From NCBI GenBank assembly GCA_937902925.1, contig CALFNN010000040.1, forward strand, positions 1 through 64,000: a stretch of DNA of 64,000 nt. The letters are read 5' to 3'. A program made the position numbers and the translations under genes. The stretch is from an uncultured Opitutaceae bacterium (GTDB lineage: Bacteria > Verrucomicrobiota > Verrucomicrobiia > Opitutales > Opitutaceae). Below, one piece after another: positions 1-64,000 of this stretch; position 1 is the first letter of the stretch; each line of letters starts with the position of its first letter. The notes beneath the pieces were generated by a model that searched no databases, was not told the DNA's origin, and worked only from the letters and a program-made list of their open reading frames with translations.

Positions 1-262
1 CCATCAACGCGCGCCCGTGTCCGTCTTTCTGGTGCTCCGGCGCAACCGCCAGCAAATTGATCCAGCCGCGGTGGCCTTCGTAGCCCACCACGCAGGTCGC
101 CACCAGCCGCCCGTCGATTTCTCCCACGAGAAACCATTCCGGGTTCACCCGCAGCTTCCGCGCGATGTCCTTCCGCGGATCGCTCCACCGCAGCATCGCG
201 CACTCCCGCCAGAGCGCGATCACAGCCTCCTCGTCGGCGGGGCGGTAAGGTCGGATGGTCAT
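1..262 (-). CDS. GNAT-family N-acetyltransferase, YpeA-like (3' end outside window)
   Basis: The visible N-terminal 87 residues begin MTIRPYRPADEEAVIALW and include GEIDGRLVATCVVGYEGHRG and INLLAVAPEHQKDGHGRALM. This is the usual GNAT order: an N-terminal strand and helix, the central strands, then the start of the acetyl-CoA loop (Q/R-x-x-G-x-G/A; here QKDGHGRA). The resemblance is closest to the small YpeA-type acetyltransferases. The acceptor substrate cannot be read from sequence. The gene reads off the left edge, so the C-terminal half is missing. ATG 262 matches the start of the family; an in-frame ATG at 280 would add MNASAR. It is divergent from the exporter gene at 377, and the 114-base gap presumably holds both promoters. 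Confidence 0.85.
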   Translation of the reverse strand, partial: MTIRPYRPADEEAVIALWRECAMLRWSDPRKDIARKLRVNPEWFLVGEIDGRLVATCVVGYEGHRGWINLLAVAPEHQKDGHGRALM

Positions 263-376
263 GCGGGCGGATGCGTTCATGGCGGCCGTGCGCAGCGTGC
301 AAGCGCATGGCACGGTTACCAACCAAATCCTTTCGGCGTTTGCGCCATGCGCATTCGTTGCTAGCTGTGGCAACCG

Positions 377-1858
377 ATGCCGACCGCCGCCGCCGACACC
401 GCACCGATCGAAATCTCCGCCGAAACCAAGCGCTACCTGCCATGGCTCGTCGCCGCCGCGCTGTTCATGGAGAACCTCGACGCGACCATCGTGAACACCG
501 CGGTGCCCACGATGTCGGCCAACCTCGGCGTCGCCCCGCTCAGCCTCAAGGCCGTCCTCACCAGCTACACGCTCAGCCTCGCGGTGTTCATCCCCGTCAG
601 CGGCTGGATGGCCGACCGGTTCGGCACGAAGCGGATTTTCCGGCTCGCCGTGACGTTGTTCATGTTCGGTTCGTTGTTCTGCGGCCTGTCGCCCAACGTC
701 CCGCTTCTCGTCGCCTCCCGCATCCTCCAGGGCATCGGCGGCGCGATGATGACTCCCGTCGGCCGGCTGGCGCTGGTGCGTTCGTTTCCGCGCTCCGAGA
801 TGCTGCGCACGATGAACTACGTCATCATCCCCGCGCTCCTCGGCCCGCTCCTCGGCCCCGTCACCGGCGGTCTGATCGTCCACGTCATGTCGTGGCGGAT
901 GATTTTCTTCGTCAACCTGCCGCTCGCGCTCGCCGGCCTCTGGTTCATCCGGCGCTACATGCCGGATTTTCGCGACGACGCCGTCGCCCCGCTCGACCGC
1001 ACGGGCTTCGCGCTCTTTGGCGCCGGGATCGCGCTGCTGTCCTACGTGCTCGAGGTCTTCGGCGAACACACCCTGCCCGGCGGCCCGATCGTCTTCCTCC
1101 TCGCCGTCGCCGCCCTGCTGCTCGCCGCCTATGGCTGGCACTCGCAGCGCGACGACGCGCCGGTGCTCGATCTCACGCTGTTTCGGATTCGCACGTTCCG
1201 GCTGTCGGTCGTCGGCGGGTTCGTCACCCGGCTCGGCGTCGGCGGCATGCCGTTCCTCCTGCCGCTGCTCTACCAGATCGGCCTCGGTTATCCCGCCTGG
1301 CAGGCCGGCTTGCTGACGATGCCGCAGGCCATCGCGGCGATCATGATGAAGATCATCAGTCGTCCGCTCCTGAAACGTTTCGGGCACCGCACGATTCTCA
1401 TCGGCAACACCGTCCTGCTCGGCTGCACGATGACTATCTTCACGCAGATCGGCCCCGGCGCCCCGGTGCTGGGCATCCTGGGGCTGAGCTTCGCCCAGGG
1501 CTTCTTCGCCTCGCTCCAGTTCACCTGCATGAACTCGCTCGTCTATGCCGACGTTTCCGACCGGCACGCGAGCAAGGCCAGCAGCATCGCCAGCACCGCG
1601 CAGCAGCTCTCGCTGAGTTTCGGCGTCGCCTTCGGTTCGCTGGTGGCGGCGTGGTTCCTCGGCCACGTCAACCAGACCGATGCCGCCCAAACCGTCCCGG
1701 CGCTGCACAAGGCCTTCCTCGCGCTCGGCTCGGTCACCGTCATCTCCTCTTTCACTTTTTGGGGCCTGCACACCGACGACGGCAACAACGTCAGCAACCG
1801 CGCCTCGCGCCCGCTCCCGGTTGACCGGACCCGCACCGAAGCCCGCGCCCACCTGTAA
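377..1858 (+). CDS. MFS drug/proton antiporter, DHA2 (EmrB/MdtD-like) family
   Basis: A 493-residue inner-membrane protein with many hydrophobic segments. It would export drugs or toxic metabolites in exchange for protons. MFS signatures are visible: the loop 2-3 motif GWMADRFGTKRIFR near residue 76 and RILQGIGGAMMTP near residue 115. The N-terminal LDATIVNTAVPTM segment is typical of DHA2 (14-TM) exporters. No fused periplasmic adaptor and no dedicated regulator lie next to it. The start is the ATG at 377, shortly after the divergent acetyltransferase; no good ribosome-binding sequence precedes it. The protease gene begins 73 bases downstream on the same strand, but nothing suggests a functional link. 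The substrate is unknown. Confidence 0.88.
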   Translation: MPTAAADTAPIEISAETKRYLPWLVAAALFMENLDATIVNTAVPTMSANLGVAPLSLKAVLTSYTLSLAVFIPVSGWMADRFGTKRIFRLAVTLFMFGSLFCGLSPNVPLLVASRILQGIGGAMMTPVGRLALVRSFPRSEMLRTMNYVIIPALLGPLLGPVTGGLIVHVMSWRMIFFVNLPLALAGLWFIRRYMPDFRDDAVAPLDRTGFALFGAGIALLSYVLEVFGEHTLPGGPIVFLLAVAALLLAAYGWHSQRDDAPVLDLTLFRIRTFRLSVVGGFVTRLGVGGMPFLLPLLYQIGLGYPAWQAGLLTMPQAIAAIMMKIISRPLLKRFGHRTILIGNTVLLGCTMTIFTQIGPGAPVLGILGLSFAQGFFASLQFTCMNSLVYADVSDRHASKASSIASTAQQLSLSFGVAFGSLVAAWFLGHVNQTDAAQTVPALHKAFLALGSVTVISSFTFWGLHTDDGNNVSNRASRPLPVDRTRTEARAHL

Positions 1859-1931
1859 CGCATTCCCGATCGCCGCCGCCATTCGTCGCTTTCGCCTTCT
1901 CACCCGCCCGGGATTCGGAAAACCTCGCGCC

Positions 1932-3770
1932 ATGCACCCACTGAAACGCTTCCCACTGCTCACCCTGCTCCTTGCGTCAGCCGTCGTATTCCTTGCGCCC
2001 GGTCTCCGCGCCCAGGCCGCGAAGAAACCCGTCCACACCGCCGACGATCTCCCGCGGCACACCTACCCGATGCCGAAGCCGCCGTCCGAGGTCGTCAAGG
2101 ATGACGCCGCCTTCGCCACGCTCGTCGCCGCGGTGAAAAAGGACATCGCCGCCGATCTCGCCGCCTACGACATCCAGGACCGCACCACGCTCCAGCGCTA
2201 CAAGGGCACGCTGCTCACGCTCGCCACGCTCGACGGCGACTATGCCACGGCCCGCACATTGATCAGCGAACTTCGCGCCCTCGAGGAAAAGCCCAGCCTG
2301 AAACTCACCACCGCCCTCGTCAGCGAGGCGTTCATCGACGCGGGCGAAAAGCATCCCGCCGCCGGCGCGCTGCCCGGCGTGTTCCAGGCCGAGCTCACTG
2401 CGCTCGCCGGCAAACTGCCCTGGGACGTCGTGCAGGACGACCTCAAGGGCACGAAAGGCAGCTATGAGGTCCGCAGCGAGGCGCTCCTGATCGGCCTCGT
2501 GCAGCAGCAAATCGATCCCGCCGCCAAGTCGACCGGCAGCATCTCCGGCGACGTCGCGACGCAGCTCATCGGCATCCGCAACCAGATCGTCAATTTCATC
2601 CCGCTCAAACCCGCGATCGTCGCCGCGCTCGACGGCATCGTCGTCGCGCACCGCGTCGAGAAGCCCGATCGCTGGACGCCCACGCTCGTCACGCTTTCGC
2701 CCGACGCAAAAGCCTCGCCCGTTCTCGTCGGCATCTGGGACAGCGGCGTCGATACGGCCATCTTCAAGGATCGCGTCTACACCGATGCCGCCGGCCACCA
2801 CGGGTTCGCGTTCAACCTGCACTCCGAGCCGGTGCCGGAACTGCTCTATCCGCTCGGCGACGCGCAGGCGCGCCGGAAGGAAGAATATGCCCGTCTGAAG
2901 GGTTTCCTCGACGTGCGCGCTTCGATCGACAGCCCTGAGGCCTCCGCGCTGAAGCACTACATGAGTTCGCTCAGCTCCGCGCAAGTGAAGCCGACGATCG
3001 AGGACCTCAATCTCTTCGGCAACTACTCGCACGGCACCCACGTCACCGGCATCGCCGTCGCGGGCAATCCCTTCGCCCGGATCGTCGTCGGCCGGATCAC
3101 CTTCGACCACCACATGATTCCGGAAAAGCCGACCGTCGAGCAGGCCCGCAAGGACGCCGCCGCTTATCAGGTCGCCGTCGACTATTTCAAAAAAGCCGGC
3201 GTCCGCGTCATCAACATGAGCTGGGGCGGCTCGCTCCGCGACGTCGAGGACGCACTCGAGGCCAACGGCGTCGGCGACGCCGCCGAGCGCAAGAAGGCCG
3301 CCCGCGAAATCTTCGACATCGGCCGCGACGGCCTCCTCGCCGCGTTCAAGAGCGCGCCCGAAATCCTCTTCGTCGCCGCCGCCGGCAACAGCGACAACGA
3401 CGTGAAGTTCGACGAGTTCATCCCATCGTCCTTCCAGTTGCCCAACATGATCACGGTCGGCGCCGTCGACCAGGCCGGCGAGGAAACCTCGTTCTCCAGC
3501 TTCGGCCCGATGGTCAACGTCCACGCGAACGGCTTCGAGGTCGACAGCTACATCCCCGGCGGCGAGCGGCTGAAATTCAGCGGCACCTCGATGGCCTCGC
3601 CGCAGGTCACCAATCTCGCGGCGAAACTTTTCGCCCTCGACGCGAAGCTCACCCCGGTCGAGGCGAAGGACCTGATTCTTGCCGGCTGCCAGAAAAACGG
3701 CCGCGTGAATCTCGTGAACGAACAGAAGAGCGTCGAGTTGCTTAACCAAAAACTCGCCGGCGGCAGTTGA
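1932..3770 (+). CDS. Secreted S8 (subtilisin-like) serine peptidase
   Basis: The 612-residue protein starts with a signal peptide (MHPLKRFPLLTLLLASAVVF, cleavage probably after RAQA). The ATG at 1932 is chosen because that peptide begins there. A helical region of about 240 residues precedes the subtilase fold. The triad is complete: D270 in GIWDSGVD, H367 in SHGTHV and S553 in SGTSMASP. The oxyanion Asn is N486 in AAAGNSDND. The Asp-to-His spacing of about 97 residues is long and holds a charged helical insert. No C-terminal anchor or sorting domain is visible, so the enzyme is probably periplasmic or released. Because the leader is helical and not obviously an I9 inhibitor, maturation may differ from classical subtilisins. 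Substrate unknown. Confidence 0.9.
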   Translation: MHPLKRFPLLTLLLASAVVFLAPGLRAQAAKKPVHTADDLPRHTYPMPKPPSEVVKDDAAFATLVAAVKKDIAADLAAYDIQDRTTLQRYKGTLLTLATLDGDYATARTLISELRALEEKPSLKLTTALVSEAFIDAGEKHPAAGALPGVFQAELTALAGKLPWDVVQDDLKGTKGSYEVRSEALLIGLVQQQIDPAAKSTGSISGDVATQLIGIRNQIVNFIPLKPAIVAALDGIVVAHRVEKPDRWTPTLVTLSPDAKASPVLVGIWDSGVDTAIFKDRVYTDAAGHHGFAFNLHSEPVPELLYPLGDAQARRKEEYARLKGFLDVRASIDSPEASALKHYMSSLSSAQVKPTIEDLNLFGNYSHGTHVTGIAVAGNPFARIVVGRITFDHHMIPEKPTVEQARKDAAAYQVAVDYFKKAGVRVINMSWGGSLRDVEDALEANGVGDAAERKKAAREIFDIGRDGLLAAFKSAPEILFVAAAGNSDNDVKFDEFIPSSFQLPNMITVGAVDQAGEETSFSSFGPMVNVHANGFEVDSYIPGGERLKFSGTSMASPQVTNLAAKLFALDAKLTPVEAKDLILAGCQKNGRVNLVNEQKSVELLNQKLAGGS

Positions 3771-3796
3771 ACTGCGTCTCCGGCGGCCGCCGCGGA

Positions 3797-3833
3797 AAGT
3801 CCAATGCCGCCGGCGCGCGGCGGCGCGGGACTT
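3797..3833. terminator. Candidate bidirectional stem-loop between convergent genes
   Basis: AAGTCC (3797-3802) pairs with GGACTT (3828-3833). An inner GCCGCC (3806-3811) pairs with GGCGGC (3819-3824) around a 7-base loop, and the two stems are separated by symmetric 3-base mismatches. It sits in the 62-base gap between the protease stop and the stop of the TIR-like gene. There is no T-tract, so intrinsic termination is uncertain. Confidence 0.4.
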
Positions 3834-4459
3834 CAGGCGCTGCCGAAAAGATGGGTCCGGAGCGCCAGCGCGGCCGCCACCAGCTCGTTCAAAATCGCGC
3901 TTTGATAAAGCGCCTTCACCCGGTGCCGGCGCTTCAACTCCGGCACAATCCGCTTCAGCCCCCGGTAGACCCGCAGCACGTCCTCCGCGGCGATTTGCCG
4001 GTTCGAACTGCCGAGCACTTCCAGCACGGCGTTGATCGCCCCCGCCACCGTGCGCCCGTGAACGCGGTGATCGATTCCCTTCAGGTCGCTCGTCGTCTTG
4101 TCGAGCCGGTCCTTTCTTGCCTCCATGATGAAGAATCGATGGCCGAGCTGCGGCCTTGATCGCTGCATTCCACACGCCATGCCAAGTTCGAATGGCATGT
4201 TGAATCGCACCGGCACGCCCACCGCGCTCAGGTCGTGGATCGACGCGCCGCACTCGATCAGCAAATCCCAAATCCGCTGGAGCCTCCCCTGCCCGTGATC
4301 GGGCAGATCGAACGTCACGACCGGCGTCCGCCCCAGCATCACCAGCGCACTCACCAGCCCGAGAAAAATGTCCTCGTAGCTCTTATTGTAGGGAAAATTC
4401 AGGAAGACCTTCTGCGAGCGCCGCACGGACGCCGCGGCACTTCCCGCTCTCGCCGTCAC
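3833..4459 (-). CDS. TIR-like / Rossmannoid FNMPFELG-family protein
   Basis: A 208-residue soluble protein. Residues 17-130 show a flavodoxin-like alternation with KVFLNFPYNKSYEDIF at the first strand, IHDLS near residue 75 and FNMPFELG at residues 87-93. The glutamate E91 sits where TIR and nucleoside deoxyribosyltransferase-like folds carry a catalytic Glu, so NADase or nucleotide hydrolase activity is possible but not shown. The C-terminal 70 residues are helical and basic. The protein has no signal or membrane segment. It starts at a GTG whose GTGA overlaps the stop of the small gene upstream, so the two are almost certainly translated together. I know this family only as conserved hypothetical proteins, often accessory. 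A defence role is inference. Confidence 0.6.
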   Translation of the reverse strand: MTARAGSAAASVRRSQKVFLNFPYNKSYEDIFLGLVSALVMLGRTPVVTFDLPDHGQGRLQRIWDLLIECGASIHDLSAVGVPVRFNMPFELGMACGMQRSRPQLGHRFFIMEARKDRLDKTTSDLKGIDHRVHGRTVAGAINAVLEVLGSSNRQIAAEDVLRVYRGLKRIVPELKRRHRVKALYQSAILNELVAAALALRTHLFGSA

Positions 4460-4659
4460 TTGACGTGAAACGCCCCGGTCCGGGTCAGCAATTGGGTCAC
4501 ACGGTCCTGCGTCTCCCGGCTGATGCGCAGATAGTTTCGAATCGCATCGGCGCTCGCCGGCGCGGCCACGTGCTTGTCGGCGTTCCGGGCATGCCCGGCT
4601 TTATCGGCCGGCTTGGCCGGCCCCCGCTGCGAACTCCTCGCGTTGTGTGGCTCACCCAT
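4456..4659 (-). CDS. Small hypothetical protein, translationally coupled to TIR-like gene
   Basis: A 67-residue protein starting at ATG 4659 (MGEPHNARSSQ). An in-frame TTG lies slightly upstream at 4671. The first half is Ala/Lys/Arg/His-rich and looks disordered. The second half, IRNYLRISRETQDRVTQLL and then TRTGAFHVK, should form one or two amphipathic helices. Its TGA stop (4458-4456) overlaps the GTG start of the TIR-like gene by four bases. I do not recognise the family. Size, coupling and a helical C-terminus would suit a partner, inhibitor or sensor for the next protein, but no antitoxin or DNA-binding motif can be named. It may also be only a coupling leader. Confidence 0.55.
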   Translation of the reverse strand: MGEPHNARSSQRGPAKPADKAGHARNADKHVAAPASADAIRNYLRISRETQDRVTQLLTRTGAFHVK

Positions 4660-4713
4660 GATCGCAACCAATCGGATTTCGGCGGTTAGGCAAGGTTCAA
4701 CCTAAACGCCCGC

Positions 4714-6150
4714 CTATTTGTGATCCCACGGCAGGTGCACGTCCATCCGCGGATGCTCCCAGACGCGAAACACGTTGAACATCTTTCCCGGATTGAGAAT
4801 GCCGCGCGGGTCGAGCGCGTCCTTCACCGCCTGCATCGCGCGCACCTGCGCCGCCGAATGCTGGATGCGCAGGAACGGCGTCTTCGCCAGCCCGATGCCG
4901 TGTTCACCCGAGATCGCCCCGCCCAGCGCCACCACCGTTTCCATCAGCTTCTTCACCGCCCGCTCCGCCGCCCGGCTCTCCCTGGGATCCGCGCGGCGAT
5001 ACATGATGTTCACATGCAGGTTTCCGTCCGCGAGATGGCCGAAGGTCGGGATGTGCAGGCCTGACTCGCGTTTCAACGCCGCGAGGAACCGCGCGAACTT
5101 CACGTAGCTCCGCATCGGCAGCACCACGTCCTCGTTGAGCTTGGCGTCGCCGAGTTCGAACATCGCCCCCGAGCACTTCCGCCGCACGGCCCAAAGCTCC
5201 TCGGCCTCGTCGCGGTCGCGCGCCACGCGGTGCGCGGTCGCGTGCGCCTTCGCCCACGCCCGCACCGCCGCACTCTGCTCCTTCACGTCGAGCTGCGTGC
5301 CGGTAAGCTCGAGCAGGATCACGGGACGCCCCGCCTGGCCGGCAAAGATCGTCTTCGCCGTCGCCCGCTCCGCGCAGAGCACGCTTTCGCGGTCGAGAAA
5401 CTCGCAGATCGCCGGCTGCACGTGCTGGCGGAACAGCGCCAGCGCCGCGCGCAACGCCGTCGTCTCGTCGCGAAACGAGGTCAGCAGCGTCCACCGCGCC
5501 GCCGGCTGCGGCACGAGTTTCAGCACCACGCCGGTCACGACCCCAAGCATTCCTTCGCTGCCGATCCACAGGTCGCGCATGTTGAACCCGGCGGAAAACT
5601 TCTTCGTCGCGGTGCCCCACTCCACGAACTCGCCCGTCGGCAGAAACCCCCGCAGCGCCACGACGAAGTCGCGCGTCACGCCGTATTTTCCGCCGTGCAT
5701 CCCGCCCGCGTTGCACGCGATGTTGCCGCCGATGGTGCAGTATTCCTTCGACGATGGGTCCGGCGGATAAAACCAGCCCTGCGCCGCCGCCGCGCGCTGG
5801 ATATCGCCCACCTTCGCACCCGCCTGCACGTGCGCCATCCCCGACTCGCCGTCGATCGCGATTTTGTCCAGCGCCAGCGTGTCGAGCACCCAGCCGCCCT
5901 GCACCGGCGCCGCCGCGCCCGTCAGGGTCGTGCCACGTCCGCGCGTCGTCACCGGCACGCGAAACTTGTTCGCCAGTTCGAGCACAATGCCCACCTCCAC
6001 CTCCCGGCGGACCCGGATGACGGCCGCGGCCTCGAACAATATCTTGCTGCTGTCGAACGACGCTTCGCGCCGCGCCGCCTCGTCGGTGTGGACGACCCGC
6101 GAGCCGAGTCGGCGCTTCAACGCTGCGGTGGCCTTGGCAAACGACTTCAT
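4714..6150 (-). CDS. FAD-linked 2-hydroxyacid oxidase/dehydrogenase (GlcD / D-lactate dehydrogenase family)
   Basis: A 478-residue flavoprotein that oxidises a 2-hydroxy acid (glycolate, D-lactate or similar) to the 2-oxo acid, passing electrons to the respiratory chain. The FAD_binding_4 (PCMH) domain has VPVTTRGRGTTLTGAAAP near residue 80 and TIGGNIACNAGGMHGGKYG near residue 145. The C-terminal FAD-oxidase domain carries FGHLADGNLHVNI and ISGEHGIGLAKTPFL, the usual substrate and metal-binding signatures. ATG 6150 (MKSFAKATAALKRR) is preferred because an upstream extension to 6234 is not family-like. No GlcE or GlcF subunit is adjacent, so this is a stand-alone form. It is divergent from two further 2-hydroxyacid dehydrogenases at 6327 and 7408. 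Confidence 0.88.
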   Translation of the reverse strand: MKSFAKATAALKRRLGSRVVHTDEAARREASFDSSKILFEAAAVIRVRREVEVGIVLELANKFRVPVTTRGRGTTLTGAAAPVQGGWVLDTLALDKIAIDGESGMAHVQAGAKVGDIQRAAAAQGWFYPPDPSSKEYCTIGGNIACNAGGMHGGKYGVTRDFVVALRGFLPTGEFVEWGTATKKFSAGFNMRDLWIGSEGMLGVVTGVVLKLVPQPAARWTLLTSFRDETTALRAALALFRQHVQPAICEFLDRESVLCAERATAKTIFAGQAGRPVILLELTGTQLDVKEQSAAVRAWAKAHATAHRVARDRDEAEELWAVRRKCSGAMFELGDAKLNEDVVLPMRSYVKFARFLAALKRESGLHIPTFGHLADGNLHVNIMYRRADPRESRAAERAVKKLMETVVALGGAISGEHGIGLAKTPFLRIQHSAAQVRAMQAVKDALDPRGILNPGKMFNVFRVWEHPRMDVHLPWDHK

Positions 6151-6326
6151 ATGGAACAGCCAACGCATGCGCCGCCCGGCCGCAACATCATCCCCATCGC
6201 CCGCCACCCACTCCCGCGATTTCAAGCGGCGCAACTGCCCGCATTAGCCGGCGTTTCATCGCCCGGCGGCCGTGCCGGTTTTGCTTTCAATTCCGCCCCC
6301 TCCTGCTTGGAATCGCCCTCCCTACC

Positions 6327-7307
<981 letters not shown>

Positions 7308-7312
7308 GCAGA

Positions 7313-7368
7313 GAATTCAGAAGCCATGAAACCAGGAATCCGTTCCTGGCTTTCGGGCCTCTGAATTC
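7313..7368. repeat. Intergenic 56-base palindromic element
   Basis: Two 26-base arms (7313-7338 and 7343-7368) pair around a 4-base loop with five mismatches. The ends are perfect: GAATTCAGA pairs with TCTGAATTC and CCAGGAA with TTCCTGG. It starts five bases after the stop of the PGDH-like gene. No T-run follows, so it looks more like a REP-type repeat or an mRNA-processing or stabilising hairpin than a terminator. Its copy number elsewhere is unknown. Confidence 0.6.
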
Positions 7369-7407
7369 AGCCCAAACCTCTTCACCGTCCTTTCTAATTT
7401 TTCTGCC

Positions 7408-8502
7408 ATGGAAACCTTCTACGTCGTCCCCGAGGAACAGCACAACGCGCTGGTCGAAGCTGCCTACAAGAAGCGCGGTTACTCGTCGCAGGAAGCCGCC
7501 GCCGGCGCGCGGTTCTGCGCCGAGGCCACCCGCCACGGCATTCGCACGCACAACGCCCTCAAGGCGCTCCACCTCGACCACCTCTTCGGTTCCGCCGCCG
7601 GCGGCTGCGTCCCCAAGGCCAAGATCGAAAAGATCAAGGGCCCCTACCGCGCCTCGCAGGTCTGGAACGCGAATAAAAAACTCGGCCAGGCCACCGGCTA
7701 CGCCGCGATTGAGCAGGCCATCAAGCTCGCCGACAAATACGGCGTCGGCATGGTTTCCGTCGACAACGCCTTCCACTATCTCTGGGGCGGTGGCTACGTG
7801 ATGGACGCGGCCAAGCGCGGTTACATCGCCTACACCAACTGCACCGCCGCACTCGCCGAGGTCGTGCCCTTCGGCGGCAAATTTCCGACGCTCGGCACCA
7901 ACCCGCACTCGTGGGGCTTCCCGACCACCACCGCCATCGGCTATCCGATCGTCATCGACTGGGCGACGTCCGTCGTCGCGATGGGCCGCGTCCAGCAACT
8001 CGCGCGCGAGGGCAAGCAACTCCCGCCCGGTGCCGCCGTCGATGCGAATGGACAGCCCACCACCGATCCGAACCAGGCGAAATACCTCGTGCCGTTCGGC
8101 GCGCACAAGGGCTACGGCCTCGCGCTCATGAACGAAATCATCGGCGGCTTCATCGGCGGCTCGCTGCCGACGATCCGCAACCGCTGGACGCAGGTCCCCG
8201 AGGGCGAGAAAGGCACCTGCTGCTTCTTTTTCCAGGTCTGGAAGCCCGAGGCGATGAGCGCCGGCGCGTTCGCGAAGGGTCGCAACCAGTCGGAGAATGT
8301 GCAGGCCGTCATCGCCGACATCCTCGGCCACGGCAACGAGGGCTGCATGCTCCCCGGCCAGATCGAGGCGCAGGCCGCCGCGCGCTGCGCGAAGAACGGC
8401 GGTCTGCTCTTCTCCGAGGCCGAGATCAATGCCTTCAACGAACTCGCCACCGAGGCGCGCAAGCGCAAGTGGAACCTCGCCGACTTCAAGGTCGCCGAGT
8501 GA
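7408..8502 (+). CDS. Ldh2-family NAD(P)-dependent oxidoreductase (malate/lactate/sulfolactate dehydrogenase-like)
   Basis: A 364-residue protein of the family that includes YiaK/DlgD, ureidoglycolate dehydrogenase, malate dehydrogenase and ComC, which have a fold unlike classical MDH/LDH. Recognisable parts are RHGIRTHNALKAL near residue 45 (the family's usual SHG is THN here), GVGMVSVDNAFHYLWGGGY near residue 113 and the cofactor segment FGAHKGYGLALMNEIIGG near residue 230. It follows the PGDH-like dehydrogenase on the same strand and may share its transcript. In some bacteria an Ldh2-type and a PGDH-type enzyme of opposite stereospecificity act on one 2-hydroxyacid; that is a plausible but unproven role here. 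The start is ATG 7408. Confidence 0.85.
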   Translation: METFYVVPEEQHNALVEAAYKKRGYSSQEAAAGARFCAEATRHGIRTHNALKALHLDHLFGSAAGGCVPKAKIEKIKGPYRASQVWNANKKLGQATGYAAIEQAIKLADKYGVGMVSVDNAFHYLWGGGYVMDAAKRGYIAYTNCTAALAEVVPFGGKFPTLGTNPHSWGFPTTTAIGYPIVIDWATSVVAMGRVQQLAREGKQLPPGAAVDANGQPTTDPNQAKYLVPFGAHKGYGLALMNEIIGGFIGGSLPTIRNRWTQVPEGEKGTCCFFFQVWKPEAMSAGAFAKGRNQSENVQAVIADILGHGNEGCMLPGQIEAQAAARCAKNGGLLFSEAEINAFNELATEARKRKWNLADFKVAE

Positions 8503-8509
8503 TGTCAAT

Positions 8510-8543
8510 CGCCCGTGCCGGCTGGATTTTGCCGGGCGGGGCG
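8510..8543. terminator. Weak stem-loop between convergent genes
   Basis: Thirteen-base arms (8510-8522 and 8531-8543) pair with three central mismatches around an 8-base loop, seven bases after the Ldh2-like stop and before the end of the cytochrome-like gene on the other strand. No T-tract, so the assignment is tentative. Confidence 0.3.
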
Positions 8544-8569
8544 CCGAACCTCGCCTTCAAGCGTCGCGG

Positions 8570-10075
8570 CTATTGACCCGGCGCGGGCGGCGGACCGACG
8601 GCGATGAGGTTCGGCACGGCGTAGAGCGAGCCCGCGGCGACCACGTGGCTGACCGCGACGCGCCGCGCGACGAGATTCGGCATCGGCGCCACGTTCTGGA
8701 ACGTCAGTGGATTGTGGCACGAGAAGCAGTTCTGCATCGTGCCGGGCGTGGTCGTGCCGGCGAGGTTCTGCTCGAACGTCTCGGCCGTGGTGTTGGCGAG
8801 ATTCACCGAACCGACGGCGTTGCCCTGGTTGCTCGCGACGTTGAACGTGCCGGGAGCCATCCACACGGTGCCGTTCAGCTCGTAGTTGGCGAAGGCGGAT
8901 TGCGGCGCGGGCAGGCTGGAAAGAAATTTTTGGGCGGCTTCGTTGAGATTGGCGATGTTCGCCGGCCCGCGGGGCGAATGGGTCTCGCTGCCGGTGCGGT
9001 TGGCGAGGATCACGTTGTTCGCCGGCGAGAATTTCTGCGTGACGGGGTTGAACCTGAGATTCGGCGTGCTCGTCAACGTGGTCGTGATGACCGTGGACGG
9101 CGTGGCGAGCGGCGTGGTCGTGCTCGTCGCCGTCGTCTGCGTGCTGGGCTGGTTGGTCCCGTTGAACGGCGTGCCACCGCGATAGAGCGTGAAACCGTGC
9201 GGGTCACTGGCCTTCGAACCGGGCTGGAAGGTGCCGTCCGCAAAACGCGGCGAGTTGTCCCGGTGCTCGAACGTGCCCCAGACGAACTCGGGGTGGTTGA
9301 CCGTGAGCCCGACCACGTGGAGGCCGATGAGGGCGACGGTGACGGTCGTGGTCTTGCCGGTGGGCGTCGCGTAGAGCGTGTTGTCGGCGGTGAGGAAAAC
9401 CGTGAGGACCGGCACCTGGGCTTTTGTGGTGTAGGCCCCGGCGGGCGGCTGCTCGCCGTCGTCGAGGCGCAGCCACATGGCCTTGAAGACGGCGGCTCCG
9501 ACGCTGAAGTAGTTGGAGTCGACGTTCGCCTGATAGCCGCCATTGACGATGAGATTCTGCTTCACCGTGGCGAAGTAGGAATCGTTCATGTGCACCGAGG
9601 CGTAAACCGGGTAGCCGTTGGGGGCGACGAGCATGTTGCCGTCCGCCTCGACGATCGCGCCGGTGCCCTCGATATGCGCGCCCGTGGCGTGGGCGGCGCG
9701 GGTGCCGAGGGTGAGCAGCCGGGGAGTTTGTGGCGGCGGAGAATCGGACTTGAAAAGATCGTCCGGGGTGCGGAGCGACATGAAACGCGGCACGCCATGC
9801 GCGTCGAGCGCCGTGGCCCAAAGGAACGCCTCCCACGACCACTCGTGGAACGCGCAGTCGGAGGCGTTGAGCGTGGTGTTGTCGGTGGGAAACTTGGCAT
9901 CGGGTTTCAGGAAACCGGGCAGCCGCCCGGCCCAGTCCGGTCCGGGGCACAGCACAGCCGATGAATCGGCCGGTTGGGCCGGAAGTGAGGCGCCGCCGGC
10001 GAAGGCGGCGACGACGAACACGGACAAGCGCACGGCGCGCGCGGGGAGCTTTTGCAGGACGGGCATCTGTTTCAT
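8570..10075 (-). CDS. Secreted mono-haem c-type protein of unknown function
   Basis: A 501-residue protein with an N-terminal signal peptide (MKQMPVLQKLPARAVRLSVF and a hydrophobic stretch ending near PAQPADSS). A single CxxCH haem site, C450-F-S-C453-H454, lies near the C-terminus, with a nearby MPNL Met as possible axial ligand. Most of the protein is a beta-rich region with no domain I can name. It includes DCAFHEWSWEAFLWA near residue 70 and WGTFEHRDNSPRFADG near residue 265. A Ser/Thr-rich linker occupies about residues 310-350. It should sit in the periplasm or outer membrane. ATG 10075 is chosen because it directly precedes the signal peptide. It is divergent from the TonB-dependent receptor gene. 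Confidence 0.6.
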   Translation of the reverse strand: MKQMPVLQKLPARAVRLSVFVVAAFAGGASLPAQPADSSAVLCPGPDWAGRLPGFLKPDAKFPTDNTTLNASDCAFHEWSWEAFLWATALDAHGVPRFMSLRTPDDLFKSDSPPPQTPRLLTLGTRAAHATGAHIEGTGAIVEADGNMLVAPNGYPVYASVHMNDSYFATVKQNLIVNGGYQANVDSNYFSVGAAVFKAMWLRLDDGEQPPAGAYTTKAQVPVLTVFLTADNTLYATPTGKTTTVTVALIGLHVVGLTVNHPEFVWGTFEHRDNSPRFADGTFQPGSKASDPHGFTLYRGGTPFNGTNQPSTQTTATSTTTPLATPSTVITTTLTSTPNLRFNPVTQKFSPANNVILANRTGSETHSPRGPANIANLNEAAQKFLSSLPAPQSAFANYELNGTVWMAPGTFNVASNQGNAVGSVNLANTTAETFEQNLAGTTTPGTMQNCFSCHNPLTFQNVAPMPNLVARRVAVSHVVAAGSLYAVPNLIAVGPPPAPGQ

Positions 10076-10402
10076 GGGATGGCGATGGTGGTGCTGGTCG
10101 GAGCGACGGCGGTGACCCGACGGGCCGAGAACTGGGTTGGGCTGGGACGCCGGGGAGAACCCGCCGGCGGACAGGATTTCCGATCGCATCCAGTGCGAAA
10201 AATCCCAGCGCGGAGGGCCACGCGAAATAATCTTTCGGCGGGTGCGCGACCGGTCTCGACCCGGCGCGCCGAAGGACCGCCCGGCCGAATACCGCCGGCT
10301 GTGAGCCTGAACTCCGATCTTCGGCACATTCCACACTCTCGTCCCTCGATCCTGCCGGGTTTCAGGCCTGCGTCATATCTGACTGGCCGACGCGAGGTGT
10401 CG

Positions 10403-10432
10403 TGGACTTTGCATCCGGGCGCCTGCTATAAA
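10403..10432 (+). promoter_or_regulatory. Candidate sigma-70 promoter for the TonB-dependent receptor
   Basis: TGGACT (10403-10408) and TATAAA (10427-10432) are separated by 18 bases, with the receptor's ATG 126 bases downstream of the -10. It lies in the 483-base divergent gap 10076-10558, where I see no credible gene. The long leader could hold further regulation, but no known riboswitch fold was recognised. Confidence 0.35.
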
Positions 10433-10558
10433 CGCAATCCGCTTCGCATCTTCCCCTGGACCTAGCCATCGTGTTCATTCCCTCAGCCCGATTTGCCGCA
10501 TTCCCACCTGATCCGGCAACGCAGTCTTTCCAGTAACTTACCGTGACCTCACGCGATC

Positions 10559-13500
10559 ATGAAACCATACACCACCGTTAGCTTAATCGGCCGCCTGACC
10601 GGCGTTGCCTTGGGCACCCTGTGCCTCGCCACATTCGGCCTTCGCGCGCAAACCGCCCCCGCCCCGGCCAGCGCCGCCACCCAGGCCCAGTTGCTCGCCA
10701 AATACGACGAGAACAAGAACGGCGTCCTCGACCCCGATGAAATCGCCGCGATGAACGCGGCCGAGGCAAAAGTCGCCAAGGCCGCCGTCACCAGCAAGGC
10801 CGCGTCGTCGGCCGCCCCGGGCGAGGACATCGTCGAACTCTCACCGTTCGAAGTCAGCGGCTCGGAGGACCAAGGTTATGCTGCCACGTCCGCCATGTCG
10901 GGCACGCGATTGAATTCAAAAATCGAGGATCTCGCCGCCTCGCTCACCGTTGTCACCAAGCAACAACTGCAGGACACCGCCGCCATCGATATCAACGACG
11001 TGTTCATGTATGAGGCGAACACGGAAGGCACCCAGCAATGGACCAGCTTCTCGATCGATCGCGGCACCGTCAGCGACGACATCCAGACCAATCCGACGGG
11101 CGCCACGCGCATGCGCGGCCTGACCCCGGCCAACATCGCCGTGGACGGATTCACGAGTTCGCTGCCGTTCGATTCCTACAACATTGATTCGTTGGAAATT
11201 TCCCGCGGGCCCAATTCGACCGTCTTCGGTCTCAGCAACACGGGCGGCGGCGTGAACGTCAACATGGCGAAAGCCAATCTCTCTCGCGCGCTCACGACCT
11301 TCGGCACGCGCGGCGACAGTTTTGGCGGCTACCGTGAAAATTTCGACGTCAACCGCCCCATCATCAAAGACAAGCTGGCGGTGCGCGTGCTCGGCCTCTA
11401 CGAGGCGAAGGGTTACGAGTTGAAGCCCTCTTACGACAAGACGCGCCGGATGGAATTCGCCGTGACCGCCCGCCCGCTCAAAAACACGACGATCAAAGCC
11501 ACCTTCGAGTCCTATCGCGAAGCCTACGACCGGCCGAACTCCACCACGCCGCGCGACGGCATCACCGACTGGATCGCCGACGGCAAACCCGTCTACAATC
11601 CGCTCACCCGCTCGGTGCGGTTCCTCGACGGCACCACCGCGCCGATCAACAACATCGTCACCGTCGCCAACGAAAACGCGCTGCTGCCCTACGCGATCGC
11701 GCCCACGAACACGGCGTTCACGCAATCGCCGAGCATGTATATCCAAAACGGCCAAGTCGTGTTGAACGAAATCAACGCGATGCCGACGGCGACCGGCACG
11801 GGCCCCACCAGCGTCGACGCCACGACGGCGAACCCCGGGCTGCATCTGCTCACCAGCAACACCTTTTATAATAAAAACTCCGCCCAGTATCCGCTGTTTG
11901 TGACCAGCGGCATCACGGACAAATCGATCTACGATTGGACCTCCGTCAATATCACCGCGCCCAACTACGGCGCGCGGAAAGGCGAGACCTCCAACATCAG
12001 CCTGGAGCAGATCTTCCTGAACTCGCCGCGGCAATCACTCGTGTTCCAAGGCGCCTGGCAAAGGGAACGCATCGTCGACAACAACCGTTCTTTCCTCGGC
12101 TCCTATGGCAACAACGGCGGCAAGCTCGAAGTGGACATCGACATCAACGAGTTCCTCCTCGATGGCACGCCCAACCCCTACTTCCTCCAGCCCTACCTCG
12201 GCTATCCGCGGCCGGGTTACAGCAAATTAACGAGCACGAGCGACAAATACCGCGGGCAGGTGGCCTACCAGCTGAACCTCACGCACGAGAAAAACATCCT
12301 CCGCTTCCTCGGCCGTCACAATTTTCTCGGCTACGGCGAATTCCAGTCCATCCACACCTACAAGCCGGGCTTCACCGACACGATGTCGTCCGACGAGCAG
12401 TGGATGGGGACCAACGGCATCTCCGCCAGCCGCAATGCCAACGGTTACCGCCCGTTCGTGCACTATCTCCTCGGTGACGCCAACGGCTACAACGTCGATT
12501 ACGGTCCTCAGGGCATCAAGGCCCCGCCTTACAGCACGACGCTCCGTTACTACAACGGCGTGACCAAGCAATGGGTCAACGAGCCGGTCGACTACTCGGA
12601 ATACTATTTTGCGAACCGGCCAAATCGCCGCCTGTTAAGCACGGTGGGCGGAGTCTGGCAGGGTTTCCTTCTCGATGATCGCATCGTGCCGACCTTCGGT
12701 TACCGCCACGACGCCAATCGCACGCGCGACGCCAACAGCGCGATCAATCCCACGGCCGCGACGGACGGTTTCTATGTCCAACCGGATCCCTCGGTCTACG
12801 GCGCTTCCGACTGGGTGCACAACAGCGGCAACACCAATACCAAGGGCGTGGTCGTGAAGCCATTGAGCTGGCTGCACCTCCTTTACAACCAAGCCAACAG
12901 TTTCACTCCGGGCTCGCTGGCCTATGACATCTACGGCACCCCGCTCCAGGATCCGAGCGGCAGTTCCAAGGACTACGGCTTCGAGTTAGTGCTGTTCGGC
13001 GACAAACTCCATATCCGCGCCCAGCAGTATGAGACTCTCGACAGCAGCCGCGGCGACAGCACCGTCAACACCTACATCCAGCGCACGCTCCGCATGGACG
13101 GCGGCCCGAACGCGCCCACCCAATATCCGCAGACCGTCAGCGACCCCAACCTGACCGCGTGGTATGGCAGCGAGCTCCAGTTGAAGAACCCCACCTGGAC
13201 ATTTGCCCAGGTGCTGGCCCAGACAATCAAGGATACGGGCGTCGATCCGGTCTTCATCGCCAGCCACTACGGCCACACGCACGGCGACAACAGCAAGCAG
13301 GCCTCCCACGGCAAGGAAGTCGAAATCGAATATAATCCCACCCGCTTCTGGACGATAAAAGCCACCGCGACCCAGACGCAGGCGGTCAACGGCAAGCTGG
13401 CAGCCGGCGTGCAGGAATACATCAACTCGCGTCTCCCGATCTGGACGACCATCAAAGGGCCCAACTCGGGCACGCTGTGGTGGACCAACACGCAAAATTC

Positions 13501-13987
13501 CTCGACCACGCCGCAGACCTTCTACACCGCCAACGTGCTCGCGCCGCTTAGCCTGATCGTTGCGACGCAAGGCAAGCAAAAGATGCAGACCCGCGAATAT
13601 CACTTCAATGTGCTCAGCAACGTCCGCCTCGCGGGCATCACCGAAAACCGCTTCCTGAAGAACGTCAGTGCCGGTGGCGCGTTGCGCTGGGAAGACAAGG
13701 CCGTCGTGGGATATTACGGCGGCGCGCCTGACTCGGACGGGATCGTGCGCACCTATGACGCGAGCCGGCCCATCACGGACAAGGCTCGCTACTACATCGA
13801 TCTGAACGCGAGCTACAATCTCCGGATGTTCAGCGACAAGGTTCACGCCCGGATTCAGCTCAACGTCCGGAATATCTTCGAAAACGGACGTCTCCAGGCG
13901 GTCGCCTACAATCCCGACGGTTCGCCGTTTGCGTTCCGCATCATCGATCCCCGCCAGTTCATCCTCTCGGCGAACTTCGATCTCTGA
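10559..13987 (+). CDS. TonB-dependent outer-membrane receptor with N-terminal EF-hand loop
   Basis: A 1142-residue outer-membrane receptor for uptake of an unidentified ligand (glycan, siderophore or cobalamin type). A signal peptide ends near residue 35. A calcium-binding loop, DENKNGVLDPDE, follows at residues 50-61 with canonical ligand positions. Then come IVELSPFEVSG and the plug (DQGYAATSAMSGTRLN to PNSTVFGLSNTGGGVN). The rest is a 22-strand-type barrel ending in RQFILSANFDL with a terminal aromatic/Leu. The SPFEVSG leader style is characteristic of Opitutaceae. No SusD homologue, TonB, ExbB or ExbD is nearby. A strong intrinsic terminator follows 48 bases after the stop, so it is transcribed alone. 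It has no clear Shine-Dalgarno sequence. Confidence 0.9.
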   Translation: MKPYTTVSLIGRLTGVALGTLCLATFGLRAQTAPAPASAATQAQLLAKYDENKNGVLDPDEIAAMNAAEAKVAKAAVTSKAASSAAPGEDIVELSPFEVSGSEDQGYAATSAMSGTRLNSKIEDLAASLTVVTKQQLQDTAAIDINDVFMYEANTEGTQQWTSFSIDRGTVSDDIQTNPTGATRMRGLTPANIAVDGFTSSLPFDSYNIDSLEISRGPNSTVFGLSNTGGGVNVNMAKANLSRALTTFGTRGDSFGGYRENFDVNRPIIKDKLAVRVLGLYEAKGYELKPSYDKTRRMEFAVTARPLKNTTIKATFESYREAYDRPNSTTPRDGITDWIADGKPVYNPLTRSVRFLDGTTAPINNIVTVANENALLPYAIAPTNTAFTQSPSMYIQNGQVVLNEINAMPTATGTGPTSVDATTANPGLHLLTSNTFYNKNSAQYPLFVTSGITDKSIYDWTSVNITAPNYGARKGETSNISLEQIFLNSPRQSLVFQGAWQRERIVDNNRSFLGSYGNNGGKLEVDIDINEFLLDGTPNPYFLQPYLGYPRPGYSKLTSTSDKYRGQVAYQLNLTHEKNILRFLGRHNFLGYGEFQSIHTYKPGFTDTMSSDEQWMGTNGISASRNANGYRPFVHYLLGDANGYNVDYGPQGIKAPPYSTTLRYYNGVTKQWVNEPVDYSEYYFANRPNRRLLSTVGGVWQGFLLDDRIVPTFGYRHDANRTRDANSAINPTAATDGFYVQPDPSVYGASDWVHNSGNTNTKGVVVKPLSWLHLLYNQANSFTPGSLAYDIYGTPLQDPSGSSKDYGFELVLFGDKLHIRAQQYETLDSSRGDSTVNTYIQRTLRMDGGPNAPTQYPQTVSDPNLTAWYGSELQLKNPTWTFAQVLAQTIKDTGVDPVFIASHYGHTHGDNSKQASHGKEVEIEYNPTRFWTIKATATQTQAVNGKLAAGVQEYINSRLPIWTTIKGPNSGTLWWTNTQNSSTTPQTFYTANVLAPLSLIVATQGKQKMQTREYHFNVLSNVRLAGITENRFLKNVSAGGALRWEDKAVVGYYGGAPDSDGIVRTYDASRPITDKARYYIDLNASYNLRMFSDKVHARIQLNVRNIFENGRLQAVAYNPDGSPFAFRIIDPRQFILSANFDL

Positions 13988-14034
13988 TCGCAATGCGGCG
14001 CCGGCCGCCGACGGCTCGGTTTCTGGCAATTCCA

Positions 14035-14067
14035 ACTCCCCGGCACATCGCGCCGGGGAGTTTTTTT
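14035..14067 (+). terminator. Rho-independent terminator of the TonB-receptor gene
   Basis: A perfect 10-base stem, ACTCCCCGGC (14035-14044) with GCCGGGGAGT (14052-14061), has a 7-base loop and runs straight into seven T residues. It lies between the receptor stop and the convergent glycosyltransferase. Confidence 0.9.
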
Positions 14068-14152
14068 GTCGCCGCCGAAACCCGGCGCCGTTTCTGAATT
14101 CTCCAGTTGTGAAAACAGCCCCATTCTCCGGGCGACGCGGCCATCGGCCTCC

Positions 14153-14890
14153 TCAGCGGTCCTCATACCAGTATTTCAGCGCGAACCTGCGCGCCGCTGG
14201 ACGCGACACGAGGAGGCGGAGAGGAAACAACAGCAGCAGGTCCCACAAATAATGCCAGTCGCCGTGGCGGTCGAACTTGCGGGTCGAGGTGACGGCCCGC
14301 GCGCCCGGGGTGCGCATGAAGCGCTGCCCGCGCGGCCGGCCGAGACGTTTCAAGCGGACCAGAAAGTCGACGTCCTCGGCCACGATGACCTCTTCGCGAT
14401 ACCCGCCGATCGCCATGAAATCCGCGCGCCGGCAGAACACCACGCCGGTGTCGACACCGAAGATATAGACCAGCACCACGAGGAAGACCCAGGTGACAGC
14501 GATGCCGGGCGACATGCGCTCCGGTTTCACGCCGGTTGCACCGACGGCACAACGGCCCGTCCGGAGGACGCGCTCGATCTGATTGAAAGTATCGGGATGC
14601 ATGATCGAGTCGGCGTCGAGGAAGCACAGGAACTCGCCCCGGGCCGCACTGGCGGCACCGTTTCTCGCGGCGGCGATCGTGCGATGGATGACATCCACCA
14701 CGGCGCAACCGCGAGCACGGGCTATGTCGGCAGTGGCATCGGTCGAGGCGTTGTTGCCCACGATGACTTCGATTTTGTCCGCACCTCCGGCATAGTTGGC
14801 GCGGGCGACCTCGATGCTGGCCAGCAGCCGGGGCAACAGCGCCGCCTCGTTGTAGGCGGGAATCGCGACGGAGAAAGTGGGCGGAAGCAT
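14153..14890 (-). CDS. Family 2 glycosyltransferase
   Basis: A 245-residue GT-A fold protein that would transfer a sugar from a nucleotide-sugar donor. It has FSVAIPAYNEAALLPRLLAS at the N-terminus, EVIVGNNASTDAT for the uridine pocket, FLDADS as the metal-binding DxD-type motif near residue 92 and GGYREEVIVAEDVDFLVRL with the acceptor-site ED near residue 170. A hydrophobic stretch around residues 130-150 and another near 215-230 suggest membrane association. No neighbouring polysaccharide genes define its product. It starts at ATG 14890 and is divergent from the cyclase gene. Confidence 0.85.
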   Translation of the reverse strand: MLPPTFSVAIPAYNEAALLPRLLASIEVARANYAGGADKIEVIVGNNASTDATADIARARGCAVVDVIHRTIAAARNGAASAARGEFLCFLDADSIMHPDTFNQIERVLRTGRCAVGATGVKPERMSPGIAVTWVFLVVLVYIFGVDTGVVFCRRADFMAIGGYREEVIVAEDVDFLVRLKRLGRPRGQRFMRTPGARAVTSTRKFDRHGDWHYLWDLLLLFPLRLLVSRPAARRFALKYWYEDR

Positions 14891-15051
14891 CGAAACGAAA
14901 GGCTATGTTTCCCGGTGCGTTTGGAAGAAGGACGCGGGCCGCGCGAGTTCCTTAGAGCGAGAATAACCATGCACAACCAGCTTTAAATGATAATTCGCAA
15001 CGACCTGCAGCATTGCGGTCAGGTGATTTCCCCACCACGAATCCCGCTGGA

Positions 15052-17094
15052 ATGAAACCACGGCCCAAGCCAGCCGCCGGAGCGCCTTGCGCAAGGACCC
15101 GCTCGCGGCCCTGGAGGCAATGGCTGGTCATCGTTTTGCTGGCCTCGCCGCTCGCAGGCCGCGCGGCATTTTTCCTGCGCAATGAAGGACGGTTTCTCAT
15201 CCTCGAGGATGAGGTTGGCTACCGAATCGACCTGCCGCCGACGGCGCCAATCGAGCAGGTGCTGGCCACGAGCGACGGTTGGTTGACTCAGCGCGACAAG
15301 CCGTTTCAGCCGGCCTCCGAGCCGCTCAGCCTGTGGGCCCGGTTCGAATTGCCATCCGTCGGCGAACCGCGGCAAGTCCTGCTCGATACCAGCCCATGGG
15401 AAACGGTCGACTACTACTTCGTCCGCGACGGTAGGGTCGTCGACCACCAGCGAACCGGGATCTTCGTGCCTTTGGCGGACCGGGCCACGCGGGTCACCAT
15501 GACGGGACAGTTTTTGCACGGGGGCTTCGTGGCGCTGGAATTGCAGCCCGGAACCCGGGCCATCGTCTATGCGCGGCTGGCCAGCAACCAGCGATTCGGG
15601 CCGATCCGGTGGTTGAAATTCTACCTTTGGGACACGGCGCAAGTTCTGAAAGGCGAGCGGCGCGACCGGACGTTTCAATGCATTTACTTGGGAGTGCTGC
15701 TGGTTCTCATCATCTACAATCTGGCCCTTTTTATCATCATCCGGGAGCGCAGCCATCTGTATTACGTGCTCATGGTCGTCGGAGGCGGATTCATCTGGGG
15801 AGCTCTCTTTGGCCTGACGGACGAATTTCTCTCGCCGCACTGGAGCGAAGCCGAGATCTATGGCACTTGGATCGGCGCCTTTGGTTCGGGCTGGGCGGGC
15901 TGCCAGTTCGTGCGTCGTTATCTTGGCACGGACCGCATTCTGCCACGTGACGATGCCTTGCTGCGGGGGCTCGGCGTTGCCAACCTGGTGCTCGCTGCGG
16001 CTTTCTTTTTGCTGCCATTGCTCAAGGGCAGGTTCGCTCCGGGCGGCCCGGTGATGTTCGGGGCCGCGGCGCTCTGGTTTGCGGTGCTCATCCTGATCCT
16101 GCTCGTGGTCGTTGTGCGGGCGGTCGCCCGAGGTCACCCGCCGGCCCGGTTTTTTCTTGGCGCCGTGCTCGTCTCGTGCGTCGGATCGCTGGTCACGGGA
16201 GCCGCGCTGCTCCAGTTGCTGCCCAGCACTGAAATTACGCTGCAGGCCGGGCAAATCGGCACGTGCATCACGGGCATCGTCCTCTCGCTCGGACTGGGTT
16301 TCCGGATGCAACGCCTGCGAACCGAGGCCGCCGACCGGCAGCTCGCGCACGAGCGGGAAAAACTCGACCTGGTCGAGGAGCACAACCGCGGCCTCGAAAC
16401 GAAAGTGCGCGAACGCACCGCCGAACTCGCCGCGGCGCGGGAGAAATCCGATTCGCTCCTGGCGAACATCCTCCCACAGGCCATCATCGAGGAACTGACC
16501 GCGAAGGGCGAGACGGAGCCGCGGCGGCACGAGGAAGTTTCCATGCTCTTCACGGATTTTTCCGGGTTCACGCAAACGGTGGCAACAATCCCGCCGAAGC
16601 GCCTCGTGCAGGAGCTGGATGAAATTTTCCGCGGCTTTGACGACATCGTGGCCGCGCACGGCCTGGAAAAGATCAAGACGATCGGCGACGCCTACATGAC
16701 GGCCTCCGGGCTGCCGCTCCCGGCGGCGGACCACGCCGTGCGCTCGGTGCGCGCCGCGCTGGCGTTGACCCGCTTCATCGAAACGCGCAACACGACGGCG
16801 GCCATGAAGTGGGGCTTGCGCGTTGGCATCCACTCCGGCGCGGTGGTGGCCGGGATCGTGGGCAAACACAAGTATGCCTACGACGTGTGGGGCGACACCG
16901 TGAATATTGCCAGCCGGCTGGAAAGCGCGTCCGAGCCCGGCCGCGTCAACATCTCGGCCTACACCTACGAACTGGTGCGGGACCGGTTTGTCTGCGAATA
17001 CCGCGGCAAGCTCGCGGCCAAGGGCAAGGGCGCGATCGACATGTATTTTGTCGGGCGGGAAATCACGGGAAGTGTCGTGGTGCCTTCAACGTGA
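15052..17094 (+). CDS. 7TM-DISM receptor fused to class III adenylate cyclase
   Basis: A 680-residue inner-membrane signalling enzyme that would make cAMP. After an N-terminal hydrophobic signal or anchor comes a periplasmic 7TMR-DISMED2 sensor domain (about residues 35-175), then seven membrane helices (about 200-410). A coiled-coil linker (EREKLDLVEEHNRGLETKVR) leads to the cyclase domain (about 480-670). Metal-binding aspartates are D502 in LFTDFSGF and D546 in TIGDAYM. The Lys of LEKIKTIGD and Asp of YDVWGDTVN fit ATP specificity, and NIASRLES supplies the transition-state Asn/Arg. ATG 15052 is preferred over an upstream in-frame ATG at 15013. DISMED2 domains are thought to bind carbohydrates, so the enzyme may sense glycans. 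An MFS gene follows after 16 bases. Confidence 0.9.
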   Translation: MKPRPKPAAGAPCARTRSRPWRQWLVIVLLASPLAGRAAFFLRNEGRFLILEDEVGYRIDLPPTAPIEQVLATSDGWLTQRDKPFQPASEPLSLWARFELPSVGEPRQVLLDTSPWETVDYYFVRDGRVVDHQRTGIFVPLADRATRVTMTGQFLHGGFVALELQPGTRAIVYARLASNQRFGPIRWLKFYLWDTAQVLKGERRDRTFQCIYLGVLLVLIIYNLALFIIIRERSHLYYVLMVVGGGFIWGALFGLTDEFLSPHWSEAEIYGTWIGAFGSGWAGCQFVRRYLGTDRILPRDDALLRGLGVANLVLAAAFFLLPLLKGRFAPGGPVMFGAAALWFAVLILILLVVVVRAVARGHPPARFFLGAVLVSCVGSLVTGAALLQLLPSTEITLQAGQIGTCITGIVLSLGLGFRMQRLRTEAADRQLAHEREKLDLVEEHNRGLETKVRERTAELAAAREKSDSLLANILPQAIIEELTAKGETEPRRHEEVSMLFTDFSGFTQTVATIPPKRLVQELDEIFRGFDDIVAAHGLEKIKTIGDAYMTASGLPLPAADHAVRSVRAALALTRFIETRNTTAAMKWGLRVGIHSGAVVAGIVGKHKYAYDVWGDTVNIASRLESASEPGRVNISAYTYELVRDRFVCEYRGKLAAKGKGAIDMYFVGREITGSVVVPST

Positions 17095-17110
17095 ACGGTC
17101 GCCAACCCGG

Positions 17111-18439
17111 ATGAGTGCGGCCGAACCGCCCGAACCAGCCGGTCGCTTTCTCTGGCTGCCACGGGGCACCCGTCCGCCGGTCCCGGTGCCGCGCCGACAG
17201 GAGACCGTCCTGCTCCTCGTAGGCGCCACTTATTATTTCAGCGGCTACGATTTGTATGTCGGCGCGTTGGCCCTGCCCCAGATCCAGCATTCCCTGGGCA
17301 TCGCGGAAAATGCCATCGGTCCGACGCTCTCCTGGTTCCGGCTGGCCGCGCTCCCGGCGCTGTTGATTGCCGTTTCGGCTGACGTGCTGGGACGCCGGCG
17401 CGCGCTCCTTTTCACCGGCTTCTTTGCCGTGATCATGACGGTTGGCTCCGCATTCGCCCAAACCCGCGGGGACTTCATCGGCCTGCAGACGCTCGCGCGG
17501 GTCTTCACCTACAGTGAAGAAATCCTCTGTGTCGTCATCATTGCGGAGGAGATCGACGAACGGGTTCGCGGCTGGGCTAGCGGTATCCTGGCCACCATTG
17601 GCGCGTCCGGCGCTGGTCTGGCCATCGTGCTGTTTGCTGCCGTCAACGTGCTGCCATTCGGGTGGCGGGCGATGTATGCCGTCGGTGGCGCGGCTCTGCT
17701 GAGTCTCGCGCTCAGCCGGCGCTGGCTCCGGGAAACCAGACGATTCGAGCGTCGGCGCAAAGAGATTGAACAAGCCGGTTCCACCCTGCGTGCCATGGCC
17801 AATTTGCTGATCCAGCTCCGGTGCGAATATCCCGGTCGCCTCGCCGCTCTCATGCTCGCGGCGGGCGCATTCGGCTTCGCGGCCGGCCCGTCAACGGCCC
17901 TCATGTCGAAATATCTTCAACAGACCCACGGCTATTCGCCGCCTCAGGTCACGGTGTTCTACGTTGCCATCGGGCTCATTTCCTTGGGCGCGAGTTTTGT
18001 CGCCGGACGATTGTCGGACCGGATTGGACGGCGGACTGTCGCGCTGGGCACGATTGCTCTGAGCGGAGTCGGTTTTGCTGGGTTTTACAGCGGTCGGGTC
18101 GGAGCACTGTTCCCGGCCTCGGCGATGATTGCGCTCGGGGCACTTTCGGGTGACTCGCTTTTGAGTGGCTATGCAGCGGAGATCTTCCCAACCGCGTATC
18201 GTGCCACGGCAAGCGGCGTGCGTTTTGCCGTTGCCGCCCTTGGGACCGGCTTGGGACTTTTTCTGGAGGGCAGGCTTTACGACTCCTTCGGAGCCCACGG
18301 TCCGGCCATCAGTATCTTGTTGGCAGCGCTCCCCCTTGCTCTGATTGCCATCCTCCTCTTGCCCGAGCCGGCGCTTCGGAGGTTGGAGGACATCGCCCCC
18401 ACCCGCTCGAGCGAACCGCTTCCACAGGCGTCGGCGTAA
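17111..18439 (+). CDS. MFS transporter (12-TM, metabolite/sugar-porter-like)
   Basis: A 442-residue inner-membrane transporter. Two MFS loop motifs are visible, ADVLGRRRALLF near residue 92 and GRLSDRIGRRTVA near residue 300, one per half, with about 12 hydrophobic helices. FPTAYRATASGVRFA near residue 360 resembles the AAHS/SP subfamilies, which take up organic acids or sugars. The substrate is unknown. ATG 17111 lies 16 bases after the cyclase stop, so the two are probably co-transcribed and the transporter may be under the same sensory control. Codon choice looks somewhat less G/C-biased here than in neighbouring genes, which may hint at a different history; this is only an impression. Confidence 0.8.
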   Translation: MSAAEPPEPAGRFLWLPRGTRPPVPVPRRQETVLLLVGATYYFSGYDLYVGALALPQIQHSLGIAENAIGPTLSWFRLAALPALLIAVSADVLGRRRALLFTGFFAVIMTVGSAFAQTRGDFIGLQTLARVFTYSEEILCVVIIAEEIDERVRGWASGILATIGASGAGLAIVLFAAVNVLPFGWRAMYAVGGAALLSLALSRRWLRETRRFERRRKEIEQAGSTLRAMANLLIQLRCEYPGRLAALMLAAGAFGFAAGPSTALMSKYLQQTHGYSPPQVTVFYVAIGLISLGASFVAGRLSDRIGRRTVALGTIALSGVGFAGFYSGRVGALFPASAMIALGALSGDSLLSGYAAEIFPTAYRATASGVRFAVAALGTGLGLFLEGRLYDSFGAHGPAISILLAALPLALIAILLLPEPALRRLEDIAPTRSSEPLPQASA

Positions 18440-18801
18440 ATTCGGGCGCCCGTGGCGATGGGCCGCGACAATCGAGCATCGTCAGCCGTTTGAAACGCGG
18501 GATTTCCCGAAGCTCTCCATCGCCCTCGACAACTCGCATTTCGGCGGATTTCTCGCTCACCCGACCGGCTTGGCGGGGTGCTCGAACAGTCCGGTGACAC
18601 CAATCGCCCTGAGCTTTTACGCATTGCAGAAGAACGGACCTCCCGCTCCGTTCGCTTGTTCCGAGTGGGAGAAAAAGTTCCTAAAACGGACCGTCCGTTC
18701 TCCTTTAAGAGCATTCGCATCGGGCGATTGGTATGACTCGTTGTCCAAGCACCCGGGCCTGATCCCAACCGGCGATCTCGTCGATCGGGAGCGAATGTCC
18801 C
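18440..18801. other. Convergent intergenic region without a supported gene
   Basis: 362 bases between two converging genes, visibly less GC-rich than its surroundings. Two short inverted repeats share the heptamer AACGGAC: GAACGGA with TCCGTTC around an 8-base loop near 18632-18653, and AACGGAC with GTCCGTT (18685-18699). An open frame of about 100 codons (18494-18742) encodes a fairly hydrophilic, Arg-rich peptide, but it lacks a good start and family signature. Confidence 0.5.
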
Positions 18802-20853
18802 CTACTTGGGGGTGTTCGAAGCCGACAGCATTTCGAGCGCGCGTCGCGCGCGTTCGTTACCCGGCTCGAGCTGCAACGCGCGCTGGTAGTGCGCGACCGC
18901 TTCCGCTTTGCGCCCCAGCGCCGCCAGTGCGTTGCCAAGAAACTCATGCGCCGGGGCGAAATCGGGCTTGAGCTCGATGGCTCGCTCCAGATGCGCGACT
19001 GCCTCCGGCAGCCTCCGGACATAAAGCAACGCGATGCCGAGATTTTGGTGCGCCTTGGCCGATGGGTCCAGTCGCAGCGCCGTTTCATAGTGGGCCAGCG
19101 CCTCGGCGGCCCGCCCCTGAAGCAACAGCGCCGACCCCAGGCTCGTGTGCGCCTCGGCATAATTCGGATCGATCTTCAGCGCCTGCTCGAACTGCTCGAC
19201 CGCCGCCGGCAGTTGATTGGCCTGCAGGCGCAGCGCTCCGAGATTGAAATGCGCCGCTACCAGGCTCGGATCGATGCGCAAGGCGTCCTCGTAACGTTTC
19301 GCCGCTTCGTCCTCGCGACCCATCGCTCGCAGGACGTTACCGGAATTGACCATGATATCGCCGAAAATGCTGCGGTCGCCGCGGACCGAAGCCGGCCGGT
19401 CCAGGCGGGTCGCTTCGTCGTAGTGCGCCAGCGCCGCGACCAACTCCCCCTGCGCCGCCAGCGCGTCTCCCAAATAACATTGGGCGCGGGCGTTGCCGGG
19501 ACGCTTGGCCACGGTGTCGGCCCAAATTGAGCCGGGCGTGCGGAAATCCTCGTTGCGCGCCGCCGTGAGCGCGGCGAACGCCAGCGCGGTCGCGGCAAAA
19601 ACAAACCAGCAGGCCCGCCTCGCGTGCCAATAGACGCCGACCACGGCCAGCGCGATCACGGCCGCCAGCGGCAGATACATCCGGTGCTCGGCCATTGGCT
19701 GCACCGGAATCGGCACAATGCTCGAACTCGGCGCCAGGATCGCGAAGAACCACGCCGCGAGAAATCCGGCGACCGGCCGGCGCCACAACATCACGACCGC
19801 CACCACGAGCAGCGTCACCACCACCGTCGCATAGGGCAAAGCATCCGCGAGCTGCCCGATCGCATCCGTGCCGTAGTCGAAAACCAGCGGCCGCGGCCAC
19901 AGTGCCAGCCGGAGATAGAGCGTGATCGCCCGCGTCTGCGTGAGGGTATACGTCCACACGGAATCACCCAAACCCAGCCCCGCCGTGCCGCCGCGATTCT
20001 GCGCCCCAAGCACGAGCCAGCCGAGCAGGAGCCAGGTAGCGCCGAGGCCGAGATAAAAAATCTTCCGCCTCGCCCAGGCCGCGCGCCACGACCCGGCGAC
20101 AAACGTGCGATCGTAGAGCAGCACCACCAACGGCGCCGTGGCCATCACCTCCTTCGTCGCCATGCCAAAAAAGCAGAAAACAAAGCTCAGAGCGAACCAC
20201 GCCTTTGGGTAGCGCGGTGCTTCAGCCCGCACTGCGAACACCCGCGGCACGCCCAGCGCGGGCTGAAGCGCCGCGCTACTTTCCGTGCCGCGGATGAAAC
20301 AATAAAGTGTCAGCAGATAAAACAGTCCCATCAGAGACTCGGCGCGCTGAATCACATAGGTGACCGATTCCGTCAGCAACGGATGCACCGCCCACAGCAG
20401 CGCGATCGTCAGCGCCAGCGACGTGGCGGCGGAGCCGAACCGATCGCGCAGCGCCGGCTGTCGCAGCGTGCGCCGCCCAATCCCGAAGAGCACGAGCGCC
20501 GCGAGCGCGTGCACCACGAGATTGAACACGTGGTAGCCGCGCACGTCCTCGCCGCCGAGCGCACGGTTGACCGCCAGCGAAAGATTCACGACCGGACGTC
20601 CGCCCACCGTCTGACCGTTTTCGCGCGGCGGCGACAGCACCGCGCCCAGCGCCGATAGATGCCGGATGCTCGGATTGTCGAGGATCGCCGGGCCGTCGTC
20701 GAAAACGAACGCGCCGGAAAAGCTGTCATGGTAGGCGATCAGGATCGCGCCCACCAGACAGGCGGTCGCCAGCCAGATTGCTCCGCGTGAGGTGACGGAG
20801 CCTGGCCGGTCTCCCGTCCGCGGGGTATCCCGGGGTTTGGCCGGTGGCGGCAT
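18802..20853 (-). CDS. TMTC-like membrane protein with C-terminal TPR repeats
   Basis: A 683-residue protein. The N-terminal 430 or so residues hold about 10-12 membrane helices with GAFVFDDGPAILDNP in the first loop (a GT-C-like acidic loop) and FFGMATKEVMATAPLVVLLYDR. The C-terminal 230 residues hold about six TPR units (ALAHYEEA-type, for example AVEQFEQALKIDPNYAEAH). This arrangement matches bacterial relatives of TMTC O-mannosyltransferases, so a lipid-linked-sugar protein glycosylation role is possible. The acceptor is unknown. ATG 20853 is preferred; GAAGGG directly precedes it. A 71-base palindromic element lies inside the coding sequence and is translated (around LQPALGVPRVFAVRAEAP), presumably in a loop between helices. 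Confidence 0.78.
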   Translation of the reverse strand: MPPPAKPRDTPRTGDRPGSVTSRGAIWLATACLVGAILIAYHDSFSGAFVFDDGPAILDNPSIRHLSALGAVLSPPRENGQTVGGRPVVNLSLAVNRALGGEDVRGYHVFNLVVHALAALVLFGIGRRTLRQPALRDRFGSAATSLALTIALLWAVHPLLTESVTYVIQRAESLMGLFYLLTLYCFIRGTESSAALQPALGVPRVFAVRAEAPRYPKAWFALSFVFCFFGMATKEVMATAPLVVLLYDRTFVAGSWRAAWARRKIFYLGLGATWLLLGWLVLGAQNRGGTAGLGLGDSVWTYTLTQTRAITLYLRLALWPRPLVFDYGTDAIGQLADALPYATVVVTLLVVAVVMLWRRPVAGFLAAWFFAILAPSSSIVPIPVQPMAEHRMYLPLAAVIALAVVGVYWHARRACWFVFAATALAFAALTAARNEDFRTPGSIWADTVAKRPGNARAQCYLGDALAAQGELVAALAHYDEATRLDRPASVRGDRSIFGDIMVNSGNVLRAMGREDEAAKRYEDALRIDPSLVAAHFNLGALRLQANQLPAAVEQFEQALKIDPNYAEAHTSLGSALLLQGRAAEALAHYETALRLDPSAKAHQNLGIALLYVRRLPEAVAHLERAIELKPDFAPAHEFLGNALAALGRKAEAVAHYQRALQLEPGNERARRALEMLSASNTPK
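20209..20279. repeat. REP-like palindrome inserted within a coding sequence
   Basis: Arms of 22 bases (20209-20230 and 20258-20279) pair with one mismatch around a 27-base loop. The outer ends are GTAGCGCGG and CCGCGCTAC and the inner ends TTCAGCCCGC and GCGGGCTGAA. The element lies inside the TMTC-like gene without breaking its frame. Its structure is that of a bacterial interspersed palindrome. No second copy was seen in this window. Confidence 0.75.
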
Positions 20854-21059
20854 CCCTTCAATTTCACGGGTCGCGCACCGGCGGCAAGAACTCTCGCGCG
20901 GGCGGCGATTGATCGTGCTTTTCAGCCCCGTTCGTCCCGCTTCTGATCTCCTCCCGGCCCAGTCGGCGATTGACCCCCGCGCCCGACTTTTCTTCGCTGT
21001 CCATCCGGCCTTTTTCTTACTCTCCACCCTCGACCTCCAACTCCCCGCTTTTCTCCTCC

Positions 21060-22154
<1,095 letters not shown>

Positions 22155-22188
22155 ATCGCGCCGCCGCGGCCTTGGGTCGCGACTTCCC

Positions 22189-22220
22189 AGCCCGGGCTTC
22201 ATCGCCCGGGCTTTTATTTT
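22189..22220 (+). terminator. Rho-independent terminator of the KDG kinase gene
   Basis: AGCCCGGGC (22189-22197) pairs perfectly with GCCCGGGCT (22204-22212) around a 6-base loop and is followed by a T-rich tract. Confidence 0.88.
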
Positions 22221-22329
22221 CACCGCCACCGCCGCTCCGGGCCGGGCGACTCCCGTCACCAATCTGCAATTTCCTGCTGTCACAGTTTCTGCTTTCCGGT
22301 GAACAGGCCACTCCCCAGCCTGCACCGCT

Positions 22330-22908
22330 GTGGGCGCCAGCGAACTCACTCTTTATCTCCAGCAAATCGAGCGTGGTGACCAGGCCGCCGCGTCCGAGCT
22401 GCTCGGCTTGGTCTACGACGAACTGCGCAAGCTCGCCGCGGCGAAACTCGCGCACGAATCCGCCGCTCACACGTTCCAACCGACCGCGCTCGTCCATGAG
22501 GTTTGGCTGCGGCTGGGCGGCGACCAGCAACCGGCGTGGGCCAACCGCGCCCATTTCTTCGCCGCCGCCGCCGAGTCGATGCGCCGCATCCTGATCGAGA
22601 ACGCCCGCCGCAAGCGCGCCGTGCGACACGGCGGCGAGTTCGCCCGCGTCAGCGCCTCCGCCACCGGCTTCGACGTGCCCTCGCCCGCGGGGAATGACGA
22701 TGAACTGCTTCTCGTCAATGAGGCCATCGACGGCCTCGCGGCCCACGATCCGCGAAAAGCGGACCTCGTGAAACAGAAATATTTTGTCGGACTGACGCTG
22801 GAGGAAGCCGCCGACGTGCTCGGCATTTCGCACCGCACGGCCAAGCGCGACTGGGCTTACGCCCGCGCCTGGTTGTTCAACGAGGTCAAGCGCCTCCGCG
22901 GGGAATGA
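22330..22908 (+). CDS. ECF-type RNA polymerase sigma factor (TIGR02999-like)
   Basis: A 192-residue sigma factor starting at GTG 22330. Region 2 includes LGLVYDELRKLAAAKLAHES and TALVHEVWLRLG. Region 4 contains the helix-turn-helix GLTLEEAADVLGISHRTAKRD followed by WAYARAWLFNEVKR, which reads the -35 element. This subgroup is abundant in Planctomycetes, Acidobacteria and Verrucomicrobia and is usually encoded beside a eukaryote-like Ser/Thr kinase and not an anti-sigma factor, exactly as here: the kinase starts 151 bases downstream. Control by phosphorylation is therefore likely, but the stimulus and regulon are unknown. No anti-sigma gene is seen. Confidence 0.9.
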   Translation: MGASELTLYLQQIERGDQAAASELLGLVYDELRKLAAAKLAHESAAHTFQPTALVHEVWLRLGGDQQPAWANRAHFFAAAAESMRRILIENARRKRAVRHGGEFARVSASATGFDVPSPAGNDDELLLVNEAIDGLAAHDPRKADLVKQKYFVGLTLEEAADVLGISHRTAKRDWAYARAWLFNEVKRLRGE

Positions 22909-23059
22909 TGGCGCCGGCCCGCCGACCCGCCCTCCTCCGTGCGTTGCGCGGATTTTTTGCGGCGGCGCGGCCCCTTCGCGAAAATTTCCGCGCATGGGGA
23001 AGGACCATCGCTCCGCCCCACCACTGCATGAACCGCCTCCGTCAGCCCGCGGCCCGCGT

Positions 23060-25771
<2,712 letters not shown>

Positions 25772-25805
25772 TCAGTCAGCAAGCTCAACCCACAAATCCA
25801 GAAAC

Positions 25806-26273
25806 ATGTATACCGCCACCGTTCAAATCGCGATCAACCAGTTCAACGTCAACCCGGGAGCCTACGCGACCATCGACGCCACGCTGTCGCCGCCCGTGAA
25901 CACCTCGCCCAATCCGCCGCCGCCCGGCCCGCCGGTTTTTTCGGGCGACGGCCAGCAAATCACCGTCTGCGTGCCGCAGGGCTATCTCGGCGCGGTGCAG
26001 TTCACGTTTCAGTTGCCTGATCCCAACTACGTGCTCGTCGGCATCGCGGTCGACCCGACGCGGGCGCCGGATGGTCCGAGTGTGGGCCGCCAGCAGTTCC
26101 GGACGATCACGGTCAATCGCGATCCTTCCGGAGGCCAGCTCACGGTCACCGACTCGTGCAACGCCGAGTTCAACTTCATCGAGTTCAACTACGTGATCCT
26201 CGTGCAGCAGGTCGCGAGCGGCGCGATCGGCATCATCGATCCCGGCATCGACAACGATCCAAACGAGAACTGA
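25806..26273 (+). CDS. Beta-rich hypothetical protein downstream of the kinase
   Basis: A 155-residue protein of unknown family, starting MYTATVQIAINQFNVNPGA. It has alternating polar and hydrophobic residues typical of a beta sandwich, a proline-rich loop (PPVNTSPNPPPPGPP, about residues 32-46) and few charged residues. Two cysteines (in ITVCVPQG and TDSCNAEF) could form a disulphide. No signal peptide or membrane helix is visible, so its location is unclear. It lies 34 bases after the kinase and just before an intrinsic terminator, so it is the last gene of the sigma/kinase transcript and may be a kinase substrate or a product of the system. That link is inference. Confidence 0.6.
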   Translation: MYTATVQIAINQFNVNPGAYATIDATLSPPVNTSPNPPPPGPPVFSGDGQQITVCVPQGYLGAVQFTFQLPDPNYVLVGIAVDPTRAPDGPSVGRQQFRTITVNRDPSGGQLTVTDSCNAEFNFIEFNYVILVQQVASGAIGIIDPGIDNDPNEN

Positions 26274-26300
26274 CCTCGCGCCGTTTCGGCCGAGCGCAAC

Positions 26301-26345
26301 AACCCGGCGGGTGCCTGCGATGCAGGCCCGTCGGGTTTTCTATTT
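26301..26345 (+). terminator. Rho-independent terminator closing the sigma/kinase operon
   Basis: AACCCGGCGGG (26301-26311) pairs with CCCGTCGGGTT (26327-26337) with one G-U position. An inner CCTGC/GCAGG extends the stem, and the downstream sequence is T-rich (TTTTCTATTTT). Confidence 0.85.
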
Positions 26346-26488
26346 TACGGGAGGCGAATCCGTCGTTCGCACAAATTATGGCGGAAAAAGGAGCGCGAGC
26401 ATGGCCCTTTCGCCCGGGAAACCGCGCTCTGGGCTGGTCAGGCCAATTCCGGCCGACGACCCAAATCATCCTCCCCGTTGCGATTCCC

Positions 26489-27379
26489 ATGAGCCTCGAA
26501 CCCATCGTGTTTTCCGCCACCGGCGCGATTCAGCAGCATCTCATTTCCGCCACCGGCAGCTACGTCATCGAGGCCGCCGGCGCCCAGGGCGGGGCCGGCG
26601 GCGGACCCGGCGGCAAGGGCGCCCGCGTCCGTGGCACGTTCAAGCTGAAGGAAGGCGACATCCTCCAGATCGTCGTGGGCCGCCAGGGCCAATCCGGCGT
26701 CACGCCTCACCAGGCCGCCGGGGGCGGAGGCGGCGGCAGCTTCGTCTGGAAGGGTGCGCTCAGCGTCCCGCTGCCCGATATTCCCCTGCTCGCCGCGGGC
26801 GGTGGCGGGGGTGGCGGCGGCAGCGACGGCGTCGTCTCGATCGACGGCGACCGGGGCGCGGCACCGGGCGGCCGCAACGGTCACGGCGGCGAGTCCGACG
26901 TGACCAACTTCAGCTACAGCGGCGGCGGCGGCGCGGGCTGGCGCAGCGGCGGGGACGTCGGCTCGTCGCCGACGTTTTGCGGCGGCGGCAGCGTCTGGCG
27001 CGGCGGCGCGGGCGCCAACTATTGCTGCAACATCGGCGGCGCCGGCGGATTCGGCGGCGGCGGCGGCGGCTCCTTCCTCGGTCATGGCAGCGGCGGAGGT
27101 GGCGGTTTCAGCGGTGGTGGTGGCGGCTCGCAGTCCGGGCGCGACGGCGGTGGCGGCGGCTCCTACAACGCCGGCGCCGATCAAGCCAATGCCTCCGGCG
27201 TCCAGACGGGCGACGGCTGCGTCTCGATCGCGGCCGTGCCCGAGCCCCAGGGCCTTTCGCGGCCGGCATCGACGCCGCCGTTTCGCGTCGTCCTCCTGCA
27301 CGACGAAAACCTCGTGGACCCGGCCGGTGGCAAGGCCGGCGGGACCGGCCCCGACACGAATTTTGCCGGCTATTTCTGA
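26489..27379 (+). CDS. Glycine-rich protein with ALK-type glycine-rich domain
   Basis: A 296-residue protein. Residues 10-70 (GSYVIEAAGAQGGAGGGPGG, then LKEGDILQIVVGRQGQ) match the start of the glycine-rich domain found in many bacterial surface proteins and in the receptor ALK. A long poly-Gly region follows (about residues 75-235) with runs such as GGGGGGGG and interspersed aromatic and Cys residues (FCGGGS, NYCCNIGG). The last 60 residues are Pro-rich and non-repetitive. No signal peptide is visible, which is unusual for this domain; export by another route or intracellular packing are both possible. The Gly codons are strongly biased to GGC. ATG 26489 begins the domain cleanly. Function unknown. 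Confidence 0.7.
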   Translation: MSLEPIVFSATGAIQQHLISATGSYVIEAAGAQGGAGGGPGGKGARVRGTFKLKEGDILQIVVGRQGQSGVTPHQAAGGGGGGSFVWKGALSVPLPDIPLLAAGGGGGGGGSDGVVSIDGDRGAAPGGRNGHGGESDVTNFSYSGGGGAGWRSGGDVGSSPTFCGGGSVWRGGAGANYCCNIGGAGGFGGGGGGSFLGHGSGGGGGFSGGGGGSQSGRDGGGGGSYNAGADQANASGVQTGDGCVSIAAVPEPQGLSRPASTPPFRVVLLHDENLVDPAGGKAGGTGPDTNFAGYF

Positions 27380-27488
27380 TTCTCGCGATGCGGGCCCTCC
27401 CGACGGTGGCCGCCTCGTTTGCCGCACCAGCATGATTTTCCCACCATTCGATTCCAGTCCCGTCCACTTCATCGGCGAACTTCACCTC

Positions 27489-27710
27489 ATGCGCCCCATC
27501 TTGATCGCCGTGGTCCTGCTGATCGCCGGTCCCTCGCTTCATTTCTATGCTCCACGCCACCGGTTGAGCGTCGAGGAACGGGTCAGGGAGCGCACCATGT
27601 CGGCGACTGAGGCGCGCTGGCATCGACGATTTCTTCGCTTCTGGGCGCCGGCGCTCACCGTGCTCGGCCTTGCGCAGGCCTGCCTCCTCCTCGTCCAGCT
27701 TCTGCGCTAA
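27489..27710 (+). CDS. Small two-helix membrane protein, unknown
   Basis: A 73-residue protein, MRPILIAVVLLIAGPSLHFY at the N-terminus and FWAPALTVLGLAQACLLLVQ near the C-terminus, giving two membrane helices joined by a basic, charged loop (RLSVEERVRERTMSATEARW). An in-frame ATG at 27432 would add 19 residues. No family recognised. It sits between the glycine-rich protein and the polygalacturonase gene with no clear link to either. The charged loop and helix spacing make a real gene more likely than chance, but no homologue can be named. Confidence 0.5.
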   Translation: MRPILIAVVLLIAGPSLHFYAPRHRLSVEERVRERTMSATEARWHRRFLRFWAPALTVLGLAQACLLLVQLLR

Positions 27711-27837
27711 ACGACCGTGAGGATCCCACCGGGTTGAAGGACTGGATGCGGATTTTCGGCGGACGGCGGGTCGTTCGTCTTGCCGAAACCGGCTCCCGGG
27801 CGTAGTTTTGCCGGCACTCTGTCGGAATTCATCCCCT

Positions 27838-30351
27838 GTGTTCTTGTCGCCTCCACGGTCACTTCTTTCCTTCGCGCCCGGCTGCTGGCTCCTCCTCGGA
27901 AGCTGGGTTTCCGCCATCTGGGCCGCGCCCTCCGGACTCCCGATCGTTCCGGCGGCCGTTTTCAATGTCGTCAGCTACGGCGCCGTTGGTGATGGCACCA
28001 CCAACAACACCGCCGCGATCCAGGCCGCGCTGAACGCCGCCCGCACCGCCGGCGGCATCGTCGAGTTTCCCGCCGCGCCCGGCTCCTACCGCAGCGGGCC
28101 GATCACGGTCTACAGCCGGACGAACCTCCAGGTCGACGCCGGTGCGACGTTGCAGGCGTTGCCCTTCGGCACCTATCCGAACAGCACGACCTCGCCCTCG
28201 CATTTCATCACGATCAACTCCGGCTCGAACAACGTCGCGATCACCGGCGCCGGCACGATCGACGGCGATGGCGCGGCCTGGTGGGCGGCCTTCAACGCCG
28301 GCACGATCTCCAACCGGCCCCGCCTCATCCAGTGCACCCACGCCGATACCGTGCTCGTATCGGGCCTCACGCTGTCGAACTCGCCGATGTTTCACCTCGC
28401 GCTCAGCACGACCAACAACGTCACCATCGACGGCGTGACGATCACCGCGCCGACGACCGCGCCCAACAGCGACGGCATCGATCCCGGCGGCCTGCACTAC
28501 CTCATCAAGAACTGCACGATTTCCGTCGGTGACGACAACATCGCCATCAAGCCCGGGAGCACGGTCTGCGGCGACATGACTGTCGTCGATTGCACCTTCG
28601 GCACCGGCCACGGACTGTCCATCGGCGGCCAGACCAATCTGGGGCTCGACGGCCTCGTCGTCGACCGTTGCTCGTTCACCGGCACGACCAGCGGCCTGCG
28701 CCTCAAGGCCGACCCGACGCAAGGCGGCCTCGTGCAAAACCTCACCTACTCGAATATCACGATGACCAACGTCCAATATCCCATCGTGTTTTACAGCTAC
28801 TACGTCGACGTCGGGACGCCCGGCGCGGTCAGCGGCTCGAACCAGACCACCGTGGATAAAGTCGCGTCGTGGAACGCCACTCCGCCAAATTCCCTGAAGT
28901 CCTCCACCCTCTCGCGCTGGCAGAACATCACCCTCTCCAACATCACCGCCACCGGCGCGACGGGCTACAGCACGATCTGGGGTCTTCCCCTCGCGACCGC
29001 GCTGATCTCCAATGTCACGCTCGACAACGTTCACCTCTCCGGCTCCGTCGGCCTCGAGATCTTCAACGCGCAGAATGTCCGGTTCACCGGCGACTCCGCC
29101 GTCACCGTTCCGAACGGCGTCCCCGCCTTCGTCACCTACAACGCGCTCGCCATCACGTCGCCGCCCCAAAGCCAGGCCGCCACCGTCGGTTCAACCGCGA
29201 CCTTCACGATCGGCACCACCGGCGTGGGCGGCCTGCAAAACGCCGCTTCCAGCTACCAGTGGAGCTTCAACGGCATCCCGCTCGCCGACGGCGCCTCGTC
29301 CGACGGCACGATCGTTTCGGGTGCCACGACCGCGACGCTCTCGCTCGCCAACGTCCAGCCCTCCGCCGCCGGAAGCTACACGGCCAAGGTCAGCAACGCT
29401 CTCGACACCTACGACGCCACCGTCACGACCCTTGCCGCCGCCAACACGCCCGTCTCCGCGACGAGTTCGCCCGCGTTGCTCGGCGTGTCGACGACGGCCA
29501 AGGTGATCGGCGCCGGGCAGGAGTTGCAGCCGACCGACATCGTCCATCCCAACGGAAATATCTTCGACCAGGTGCTGCTCACGGGCGCGGCGGCGACGAT
29601 CACCGCCGACACCAACCAGGTCACGCGGCTCTCCTACGTCGATCTCAGCGATGACATCGTGCAGGTCGAGTTCAGCGGCGCGGGCGCGCTCTCGCTGCTC
29701 CTCGACAACTCGTCTGGTCCAGCCGCCGCGGTGAATTACTACCAACCAACCGTCGCCTACATGAAGGGGCACGCGGGCATCGTGATCACTGGCGCGAACG
29801 AAACGACCAACGTCTCCGTCTTCACCGTGGGCCGCGCCACCGCGTTCGATCCGACCGGCGCTTACAACATTCTCCTGCCTCCTGGCGCGACGAACGACCC
29901 CGCGGTCAACGGCAGTCCGCTTTTTCAGGGTCACACCTCGACCAGCTACGACGGCGTCGCGGACATCGCGTTCATCGCGATCTCCAGCACAAACGGAAAA
30001 TTCGGCGGCGTGCGCACCTCCAACGCCAGCTACGTCGCCACCAGCGGGCTTGCCGGCATCTACGCGCCCGGCGTGCAATTCACCGGTCCGGTCTTCGTCG
30101 GCAACATCAACGCGTCCGGCTCGGCCACGCCCGTGATCATGATCGGGTCCTCTGCCGACACCCGGATCACCGGCGGCGATCTGCTCCAGTCCAACGGCCA
30201 GCCCGTCGTCGTCAGCGGCCTCGCCCGGCTCAACTTCACCGCCGGCGTCACGTCGGCCGGCACCACCCTCCCGGCGCAGACCAACAAGGCTCACCTCCAG
30301 CAAAACGGCGCCGACGTGACCGCGCAAGTCGTGGCGAACGCCGCCCCGTAG
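27838..30351 (+). CDS. Secreted GH28 polygalacturonase-type glycoside hydrolase with Ig-like region
   Basis: An 837-residue protein starting at GTG 27838, directly before a signal peptide (LLSFAPGCWLLLGSWVSAIWA); a TTG at 27808 is the alternative. The pectate-lyase-3/GH28 beta-helix occupies about residues 40-440 and begins FNVVSYGAVGDGTTNNTAAI. GH28 catalytic sets are present: D212 in NSDGIDPG, D232-D233 in GDDNIAI and H258 in GTGHGLSIGG. It should hydrolyse alpha-1,4-galacturonan or a related alpha-linked uronide or rhamnoside. An Ig-like segment follows (about 445-545, with SYQWSFNGIPLADGASSDG), then an uncharacterised beta-rich C-terminus of about 290 residues. It fits upstream of KDG kinase in pectin use. 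Confidence 0.85.
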   Translation: MFLSPPRSLLSFAPGCWLLLGSWVSAIWAAPSGLPIVPAAVFNVVSYGAVGDGTTNNTAAIQAALNAARTAGGIVEFPAAPGSYRSGPITVYSRTNLQVDAGATLQALPFGTYPNSTTSPSHFITINSGSNNVAITGAGTIDGDGAAWWAAFNAGTISNRPRLIQCTHADTVLVSGLTLSNSPMFHLALSTTNNVTIDGVTITAPTTAPNSDGIDPGGLHYLIKNCTISVGDDNIAIKPGSTVCGDMTVVDCTFGTGHGLSIGGQTNLGLDGLVVDRCSFTGTTSGLRLKADPTQGGLVQNLTYSNITMTNVQYPIVFYSYYVDVGTPGAVSGSNQTTVDKVASWNATPPNSLKSSTLSRWQNITLSNITATGATGYSTIWGLPLATALISNVTLDNVHLSGSVGLEIFNAQNVRFTGDSAVTVPNGVPAFVTYNALAITSPPQSQAATVGSTATFTIGTTGVGGLQNAASSYQWSFNGIPLADGASSDGTIVSGATTATLSLANVQPSAAGSYTAKVSNALDTYDATVTTLAAANTPVSATSSPALLGVSTTAKVIGAGQELQPTDIVHPNGNIFDQVLLTGAAATITADTNQVTRLSYVDLSDDIVQVEFSGAGALSLLLDNSSGPAAAVNYYQPTVAYMKGHAGIVITGANETTNVSVFTVGRATAFDPTGAYNILLPPGATNDPAVNGSPLFQGHTSTSYDGVADIAFIAISSTNGKFGGVRTSNASYVATSGLAGIYAPGVQFTGPVFVGNINASGSATPVIMIGSSADTRITGGDLLQSNGQPVVVSGLARLNFTAGVTSAGTTLPAQTNKAHLQQNGADVTAQVVANAAP

Positions 30352-30539
30352 CTTCCGGCGGCCTCGCTCGCGACCGACGTCGCCCGAAGCGTTCCGTCGC
30401 TCGGCTCGCCGGCCCCGCGGCCGCGAGATGCGAGTTGCACAGTTTATTTACACATCTCTGGCCGGGTGCGGCCCTTGGCGACTTAAGAACGCCCGGCCGT
30501 GGCCGCTATTGCTTTCGCGACCGTCTGCGTCGGCTCGTC

Positions 30540-30995
30540 ATGTTTTCCCAACCATCATCGTCCGTCGCTCCTTCTTCGCCCCCGGCGGCGCCTGGCCCCA
30601 ATCCGATCACGCCAACCCCGCGCGGCCTGATTCTCGTGGTCGACGACTCCGCCATGATCCGCGCGGCTGTCGGCAAGACGCTCCACGGCGCCGGTTACGA
30701 GACGCTTTTCGCCGTCAACGGCCGCGACGGCCTCGCTGTCTGGGAGCGGGACAAGGCGCGCATCACGCTCGTCCTCTCCGATGTGTTCATGCCCGAGATG
30801 GACGGTCTCACCATGGCGGGCGAACTCCGCCGCCGCCATCGCACGCTGCCCGTCGTGCTCATGAGCAGCAAACTCGATGAGGACAGCCGCTGGGTCGCCG
30901 AGGAGGCGGGATTCCGCCTGTTGCCGAAACCTTTTCGCGATGCCCTCCTGCTCGAGCTCATCGCCCGCATGATTCGCCTGCGCGCCGGCGGTTGA
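30540..30995 (+). CDS. Single-domain response regulator (CheY-like)
   Basis: A 151-residue protein: a Pro/Ser-rich tail of about 28 residues followed by one receiver domain. The acidic pair lies in LILVVDDSAMIR, the phospho-acceptor Asp in LVLSDVFMPEMDG, the Ser switch in LMSSK and the Lys in LPKPF. No output domain is present, so it acts through a partner protein. Its end meets the next gene: the TGA stop overlaps a possible TTG start of the cNMP-binding membrane protein, and that gene's ATG lies 15 bases on. The two are therefore probably co-translated and functionally linked. No histidine kinase is adjacent; the kinase operon starts 9 kb away. Confidence 0.85.
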   Translation: MFSQPSSSVAPSSPPAAPGPNPITPTPRGLILVVDDSAMIRAAVGKTLHGAGYETLFAVNGRDGLAVWERDKARITLVLSDVFMPEMDGLTMAGELRRRHRTLPVVLMSSKLDEDSRWVAEEAGFRLLPKPFRDALLLELIARMIRLRAGG

Positions 30996-31009
30996 CGCGC
31001 GCGATTGCG

Positions 31010-32986
31010 ATGCATCTCGAAAGCAATCTCCTGCTCACCGCGGAAACGCTCCACCTGGAGCCCGGCCTCGTCCGTGGCCGGACGGTCCGCGGCGCCCTCG
31101 CCCTCAAGCGGGTCGCGTCGGGAACGTATCTCCTCGTCAACGAACTCCAGGCCCGGGTCCTCGATGAGTTCACGTCGCCGCGTAACGTGCCGGACGCGCT
31201 CGAGAGCTGCATCCGCCAGCGCATTTGTCCGCCGCTGCGCGAATTCTACGACCTGATCCTGAAGGCCCACCACGCCGGCGTCCTGCGCAGCGAGGAACTC
31301 GATCCCACGGGACCGGCTCCAATCCCGCGCCCGGCCGTGCGCTGGTTTGTCCCGCTGCCGCCCGCGGGCGGTGTTGCCCTGGCCGGCGCCGGCGCAATCG
31401 CCACCCTCGTCGCCCTCGCGCTGTGGCTTCCGGCGGTGCCCCGGGATCGCGCCGATTTTCTTCGCGGCTGGCTCGCAGTCTGCGGCGCCCTGAGCGCCGG
31501 GCACCTGCTCGCGGCCTCGGCGCTGCGCGGCGCCGGCTGCGAGGTGCACCGGCCCCGCCTGCGGTGGCTCACGCTTGCGCCCCATTTCGCCGTCGAACTG
31601 GAGGACCGCTGCATGGCCGGCCGGATGGGTCGCGCGGCGGTCCTGGCGCTGACGATTCTGCCGCTCGGCCTCGCGACCGCCGCCGGCCTCTGGCGGCACC
31701 AGCCCTGGGTGTTTCCGCCGCTCGTCGCGCTTTTCTTTTTTTGCCGGCCCATCGGGGACACGGTGACCGGCAATCTTCTCTTGTTGCTCCGCCGCGAACC
31801 GGTGCTTGCGACCGACGGCGCGCCACTCTTCGACGCCCGGCTCAGCCTCGTCGAATTGTGGCGCGTCGCTTGGCGGCGTTTCGATCTGCGGGTGACCGTC
31901 CTTCAGTTCGCGCTCGGGATCGGATGGGCCCTGGGTTTCAGTTTCGTTGTCGACCGCACCGCGCACCTCGGCCTCTGGCAACGACTGCTCGCCTGGCCCA
32001 ACCGCCAGACGGACTTCACCGCGGCGGGCATCGTGGCGGGCGGCGTCGTGGCGTTTTGGATCGCGACCAGCCTGCAGTATCGCGTCATCGACGCCAGTGT
32101 CGCCGCGTGGCGCCGTGGCACCGCCGAGCTCCGTCGCTGGCGCGCCGCCAGGGGGCCGGCCTCCGACCCGGTCGAGCTCGAGGCGCTCATCCGCCGCAAT
32201 CCGCTTCTGCGCCGCCTCGACCCGGATGTGCAGGCGGAACTCGTCGGACTCCTGCAACCGCTCCGCGCCCGTCCGTGGCGCAAGCTGGTCACCTTCGACG
32301 AAACACCCGCGACCGTCGGCTTCATTCTCACGGGACGCGCCACCGTTTACCAACGGCTGAAATCCGGTCGCAAGGCGCGTTTCTTCGGAATCATCGACGG
32401 CGATCTCTTCGGCGCCCACAAGCTCGTCGATCCCCACGGCGCGAGCCTCGAGGTGCGGACCAACACCCCGGTCGTGGCCGTGACCCTGGGTCGCGAGGAT
32501 TTTCAGCGCCTGGTCGTCGACACCCTCGGCGTGCCCGCGGTCTGCCGCTATGTGCACAACCACCTCTTTCTCCATCGCGCCGCGGCGCTCTGCGCCGACT
32601 GGCGGCCGGCCGCGATCGCGCGCTTCGCCGAGCTCGCGACAACCGCCACGCATTCCGCGGGCGGCAAGATCATCCTGCAGGGCCAGGAGGTCGGCAGCCT
32701 CCACGTGCTCTACGAGGGCCAGGCCCGCGCCCTCAAGGACCGCAAGCCGGTCGCGCGCCTGCGCCCCGGCGATTTCTTTGGCGAGATCAGCCTGCTGCAA
32801 ACGAGCGCGGCGACCGCCGACGTCGAGACGACCGAGGATACCAGCTGTCTCGTCGTCAACCGGGTCGAGTTCATCCGTTTCATCTCCCGCAACCAGCACG
32901 TCGCGCTGCAACTCGAACGCCTGTGTTCGAAGCGGCTCGGCCACCCGATTTTTCCTCTCGACCATCAGTCGTTCGACGTGCGGTAG
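31010..32986 (+). CDS. PqqD-like / degenerate M50-like membrane protein with two cNMP-binding domains
   Basis: A 658-residue protein with an unusual domain order. Residues 1-75 resemble a PqqD-like winged helix (LHLEPGLVRGRTVRG, then LLVNELQARVLDEF). Residues 110-365 hold about six membrane helices arranged like an M50 site-2 protease, but where HExxH should be it reads SAGHLLAASALRG, so zinc catalysis is unlikely. The C-terminus carries two cyclic-nucleotide-binding domains (about 390-510 and 530-640), the second with the phosphate-cassette-like LRPGDFFGEISLLQTSAATA. ATG 31010 is chosen; TTG 30992 would overlap the response regulator stop. It could be a cAMP-gated membrane scaffold. cAMP could come from the cyclase at 15 kb. 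Confidence 0.65.
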   Translation: MHLESNLLLTAETLHLEPGLVRGRTVRGALALKRVASGTYLLVNELQARVLDEFTSPRNVPDALESCIRQRICPPLREFYDLILKAHHAGVLRSEELDPTGPAPIPRPAVRWFVPLPPAGGVALAGAGAIATLVALALWLPAVPRDRADFLRGWLAVCGALSAGHLLAASALRGAGCEVHRPRLRWLTLAPHFAVELEDRCMAGRMGRAAVLALTILPLGLATAAGLWRHQPWVFPPLVALFFFCRPIGDTVTGNLLLLLRREPVLATDGAPLFDARLSLVELWRVAWRRFDLRVTVLQFALGIGWALGFSFVVDRTAHLGLWQRLLAWPNRQTDFTAAGIVAGGVVAFWIATSLQYRVIDASVAAWRRGTAELRRWRAARGPASDPVELEALIRRNPLLRRLDPDVQAELVGLLQPLRARPWRKLVTFDETPATVGFILTGRATVYQRLKSGRKARFFGIIDGDLFGAHKLVDPHGASLEVRTNTPVVAVTLGREDFQRLVVDTLGVPAVCRYVHNHLFLHRAAALCADWRPAAIARFAELATTATHSAGGKIILQGQEVGSLHVLYEGQARALKDRKPVARLRPGDFFGEISLLQTSAATADVETTEDTSCLVVNRVEFIRFISRNQHVALQLERLCSKRLGHPIFPLDHQSFDVR

Positions 32987-32993
32987 CGGGGCC

Positions 32994-33031
32994 GCGGGCG
33001 GCGCGGAGCGAACTTTCTCCGCACCGCCCGC
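32994..33031. terminator. Bidirectional stem-loop between convergent genes
   Basis: Fifteen-base GC-rich arms (32994-33008 and 33017-33031) pair with one mismatch around an 8-base loop. It sits between the stops of the cNMP-binding protein and the beta-galactosidase. There is no T-run, but position and stability fit a shared transcription end. Confidence 0.55.
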
Positions 33032-33040
33032 GCACCCGGC

Positions 33041-34894
33041 CTACCGCCCGGGATCCAGCTCCGGCCGCAGTTCGTTGAGGATCGGCTTGTCCAGGCCGGC
33101 GAGCATCGGTCTGGCAGGCCCCTCGAGATCGAGCACGATCACCTCGTTGCGACCGGCGTGCAGCCATGAGCGCGGCACGTAGGCCGTCTGCGTCGGGCCG
33201 ATGTTCCAGAAGCGCGCCAGGCACCGGCCGTTGATCCACACCACGCCTTTGCCCCAGGAATAAAGATCCAGGAAGGTGTCGGCCGGAATCTTCATCTCGA
33301 AACTCCCGCGCCAGAACGCCGGCCCTTTTTCTTCGCCGGTCCCCGCGGTTTTCCATTTCAGGCCGGCCAGCATCGGCAACTCGAGGCCCAGCGGGTAAAC
33401 CCGCCATGGCGTCACCTCGGTCGCCGCGCCATCCGCCACCACACGCACCGGACCCTGCAGTCCTTTGCGATCGTGGATCTCCCTGCCGAAATTGATGTGC
33501 CCCGCGGCCTCGACCAGCACGTCGAGCCGCGACTCCGCCGCGCGCGCCGGCAATTGCATTTGCATCGCCTTCCCGCGCCGGTCCAGTTCCCCGACCGGCC
33601 GGCCATCGATGAACACCCACATGAAATCGTGCGGTTGTCCCAGCTCGAGTGCCGCCGCGGGACCCGCCGGCAGCGCGGCGCGATACACGATGCAGCCGCG
33701 ACCCTGGTCGTAGGCCTCCATGTTGCGCGGCGCGGCATCCGCGATGGGCACCGGCAGGTTGTCGAACACCGCGGCACGCTCGGTCAGCAGGAAGGGATCG
33801 ACATTCGTCACCGGGTTGGCCGCCGGGGGCTCGGGCAGCGTCTCGCCGGGCGCGAGGTATTTTTTGATCAGCTCGCGCGTCGCCGCGAATTTTTCCGTCG
33901 CCCAGCCCGCCTCGCTGATTGGCGCGTCGTAGTCGTAGCTGCTCGTGTCGGGCTTGAACGGCCGGTCGGTGCCGGACCAGAGCCCGAAGGTCGTCCCGCC
34001 GTGGGCCATGTAGATGCTGAACGACGCACCCACCTTCAGCATGTATTCGAGGTCGGCGAGGTAACGCGGCGTGTTGCCCGTGTGATGCTCCACGCCCCAC
34101 GTGTCGAACCATCCCGGATAAAATTCGCCGCACATCGGCGGACCCTTCGGCTGCACCGCGCGCAACGCTGCGAACCCCTTCTCCGGGTCCTTGCCGAAAT
34201 TCACGACTTGAAACAAGTCGCTGCGCAATCCGTTCTTCAGGTCGCCGGGTGGATTGCACGCGAAGAGCGGCACGTCGAAGCCGCCGTCGAGCAGCGCCTG
34301 CCGCATCGCGCCCATGTAGTCCGCGTCCTTGCCGTAGGAGCCATATTCGTTCTCGACCTGCACGAGCAGAATCGGCCCGCCGTGCGTCACCTGCTGCGGC
34401 CCGAGCACGCGGCCGACTTCCTTCAGCCATGCGCGCGCCGGCGTCATAAAATCCGGGTCGAGCGAGCGCAGGCGGATGTCCGGTTTCTTCAACAGCCACC
34501 ACGGCAGACCGCCCCCGTCCCACTCCGCGCACGCATACGGTCCCGGCCGCAGGATGACCCACAGGCCCTCCTCCTGCGCGATCCGGCAGAACTCGGCCGC
34601 GTCCGCCTGGCCGCTCCAGTCGTAGACGCCTGGCCGCCACTCGTGGAAATTCCAAAACAAATAGGCGCACACCGCGTTGAGTCCCATCGCGCGGCACATC
34701 TGAAGCCGCTGGCGCCATTCCGCGCGCGGCATCCGGGCGAAATGGATCTCGCCGCACCGGATCTGCAGCGGCTTGCCGTCGAGCAGGAAATCTTTGTCGC
34801 CGATGGCAAACGTGTGCCGCGGCGACTGGGCCGCAACCGTCGTCAGAACCCCGAGGCAGACCAGACCAGTGAGCAGACGGGTAAGAGCGCGCAT
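33041..34894 (-). CDS. Secreted GH35 beta-galactosidase
   Basis: A 617-residue enzyme with a signal peptide (LLTGLVCLGVLTTVAAQS). It would remove terminal beta-linked galactose from plant or algal oligosaccharides in the periplasm. The TIM barrel starts FLLDGKPLQIRCGEIHFARM, typical of GH35. The acid/base is E183 in VQVENEYGS and the nucleophile E257 in MCGEFYPGWFD. The C-terminal jelly-roll domains include VVWINGRCLARFWNIGPTQT. The length is normal for bacterial GH35 enzymes. The fucosidase gene lies 121 bases upstream on the same strand, and both appear to belong to one glycan-degradation unit. Exact linkage preference cannot be told. Confidence 0.92.
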   Translation of the reverse strand: MRALTRLLTGLVCLGVLTTVAAQSPRHTFAIGDKDFLLDGKPLQIRCGEIHFARMPRAEWRQRLQMCRAMGLNAVCAYLFWNFHEWRPGVYDWSGQADAAEFCRIAQEEGLWVILRPGPYACAEWDGGGLPWWLLKKPDIRLRSLDPDFMTPARAWLKEVGRVLGPQQVTHGGPILLVQVENEYGSYGKDADYMGAMRQALLDGGFDVPLFACNPPGDLKNGLRSDLFQVVNFGKDPEKGFAALRAVQPKGPPMCGEFYPGWFDTWGVEHHTGNTPRYLADLEYMLKVGASFSIYMAHGGTTFGLWSGTDRPFKPDTSSYDYDAPISEAGWATEKFAATRELIKKYLAPGETLPEPPAANPVTNVDPFLLTERAAVFDNLPVPIADAAPRNMEAYDQGRGCIVYRAALPAGPAAALELGQPHDFMWVFIDGRPVGELDRRGKAMQMQLPARAAESRLDVLVEAAGHINFGREIHDRKGLQGPVRVVADGAATEVTPWRVYPLGLELPMLAGLKWKTAGTGEEKGPAFWRGSFEMKIPADTFLDLYSWGKGVVWINGRCLARFWNIGPTQTAYVPRSWLHAGRNEVIVLDLEGPARPMLAGLDKPILNELRPELDPGR

Positions 34895-35015
34895 CGTGAA
34901 GGACGCGAGGCTAGGCGCTGCCCGCCACCCGAGACGAGCCTATTGAGGTTGAGGGGCAACCGCCTGACGAATCCCCACGCCCCCCGCGCTCCCGCGACCG
35001 GCGGTTCCGCGAGGT

Positions 35016-36431
35016 TCAGTTGCTTCCCTTTGCCCGCACCGCATCCCCCTCGATCTCGAGGCAAAGCACGTTGGCCGTCGCATCCGGCCCCTGCCGCTGC
35101 ACGCGCACCGTGCGGATGCCATTCACGATCTCGATGCCGCAGGGCGCCCGCTTCGGATCGCCGAGAATGTAGGCCCGGGTGATTTTGTTTTCGAACGCCG
35201 GCAGCTCGATCGTCCCGCGGCGGTCGCCGAAATAGAAGAAATAAAGTTTCCCCGGCTTTGTCGTGCAGCGCCAGAGCGACAGCGTCAGGAAAAGCGGCTG
35301 TCCGTTGCGGTCCTTTTGGGTGGGACTGAATTCGCCGAACTCGGCACCGAACGGCGAACGGCCCGCTCCGTAAACCGCCTCGCCGTTCACCTTCAGCCAG
35401 TCGCCCACGACCCGCAGGTTATCCGCGCACGCCGGCGGAATCTCCCCGGTGGCATCGGGCCCGACGTTCAACAGGAAATTTCCACCCTTGCTCACCACGT
35501 CGACCAGCTTGAACAAAATTTCCGTCGGCGACTTCCAGTCCCGGTCGTCGCGGCGGTAGCCCCAGGTGTGGTTGATCGTCATTGGCGTCTCCCAGTCGCC
35601 TTCCGCCGTCAGGTTCGGCACGGTGTTGTCGTCGGTGGTCTCGTAGTCGCCCGCGTGGCCCAGCCGTCCATCGATGAGGCACGCCGGTTGCAGCTCGTGG
35701 ACGAGGTCCACGAAGCGCCGGCCGCGTTCGGCGGTCATCATCTGCGGCGTATCGAACCAGATGCAGCTCACCGGGCCGTAGTGTGTCAGCAGCTCGCGCA
35801 CCTGCGGCTCGGCCTTCTCGCGCAAATAGCGGTCGTAGGCGCCGTCGCGGTCTTTCTGCGGATCGGGCCCGAAGTCCCACGTGTTCCCCGCGCCGCCCGG
35901 CTCGTGCCAGTCCTGCGCCTGCGAATAATAAAACCCCAGTCGCAGCCCGTGCTTCGCGCAGGCCGCCGCGAGTTCGGCCAGCGCGTCGCGGCCGAACGGC
36001 GTCGCCTCCGCCACGTTGAACGGGCTGACCGTCGAGCGATACATCGCGAACCCGTCATGGTGCTTCGCCGTGATCACGAGATATTTCATGCCCGCGTCCT
36101 GCGCGAGCTTCACCCACGCCTCGGCATCGAATTTCTGCGGATTCCATTCGTGGGCGAGCGCCGCGTAGTCCGCCGCGGGAATCTTCGCGTGCTGCATGAT
36201 CCATTCGCCGAAGCCCGGCTGCCGCGCGCCGTGCCAGTAGCCCGCCGGGATCGCGTAGAGTCCCCAGTGGATGAAGAGCCCGTATTTCGCCTCGCGAAAC
36301 CACGCCATCCGCTCGTCCTGCGCCGCGCTCGGCCTCGCCATTCCGGCCGTTTCCCCCGCCGCGAGCGGCACGGCGCCGAAAAATTGTGCCAGACACGGCA
36401 GGAACAAGATGAAACAGGGGCGCAATTTCAT
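35016..36431 (-). CDS. Secreted GH29 alpha-L-fucosidase
   Basis: A 471-residue enzyme with a signal peptide (MKLRPCFILFLPCLAQFFGA). It would release alpha-L-fucose from glycans such as xyloglucan, RG-I/II or fucoidan-type chains. GH29 signatures are WFREAKYGLFIHWGLYAIP near residue 44, AKHHDGFAMY near residue 122 and the nucleophile D227 in CIWFDTPQMM. The general acid is less conserved in this family and was not assigned. ATG 36431 is chosen because AAGGGG lies eleven bases upstream; ATG 36446 is in frame. It is followed by the GH35 gene and is divergent from a small membrane protein gene. No sulfatase gene is adjacent. Confidence 0.92.
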   Translation of the reverse strand: MKLRPCFILFLPCLAQFFGAVPLAAGETAGMARPSAAQDERMAWFREAKYGLFIHWGLYAIPAGYWHGARQPGFGEWIMQHAKIPAADYAALAHEWNPQKFDAEAWVKLAQDAGMKYLVITAKHHDGFAMYRSTVSPFNVAEATPFGRDALAELAAACAKHGLRLGFYYSQAQDWHEPGGAGNTWDFGPDPQKDRDGAYDRYLREKAEPQVRELLTHYGPVSCIWFDTPQMMTAERGRRFVDLVHELQPACLIDGRLGHAGDYETTDDNTVPNLTAEGDWETPMTINHTWGYRRDDRDWKSPTEILFKLVDVVSKGGNFLLNVGPDATGEIPPACADNLRVVGDWLKVNGEAVYGAGRSPFGAEFGEFSPTQKDRNGQPLFLTLSLWRCTTKPGKLYFFYFGDRRGTIELPAFENKITRAYILGDPKRAPCGIEIVNGIRTVRVQRQGPDATANVLCLEIEGDAVRAKGSN

Positions 36432-36580
36432 GGATCGCCCCTTCATTCATGGCGGCAGTCGGCCCGGCGGCAAACCCGGACATCACCGATTTGCGCCCAA
36501 TCGGGAACTTTGGCCGCCGGTGTCATACCATGAGCTGGAGTTCCGTCCGCCTTTGCTCGCGAACTCAATCCCCTCCCACC

Positions 36581-36736
36581 ATGGCTCACCTCTTCCTCGC
36601 CATCTTTCTCCTCGTGTTCGGACTGAACATCCTTGTGGGCATTTCGATTCCCACGTGGGTGATCGGCCTGCTGGCCGTGATCGCCGGCGCGCTCCTGCTG
36701 CTGGATCGTGTCGGCCCCGGCCGCAGGCAGTCGTAG
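36581..36736 (+). CDS. Small hydrophobic membrane protein, unknown
   Basis: A 51-residue protein, MAHLFLAIFLLVFGLNILVG and IPTWVIGLLAVIAGALLLL, with two membrane helices joined by a short turn and a basic C-terminal tail (DRVGPGRRQS). It resembles the many tiny two-helix proteins of unknown function in bacteria. It lies between the fucosidase (divergent) and an esterase gene 91 bases downstream. The frame remains open upstream to 36449, but that part looks non-coding. Confidence 0.5.
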   Translation: MAHLFLAIFLLVFGLNILVGISIPTWVIGLLAVIAGALLLLDRVGPGRRQS

Positions 36737-36827
36737 ACCGTTCTTCGCCGGCCCGCCTCGGCGCAGCGGAACGAAGCGGCCGCGCTTTCGCCTGTAAATT
36801 CGCTCCGATTTGGCGAGACTCGCCGGG

Positions 36828-37751
36828 ATGAAAGTCTCCGCCCCGCTCTTGCTCTCGCTCGCCCTTCTGTCCCGCTCCATCGCGGCCGAAATCCCCGGCT
36901 TGATTCCCCTCTGGCCCGGTGCCGCTCCTGGCTCGGAAAAACTCACCATCGCCGAGAAGGTCACGGAGCGCAGCACCGATCCGGCGAAACACGACCGCAT
37001 CTACACGCAGATCGTCACGCCGTCGCTCCTCGTTCACCGCCCCGAGCATCCCAATGGCGTCGCCGTCATCGTTGCGCCCGGCGGCGGCTACTTGCGCATC
37101 GTGATCGACAAGGAGGGGCCCGACACCTCCGCGTGGCTCAACCGCCTCGGCGTGACCGCGTTCGTCCTGAAATACCGCCTGCCCGGCGAGGGCCATGCGC
37201 ACGGCGAGGATGTCGCCTTGCAGGATGCGCAGCGTGCCGTCCGGGTCATCCGCGCCCACGCCGCCGAGTGGGGCCTGGACCCGGCGCGCGTCGGCTTCAT
37301 CGGTTACTCGGCCGGTGGACACCTCGCCGCCTCGCTCGAGTTCTTCTCGGACAAATCCATCTACGCTCCCGTCGACGACGCCGACCAGCTCAGCGCCCGC
37401 CCGGATTTCTCCGTGCTCGGCTACGCGCTCGCCGGCGCCAAGGGCACGCGGCCCGCGTCGCTCGACGGTCTCTCCGCCCAGCAGCGCCTGATGTGGAAAT
37501 ACAAGATCGAGGCCACCCCCGGCGTGAAATATCCGCCGGCCTTCATCCTCCAGGCCGACGACGATCCGACGGTCAACCCGCAGGACGCCGCCACGATCTA
37601 CCTCGCGCTCAAGCAAAACGGCACGCCGGCCGAGATGCACGTTTTCCGCCATGGCGGACACGGCTTTGGCATTCGCGACGCGAAGGGTCCCGTCACGCTC
37701 TGGCCGGAACTTTGCGCCGATTGGATGAAGGAGATCGGCGTCCTGCACTGA
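36828..37751 (+). CDS. Secreted alpha/beta-hydrolase, esterase (BD-FAE / acetyl-esterase-like)
   Basis: A 307-residue enzyme with a signal peptide (VSAPLLLSLALLSRSIAAEI). It would cleave ester groups, probably acetyl or feruloyl esters on polysaccharides. The fold carries the oxyanion segment VIVAPGGGYLR near residue 85, nucleophile S161 in GYSAGGH, D246 in QADDDPTVN and H278 in RHGGHGFG. The N-terminal LWPGAAPGS is a usual feature of secreted xylan or pectin esterases in this group. ATG 36828 is chosen; an in-frame TTG lies 18 bases upstream. Position beside the fucosidase and galactosidase supports polysaccharide deacetylation, though it is divergent from them. Confidence 0.82.
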   Translation: MKVSAPLLLSLALLSRSIAAEIPGLIPLWPGAAPGSEKLTIAEKVTERSTDPAKHDRIYTQIVTPSLLVHRPEHPNGVAVIVAPGGGYLRIVIDKEGPDTSAWLNRLGVTAFVLKYRLPGEGHAHGEDVALQDAQRAVRVIRAHAAEWGLDPARVGFIGYSAGGHLAASLEFFSDKSIYAPVDDADQLSARPDFSVLGYALAGAKGTRPASLDGLSAQQRLMWKYKIEATPGVKYPPAFILQADDDPTVNPQDAATIYLALKQNGTPAEMHVFRHGGHGFGIRDAKGPVTLWPELCADWMKEIGVLH

Positions 37752-37797
37752 CGGCGTCGCGCCCGCCGCACCGGGGCGGTTTCAGTTTCCTCGCGTG

Positions 37798-39084
37798 CTA
37801 TGCATACCAGTCCCGTCGCGTCAGCGGCAGGAACAGCCGGCCGTTCGCGTCGGATTTGGCCAGCAACGCCTGGTAGATCGCGAGGTCGCCGTGATCGAAG
37901 CCGTGCGCCGAACCCGCCATATAAAGCCGCCACACGCGATAGGTCGGCTCATTCACCCAAGTCAGCGCCCGGGCGTGGCTGGCCTCGAGGCGACGCACCC
38001 ACTGGCGCAACGTCAACGTGTAGTGTTCGCGGAGGTTTTCGACGTCGCGCACCTCGAAGCCCGCGCCCTCCGCCGCCTGCAGCACCAGGGGTATCGGCGG
38101 AATATCCGAGTCGGGAAAGACATATTCGTCGACAAACGAGGGACCGCGAAACCGCTGCGCCCGCCGGCCCTCGCCGATGGCGTGGTTCAAAAATATCCCG
38201 CCCGGCTTCAACAACCCCCACGTCGTCCTGAAATACTCCGCGAGGCGCTCGCGACCGACGTGTTCCGACATGCCGACGCTCACGATCGCGTCGAACCCCT
38301 CCGGCTTCGTCACCTCGCGATAGTCGCGCAACTCGATTTTTACCTTTTCGGCCAGGCCCGCCTCGCGCACGCGCTGCAACGCGAGTTCGGCCTGCCGCTC
38401 GCTGAGCGTCACCCCAGTGACGCTGACGCCAAATTGTTCGGCCGCAAAAATCGCGAAGCCGCCCCAACCGCACCCGATGTCGAGGAGATTCTGCCCGGGC
38501 CGCAGGCGGAGCTTGCGGCAGAGGTGGCGGAGCTTGGCGGTCTGCGCGCCATCGAGCGTCATGTCGGGCTCCTCGAAATAGCCGCACGAGTAAACCATCC
38601 GGCGATCGAGCCAGAGCCGGTAAAAATCGTTCGACAGGTCGTAGTGAAACGCCACGGCCTGCCGGTCGCGCTCGAGTGAATGCCGTGCGCCGCCCAACCC
38701 GGCGAAATTCCTCCCATCCTGCCGTCCGTTCCGCCGGCCGCCCGGCAGCCGGGCGATAAAATAGTGGGTGGCCAGCGCGGCCAGCCAGCCGACGGGGCGG
38801 CTTTCCAGGGCTTCGGCCAGCTCGAACGCCGACTCCATGTCACCCTCCACGTCGAAATCGTCGTGCAGATAGGCTTCGCCCAGCCCTTTCGCCGTGCCGG
38901 CGGACAGCATGGCCCGAAGCGCGCCCGGATGCTTCAACGCGATCGTGGCGGGGCGCGGGGCCGCATCCGGCCACACGGCGCCGTTCCACAGCCGGAAGGA
39001 CACGTTGGCGAGCGGCAGGTGGGCGAGCAACTTGTCGAGAATCTCGACGGTGACCTCGGTGGTCGAATCAAGCGTGGTGGTCAT
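37798..39084 (-). CDS. Cyclopropane-fatty-acyl-phospholipid synthase-type SAM methyltransferase
   Basis: A 428-residue enzyme that transfers a methylene group from S-adenosylmethionine to unsaturated acyl chains of membrane phospholipids, or a close variant. The N-terminal lipid-binding part (about residues 1-130) includes GLGEAYLHDDFDVEGDMESA. The Rossmann SAM site is LLDIGCGWGGFAIFAAE near residue 205. Family motifs IALKHP, AFHYDLSNDFYRLWLD, MVYSCGYF and SVGMSEHVG are present. ATG 39084 is preceded by AAAGG. Its start overlaps the stop of the upstream Cys-rich membrane protein gene by 17 bases, so they are co-translated and likely work in one pathway. Confidence 0.88.
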   Translation of the reverse strand: MTTTLDSTTEVTVEILDKLLAHLPLANVSFRLWNGAVWPDAAPRPATIALKHPGALRAMLSAGTAKGLGEAYLHDDFDVEGDMESAFELAEALESRPVGWLAALATHYFIARLPGGRRNGRQDGRNFAGLGGARHSLERDRQAVAFHYDLSNDFYRLWLDRRMVYSCGYFEEPDMTLDGAQTAKLRHLCRKLRLRPGQNLLDIGCGWGGFAIFAAEQFGVSVTGVTLSERQAELALQRVREAGLAEKVKIELRDYREVTKPEGFDAIVSVGMSEHVGRERLAEYFRTTWGLLKPGGIFLNHAIGEGRRAQRFRGPSFVDEYVFPDSDIPPIPLVLQAAEGAGFEVRDVENLREHYTLTLRQWVRRLEASHARALTWVNEPTYRVWRLYMAGSAHGFDHGDLAIYQALLAKSDANGRLFLPLTRRDWYA

Positions 39085-39754
39085 CGTTGCCTTTGATCGG
39101 GGACTCGGCCCGCTTCCCGCCGCCTGCGCTGCCCCCGCGAAACACCCCGCGGCCCGGGCGATCCGTCGCCACATCGGAGAAATCGCGCCGGACGCGCTCA
39201 AAGTCGCGGCGGAATTGTCCAGCGTCGCCGTAGGCCATGAAGTGCGCATACCGGCCATGGGCTCCGCGGCGTCGCAATGCGTGCTTGATCGGACACCAGT
39301 ATTGCTCCGTGCGCCCGGCGACTTCCGTCACGTAGGCCAGCACGCCGTTGACGTAACCGCAGTAGGCGCAATTCAACCGCTGAATCCGGCTGAGATAACC
39401 CAACCGGTGCCGGTCGATGACCACGTAGTCGCGGCGTCGCACCAGCGGGACGCCGAAAACCGGAAAACAGACGAATTGGAAAACCACGGCCATCAGGTCG
39501 ATGAGTCCGATGGGAACGAGGCAAAGCCACAGCATCGGAGCCGTAAGGAATCGCAGCGGCTTCGCCCGATAGAGAAACCGGAACAGAACTCCCTCCCCGC
39601 CTTCGCCCTGTCCGGCCGCACTTCCGAACGCCGGCGCCGGCTGCCATCCGCGGCCGGCGCCCTTGGGCCAGCGGATCGGCTCGGTTTTGCCGGCTGTTCT
39701 TCGCCGGACAGCCTGGTCCCACCTCTTGGGCGGGCTGTCGCCTTCCACATTCAT
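39068..39754 (-). CDS. Conserved membrane protein with CxxC...CPIKH site, coupled to Cfa-like gene
   Basis: A 228-residue protein. Two membrane helices lie near residues 70-102 (FLTAPMLWLCLVPIGLIDLM and AVVFQFVCFPVFGVP). The conserved block follows: RDYVVIDRHRLGYLSRIQRL, then NCAYCGYVNG with C129 and C132, and QYWCPIKHA with C154 and H158, which could bind a metal ion. I know this block as a widespread protein of unknown function. The N-terminal 60 residues are low-complexity and may be partly untranslated (other in-frame starts exist). It overlaps the methyltransferase gene by 17 bases. A role in lipid modification is inferred from that coupling only. Confidence 0.6.
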   Translation of the reverse strand: MNVEGDSPPKRWDQAVRRRTAGKTEPIRWPKGAGRGWQPAPAFGSAAGQGEGGEGVLFRFLYRAKPLRFLTAPMLWLCLVPIGLIDLMAVVFQFVCFPVFGVPLVRRRDYVVIDRHRLGYLSRIQRLNCAYCGYVNGVLAYVTEVAGRTEQYWCPIKHALRRRGAHGRYAHFMAYGDAGQFRRDFERVRRDFSDVATDRPGRGVFRGGSAGGGKRAESPIKGNDDHHA

Positions 39755-39937
39755 CTCACTGCGCCTGACCGCAGATTTGCGCGCCGGTGTCATGCCGGCC
39801 CGGAAAAGCGCATTTTTCCAATATCCGCACCCCGCCCCCCGTTGCCCCGCTTCCGGCTTGCGATGGGCACTCAACTCCATCTCCCGGGTGCCGATAGGAG
39901 AAAGCAGATCATACCATTGGTGGATTCCCTCATGTAA

Positions 39938-42208
39938 ATGCACGATCCCGCCCCAGGTGTTCCGGCGCGCAATCATCGCGTCCTCGTGATCGACGACAAC
40001 GTCTCGATCCATGCCGACGTGCGTAAAATTCTCTGTCCGCAACAGACCGAGGCCGCGGCGACCATCGACGCGCTGGAAGCCGAACTCCTGGGCGAACCGT
40101 CCACGCCGCTCGCCAACCGGCCCGTGCCGGATTTCGTTGTCGACTCCGCCCATCAGGGCCGCGAAGGCCTCGGCCTCGTCTTGAAGGCGATCTCGGAGGG
40201 CAAGCCCTATGCCATGGCCTTCGTCGATGTGCGGATGCCGCCCGGCTGGGATGGCGTCGAGACGACCCTCGAACTGTGGAAGGTCGCGCCTGACCTCCAG
40301 ATTGTGATCTGCACCGCGTATTCGGACTACTCGTGGGACGACATGCTCGCCCGCATCGGCGGCACCGACCGGCTGGTCATCCTGAAAAAACCCTTCGATA
40401 CGATCGAGGTCCTGCAGCTCGCCAACGCGCTCACGGAAAAGTGGAACCTGCTCCAGCAAAGCCGCGCGCAGGCCAACGACCTCGAGCAGCGCGTGCGCAT
40501 CCGCACCGCCGAGCTCGAGGCGGCGAACGAAACCCTGCACGAGGAGATCGGCCGGCGCGTCCTGATCGAGCTCGACCTGAAGCGCGCGAAGGACGCCGCC
40601 GAGGCCGCCGACGTGGCCAAGAGCGCCTTCCTCGCGAACATGAGCCACGAGATCCGGACGCCGATGAACGGCGTCATCGGCATGGCCAACCTTCTCCTCG
40701 GCACCCCGCTCAACGTCGAACAGCGCGACCTCGCCCAGACGCTCTGCCAGAGCGGCGAGGCGTTGCTCACGATCATCAACGAAATCCTCGACTTTTCGAA
40801 GATCGAGGCCGGCCGCCTGACGCTTGAATTGATCGACTTCGACCTGGCCGAACAACTTGCCCTCGCCTTCGACCTTCATGCCGAGGCCGCCGCGCGCAAG
40901 GGGCTCGAGCTCGTCATGGACATCGATTCGGCGGTGCCCCCGCGCGTCTGCGGCGATCCCGTGCGGCTCCGCCAGATCGTCCTCAACTTGCTCGGCAACG
41001 CGATCAAGTTCACCGCCCGCGGCGAAGTCGTGCTCCGCGTCACCCTCGACCGGGCGTTGCCCGGTGGCTCGCGGCTGCGTTTCGAGGTCACCGACACGGG
41101 CATCGGCATCCCGCAGGATATCCAGGCCACGCTCTTCAGTCCTTTCGTCCAGGCCGACAGCTCGACCACCCGCCGGTTCGGCGGCACCGGTCTCGGCCTC
41201 GCCATCTGCCGCCGGCTCGCGGAGCTCATGCACGGCCAGATCGGCGTGACCAGCGCACCTGGTGCCGGTTCAAAATTCTCGTTCACCGTCGAGCTGGCCG
41301 CCGCCCTCGACGGCGCACCCAAGCTCACGCTCGCACCGTCGTTCCTCGAGGAGCATCACGCCCTGATCGTCGACGACAACGCCACCAACCTAAAGCTCCT
41401 CGGGCATCTTTGCACCACCTGGCGCCTGCGCCACAGCTGCGCCGATTCCGCCGCCGCCGCGCTCGCCCACCTGCGCACCGCCGCCACGCGGTCGCCGTTC
41501 GACCTGGTGATTCTCGACCATCACATGCCGGAGACCGACGGTCTCGGCCTGACGCGCGCGATCCTCGCCGATCCCGCGATTCCCCGGCCCACGATGGTGA
41601 TGCTGACATCCCGTGGCGAACGCCTGCCGCACGCGGTGCTCGGCGCCCATGGCATCGCCACCTGCGAATTGAAGCCGATCCATCCGGACCGGCTGCGCAC
41701 GACGCTCGGCCGCGTGCTGGCCGAATCCCGCCGCGCGGCGCCGGCGCCGGCACCCGTCGGGCTCCGCGTGGCGCCGCCACCGCCATCCGCGGGAGGCACC
41801 GCCATCCTCGTCGCGGAGGACAATCCCGTAAACCAGAAGGTGACGGTGCTCCAGTTGCGCAATCTCGGCTACGCGGCCGATGTGGCGGGCAACGGCCGCG
41901 AAGCCGTCGCCGCGCTCCGCCGCAAATCCTACTCTCTCGTCCTGATGGACGCCCAGATGCCCGAGATGGACGGCATCGAGGCCACGCGCTACATCCGCGC
42001 CGCCCAGGCGGCCGGCGAACCCGGCTTTCCGGCCAACCTGCGCATCGTGGCGATGACGGCGAACGCCATGTCCGGCGACCGCGAAATGTGCCTGGCCGCC
42101 GGGATGGACGACTACCTCGCGAAGCCCGTCCGCCCCGATGGGCTCCGCGACGTGCTCCAGCGTCTGCTCGGCCCGGAAAGTGCCAGCCCCGCCACCGTCG
42201 CTGCATGA
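39938..42208 (+). CDS. Hybrid sensor histidine kinase REC-HisKA-HATPase-REC-REC
   Basis: A 756-residue cytoplasmic protein with no membrane helix. A receiver with phospho-Asp D97 ([12 protein letters not shown]) comes first, then a coiled coil and the dimerisation domain with H237 in [14 protein letters not shown]. The ATPase has [19 protein letters not shown] and [10 protein letters not shown]. Two more receivers follow, the second Asp in [12 protein letters not shown] and the third in [11 protein letters not shown] with the Lys in LAKPV. This order makes a self-contained phosphorelay hub. The next gene overlaps by ATGA, so it is the first of a four-gene kinase operon. It has no DNA-binding domain; the final output must be elsewhere. 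Confidence 0.9.
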
Positions 42209-43524
42209 ATTCCGGCTCCGTCGCTCCCACCGTCGTCGACGAACCCGGCATCACGCCGCTCGATCGCACCCTCATCGCCGCTTTTTTGGAAAACCTGCCG
42301 CACGCCGTCTACTTCAAGGACCGGCAGTCCCGCTTCATCGCGGTGAGCGCGGCGCACCTGCGCAATTTCCGCCGCTCGACCCCGCTCGAGCTCCTCGGCC
42401 GGACCGATTTCGATTTTTTCACCGAGGTTCACGCCAACGAAGCCTTCGAGGACGAGCAGCGCATCGTCCGCACCGGCGAACCGATGCTCGAAAAGCTCGA
42501 AAAGGAAACCTGGGCCGACGGCCGCCTCACCTGGGTCCTGACGAGCAAGATGCCGTTGCGCGACGACAACGGCGAAATCATCGGCACCTTCGGCATCAGC
42601 AAGGACGTCACGGACTCGAAGCAGCTCGAGCAGGACCTCGAGCAGGCCCACAAGGACCTGCTCGGCGCCTCCCGCATCGCGGGGATGGCGGAGGTCGCAA
42701 CCGGCGTCCTTCACAACGTCGGCAATGTGCTCAACAGCCTCAACGTCTCCGCCAGCGTGCTCACGGCCGGCCTGCGCCAGTCGAAGGTCGACAGCCTCGC
42801 GCGGCTCTCCGCGCTGTTGCGCGAGCACGCCGCCGACCTCGGCAGTTTTCTCACCGACGACCCGAAGGGCCGGCGCGTTCCGGAATTCCTCGAGTCACTC
42901 GCGCGCCATGCGGTCAGCGAGCGCGACCGGCTGCGCCAGGAACTCGCCTCGCTGCAGAAGAACATCGACCACATCAAGGAGATCGTCTCGATGCAGCAGG
43001 CCTACGCCACGATGGTCGGCGTCGTCGAGCCGCTCGATCCCGTCGCCTTGATGGAGGACTCGCTGCGGATGAATGCCGGGGCTCTCGTGCGGCACGAGGT
43101 GCGCGTGGCCCGCGAGTTTTCATTCGTGCCGCCAGTCCTCGCCGAGAAGGCGAAGGTTCTCCAGATCCTCGTCAACCTCATCCGCAACGCCAAATACGCC
43201 TGCGACGAGTCCGGCCGCCACGACAAGCTTGTCACCCTGCGCATCGCGGCGGTGCCGCCCGCCGATCCGTCCGGCGGCGACACCGGGCGCGTCCGTCTCG
43301 TCGTTTGCGACAACGGCGTCGGGATCCAGGCCGGGAACCTCGCGCGCATCTTCGCCCACGGGTTCACCACCCGCACCGGCGGCCACGGGTTCGGCCTCCA
43401 CTCCAGCGCCAACGCCGCCCGCGAGATGAAGGGTTCGCTGGTCGCGCAAAGCGATGGCCCTGACCGCGGGGCGACGTTCACCCTCGATCTGCCCGCGGCG
43501 CCGCCCGCGATCCCCGCACCGTGA
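42205..43524 (+). CDS. PAS-domain histidine kinase with GVLHNVGN core (copy 1)
   Basis: A 439-residue soluble kinase. A PAS domain (about residues 20-140, with [16 protein letters not shown] and [11 protein letters not shown]) precedes the unusual dimerisation segment [20 protein letters not shown], where H170 is the probable phospho-acceptor. Next is a long helical hairpin with [16 protein letters not shown]. The ATPase has [14 protein letters not shown] (N box), CDNGVGI and [16 protein letters not shown]. It starts at ATG 42205, overlapping the previous stop by four bases. The core is nearly identical to those of the next two genes, in DNA as well as protein. The PAS ligand is unknown. No output domain is present. 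Confidence 0.88.
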
Positions 43525-44831
43525 ACCTCACGCCGTTTTCCCCATTCGACGTCCAGGAGACCACGGCCGCGCTGCTCGATCGCGTGCTCGTCACGGCGTT
43601 TCTCGAGAACACGCCCGACCTCGTTTATTTCAAGGACCGCGAGAGCCGCTTCATCGCCGTCAGCAAGTCCAAGGCCGCCCGCCACGGCCTCGCGCCCGTC
43701 GATCTCGTCGGCAAGACCGATTTCGACCTCTTCTCCGACCGTCATGCCCAGTGGGCGCGCGCCGACGAGGAGGACGTGATGAACACGGGCGCTCCGGTGA
43801 TCGACAAACTGGAGAAACTCATCTGGCCCGACGGTCGCGAGACCTGGGCCATCACCAGCAAGATGCCGCTGCGCGACGACGATGGCCGGATCGTCGGCAC
43901 GTTCGGCATTTCCCAGGACGTCACCCGGTCGAAGCAGATGGAACTCGACCTCGAAAAGGCCCAGCGCGATCTCGTCGACGCCTCCCGCATGGCGGGCATG
44001 GCGGAGGTCGCGACCGGCGTCCTCCACAATGTCGGCAACGTCCTCACGAGCCTCAACGTCTCGGCCAGTGTCCTTGCCTCCGGGCTCCACGAATCGAAGG
44101 CGGACAGCCTGGCCCGGGTGTCCGCCCTCCTGCAGGAACACACCGCCGATCTCGCCGACTTTCTCACGCACGACCCTAAGGGCCGGCGCGTGCCCGAGTT
44201 CATCGAATCCCTCGCCCGCCATGCCGTCGCGGAACGCGACCGGCTGCTGCAGGAGCTCGCGTCGATGCAGCAGAATATCGATCACATCAAGGAGATCGTC
44301 TCCATGCAGCAGGCCTACGCCACGATGATCGGGGTCATCGAGCCGCTCGACGCCGCCGCGCTGCTGGGCGATTCGCTGCGGATGAACGCCGGCGCCCTCG
44401 TGCGTCACGATGTGACCGTCGTCCGCGAGTTCGCCCCCGTGCCGCCGGTTCGCGGCGAGAAGGCCAAGGTGCTTCAGATCCTCGTGAATCTTATCCGCAA
44501 CGCCAAATACGCCTGCGAGGAGGGCGGCGCCGCGGACAAGGTCATCACGCTCGGACTGGAGTCCGTCGCCGGCGACCGCGTGCGCCTCATCGTCCGCGAC
44601 AACGGCGTCGGCATCGCATCCGGGAATCTCACGCGCATCTTCGCCCACGGCTTCACCACGCGGAAGACCGGCCACGGCTTCGGCCTCCATTCCAGCGCCA
44701 ACGCCGCCCGCGAGATGAAGGGCTCCCTCACCGTCCAGAGCGACGGTCCCGGGCTCGGCGCCACGTTCACTCTCGAGTTGCCGGCCGCCATCGCCGACGA
44801 AGCGCGTTTCACCGGGCCCTCGCCCGCCTGA
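43521..44831 (+). CDS. PAS-domain histidine kinase with GVLHNVGN core (copy 2)
   Basis: A 436-residue paralogue of the preceding kinase along its whole length, including the PAS domain (LVYFKDRESRFIAVSKS). The probable phospho-acceptor is H169 in [15 protein letters not shown]. The ATPase reads [22 protein letters not shown] and [14 protein letters not shown]. It starts at GTG 43521, overlapping the previous stop as GTGA. A whole-gene tandem duplication is the simplest origin, with the PAS domains having diverged more than the kinase cores. This suggests the two respond to different signals while sharing downstream partners. Confidence 0.88.
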   Translation: MNLTPFSPFDVQETTAALLDRVLVTAFLENTPDLVYFKDRESRFIAVSKSKAARHGLAPVDLVGKTDFDLFSDRHAQWARADEEDVMNTGAPVIDKLEKLIWPDGRETWAITSKMPLRDDDGRIVGTFGISQDVTRSKQMELDLEKAQRDLVDASRMAGMAEVATGVLHNVGNVLTSLNVSASVLASGLHESKADSLARVSALLQEHTADLADFLTHDPKGRRVPEFIESLARHAVAERDRLLQELASMQQNIDHIKEIVSMQQAYATMIGVIEPLDAAALLGDSLRMNAGALVRHDVTVVREFAPVPPVRGEKAKVLQILVNLIRNAKYACEEGGAADKVITLGLESVAGDRVRLIVRDNGVGIASGNLTRIFAHGFTTRKTGHGFGLHSSANAAREMKGSLTVQSDGPGLGATFTLELPAAIADEARFTGPSPA

Positions 44832-44838
44832 GCTGTCC

Positions 44839-47800
44839 GTGCCGGCCCCGCTGTCAGTTGCCCCTCCCCCGATCCTCCGAATTCCCGGCGGTTTCCCCCG
44901 CGTGGCCGCGTGGCCTGGCCGCTGGCTCGTGCGGATCGTCGCGCTCGTTCTCGCGTTCGCGGGTCCGCGCGCGCTCGCACTCAAGCCGGATGAGAAACCC
45001 GTCAACTACACCGTCGCCCACTGGGATACCGAGGACGGGCTCCCGCACAACTCCATCAAGCAGCTTTTCCAGACGCGCGATGGTTATCTCTGGATCGGAA
45101 CGCAGCAGGGCCTCGCGCGCTTCGACGGGCTGAGCTTCACCATCTTTACGCGCCATGACACGCCGGCGCTGCCGAACAACCAGATCACCTCCATGGCGGA
45201 GACCGCCGACGGCAGCCTCTGGATCGGCACGGCCTTCGGGCTGGCCCGTTATTGCAACCGCCAGTTCACGTCCTACGGCCGGGCCGACGGCCTGACCAGC
45301 GATACCATCAACGCGGTTTGTGTCGCTCCCGACGGCTCGCTGTGGATCGGCGGACGGAACGGCGTCATCCGCTGGGTCGGCGGCAGATTCATCAACGATC
45401 TCGACACCTCGGCCTATAACACCCTCGGTCTCCGCACGATCATGGTCGACCGGGAAAAATCGGTCTGGCTCGCGGTCGGCTCCGAGGCGCTGCGCTACCG
45501 GCACGGTGCCTTCGAGCATTTCGGCCGCGCGGAGGGGCTGCCGTCGCAACAGCTTCAGATGCTCCGCGAGGACGCCGCCGGGCAACTGCTCGCCGTCACC
45601 CAGAACGGCCTGTTCCGTTTTGACTCCGGCCATTTCGTTCCCGTCGCGGAAAACGCCGCACTCTCGAGCCCGCGCGTCGGGACCACGCTGGTCGACCGGT
45701 CGGGCAACCTGTGGGTCGGCTCGGTCAGCGGTCTCGACCGGATCAACGGCGCGGGCGTCACGCCCTACGTCGACCGCTATGGGCACAGGCTCGGCGTCGT
45801 CGATGCGCTTTTGGAGGGCCGTGAGGGTTGCCTTTGGGCCGGCACGTCGGAGGGCCTCTACCGGCTGACCGACCGGCGCGCCTACTCGCTCGGCCAGGAG
45901 GACGGCGTCTCCGGCAACCTGGTTGTCGGCCTGAAGCAGACCCGCGATGGCAGTCTCTGGATCAGCAGTTGGGGTGGCGGCGTCGATCGCATTCAGGACG
46001 GCGCCGTCGCGCACTTCGCCGTCGGGGCGCCGTTGTCGCACGAGACCGTCACCACGATCTACGAGGCGCCCGATGGCACGATGTGGCTGGGGAATCGCGG
46101 CAGCGCGCTCGACCGCCTCGCCGGCGGTCGGGTCACCACTTATGTCTACCCACCCGGCGTCGCCACCAGCCGGCCCGTTACCAGCATCTTCGCCGACGAC
46201 GACGGCCGGCTCCTGGTTGGAATCTCCAAGCGCGGCCTGCTGCAGCTGCACGACGGCCAGCTCCTCCCGGTGCCGGAAGCCGCTGCGCTTTCCGCCGCGA
46301 CCGTCTGGACGCTTTATCGCGCCGCCGACGGCCGATTTTTCATGGGCACCAGCGACGGTCTTTTTCAACGCGCCGCTGACCGCTCGTGGCAACCCATTCC
46401 ACTGCCCGGGATCCCGTCGCCCGTCATCGTCCGTGATTTTCTCGAGACCGACGGCGCCATCTGGCTCGCGACCGAGGGGCAGGGCCTGGTCCGCTGGCAA
46501 AACGGCGCGGCCCGCGCCTACAGTTCGCGCGACGGCATGGTCGACGACGTGCTTTTCAGCGTGCTGGATGACGACCACGGCTCGCTGTGGGTGAGTTCCG
46601 CTCGCGGTCTCGCCCGGGTGCGCAAGAGCGAGTTCGCCGCCATCGACCGCGGCGCCGCGACCACGCTCGACGTGATGACCTTCGGGCGCGGTGACGGACT
46701 GCAGAGCGGCTCCACCTCGGGCCTCGGCAGCCCCAGCGCCATTCGCGCCACCGACGGCCGGATCCTCACGGCGACGGACAAGGGTGTCGCCGCAATCAAC
46801 CCCGACGTGCTGCAAACCAATCCGCTGCCGCCCACCGTCGTGATCGAAAGCGTCGCCGCCGACGACGAGCAACTTCCGTTCGGCCGCGAAATCCCGGTCG
46901 CCGCCGGCGTCGCCAAACTCGAGATCCGCTACACCGCGCTGAGCCTGATCGCGCCCCAACGCCTGCGCTTTCGCTATCAACTTGAGGGCTCCGATCCGCG
47001 CTGGGTCGAGGCCGACCACGATCGTCGCGCGCACTACACCCACCTTTCCCCCGGTCGCTACACGTTCCGCGTCATCGCCAGCAACAGCGATGGCGTGTGG
47101 AACGCCACCGGCACCACCCTGGTGTTGGTGCTGCAGCCGCATTTCTACCAGACGACGTGGTTCGCTGTCGCGGTGGTTGCCGGCTGGATGCTCGGGCTCG
47201 CGGCGTTCATCCGGCTCCGGATGCGCGCCCTGCTCCGGCGCCAGGAAATCCTCAAGCGCGCCAACGCCGAGCTCGACCAGCGGGTCCAGGATCGCACCGC
47301 CCAGATTTCCCGTTTCAACGAGGAGCTGCAGCAGCGTGAACTGCTCTTCCGCCTCATCTTCGAGCACGCCCCCGTCGGCATTTTCTGGAAGCGGTCCAAT
47401 CTCGGCAACCGCTACCACTTCAACTCCACTTTCCGTCGCATCCTCGATCTGCCGGCCGAGACGCCGCCGGACTATTCGCCGCTCACTGCGCTGATTCATC
47501 CCGAGGACGCCGCCCGCCAGGCCGGGTTGAGCGGCCGCATCGATTCCGGCGCCGCCGACAGCTACACCGTCGAGCAGCGCTACGTCCGGCGCGACGGCGC
47601 CGTGGTCTGGGGCCTGCTTGCGGTCGCCGTCGTTCGCGACGCGCACGGCCGCGTCGTCCAGGACATCGGAATCCTCGAGGATGTCACCGGCCGCAAGCGC
47701 GCGGAGCAGGAACTCGCCGACACCTACAAGCAGCTCGTCGACGTCTCCCGCACCGCCGGCATGGCCGAGGTCGCGACCGGCGTGCTCCACAACGTCGGCA

Positions 47801-48621
47801 ATGTCCTCAACAGCCTCAACGTCTCCGCCAACGTCATCGCCAGCGGCATTCAGCAATCGCGCGCGGAGAGCCTCACGCGCCTCTCCGCCCTGCTCCAGGG
47901 TCACGAATCCGATCTCGCCGACTTCCTCACGCGGGATCCCAAGGGCCGCCGCGTGCCGGAATTCATCGCTTCGCTTGCCGAACACGCCGTCGCCGAGCGC
48001 GAGCGCCTCCTCCAGGAAACCGCCTCGCTCCAGCAAAACGTCGACCACATCAAGGAAATCGTCTCGATGCAGCAGGCCTACGCGACGGTCGTCGGTGTCA
48101 TCGAAGCGCTCGACCCGGCGGTGTTGATGGAGGATGCGCTGCGGATGAATGCCGGCTCCCTCGCCCGGCACGCCGTGCGCCTCGCGCGCGATTTCGCGAC
48201 CGTGCCCCACATCCTCGCCGAAAAAGCCAAGGTGATCCAGATTCTCATCAACCTCATCCGTAACGCCAAATACGCGTGCGATGAAAGCGGCCGCCTCGAC
48301 AAGCTCGTCACGCTCCGGATCGTGCCCGCCGCCCCGAACGCGGACCGCGTGCAGCTGACCGTGCAGGACAACGGCGTCGGCATCGCCCCGGAAAATCTCA
48401 CGCGCATCTTCGCCCACGGGTTCACCACGCGGAAATCCGGCCACGGGTTCGGCCTGCACTCCGCCGCCAACGCCGCGCGGGAGATGAAGGGCACGCTCAC
48501 CGTCGCCAGCGACGGCCCCGGCCGTGGCGCCACGTTCACCCTCGAGTTGCCCGCCCTCACCGCCGCCATGGTTTCGCCCCATGAGGACGTCCCGGTCGAG
48601 GTGGCGGCCTCGTCCGCCTAG
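44839..48621 (+). CDS. Two-component sensor with double beta-propeller, Y_Y_Y, PAS and GVLHNVGN kinase core (copy 3)
   Basis: A 1260-residue membrane sensor starting at GTG 44839. After a signal/anchor (VRIVALVLAFAGPRALA) come about a dozen Reg_prop repeats (DGYLWIGTQQGLARF type, about residues 55-650), likely forming two periplasmic seven-bladed propellers. A Y_Y_Y domain follows (YQLEGSDPRWVEADHDRRA) and one membrane helix (WFAVAVVAGWMLGLAAFI). A PAS domain (LIFEHAPVGIFWKRSN) leads to the kinase core with H984 in GVLHNVGN. Such propeller sensors in Bacteroidetes and Verrucomicrobia usually bind glycan fragments and carry an AraC domain (HTCS); here there is none. It lies seven bases after copy 2. 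Confidence 0.88.
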   Translation: MPAPLSVAPPPILRIPGGFPRVAAWPGRWLVRIVALVLAFAGPRALALKPDEKPVNYTVAHWDTEDGLPHNSIKQLFQTRDGYLWIGTQQGLARFDGLSFTIFTRHDTPALPNNQITSMAETADGSLWIGTAFGLARYCNRQFTSYGRADGLTSDTINAVCVAPDGSLWIGGRNGVIRWVGGRFINDLDTSAYNTLGLRTIMVDREKSVWLAVGSEALRYRHGAFEHFGRAEGLPSQQLQMLREDAAGQLLAVTQNGLFRFDSGHFVPVAENAALSSPRVGTTLVDRSGNLWVGSVSGLDRINGAGVTPYVDRYGHRLGVVDALLEGREGCLWAGTSEGLYRLTDRRAYSLGQEDGVSGNLVVGLKQTRDGSLWISSWGGGVDRIQDGAVAHFAVGAPLSHETVTTIYEAPDGTMWLGNRGSALDRLAGGRVTTYVYPPGVATSRPVTSIFADDDGRLLVGISKRGLLQLHDGQLLPVPEAAALSAATVWTLYRAADGRFFMGTSDGLFQRAADRSWQPIPLPGIPSPVIVRDFLETDGAIWLATEGQGLVRWQNGAARAYSSRDGMVDDVLFSVLDDDHGSLWVSSARGLARVRKSEFAAIDRGAATTLDVMTFGRGDGLQSGSTSGLGSPSAIRATDGRILTATDKGVAAINPDVLQTNPLPPTVVIESVAADDEQLPFGREIPVAAGVAKLEIRYTALSLIAPQRLRFRYQLEGSDPRWVEADHDRRAHYTHLSPGRYTFRVIASNSDGVWNATGTTLVLVLQPHFYQTTWFAVAVVAGWMLGLAAFIRLRMRALLRRQEILKRANAELDQRVQDRTAQISRFNEELQQRELLFRLIFEHAPVGIFWKRSNLGNRYHFNSTFRRILDLPAETPPDYSPLTALIHPEDAARQAGLSGRIDSGAADSYTVEQRYVRRDGAVVWGLLAVAVVRDAHGRVVQDIGILEDVTGRKRAEQELADTYKQLVDVSRTAGMAEVATGVLHNVGNVLNSLNVSANVIASGIQQSRAESLTRLSALLQGHESDLADFLTRDPKGRRVPEFIASLAEHAVAERERLLQETASLQQNVDHIKEIVSMQQAYATVVGVIEALDPAVLMEDALRMNAGSLARHAVRLARDFATVPHILAEKAKVIQILINLIRNAKYACDESGRLDKLVTLRIVPAAPNADRVQLTVQDNGVGIAPENLTRIFAHGFTTRKSGHGFGLHSAANAAREMKGTLTVASDGPGRGATFTLELPALTAAMVSPHEDVPVEVAASSA

Positions 48622-49622
48622 CTCCCGTTCCTGTCCGGCGAGCCCGGGACCGCGCGCGGTCGCAGCAGGCCGGCCAGACGCGTGAACGTTTCCTCGGGAA
48701 ACCCCAGCGCTCGCTTGATCTGCGCGTCACGCTCGATCGGGTTGGCGATGCGCGCCGTCGCACGCCAGTCCTGCCGCGACATCATCCCGAACGCCCATGG
48801 CAGCACGCCCGTGACGAGCACCGGCACGTCGCTGCCGTGCACGATCCGCGCCGCGAGCTCCGGCTCGAGCATCCGCCGCCATGCCGATGGCCGGAAGCGG
48901 AAATTCGGCGCGGCCAGCGCGCTGTTGTCGCCATAAAGCCGCGGAAACCGCCGCGTCATCTCCGCCCACACGTCGAAATAATCTCGGTCAACCACCATCA
49001 TTCCGGTGCCGCAGTGCGCCGCGATGCAGGTGACGCCGATCTCCAGCGCCCGGGTGAGCACGCGCGGATCGGCGAGTCGCGCATCGAGCACCGGCAGCGT
49101 GCGCTCGCTGCCCGTGTGCGCCAGCAACGGCAGCCCCGCCGCGGCCATCCGCTCGAGGAAGCGCGTATAACGCGCATCGTTCCAATCGATGTTCTGGCAG
49201 TTCGGCAGGCATTTCAGCATCGCGGCCCCGTCCGCCAGGCAGCGCTCGAGTTCCTCCAGTGCGTCGGGCCGCGCCGGGTGAATCGACACCGCCGGCAGAA
49301 ATTCCGGATGCTCGCGCGCCAGCCGCAGCACAAACTCGTTCGGCACGTAGAACGAGCCGACGTCCTCCAGCTTCACGCCGTTCGCATGATACGGCTCGTC
49401 CTGCGCGAGGATGACCGCGGCATCGAGCGACGACTCCCGCACGAAACGCAGCAGTTGCGCCGCGTAGAGCCCGTCGAGATCGCCGCGCAACGCCGCCGCT
49501 GGCAGTCCCACGCTGCGCACCATGAACGGCGCGCCGTATTTCGTCACGCCCCGCGGCCGATACCAGCAGCCCGTGCCGCCGGTGCCGTTGCCCACGACGT
49601 GGACGTGACCGTCGATTCTCAT
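48618..49622 (-). CDS. Amidohydrolase-2 family metal-dependent hydrolase
   Basis: A 334-residue TIM-barrel hydrolase or decarboxylase. The HxH metal site is MRIDGHVHVVGNG at the start. LLAHTGSERT near residue 175 and CIAAHCGTGM near residue 210 supply further His ligands, and HGSDVPVL near residue 275 the Asp. Related enzymes hydrolyse lactones or decarboxylate aromatic acids; the substrate here is unknown. ATG 49622 is chosen because it precedes the family start. Its stop codon shares the palindromic tetramer CTAG (48618-48621) with the stop of the convergent kinase gene. Confidence 0.82.
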   Translation of the reverse strand: MRIDGHVHVVGNGTGGTGCWYRPRGVTKYGAPFMVRSVGLPAAALRGDLDGLYAAQLLRFVRESSLDAAVILAQDEPYHANGVKLEDVGSFYVPNEFVLRLAREHPEFLPAVSIHPARPDALEELERCLADGAAMLKCLPNCQNIDWNDARYTRFLERMAAAGLPLLAHTGSERTLPVLDARLADPRVLTRALEIGVTCIAAHCGTGMMVVDRDYFDVWAEMTRRFPRLYGDNSALAAPNFRFRPSAWRRMLEPELAARIVHGSDVPVLVTGVLPWAFGMMSRQDWRATARIANPIERDAQIKRALGFPEETFTRLAGLLRPRAVPGSPDRNGS

Positions 49623-49650
49623 GCGCCGCCCGCCCGCGCCCGGGGGCGGA

Positions 49651-49742
49651 AAGCTCCAATGAAACACCAGGTCTCAAGCATCGACGTTTGGAATTTGCTC
49701 ATCGGAACTTCTCTGGGGCTTGATGCTTGGAATTTGGAGCTT
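49651..49742. repeat. Nested inverted repeat in intergenic region
   Basis: AAGCTCCAA (49651-49659) pairs with TTGGAGCTT (49734-49742), and CAAGCATC (49675-49682) with GATGCTTG (49722-49729). TTTGGAATTTG near 49687 recurs almost exactly as CTTGGAATTTG near 49726. It fills most of the gap between two minus-strand genes and is clearly AT-richer than its surroundings. It resembles a dispersed palindromic element; no T-tract for termination. Confidence 0.6.
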
Positions 49743-51971
49743 CTAGTTCGCTTGCATCGCCAGTTCCCGGCAGCCCTTGAGGTCCGTCTTGCCCGTCCCC
49801 AGGATCGGAATCTTGTCCACGCGTCGGACGATTTTCGGCACCCACAGGTTCGGCACTCCCGCCTCGGTCAGTCGCGTGCGCAATTCGTCGACGGTCACGT
49901 CGCGCGTCGTGAGCAGCACGAGCGCCTCGCCCTTCGCGGCGTCGGGCACGCCGACCACGGTGATGGTCAGGCCCTCGCTCTGTTCCCAGCCGAAGACGAG
50001 GAGAATTTTATTTTCCAGCGTGCCATGCGGCACCATCTCGCCGCCGATCTTGGAAAAACGCGTCAGCCGCCCCTCGATGAACAGAAACCCGTCGTTGTCG
50101 AAGCGCCCGAGATCTCCCGTCACAAACCAGCCGTCGCGAAATGCATTCCGCGTCTTCTCCGGGTCGTCGAGGTAACCCTCGAACACGTTGGCGCCGCGGA
50201 ACAGCACGATGCCCTGCTGCGTCGGGGGCAGTTCGGCCCCCGTCTCGGGATCGACGATCCGCGCCGTCATCCCGGGCATCATGCGCCCGACGGAGCCCAC
50301 GCGTTTGCCCGCCTGCGGCTCGGCGGTCGACGTGACCACCGGCGGATGATGCTGGTTGATGTTGGTGGCGGGCGTCGTTTCCGTGAGGCCGTAGCCCGCG
50401 AGGATTTCGAGGTGAAACGTCTCGAGAAACGCGCAGTAGAGATCGTCCTGCAGTTTCTCCGCGCCCGCCACCACGAGTTGGAGCGAGCGTAGCTCGGCCG
50501 GCTGCGCCTTCTTCAGCAGCGGGCGGATGAAGGTCGGCGCCCCGATCAGCACGGTCGCCTCTTCGTCGCGGATCGCCTCGACGATCTTCCGCGTGTCGAG
50601 CGGACTCGGCACGGTGACCATCCGGCAGCAGCGCAGCATCGGATACCACAGCGTAACGGTGAAGCCCATGCTGTGAAACACCGGCAGGCAGCCCACCAGC
50701 ATCGCCGATTCCGGCAGGATCGAGAGCGAGGAAATCTGCGCGCAGTTTGCCAGGATATTCCGATGCGACAGCACGACGCCCTTGGGATCGCCCGAACTCC
50801 CGCTCGTGAACAGCAGCCCGGCCTCGGCGTGATCGCCTTCGCGCGGCAGCCCGAGGAGCCCAGCGCACCACTGGTTGGGCAGCACCCAAGCGGCGAGCAG
50901 CCATGGCAGCATCGCACGCTTGCCGCCCGTCGCTTCGATCTCCTTGGCGAGATCGAGGGTGCGTTCCGGCCACGGAAAATCCTTCACCCTCGCCCGCACC
51001 GCGTCGGCGGTGAGCACCGTCGCGATGCCGCCGAGCCGGAGGCTCGCCTCCAGCGCCTGCCGGCCCGCGGTGAAGTTCAGGTTCACGGGCGTCTTGCCGG
51101 CACACATCACCGCGAGGTTCGCGATGAACGCCCCCGCGCCCGGCGGCAGCACGACGCCCACGCGTTTTTCCGGCACCGTCGCCCGCAGCCGGCGCGACAA
51201 CGCCGCCGCCGCCGCGTAAAGTTGCGCGCACGTCACCTCGCGCCGCCCGAGCGCGCGGTCGATCACCAGCAGGTGGCCCGGCCGCTTCGTCAGCGCCCGC
51301 ACGCCCTCGCGCCCCAGGTGCCGGCGGAGCACCGGTCGCTCGTCGAACGCCAGCCGCCCGAGGTCGAGCAGCTCGCGCCGCGCCCACGCGGGGCTGGCCA
51401 GCTCCGGCGATTGCGGCCGGCCGAACACGACCACGACGTGCGTCGGCATCAGCCGCGGCGACTTCCAGAGGTATTTGTTGCCCGCGAAGGAAAAGATCGA
51501 GCCCCACAATCCGTCGTGCGCCGCCGCGACCACCGGCACGCCCGCCTGTTTCGCCATGAATTCGAAGCCCTTCTTGATCTCCATGAGCTGGCCCGTGCGC
51601 GAGATGTGGCCCTCCGGAAAAACCAGCACGACCTCGCCGCGCTTCAGCGCCTGGATCGCCGTCCGCATGCCCTCGAGCGGACGGCCCGCCGCGACGTCGA
51701 GGCAGCCGCTGACGTCGAAGCACCAGTTGAAAAACGGATTCCGGCGCAGCCCCTTGTAACCCAGGAACCGGATCGGCCGCCGGCAGGCAAGCTGCAGCAC
51801 CACGACGTCAACGTAGGAGATGTGGTTCGCCAGCAGGAGCACGCCGCCGGTCGCCGGCAGATTCTCCGCCCCGATGGAGCGCACGCGATAGAGCACGTTC
51901 GCGACCAGCCGCGCGATCAGCTCAAGATACCACGGGACATACGAGCGCCGGCGAAAAAAGGGGAGAGGCAT
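49743..51971 (-). CDS. Acyltransferase fused to acyl-AMP ligase (Aas-like)
   Basis: A 742-residue two-domain protein. The N-terminal lysophospholipid acyltransferase (about residues 1-215) has LLLANHISYVDVV with the HxxxxD catalytic motif and VLVFPEGHISRTGQL. The C-terminal AMP-forming ligase (about 225-740) has LLFTSGSSGDPKGVVLSH near residue 395, YGLTETTPATN near 535, and the hinge GDLGRFDNDGFLFIEGR with Lys in TGKTDLKG near the end. By analogy with E. coli Aas it would reacylate lysophosphatidylethanolamine using fatty acids activated on ACP. It has no transport (MFS) domain as some homologues do. ATG 51971 is the family start. Confidence 0.85.
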   Translation of the reverse strand: MPLPFFRRRSYVPWYLELIARLVANVLYRVRSIGAENLPATGGVLLLANHISYVDVVVLQLACRRPIRFLGYKGLRRNPFFNWCFDVSGCLDVAAGRPLEGMRTAIQALKRGEVVLVFPEGHISRTGQLMEIKKGFEFMAKQAGVPVVAAAHDGLWGSIFSFAGNKYLWKSPRLMPTHVVVVFGRPQSPELASPAWARRELLDLGRLAFDERPVLRRHLGREGVRALTKRPGHLLVIDRALGRREVTCAQLYAAAAALSRRLRATVPEKRVGVVLPPGAGAFIANLAVMCAGKTPVNLNFTAGRQALEASLRLGGIATVLTADAVRARVKDFPWPERTLDLAKEIEATGGKRAMLPWLLAAWVLPNQWCAGLLGLPREGDHAEAGLLFTSGSSGDPKGVVLSHRNILANCAQISSLSILPESAMLVGCLPVFHSMGFTVTLWYPMLRCCRMVTVPSPLDTRKIVEAIRDEEATVLIGAPTFIRPLLKKAQPAELRSLQLVVAGAEKLQDDLYCAFLETFHLEILAGYGLTETTPATNINQHHPPVVTSTAEPQAGKRVGSVGRMMPGMTARIVDPETGAELPPTQQGIVLFRGANVFEGYLDDPEKTRNAFRDGWFVTGDLGRFDNDGFLFIEGRLTRFSKIGGEMVPHGTLENKILLVFGWEQSEGLTITVVGVPDAAKGEALVLLTTRDVTVDELRTRLTEAGVPNLWVPKIVRRVDKIPILGTGKTDLKGCRELAMQAN

Positions 51972-52075
51972 GAGCGCGCGAGGTTTATGCTCGGGAACGC
52001 CGCCCGATTTCAACCCGCATTTTCACGGTCAGACGGGGCTGCCCGCCTCGTCGGACCGGGCGACCCCAGCCGGCT

Positions 52076-55075
52076 CTATTTGCCGCCGGGAATCAGCCGG
52101 TTCAGCAGGTCGCCAGCCTTGTCGAGGACGCCCGATTTCTCGACCGCGATGGCGGCCAGCGCGTTGTTCAGCTCGGTCGTGTCGGGTTTGCCCAGCGTGC
52201 CGCCCACCTTCAAGGGCAGCGTGCAGCCGGAATAGCCGAGCTCGTCGGGTTGCGGCTCGAGTTTTCCGAGGAACTTCAGCAGGTCGGCCGTGTGGCCGCG
52301 GGCGCGCAGCTTGAACTCCATCGCGAGCGCATCGTCCAGCAGCGGCTTGCCCGCCTGATGGGTCGTCTGCCCGCCACCGGTGATTCGCATCTCGGGCGAG
52401 ATCAGCGTGAAGTCCTTTAGCGTCGCGTTGAATGAAGGATCCCGGCTGACGACCAGGCTCAACTGGTCATAAGGAATCGCGGCGAACATCTTCGAGACCT
52501 CGGCGACCGCCTTCGCGGTGCTCGTGATGTCGGAGTCCTCCTTGCGGCCCTTGAAGACATCGAGCGCGCTGCCGAGCAACGCCGCACCCGCCGCGATCTT
52601 GCCGACCGTTTCGTTCTTCGTGGCGACATTCACCGGCAGTCCGCGAAACACGCCGCCCTTGCTCGACAATTGAAAATCGCCGTGCGTGTTCGTCGCCAAG
52701 TCTCCGAGGCTGGCCGCATCGCCGGCGAGCTTGCTCGTCACGACGAACTTCCCCTCGACCGTCGGTGGCTGGCCCGGGTTCATCGCGCGGAAGAGCGGCG
52801 CGGGATCGAAGTCCTTGATCGCAAGATCGGCCGTCAATGCATAGGGCTTGGCCGCCTTCGGGTCGAACGTCACCGCGCCGGAAACGCTGGCATCGCTTCC
52901 CCCGCCGAGCCCGGCCGCCAGTTTCTCCAGCTTCGCCACGCCGGCGTCGAGTCGCAGCGCGCCGGTCACGTCGGTCGCCTGGAACGAGTCCGAATAGGCG
53001 ACCTTTTTCAGGGCCAGCGCCACTTGCCCGCTGACGCCCGCCCACGGCGGCGCGGCATCGCGCGCCGCGGGTTTTGACGCCGCGGCTGTCGCCGCCGGCG
53101 GGCTGGGCGCGGCCGGCGCCAGCACGGCGGCCAGCACCTTCGCGTCGTCGACCACCAGCAGCGTGCTCGTGACGCGGGCGTCGACGGCCAGCATGTCCTT
53201 GCCCGGAGTGAGCGTGCCGTCGAAATTGAAATCGGATTTCCGGCCGTCGCGCGCGATCACCAGCGGGATTCCCAGCGTGATCTGGCCGTTGGCCGCGATA
53301 TCCGCGCGCAGGTCCGCGCTGATCTCCGGCAGTTTTTCTGTCGCGAGCTTCGGGTCCGCCGCCAGCCCGGTCAGCGCAATTTTCGCCTGGACTTGTTTCT
53401 TCGAGTCGAGCGTCGCCGTGAAATCGCCGCTCGCCGTGCCGGCCGTGAGCGCCACGGCGCCGCCCGCGGCCGGCTGCGCCAAGAGCGACGGCAGGTCCGC
53501 CGTAAATTTCCCGACCGCCTTGACGGCCGGATCCGTGCCCGCCAGCTGGCCCGCCTTTGTCGAAACCGACAGCAACGTGGCGGCGCCGCTCTTCGCGGTA
53601 AACGAATCGATCTCGGCCTGCCAGCCCTGTGGCGTGTAGTCCGCCGACCCGCTCAGCGCCACGTCGACCGCGCGCAGGAGCGGCTTGTCCGCCTGCGCCA
53701 GCGACACGCCGTTCGCCGTCAACGGAGCCGAGGTGTGGAGCGAGAGACCGCCACCGCGCGCGCTGCCGACGAATTCGCCGCGCAGGTCTCCGCCCGTCAG
53801 CGCAAGCCCCGGCAAAAACGTCTGCGCCCAGGCGAGCGGCACGCCCTGCACCGTGACCCCGATCAGGTCCCGCGCGGGATCGGCCACCTGGAGCTCGCCG
53901 GTGCGGACGTTCAACGCGAACGCCTGCAGCGACTCGACCGTGGCGATCGGCTGCGCCCCCGCGATGGTCGCGTGGAGGCTTTCCACGCGCGTCGTGTCGC
54001 CGCGCTTCGCCAGATCGAAATCCGCGACCAGCCGGACGGCACCCATCGCGGCCAGCGCGGGATTGATCGCCGCGAGACTGTCCGACGCCGCATTGAGCTT
54101 TCCCGTGCCGTGAATTTCGGCGAATGCGGCATCGGCCTCGAACGTTCCCGCCCCGTCGGCCGCAAACGCCGGCAGCGGCCGGCCGAGCGCGAACGGCGCC
54201 AAGTCCGTGTCGTGCAGGTCGATTTTCCAGGTGCCGGCGAGCTTGCCACCACTTTGTGCGAACGCCGCCTGCACCGCGCAGAGCTGTTTGCTTTCGCTCG
54301 CGACCGTGAGGGTGTAGTTTTCGCCGGAAGCGCCGCGGACCGCCGCGAGGTCGGCGGAGAGTTTCACGCCGTTCGGAAATTTCGGGCCCGTCGCCGACGC
54401 ATCCGCCTTCGCGTCAAGGCGCGTGAAAGTCCGCGGGGTGTCCATCGCCGCCACGATCCGGCCGCGCAACGCCAGCTGGTTCACGTTCGGATCCGTCAGC
54501 GTCGCGTCGCCGGTAACGTCGAATTTTCCCTCCTGGCCCGCACCGAGCCCGCCACCGGTGACGGAAATCTTTGCGCGCCCCTGCGTGCCGGGCAGGACGA
54601 CCTCGCCCTCCAGTTGCACCCCGTCGAGTGCGAGGTCGACCGGCAGTTGCAGTTGCCCGAATACTCCCGAGAAGGCCTGCTGCGCCGCCACGGCGATCGC
54701 GGCAGGCGCGACCACCGCCGGATTCGCCGAGCCGCCGGCCGCGGCAGGGGACCCGAGTTGGATTTTCCAGCCGGTGGCGACGAGTCGCGACACATGCACC
54801 TGCCGTTTCATGCCCGCCGCCAGCACCGGCACGTCGACCTGGAGCAACGGCAGATCCAGAACGACGGCGTCCTGCACGAGGTGCAGGTTCCGCACCTCCA
54901 CCCGCCCCAAGCCGGCGGACACCGAATCGATCGAGACCTGCAATCCCGGGCGGCCCGCCAGCACCCGGCGAACCGCCCACGTCTGAAAGCCGGAGTTGAA
55001 GACAAGCACCAGGGCGGCGACCAAGACGACCGCCAGCGCAACGCCGGTGCAGAGCAGGAAGCGGGACAGTTTCAT
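52076..55075 (-). CDS. AsmA-like inner-membrane-anchored protein
   Basis: A 999-residue protein with one N-terminal membrane helix (LLCTGVALAVVLVAALVLVF) and a long periplasmic part built of repeated beta-rich segments, as in AsmA, YhdP and TamB-type proteins that bridge the envelope and help lipid transport or outer-membrane assembly. FQTWAVRRVLAGRPGLQVSI starts the domain. The C-terminal third contains the AsmA-like region TADLAIKDFDPAPLFRA and LSSKGGVFRGLPVNV. An Ala-rich, repetitive composition makes residue-level assignment weak. It lies between the TolC gene and the acyltransferase gene on the same strand, with 145- and 104-base gaps. Its place among envelope genes fits this role. Confidence 0.75.
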   Translation of the reverse strand: MKLSRFLLCTGVALAVVLVAALVLVFNSGFQTWAVRRVLAGRPGLQVSIDSVSAGLGRVEVRNLHLVQDAVVLDLPLLQVDVPVLAAGMKRQVHVSRLVATGWKIQLGSPAAAGGSANPAVVAPAAIAVAAQQAFSGVFGQLQLPVDLALDGVQLEGEVVLPGTQGRAKISVTGGGLGAGQEGKFDVTGDATLTDPNVNQLALRGRIVAAMDTPRTFTRLDAKADASATGPKFPNGVKLSADLAAVRGASGENYTLTVASESKQLCAVQAAFAQSGGKLAGTWKIDLHDTDLAPFALGRPLPAFAADGAGTFEADAAFAEIHGTGKLNAASDSLAAINPALAAMGAVRLVADFDLAKRGDTTRVESLHATIAGAQPIATVESLQAFALNVRTGELQVADPARDLIGVTVQGVPLAWAQTFLPGLALTGGDLRGEFVGSARGGGLSLHTSAPLTANGVSLAQADKPLLRAVDVALSGSADYTPQGWQAEIDSFTAKSGAATLLSVSTKAGQLAGTDPAVKAVGKFTADLPSLLAQPAAGGAVALTAGTASGDFTATLDSKKQVQAKIALTGLAADPKLATEKLPEISADLRADIAANGQITLGIPLVIARDGRKSDFNFDGTLTPGKDMLAVDARVTSTLLVVDDAKVLAAVLAPAAPSPPAATAAASKPAARDAAPPWAGVSGQVALALKKVAYSDSFQATDVTGALRLDAGVAKLEKLAAGLGGGSDASVSGAVTFDPKAAKPYALTADLAIKDFDPAPLFRAMNPGQPPTVEGKFVVTSKLAGDAASLGDLATNTHGDFQLSSKGGVFRGLPVNVATKNETVGKIAAGAALLGSALDVFKGRKEDSDITSTAKAVAEVSKMFAAIPYDQLSLVVSRDPSFNATLKDFTLISPEMRITGGGQTTHQAGKPLLDDALAMEFKLRARGHTADLLKFLGKLEPQPDELGYSGCTLPLKVGGTLGKPDTTELNNALAAIAVEKSGVLDKAGDLLNRLIPGGK

Positions 55076-55220
55076 GCGCGACCGGAAAAAGACATCACAA
55101 CGGGTGGCTGGTTGCGAACTGGTTATGCGTAATTTTTTGAACGAATTGCCGGCGCCGTCCGCGCGGACCGCCTGCCTAGGCCGCCGCCGGCCGGCCCCCC
55201 GTCGCCAACCGCCCGGGCGC

Positions 55221-56564
55221 CTACTTCGTCACGAATTCGTCGGCCTGGCCGATCGCCTTGCGCAGGCTCGCGACCGCGACGTCGTAACCGTAGTAGGCCT
55301 GAATCTGGTTGGTGCGCGCGGTGGTGAGGTCGACTTGCGCCTGCAGCACGTCGAGCTGGGTGCTGGTGCCGGCGTTGTATCGCGCATTGGCGAGCCGGAC
55401 CGCCTCCGTGGCCTGCTCGACGACCTTCTGCGAGGCGTCGGCCAGCTCGGTGGCTTCCTGCCACAGCGAGTAGGCGCGGCGCACCTCGACCTCCGCGGCC
55501 AGCTGCGCCTCGATCTCGCCGAGACGCGACTGCTCGACCGCCGACTTGGCCTGGGCCACGCGCCCCGCGGTCGCGCGGCCGTCGAAGATGTTCCACTGCG
55601 ACTGGATGCCGCCGACCAGGCCGTCGGGCGAGTCGCCCAGCGAATTACTCGCGCCTTTCCGGAGTTCGTAGCCGCCGAACACGGACACCGTCGGCTTGGT
55701 TCCGGCCCGCGCGGTCGTCACCGACTCCTCGCCGGCCGCGGTGAGTTTCGCGAGGCGCTGGAGGTCGGGGCGGTTGGTGTGGGCGGCATCGAAGGCCGCC
55801 TGCAGGTCGAACTGCACCGGCGTGTATTCGAGCGTGCCGATGAAATCGGGGATCTTGCGCAGCGCCTCGTCCTTGTTCGTGGTGAACCCCAGCGCCTGCC
55901 GCAGCGCCTCGATGGCGAGACGGTAGTCGTTGCGCGCCGTGATCAGCGGGGCCTTCGCGTTGGCAACTGCCACGTCGGCCCGGAGTTTTTCGAAACTGGA
56001 GACCGTGCCGGCCGCGAACCGGTCGGACGTCGTCTTCAGCTGCTCCTGCAGCAACTCGAGGTTGGACTCCTGCACCTTGATCTTTTCACGCGCCAGCAGC
56101 ACGCCGTAGAACGACGTGCGGACGTCGAGCAGCGCCTCGTTGATCACTTCCTGCAGGTCGAGCACCGCCGCCTCGCGCACGAGCTGCGAACTCCGGACCG
56201 CCGAGCGGATGCCGCCGCCGCCGTAGACGACCTGCGAAGCCGTGAGGCTGATCTGCCACGACTGGTCGCTGGCCGGGAAGGTCGTCGAGAGCGCCTTGTC
56301 GTTGAGCTGGTAGGCGGCACTGGCCGCGACGGTGGGAATCTGCCGCGCGCCGACCTCGATCACCACGCCGTCCTGCTGCTTGATGCGCTCGCGCGCCTGC
56401 CGGATCGCGAAGTTGTTCTCGAGGGCGAAGCCGATGGCCGTCTTGAGGTCGAGCTGATCGGGCACGGGCTGCTGCGGCGCCGGGGCGGCGCGCAGCGAGA
56501 CCACGGCCATGGCAACCACGGCAAAGGACCGAACCGGCGTGAAGTGATAACGGGCGAGTTTCAT
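55221..56564 (-). CDS. TolC-family outer-membrane efflux protein
   Basis: A 447-residue outer-membrane protein with a signal peptide (FAVVAMAVVSLRAAPAPQQP) and two repeats of the outer-membrane efflux protein domain, each rich in long helices (FALENNFAIRQARERIKQQ in the first, LQAAFDAAHTNRPDLQRL in the second). Three copies would form the exit tunnel of the pump encoded upstream. It starts nine bases after the RND pump gene ends, so it is the third structural gene of the MarR-MFP-RND-TolC operon. Confidence 0.9.
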   Translation of the reverse strand: MKLARYHFTPVRSFAVVAMAVVSLRAAPAPQQPVPDQLDLKTAIGFALENNFAIRQARERIKQQDGVVIEVGARQIPTVAASAAYQLNDKALSTTFPASDQSWQISLTASQVVYGGGGIRSAVRSSQLVREAAVLDLQEVINEALLDVRTSFYGVLLAREKIKVQESNLELLQEQLKTTSDRFAAGTVSSFEKLRADVAVANAKAPLITARNDYRLAIEALRQALGFTTNKDEALRKIPDFIGTLEYTPVQFDLQAAFDAAHTNRPDLQRLAKLTAAGEESVTTARAGTKPTVSVFGGYELRKGASNSLGDSPDGLVGGIQSQWNIFDGRATAGRVAQAKSAVEQSRLGEIEAQLAAEVEVRRAYSLWQEATELADASQKVVEQATEAVRLANARYNAGTSTQLDVLQAQVDLTTARTNQIQAYYGYDVAVASLRKAIGQADEFVTK

Positions 56565-56573
56565 GAGCAGAGG

Positions 56574-59500
56574 TTATTTGGCGAAGGCCGGCTGGGACTC
56601 CGGGAGCGCGGGGGATTCCAGGGCAGCCTGCCGCGCGCGGTCGTGCGAATGATCCCGGGCGATCAGGATGTAGACGGCCGGAACGACGAAGAGCGTGAAG
56701 AGGGTCCCGATCGTCATGCCGCCGACGAGCACGAGGCCGATGGAATTGCGCGCGGCGGCGCCGGGGCCGCTGACGAGCGTCAGCGGGAAGTGCCCGGCGA
56801 TCGTCGCGACGCTGGTCATGAGCACGGGACGCAGGCGCGTCATCGACGCGTCGTGGATGGCGTCGAGCTTCGATTTGCCCTGTTCCTGGAGCTTGTTGGC
56901 GAACTCGACGATCAGGATGCCGTTCTTCGCGATCAGCCCGACGAGGGTGACCAGTCCGACCTCGGCGTAAATATTCATCGTGGTCGTCCAGCCCGAGGTC
57001 AACGAGGGCACGTTGGGGTCCGGCATTTTCAGGAACGAGAACAGCAGCGCACCGAACATCGCCAGCGGCACGGAGCCGAAGAGGATGACGATCGGATCGC
57101 GGAACGAGTTGAACTGCACCGCGAGCGCGAGAAAGATCATCACGATCGCGAGCCCGAAGGCCGGCAGGAACTTGTTGCCCTCCTGCCGCAGCTGGCGGGA
57201 CTCGCCGGTATAGTCGATCGAGTAGCCGGCCGGCAGGATTTTCTTCGCGGCGTCCTCGAGCGCCTTGAGCGCATCGTCGAGCGTCTGGCTCGGCTGGCCC
57301 GTGAGTTTCACGGACGCCAGTTGCTGGAAGCGGTTGAGCGAGCGCGGCACGGTGATGGTCTTGATCGTCGCGATCGAGCTCAGCGGGATCAGCCGGCCGC
57401 CGGGGCCCGTCACGTGGATGTCGCGCAACTGGTCGGCCGTGAGCCGGTCGCGGCGCTCGATCTGGGGAATGACCTTGTAGCTCCGGCCGTCGATGTTGAA
57501 CCAGTTGACGAAGTTGCCGCCAATGGCCGACGCGAGGTCCGCGCCGACCTGGGAAAGACTGAGCCCGAGGGCCGCGACTTTTTCGCGATCGAGCACGATC
57601 TGCGACTGCGGCAGGTCGAACAGCAGGTCGATCTGCGGCGGATACTGGAATTTGCCGCTCTGCGCCGCGGCGTCCTGCATCTGGTGCGCATAGTCCAGCA
57701 GCTTCACCGGATCGTCGTCGGTCGAAGTGATCACGAACTCCACCGGATACTGGCTGCCGCCGGGCAGCGCCGACGGAGGGCCGAAATATATCTGCAGGCC
57801 GGGGATCTGCGAGAGCTTGGCCTGCACCTGCGGCAGAATTTGAAAGATGCTCTGCTTGCGGTCGCGCCACGGCTTCGCCACCAAGCCGCCAAAGCCGTCG
57901 GCGCCGAACCCGGCGCCCACGGCCGGCGGAAACATGATCTGGAAGGTGAACTGCGAGTCCGGCGCGTTCATCATGATTTTCTCGGCGGCGCGCGCGAACG
58001 CGTCCTTCTGGTCCGAGGTGGCGTTGGCCGGGCCGAAAATGCCGCCGAAGAGCACGCTCTGGTCCTCGGTCGGCGCCAGCTCCTTCTCCGAGAGGAGGAA
58101 CATCGGGAACGCGCAGAGGAAAGTCATGATCCACACCGCGTAGATGACCGGCCGGTAACGCAGGGCCCGGGTCAACCCGCGACCGTAGCTCTGGCGCAAA
58201 CGGTCGAAGTGATGATTCACCCAGCCGGTGAAGCCCTTTTCCTCCTCCGCGGCGCTGCGCAGCAGGTGCGCGGACATCATCGGCGACAGCGTCAGCGCAA
58301 CGATACCGGAGATCGTCACCGCCCCCGCCAGCGTCAGCGCAAACTCGCGGAAGAGCGCGCCGGTCAGGCCGCCCTGCAGGCCGATCGGGGCGTAGACCGC
58401 GGCGAGCGTGATTGTCATGGCGATGATCGGGCCGGCCAGCTCGCGCGCGCCGATCAGCGCCGCCTCGTAGGGCGTGCGTCCCTCGCGCAAGTGCCGCTCG
58501 ACGTTCTCGACCACGACGATGGCATCGTCCACCACCAGGCCGACCGAGAGCACGATCGCGAGGAGCGTGAGCAGGTTCAGCGTGAACCCGAACGCCTGCA
58601 TCAAAAAGACGCCGCCGATCAGCGACACGGGAATCGCCATGATCGGCACCAGCACCGAGCGCCACGAGCCGAGGAACAGGAAGATGACAATGATGACGAT
58701 CAGGAGGGTGTCGATCAGCGTGTGCGTGACCTCGTGAATCGCGTTGCTGATATATTCGGAGGCATCGTAGGCGACGACCCCCGTCAGCCCGCTGGGCAGG
58801 TCGTGCTGCAGCGCCTTCATCTCCTCGTGCACCCGGCCCATCACCTCGATGGTGTTGGCATTCGGAAGCGGAAAGATGCCCATGAACACCGCCGTGTTGC
58901 CCGAGTAGCGAACCGTGGTGTCGTAGTCCTCGGCGCCGAGCTGCACGTCGGCGATGTCGCCGAGGTGGACGACGGTGTCGTTGGCCGCGCGGATGGGCAG
59001 TTGCTTGAAGTCGTCGACCGTGTGCAGGTCGGTGTTGGCCGTCAGGTTCACCTGCACCAGCGAACCCTTGGTGCTGCCGACGGCGGAAAGGTAATTATTG
59101 TTCGCGAGCGCGGCGCGGACCTGGGACGGGCTGACGTTGAGCGCCGCCATCTTGTCCGGCCGCAGCCAGACGCGCATCGCAAAGATGCGCGCGCCAAAGA
59201 TGTCGGCCCGCTGCACGCCCGCGAGCGAGGCCAGCCGCGGCTGGACGACCCGCGTGAGGTAGTCGGTGATCTGCGACTGGTCGAGGATCGTCGACGAAAA
59301 ACTCAGATAGGCCGCCGGCTGCGAGTCGGCATTCTGCACGCTGATCGACGGCACCTGCGCCTCGGCGGGCAGAAAGTTGCGCACCTGGTTCACCTTGGCG
59401 GTGATGTCCGCGAGCGCCTTGGTCGAATCGTAGTTCAGCTTGAGCCGCGCCGTGATCGACGAAAAGCCCTGCAGGCTTTTCGATTCCACGTAGTCGATGC

Positions 59501-59729
59501 CGTCCGCGGAGGCGATCGCCTGCTCGAGCGGCGTGGTGATGAATCCGCGGACGAGGTCGGCGCTCGCGCCGACGTAGACGGTCGAGACGCTGACGGACGC
59601 GTTTTCGCTGCGGGGATACTGGCGGACCGAGAGCGAGCGCCACGCTTGGACGCCGGCGATCACGATCACGAAGCTGATCACGATCGCGAGGACGGGCTTG
59701 CGGATGAAGAGGTCGGTAAATGATTTCAT
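56574..59729 (-). CDS. RND-family (HAE1) multidrug efflux pump, inner-membrane component
   Basis: A 1051-residue proton-driven transporter of AcrB/MexB type. It begins SFTDLFIRKPVLAIVISFVI and has twelve expected membrane helices with two large periplasmic loops. The proton-relay aspartates are in VGLVVDDAIVVVENVERH near residue 400. Later motifs include LVTLVGLIAKNGILIVEFAN in the second half and MTSVATIAGHFPL near the end. The length is standard. It lies between its adaptor gene (33 bases upstream) and TolC-like gene. It probably extrudes drugs, bile-like or phenolic compounds; specificity cannot be read. Confidence 0.93.
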   Translation of the reverse strand: MKSFTDLFIRKPVLAIVISFVIVIAGVQAWRSLSVRQYPRSENASVSVSTVYVGASADLVRGFITTPLEQAIASADGIDYVESKSLQGFSSITARLKLNYDSTKALADITAKVNQVRNFLPAEAQVPSISVQNADSQPAAYLSFSSTILDQSQITDYLTRVVQPRLASLAGVQRADIFGARIFAMRVWLRPDKMAALNVSPSQVRAALANNNYLSAVGSTKGSLVQVNLTANTDLHTVDDFKQLPIRAANDTVVHLGDIADVQLGAEDYDTTVRYSGNTAVFMGIFPLPNANTIEVMGRVHEEMKALQHDLPSGLTGVVAYDASEYISNAIHEVTHTLIDTLLIVIIVIFLFLGSWRSVLVPIMAIPVSLIGGVFLMQAFGFTLNLLTLLAIVLSVGLVVDDAIVVVENVERHLREGRTPYEAALIGARELAGPIIAMTITLAAVYAPIGLQGGLTGALFREFALTLAGAVTISGIVALTLSPMMSAHLLRSAAEEEKGFTGWVNHHFDRLRQSYGRGLTRALRYRPVIYAVWIMTFLCAFPMFLLSEKELAPTEDQSVLFGGIFGPANATSDQKDAFARAAEKIMMNAPDSQFTFQIMFPPAVGAGFGADGFGGLVAKPWRDRKQSIFQILPQVQAKLSQIPGLQIYFGPPSALPGGSQYPVEFVITSTDDDPVKLLDYAHQMQDAAAQSGKFQYPPQIDLLFDLPQSQIVLDREKVAALGLSLSQVGADLASAIGGNFVNWFNIDGRSYKVIPQIERRDRLTADQLRDIHVTGPGGRLIPLSSIATIKTITVPRSLNRFQQLASVKLTGQPSQTLDDALKALEDAAKKILPAGYSIDYTGESRQLRQEGNKFLPAFGLAIVMIFLALAVQFNSFRDPIVILFGSVPLAMFGALLFSFLKMPDPNVPSLTSGWTTTMNIYAEVGLVTLVGLIAKNGILIVEFANKLQEQGKSKLDAIHDASMTRLRPVLMTSVATIAGHFPLTLVSGPGAAARNSIGLVLVGGMTIGTLFTLFVVPAVYILIARDHSHDRARQAALESPALPESQPAFAK

Positions 59730-59762
59730 GGACGGTGGGAGGACGGACGGCGGCCGGAGTCC

Positions 59763-60905
59763 TCAGGTGTTCCGGGGCTTCGGCGCGAGCTCGGCCTTCG
59801 GGGTCAGGGTGTTGTCGATGACAACCGGCATTCCCTTGCGGAGCTTGAAGGCGCCGGAAGTGACGACGACATCGCCGGCCTTCAGCCCGTCGAGGACCGC
59901 GACGAAATCGCCGCGCGCCTCGCCGAGGCGGACGATCTGCTGCCGCAGGATCTGCTCGGTCTTGCCGGACTTCTCGTCCTTTTGCTCGTCCACCACGAAG
60001 ACGGTGTCGCCATAGGGCGCGTAAAGCACCGACGTCGCGGGAATCGCCAGCGCTTTCAACGGCGTCGGCAGCACGATGTCGACGTTCGCATACATCCCTG
60101 GCCGCAATTTGCCGTCGGGATTGTCGAGCGTCGCCTGCACGCGGACGCTGCGCGTGACGGGATCGACGTCCGGGTTGACGGCGTTGACCCGGCCCTCGAA
60201 TTTCACGCCGGGCGCCGCGTCGGTCTCCAGCCGCACGACGGCACCCGCCCGCACCTCGGCGAGCTGCTGCTGCGGCACCGAGAAATCGGCGAAGATCGGG
60301 TCGACGGTCTGCAACGACACGATGGGATCGCCCTCCTTGAGAATCTGCCCGAGGTTGATCAGGCGCAGCCCGAGCCGGCCGGTAAACGGCGCCCGCACGG
60401 TCTTCTTCGCGATGACCGCGCGCAGATTTTCCACCTGCGCGGCCGCTTGCTTGGCCTGCGCGTCGGCGGCGTCGAGATCGGCCGCGGAATTGGTGTTCTT
60501 CTCCCGCAGTTCGCGCGCGCGCTGCAGGTTGAGATTCGCCAGCGCCGCCGTCGAGGCGGCGGCGGCGAGCTGCGCCTCCTCCACCGAGGTGTCGAGTTGC
60601 ACGAGCAGGTCGCCGGCCGCGACCTTCGCGCCCGCCTCGAAGCCGATCTTGGTGACCTTGCCGGCCACCTCGGCGCCGATCATCACGCCCTGGACCGCGA
60701 CGAGCGAACCGGTGGCGGAGGCGGTGTTTTCCCAGGTTTCCTCCTTCACCGGCAGCGCGGTGACGGTGGTGGGCGGCGGCACCATCGAGGCATACATTTT
60801 GCCGATGGCCTTGAATTGGGACATCTTCACCAGCCAGAGTGGCAGCGCCACCAGGAGGGCGAACAGGACGGCGGCGACAGTGAATGAGATGATTTTTCGG
60901 ATCAT
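59763..60905 (-). CDS. RND efflux periplasmic adaptor subunit (MFP/HlyD family)
   Basis: A 380-residue periplasmic adaptor linking the RND pump to the TolC-like protein. A hydrophobic N-terminal anchor (IISFTVAAVLFALLVALPLW) is followed by the lipoyl half-domain (SLVAVQGVMIGAEVAGKVTK), a helical hairpin (AALANLNLQRARELREKNTN) and the second lipoyl half (VRAPFTGRLGLRLINLGQIL). The beta-barrel (VDPIFADFSVPQQQLAEV) and membrane-proximal domain follow. The absence of a lipobox Cys suggests anchoring by the helix. ATG 60905 is chosen because the anchor begins there. It is second in the operon after marR. Confidence 0.92.
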   Translation of the reverse strand: MIRKIISFTVAAVLFALLVALPLWLVKMSQFKAIGKMYASMVPPPTTVTALPVKEETWENTASATGSLVAVQGVMIGAEVAGKVTKIGFEAGAKVAAGDLLVQLDTSVEEAQLAAAASTAALANLNLQRARELREKNTNSAADLDAADAQAKQAAAQVENLRAVIAKKTVRAPFTGRLGLRLINLGQILKEGDPIVSLQTVDPIFADFSVPQQQLAEVRAGAVVRLETDAAPGVKFEGRVNAVNPDVDPVTRSVRVQATLDNPDGKLRPGMYANVDIVLPTPLKALAIPATSVLYAPYGDTVFVVDEQKDEKSGKTEQILRQQIVRLGEARGDFVAVLDGLKAGDVVVTSGAFKLRKGMPVVIDNTLTPKAELAPKPRNT

Positions 60906-60956
60906 GGGAGTGGGACAGGTATGAGTGAGACGAAGAAAGTGAGGAAAAAAGGACAA

Positions 60957-61526
60957 CTACCGGCCGGGCGTGTTCGCCAGGACCGCTTCGGGCGGTGCGG
61001 CGGCGGGGCTTTCCCCGGCGCGCACGAGAATCTTGGTGAGGAGGCGCACCAGGGTCTTGCGTTCGGGCTCACTCAACGGGCCGAGCAGCCAGGCCATCTG
61101 GCGGAAATGCGCCGGCAGGATTTTCAAGAGGAGCTTCTCGCCCCGCGCCGTCAACACCACCGACGTCATGCGGCGGTCGTCGGAATGCGGCGTGCGCTCG
61201 ACGAGGCCCGCGCGCTCAAGCGTGTCGATCAGCCCGGTGATCGTCGCGCGCGTCACGCCCGTGCGTTCCGCGATCTCGGCCGGACCGAGCGGGACCTCGC
61301 GGCCTTCGCGCTGGCAGTTGCCCCACAGCGCCATCAACACGCCGAAACGCCCCTGCGTGATGTCGTGCTGCGCCAGGTGCGACTCGACGACCCGAAACGC
61401 CTCGTCGCCCGTCCGCAGCAGATGCAGGAACACCTCCGTCGCCGACGGGTCGAGATCGGGGAATTCACGCGCGGCCTCGAGGAGGCATTCGTAGCGCGGG
61501 AGATCCTTGAGCATCAACAGAGGCAT
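60957..61526 (-). CDS. MarR-family transcriptional regulator
   Basis: A 189-residue dimeric winged-helix regulator, probably the repressor of the efflux operon it heads. Helices before the DNA-binding part include VESHLAQHDITQGRFGVLMA. The recognition region is LGPAEIAERTGVTRATITGL, and the wing is ERTPHSDDRRMTSVVLTARG, the standard MarR signature. The last 25 residues are an Ala/Pro-rich tail. A perfect short palindrome lies 25-38 bases upstream of its ATG and is the likely binding site, giving autoregulation relieved by a small phenolic ligand or pump substrate. The ligand is unknown. Confidence 0.9.
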   Translation of the reverse strand: MPLLMLKDLPRYECLLEAAREFPDLDPSATEVFLHLLRTGDEAFRVVESHLAQHDITQGRFGVLMALWGNCQREGREVPLGPAEIAERTGVTRATITGLIDTLERAGLVERTPHSDDRRMTSVVLTARGEKLLLKILPAHFRQMAWLLGPLSEPERKTLVRLLTKILVRAGESPAAAPPEAVLANTPGR

Positions 61527-61550
61527 GAGAAAAAAATAAGGCGGCAGATA

Positions 61551-61564
61551 GTTAGGAGCCTAAC
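61551..61564. promoter_or_regulatory. Candidate MarR operator
   Basis: GTTAGGAGCCTAAC is a perfect 6+2+6 inverted repeat containing the TTAG...CTAA pattern common to MarR/SlyA sites. It lies 25-38 bases upstream of the regulator's ATG. A direct TTAGGAG repeat occurs at 61592-61598, a possible second half-site. Confidence 0.5.
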
Positions 61565-61655
61565 GACGAATGCAAGCCCGCTCCGTGACAATTAGGAGAA
61601 CAATTTGCCCCGTAATTTCCCGGCCGCTGCGCCTTATGGCCGCCGCGCCGGGAAA

Positions 61656-63647
61656 TCAGAGCGATTGGGCCGCGGCAACCACGGCCTCGGTCGTGATGCC
61701 GAGTTCCTTGAACACCACCGGCGCGGGCGCGCTGAGGCCGAAACGGTCGATGCCGACGACCTTGCCGTCCAGCCCGACGTATTTGTGCCAGAGCACGGTC
61801 ACGCCCGCCTCCACCGCCACGCGCTTGCGGCACGCGGCGGGCAGGATGGCTTCGCGATACTCCGCCGGCTCACGGTCGAAGCGTTCCGTGCACGGCATGG
61901 AGACGACCCGCGTGCCGGGCCCGAGGATCTTCGCGGCGGCGATCGCGTATTGGAGTTCGCTGCCCGTGCCGATGAGGATGTGCGTGAGCGGCGCCGTCTC
62001 CTGCACGGCGACGTAGCCGCCGCGCAGCACGCCGGCCCGGCGGTCGTGCGGCGAAAGTTCGTTCAGCACCGGCACTGCCTGGCGCGTGAGCGCGAGCAGG
62101 GTCGGGCCGTCGGTCCGCGCCAGCGCGGCGGCAAACGCGCCGGCCGTCTCCTCCGGATCCGCGGGGCGGATCACGTCGAGGCCCGGAATCACGCGCAGCC
62201 CGGAGATCGTCTCGACCGGCTGGTGCGTCGGTCCGTCCTCACCCACGCCGACGGAATCGTGCGTGTAGACATAAACGACCGGAAGTTTCGACAGCGACGC
62301 GATCCGCATCGACGGCCGCGAATAATCGGCGAACACGAGGAAGGTCGCGATGCTCGGGCGGAACAGCCCGTCGTAGGCGACGCCGTTGGCGATCGCGGCC
62401 ATGCCGTGCTCGCGGATGCCGAAGCGGATGTTGCGGCCGCCGCGGTTCGCCGGATCGAAGTCCGGCGCACCGGCGATCAGGTTGAGTGTCGAGCCATAAA
62501 GATCGGCGCTGCCGCCGAAGAGCAGCGGCATCTCCGCCGCGATCGGCTGGAGCACATCACGGCCGGCGGCGCGCGTGCCGCCGAGTTTCACATCGGGCGC
62601 GAAGAGCGGAATCTTCGTGAGCAAATGCGCCGCCGTCGGCGGGTTCTGGGCCGCGTCGAGCACCGCGGCCTTGTCCGGGTTCGCCTCGCGCCACGCCTTG
62701 TAGGTCTTCGACCACCGGTTGCAGGCGCGAACGAGCCGCTGCTTGTGCCCGGCGAAGTAAGCCCGCACATCGTCGCTCACATAAAAATGCTGGTCGGCGG
62801 GCAGGCCCCACCCCGCGCGCGCGGCGTCGGAGAACTTCGCCCCGCCCTCGCCGTGGCCCTTCGCCGTGCCCTGCACTTCCGCGATGCCCTTGCCGATGAT
62901 TGTCTTCGCGATGATGAGCTGCGGCTTTCCGGTCTTGGATTTCTTCGCCTTGTTGAACGCCTTCAGGAACGCCGCCATGTCGTGGCCGTCGACCGTCTGC
63001 ACATCCCACTCGATCGCCTTGAAGCGCGCCGCCGCATTTTCGCTCTGCGTCTTGACCGCCATCGCGTCGAGCGTGACGTCGTTCGAGTCGTAGATGAGGA
63101 TCAGGTTGTCGAGCTTCTGGTGGCCGGCGAACGCGCACGCCTCCATCGCCACGCCTTCCTGCATGCAGCCGTCGCCCGCGAGGCACACGACGTGGTAGTC
63201 GAAGATCGGGTGCTCGGGCGTGTTGAACCGCGCCGCGGCCATCTGGCCCGCGAGCGCCATGCCGACCGAGTTGCCGATGCCCTGGCCGAGCGGACCCGTC
63301 GTCGCCTCGACGCCGGGCGTCTCGCGAAACTCCGGGTGGCCGGGCGTCTTGCTGTGCAGCTGGCGGAATTTTTTCACCTCCTCCAGCGGCAGGTCGAAAC
63401 CGCTGAGGTGCAGCCACGCATAAAGGAACATCGAGCCGTGGCCCGCGGAGAGGACGAAGCGGTCGCGGTTGATCCAGCGCGGACGTTCCGGATTGAGCGA
63501 GAGCGCGTGGCCAAAGAGGACCGCGCCGAGGTCGGCACACCCGAGCGGGAGGCCGAGGTGGCCGGACGAGCACGCATGAACGGCGTCGATCGCGAGCCCG
63601 CGGGCTTGGTTGGCGGCTTTGGCAAGGAGAAGGGTTTGCAGCGTCAT
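61656..63647 (-). CDS. tkt: Transketolase
   Basis: A 663-residue thiamine-diphosphate enzyme of the pentose phosphate pathway that moves two-carbon units between ketose and aldose phosphates. The N-terminal domain has [20 protein letters not shown] and the ThDP motif [15 protein letters not shown] to IYDSNDV. The middle domain has [16 protein letters not shown] (catalytic Glu) and [17 protein letters not shown]. The length and motif order are those of full-length bacterial transketolases. ATG 63647 ([14 protein letters not shown]) is chosen; the upstream in-frame extension to 63764 runs into the neighbouring terminator and is unlikely. Transcribed alone, with rplS upstream on the same strand separated by a terminator. 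Confidence 0.95.
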
Positions 63648-63762
63648 GATTGGAGGAAAAACCGGATAGTAGTAGGGACGCGCAGCGCGGCGGGGAAGCA
63701 GAATTTCGCGGCGCATCGGCCCGCAGTCCCCCTGCGCTGCGATGTTAGGGCGGTGCGTGGAC

Positions 63763-63793
63763 AAAAAAAGCGGGCCCGGATCAGGCCCGCTTT
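63763..63793 (-). terminator. Rho-independent terminator of rplS
   Basis: AAAGCGGGCC (63767-63776) and GGCCCGCTTT (63784-63793) form a 10-base stem with a 7-base loop. On the minus strand it is followed by a T-run (complement of the A-run 63763-63769). It lies 35 bases after the rplS stop. Confidence 0.9.
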
Positions 63794-63827
63794 CGCAGAA
63801 TGCTTGTGCGGCTCGTCGCCGCGCGGC

Positions 63828-64000
63828 TCAGTTCGCCGCGGGAGCGGCGGCCGGGGTCGCACTGGCGGCCGCAGCCTTTTCGGCCAGGTGCTGCGCGTGG
63901 ATCTCGGCGGCGCGATCCTTTTCCTTGATCGCGACGGCGGCCTTGCCGAGGCGGCGACGCAGGTAGTAAAGACGCGCCTTCATGTTCTCCGACTCGCGCT
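63828..64000 (-). CDS. rplS: 50S ribosomal protein L19, C-terminal part (5' end outside window)
   Basis: The visible 56 residues contain MKARLYYLRRRLGKAAVAIK, the conserved C-terminal helix of bL19 (family form AKLYYLRxxxGKAxRIKE). Bacterial L19 usually ends a few residues later. Here about 29 more residues follow: a charged helix with DRAAEIHAQHLAEKAAAA and then an Ala/Pro-rich end (TPAAAPAAN). The protein sits at the 30S/50S interface. The start is beyond the right edge. A strong terminator follows the stop codon, so rplS ends its operon here. The extension is odd but in frame and free of stops. Confidence 0.85.
   Translation of the reverse strand, partial: RESENMKARLYYLRRRLGKAAVAIKEKDRAAEIHAQHLAEKAAAASATPAAAPAAN

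What the first reader, a model, noticed from the sequence alone, without database searches (positions are those of the whole stretch)
31010..32986. Pseudo-M50 membrane protein with PqqD-like N-terminus and two cyclic-nucleotide-binding domains, next to a lone response regulator
Seen: domain order PqqD-like, six helices laid out like an M50 protease, then two cNMP domains; the HExxH site reads AGHLLAA. A single-domain response regulator is directly upstream, with a possible stop/start overlap. Known: intact PqqD/M50 proteins are peptide-processing or export factors. Inferred: loss of the zinc site plus gain of cNMP domains suggests a cAMP-controlled scaffold or anti-protease, possibly tied to phosphorelay input.
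Basis: partly seen in the sequence, partly recalled or inferred. Interest (0 to 1): 0.6.

Follow-up and report, generated by a model that had tools for sequence, protein, structure and literature searches.

The report
Disarmed membrane protease with signalling partner
This gene belongs to a family of bacterial membrane proteins built like a protein-cutting enzyme but lacking the cutting site and carrying signal-sensing domains instead; in the branch found here, one of those sensing sites has worn away and a phosphate-relay protein travels next to the gene, which suggests that one kind of signal was exchanged for another.

Summary
The 658-aa ORF at 31010-32986 has a PqqD/RRE-type N-terminus (residues ~7-104), a helical membrane domain distantly related to M50 site-2 proteases, and two CNB (cNMP) domains. 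A single-domain response regulator (RR) ends 14 bases upstream; the overlapping TTG start is not supported. I collected 97 members, 95 from the window's own order. None has a zinc site: HExxH aligns mostly with small-xxx-small, and the LDG aspartate is gone. Intact RRE-M50-HlyD relatives exist, one in the window's genome. cAMP control is unlikely for this protein: CNB1 lacks the cassette Glu and Arg, and CNB2 keeps Glu but lacks Arg. The unexpected result is a split in the family. Of 96 scorable members, 0 of 47 with an upstream RR keep a canonical CNB1 cassette, against 39 of 49 without. The RR-bearing rows lie in one clade, so this counts as one evolutionary event. All 47 paired RRs keep phospho-Asp, Ser and Lys. 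Best reading: a catalytically dead, RRE-bearing membrane receptor whose cytoplasmic input changed from cyclic nucleotide to a dedicated RR. What it binds and does is inferred. The anti-protease idea has no specific support.

The parts
30540..30995 (+). single-domain response regulator (151 aa from ATG; an upstream in-frame TTG at 30435 also opens)
   Evidence: PF00072 E 9.2e-19; phospho-Asp, second Asp of the acidic pair, Ser and Lys each in 47 of 47 paired RRs
31010..32986 (+). RRE - pseudo-M50 - CNB1 - CNB2 membrane protein, 658 aa
31028..31321 (+). RRE / PqqD-like domain, residues ~7-104
   Evidence: structure matches; RRE-vs-RRE profile E 1.2e-5
31361..32146 (+). M50-like helical membrane domain and long last helix leading to CNB1, residues 118-379
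   Evidence: AF2 models; S2P matches; hhalign
31490..31516 (+). ruined zinc site LSAGHLLAA (residues 161-169); by ungapped hhalign register HExxH = G164 H165 L L A168
32210..32569 (+). CNB1, residues ~401-520
   Evidence: PF00027 two stretches; model; PKA/PKG CNB rows over 385-521
32396..32458 (+). CNB1 cassette, degenerate here: DGDLFGAHKLVDPHGASLEVR (residues 463-483)
32579..32953 (+). CNB2, residues ~524-648
   Evidence: PF00027 best stretch 550-628; HCN-type CNB, best Z 20.6 over 493-643
32768..32824 (+). CNB2 cassette GDFFGEISLLQTSAATADV (residues 587-605): Glu592 kept, Arg position is Ala601
   Evidence: 0 of 96 members have Arg in this column

Best explanation
A proteolytically dead relative of the RRE-M50 intramembrane peptidases works as a membrane receptor or docking protein. 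SHOWN BY SEQUENCE AND MODEL: an RRE-fold N-terminus, a site-2-protease-like helical core without zinc ligands, and a long last helix running into two CNB domains. In one clade of the family, which includes the window, the CNB1 nucleotide cassette is lost and, in 47 of 49 members, a chemically intact single-domain RR gene sits immediately upstream. INFERRED: the RRE binds a short segment of a client protein or peptide. The former active-site groove binds but does not cut the client. The cytoplasmic CNB tandem gates that binding through the last helix. In the older form CNB1 read a cyclic nucleotide. In the window's clade the phosphorylated RR, docking on the protein (most simply on the CNB module), replaced that ligand as input. 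The client, the docking site and the biological output are unknown.
For: Zinc ligands absent in 97 of 97. Relation to intact RRE-M50-HlyD: E 2.1e-6 full, 1.2e-5 RRE only, 1.1e-4 membrane part only; reversed and shuffled controls of the full and membrane profiles 0.31-0.71. RRE and S2P folds found. RR upstream versus CNB1 cassette intact: 0 of 47 with RR, 39 of 49 without (Fisher 7e-18, not corrected for kinship). All 47 RR-bearing rows fall in one clade of 49 rows, SH-aLRT 100, on a tree built without the CNB1 columns. RR gap to the first conserved codon 6-39 nt in 45 of 47 and 76-78 in 2, same strand; phospho-Asp, Ser and Lys each 47 of 47. The degenerate cassette has conserved letters of its own. 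In one search, 12 genomes among the 54 hold the family, and all 12 have a class III cyclase match.
Against: RR gain and CNB1 loss sit on one branch, so their coupling cannot be tested statistically (independent pairs too few). The tree is a quick one with a midpoint root, so that the canonical cassette is the older state rests on its being usual for CNB domains, not on the tree. Mirror-tree correlation does not single out CNB1 (r 0.77-0.85 for all five parts). Two clade members (L082, L248) have no adjacent RR. Eight members outside the clade also have an altered CNB1 cassette, so loss does not need an RR. Receiver-domain genes of some kind also lie within 3.5 kb of 11 members with an intact cassette, in other positions or orientations. 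S2P Z values of 5.2-6.6 are below the level the tool calls safe, and Foldseek alone is not significant (best E 0.012). No direct evidence for client binding.
Confidence: 0.4

Rival explanations
1. Pseudo-protease with no signal swap: RR and membrane protein are simply co-inherited neighbours, and CNB1 in this clade drifted after becoming a purely structural domain.
For: RR gain and CNB1 loss map to one branch only; 8 of 47 members outside the clade have an altered cassette without any upstream RR.
Against: The RR stays adjacent in 47 of 49 clade members across long branches, while most other neighbour clusters are limited to close relatives. The degenerate cassette has its own conserved letters (His470 36 of 49, Asp474 39 of 49, Pro475 37 of 49), unlike free drift.
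Confidence: 0.3
2. CNB2, which keeps Glu but lacks Arg, is a sensor of an uncharged ligand such as a nucleoside, as in trypanosomatid PKA, and is the real ligand input of the whole family.
For: Glu592 in 94 of 96 (Asp in 2), Gly591 in 96 of 96, Arg column never Arg in 96. In trypanosomatid PKA the Arg is replaced and purine nucleosides bind (PMC10959531, abstract start and passages). An eight-member subclade also carries Glu (6) or Asp (2) two places after the cassette Glu/Asp, as the trypanosomatid cassettes carry a second Glu (L113, L206, L209, L211, L247, L249, L267, L268).
Against: The window itself has Ser594, not the second Glu. Loss of Arg is also common in CNB domains that bind no cyclic nucleotide (recalled).
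Confidence: 0.15
3. Anti-protease or decoy for an active M50 protease.
For: iRhoms, dead relatives of rhomboid proteases, inhibit rhomboid-dependent signalling (PMC3149277, abstract start in search listing); PF02163 M50 proteins in 34 of 34 genomes.
Against: Matches to the M50 part of the closest intact profile in only 5 of 12 searched holders, against 7 of 42 searched non-holders; no M50 gene was recognised among the recurrent neighbour clusters, which were read by eye.
Confidence: 0.1
4. Still an active metallopeptidase using other ligands.
For: The S2P-type core is kept. Four members carry EHxGH near residue 145 (L166, L203, L207, L214), outside the zinc-site helix position.
Against: At the site, both His columns hold no His in 97, the Glu column is Glu in only 10, the Asp column is never Asp; small-xxx-small in 95 of 97.
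Confidence: 0.02

Closest known systems
RRE/PqqD - M50 - HlyD proteins ('putative peptide zinc metalloprotease' type; name recalled) in the same bacterial family
   Same: RRE-type N-terminus, M50 core, shared landmarks GGEV, P..(Y/F)VD, and the Pro of NPL
   Different: Intact ones have HE(F/L/M)GH and NPL(L/M)(K/R)FDG in 6 of 6 and a HlyD-type C-terminus (Pfam in 3 of 3 scanned, one of them weak); here there is no zinc site, and CNB tandems take the place of HlyD
EGY3, plant chloroplast S2P pseudo-protease
   Same: Site-2-protease homologue without HExxH, classed as proteolytically inactive (PMC12389704, passages read)
   Different: No RRE, CNB or RR mentioned in the passages read; different kingdom and subfamily
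SpoIVFB / CBS-domain site-2 proteases
   Same: M50 core joined to a cytoplasmic regulatory domain (CBS; recalled)
   Different: CBS rather than CNB, and active (recalled)
Trypanosomatid PKA regulatory subunit
   Same: Tandem CNB with the cassette Arg replaced (PMC10959531, passages)
   Different: Soluble kinase regulator; a second Glu that the window lacks
iRhoms
   Same: Family of intramembrane pseudo-proteases (PMC3149277, listing only)
   Different: Rhomboid relatives, not M50

Membership tests
Peptidase family M50 (active site-2 protease) | HExxH zinc motif | tested here: not met
   0 of 97 members have it at the site; the only exact HExxH letters in the 97 lie in CNB1 of L263
Peptidase family M50 (active site-2 protease) | third ligand Asp in NPxxxxDG | tested here: not met
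   Asp in 0 of 97; Pro kept in 97 of 97
M50 fold / clan (pseudo-member) | helical core superposing on S2Ps and profile similarity | tested here: met
   hhalign E 2.1e-6, controls 0.31-0.71; S2P chains Z 5.2-6.6, moderate strength; the Pfam M50 model does not ring
RRE / PqqD-like domain | winged-helix RRE fold | tested here: met
   chains recalled as RRE-bearing fill rows 1-15, Z 6.9-10.0; row 17 names an RRE in its title; Pfam PqqD does not ring
RRE / PqqD-like domain | leader-peptide binding and RiPP cluster context | not testable with these tools
   binding needs an assay; neighbour clusters were read by eye, not annotated gene by gene
Cyclic-nucleotide-binding domain (PF00027) | fold | tested here: met
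   E 2.3e-23, two stretches; Z up to 20.6
cAMP/cGMP-responsive CNB | cassette Glu and Arg | tested here: not met
   window CNB1: Ala469, Ala478; CNB2: Glu592, Ala601. Met in CNB1 of 39 of 49 RR-less members
Response regulator receiver | phospho-Asp, acidic pair, Ser/Thr, Lys | tested here: met
   47 of 47 for phospho-Asp, second acidic residue, Ser and Lys; first acidic residue Asp 44, Glu 3

The most novel reading that the evidence does not exclude
In this branch of the family, a membrane pseudo-protease changed its cytoplasmic input from a cyclic nucleotide to a dedicated single-domain response regulator: the CNB1 ligand cassette was remodelled into a docking surface as the RR gene was recruited upstream. 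The protein would then be a membrane-embedded, RRE-guided peptide receptor under two-component control.
Probability: 0.35. Interest if true: 0.68.

Novelty: new variant of a known kind. Interest (0 to 1): 0.5.

Why it matters
The only site-2-type pseudo-protease I met in the papers is the plant protein EGY3 (passages). Here is a bacterial family of about 100 members with one branch that mostly keeps the CNB1 cassette and has no upstream RR, and another that lost the cassette and has the RR. That gives a natural comparison for asking how a ligand-controlled domain can be rewired to a protein partner, and what an RRE does when joined to a dead peptidase.

Tried and rejected
Pfam M50 and PqqD matches: none for the window protein (E up to 1) or for five relatives (E up to 5). 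Sequence search of the PDB with the membrane-half profile: no S2P or RRE among 17 rows up to E 10. Foldseek against PDB: no row at E 0.001 or better (best 0.012, TigE); Aquifex RseP listed only at E 5.7. Full-length VIA search: CNB rows fill the list. Mirror-tree test for which domain the RR tracks: not informative. Independent-pairs test of the RR/cassette link: too few pairs. The reversed-profile control was not run for the RRE half alone. Literature: no paper held all of CNB domain + M50 + PqqD, RRE + M50 + cyclic nucleotide or PqqD + M50 + HlyD + peptidase; one held CNB domain + M50 + Verrucomicrobi, seen in the listing only and about methanotrophs. Two RRE papers (PMC12710340, PMC7470986) searched for M50 and cyclic nucleotide gave no occurrence in the main text. 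The library is open-licence only, so this does not show that nothing is in print. PADLOC: only matches over the CNB2 region to Pycsar and TIR-effector models.

Fragmentary or contig-end hits in G379, G506, G514, G538, G546, G554 (two), G555, G567 and one short piece of G446 were not fetched. The 'intact cassette' label is a regular expression: L201 (Asp for Glu, Arg kept) and L207 (shifted Arg) were counted as degenerate, which works against the association.

Full report
WHAT IS THERE. The ORF at 31010-32986 (+) encodes 658 aa from the ATG. Pfam sees only the cNMP domain, in two stretches, and a receiver domain in the gene just upstream. The first AF2 model (17-row alignment) has mean pLDDT 83; a second, of residues 3-372 with a 50-row alignment, has 90.3. 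In the second, the first ~100 residues match chains that I recall as bearing RiPP recognition elements, which fill rows 1-15 of the structural comparison (Z 6.9-10.0). The helical part brings up site-2 proteases: RseP, SpoIVFB, M. jannaschii S2P and Aquifex RseP, Z 5.2-6.6. Those S2P scores alone would not settle it, and Foldseek by itself found nothing significant. The stronger test is sequence profiles. Against six intact RRE-M50-HlyD proteins from related genomes, one from the window's own genome, the family profile scores E 2.1e-6, probability 89. The RRE halves alone give 1.2e-5 and the membrane halves alone 1.1e-4 (probability 56); reversed or column-shuffled controls of the full and membrane profiles give 0.31-0.71. 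The alignment pairs GCEVH with GGEVR, PHFAVELED with PVPFVDTSA, and the Pro of RPI with that of NPL.

THE DEAD SITE. In the ungapped hhalign register, HExxH falls on G164-H165-L-L-A168. Across 97 members the first His column is Gly (85), Ser (7) or Ala (5); the Glu column is variable (Glu in 10); the second His column holds no His; small-xxx-small holds in 95; the Asp of LDG is never Asp, while the neighbouring Pro is invariant. The alternative register through L161, S162 and H165 also gives no HExxH. Four members have EHxGH near residue 145, upstream of the site. Six of six intact relatives have HExGH and NPLxxFDG. The loss is therefore family-wide in this sample, not a local accident.

FAMILY. 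A profile of the membrane half finds the family in 89 of 252 genomes and 21 of 49 genera of the window's family and in 17 of 337 genomes sampled across the phylum: 12 from the window's family, 3 elsewhere in the order, 1 in the class, 1 in the phylum. Of 102 regions held, 3 duplicates and 2 with internal stops were removed, leaving 97: 90 from the window's family, 5 from other families of the order, 2 from beyond. One of them ends before the CNBs.

THE SPLIT. The upstream RR divides the family. By a fixed pattern for the CNB1 cassette (Glu and Arg present), the 96 scorable members fall into RR + intact 0, RR + degenerate 47, no RR + intact 39, no RR + degenerate 10. On a tree built without the CNB1 columns (quick method, LG+G4, midpoint root), all 47 RR-bearing rows lie in one clade of 49 (SH-aLRT 100); the other two, L082 and L248, lack an adjacent RR; the remaining 8 degenerate rows lie outside. 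The association is thus one evolutionary event, and the Fisher value of 7e-18 must not be read as independent evidence. Within the clade the gap from RR to the first conserved codon is 6-39 nt in 45 of 47 cases and 76 and 78 in the others. Phospho-Asp, Ser and Lys are each conserved in 47 of 47 RRs. In the clade the CNB1 Glu column holds no Glu (Leu 28, Ala 18, others 3), the Arg column no Arg (Pro 32 of 49), and other letters are common: His470 in 36, Asp474 in 39, Pro475 in 37. In the other 47 members Glu is present in 43 and Arg in 41. CNB2 is uniform: Glu592 in 94 of 96 (Asp in 2), and no Arg in the Arg column in any of 96.

NEIGHBOURHOODS. In the first 18 neighbourhoods the RR is directly upstream in 10, and no other neighbour cluster reached more than 4 loci, apart from ORFs lying antisense to the two genes or overlapping them. 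With all members, most other recurrent clusters are limited to close relatives. Two results should be set beside this. Receiver-domain genes of some kind lie within 3.5 kb of 11 members with an intact cassette, in other positions or orientations. A serine/threonine kinase cluster lies near 7 members, none of which has the upstream RR: L082, L122, L217, L220, L225, L244 and L252 (Pfam kinase domain in the two scanned, L122 and L225). In the window the flanks are GH28, GH35 and GH29 glycoside hydrolase genes.

HOW IT MAY WORK. Shown: architecture, dead site, clade-wide pairing with a chemically intact receiver, loss of the CNB1 cassette in the same clade. Inferred: the RRE captures a peptide segment; the S2P-like groove holds it without cutting; the CNB tandem, reached by the long last helix (residues 336-379), gates this; a cyclic nucleotide on CNB1 was the old input and the RR is the new one. 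Class III cyclase matches occur in 38 of 54 searched genomes, including all 12 of those 54 that hold the family (one, G017, with an internal stop in its copy), so a cyclic nucleotide ligand is plausible for the RR-less branch. CNB2 might bind an uncharged ligand, by analogy with trypanosomatid PKA (passages of PMC10959531), but the window lacks the second Glu used there.

VERDICT. It is a true pseudo-M50 family with an RRE and CNBs, and the phosphorelay link is real at the level of genomic pairing. cAMP control is unlikely for this protein, and an anti-protease role is unsupported. Confidence: dead S2P relative about 0.9; pairing with RR as a functional unit about 0.7; input swap about 0.35-0.4.

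Noticed in passing
window 15013-17094 (+), catalytic domain 16519-17052: A class III cyclase gene (PF00211) lies about 14 kb upstream; PF00211 matches the window genome at 10 places, 9 of them over the cut-off.
   Followed up: partly
window 27808-37751: Carbohydrate-degradation genes flank the module: GH28 with Ig-like domains, GH35 beta-galactosidase, alpha-L-fucosidase, and an alpha/beta-hydrolase matching Abhydrolase_3 and BD-FAE. They did not recur among the neighbour clusters.
   Followed up: partly
window 39938-42208 (+): Hybrid histidine kinase with three receiver stretches 7 kb downstream; a possible but unproven partner of the lone RR.
   Followed up: no
L113, L206, L209, L211, L247, L249, L267, L268 (CNB2): An eight-member subclade has Glu (6) or Asp (2) two places after the cassette Glu/Asp, with the Arg lost, resembling trypanosomatid nucleoside-binding cassettes.
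   Followed up: partly
L082, L122, L217, L220, L225, L244, L252: A serine/threonine protein kinase cluster lies within 3.5 kb of seven members without the upstream RR, hinting at another phospho-signalling partner.
   Followed up: partly
L116 and L230: Family members interrupted by in-frame stops (one TAG; one TGA and one TAG), possibly pseudogenes or assembly errors.
   Followed up: no
L266: Two response regulator genes precede the membrane protein gene, at 10 and 570 bases.
   Followed up: no
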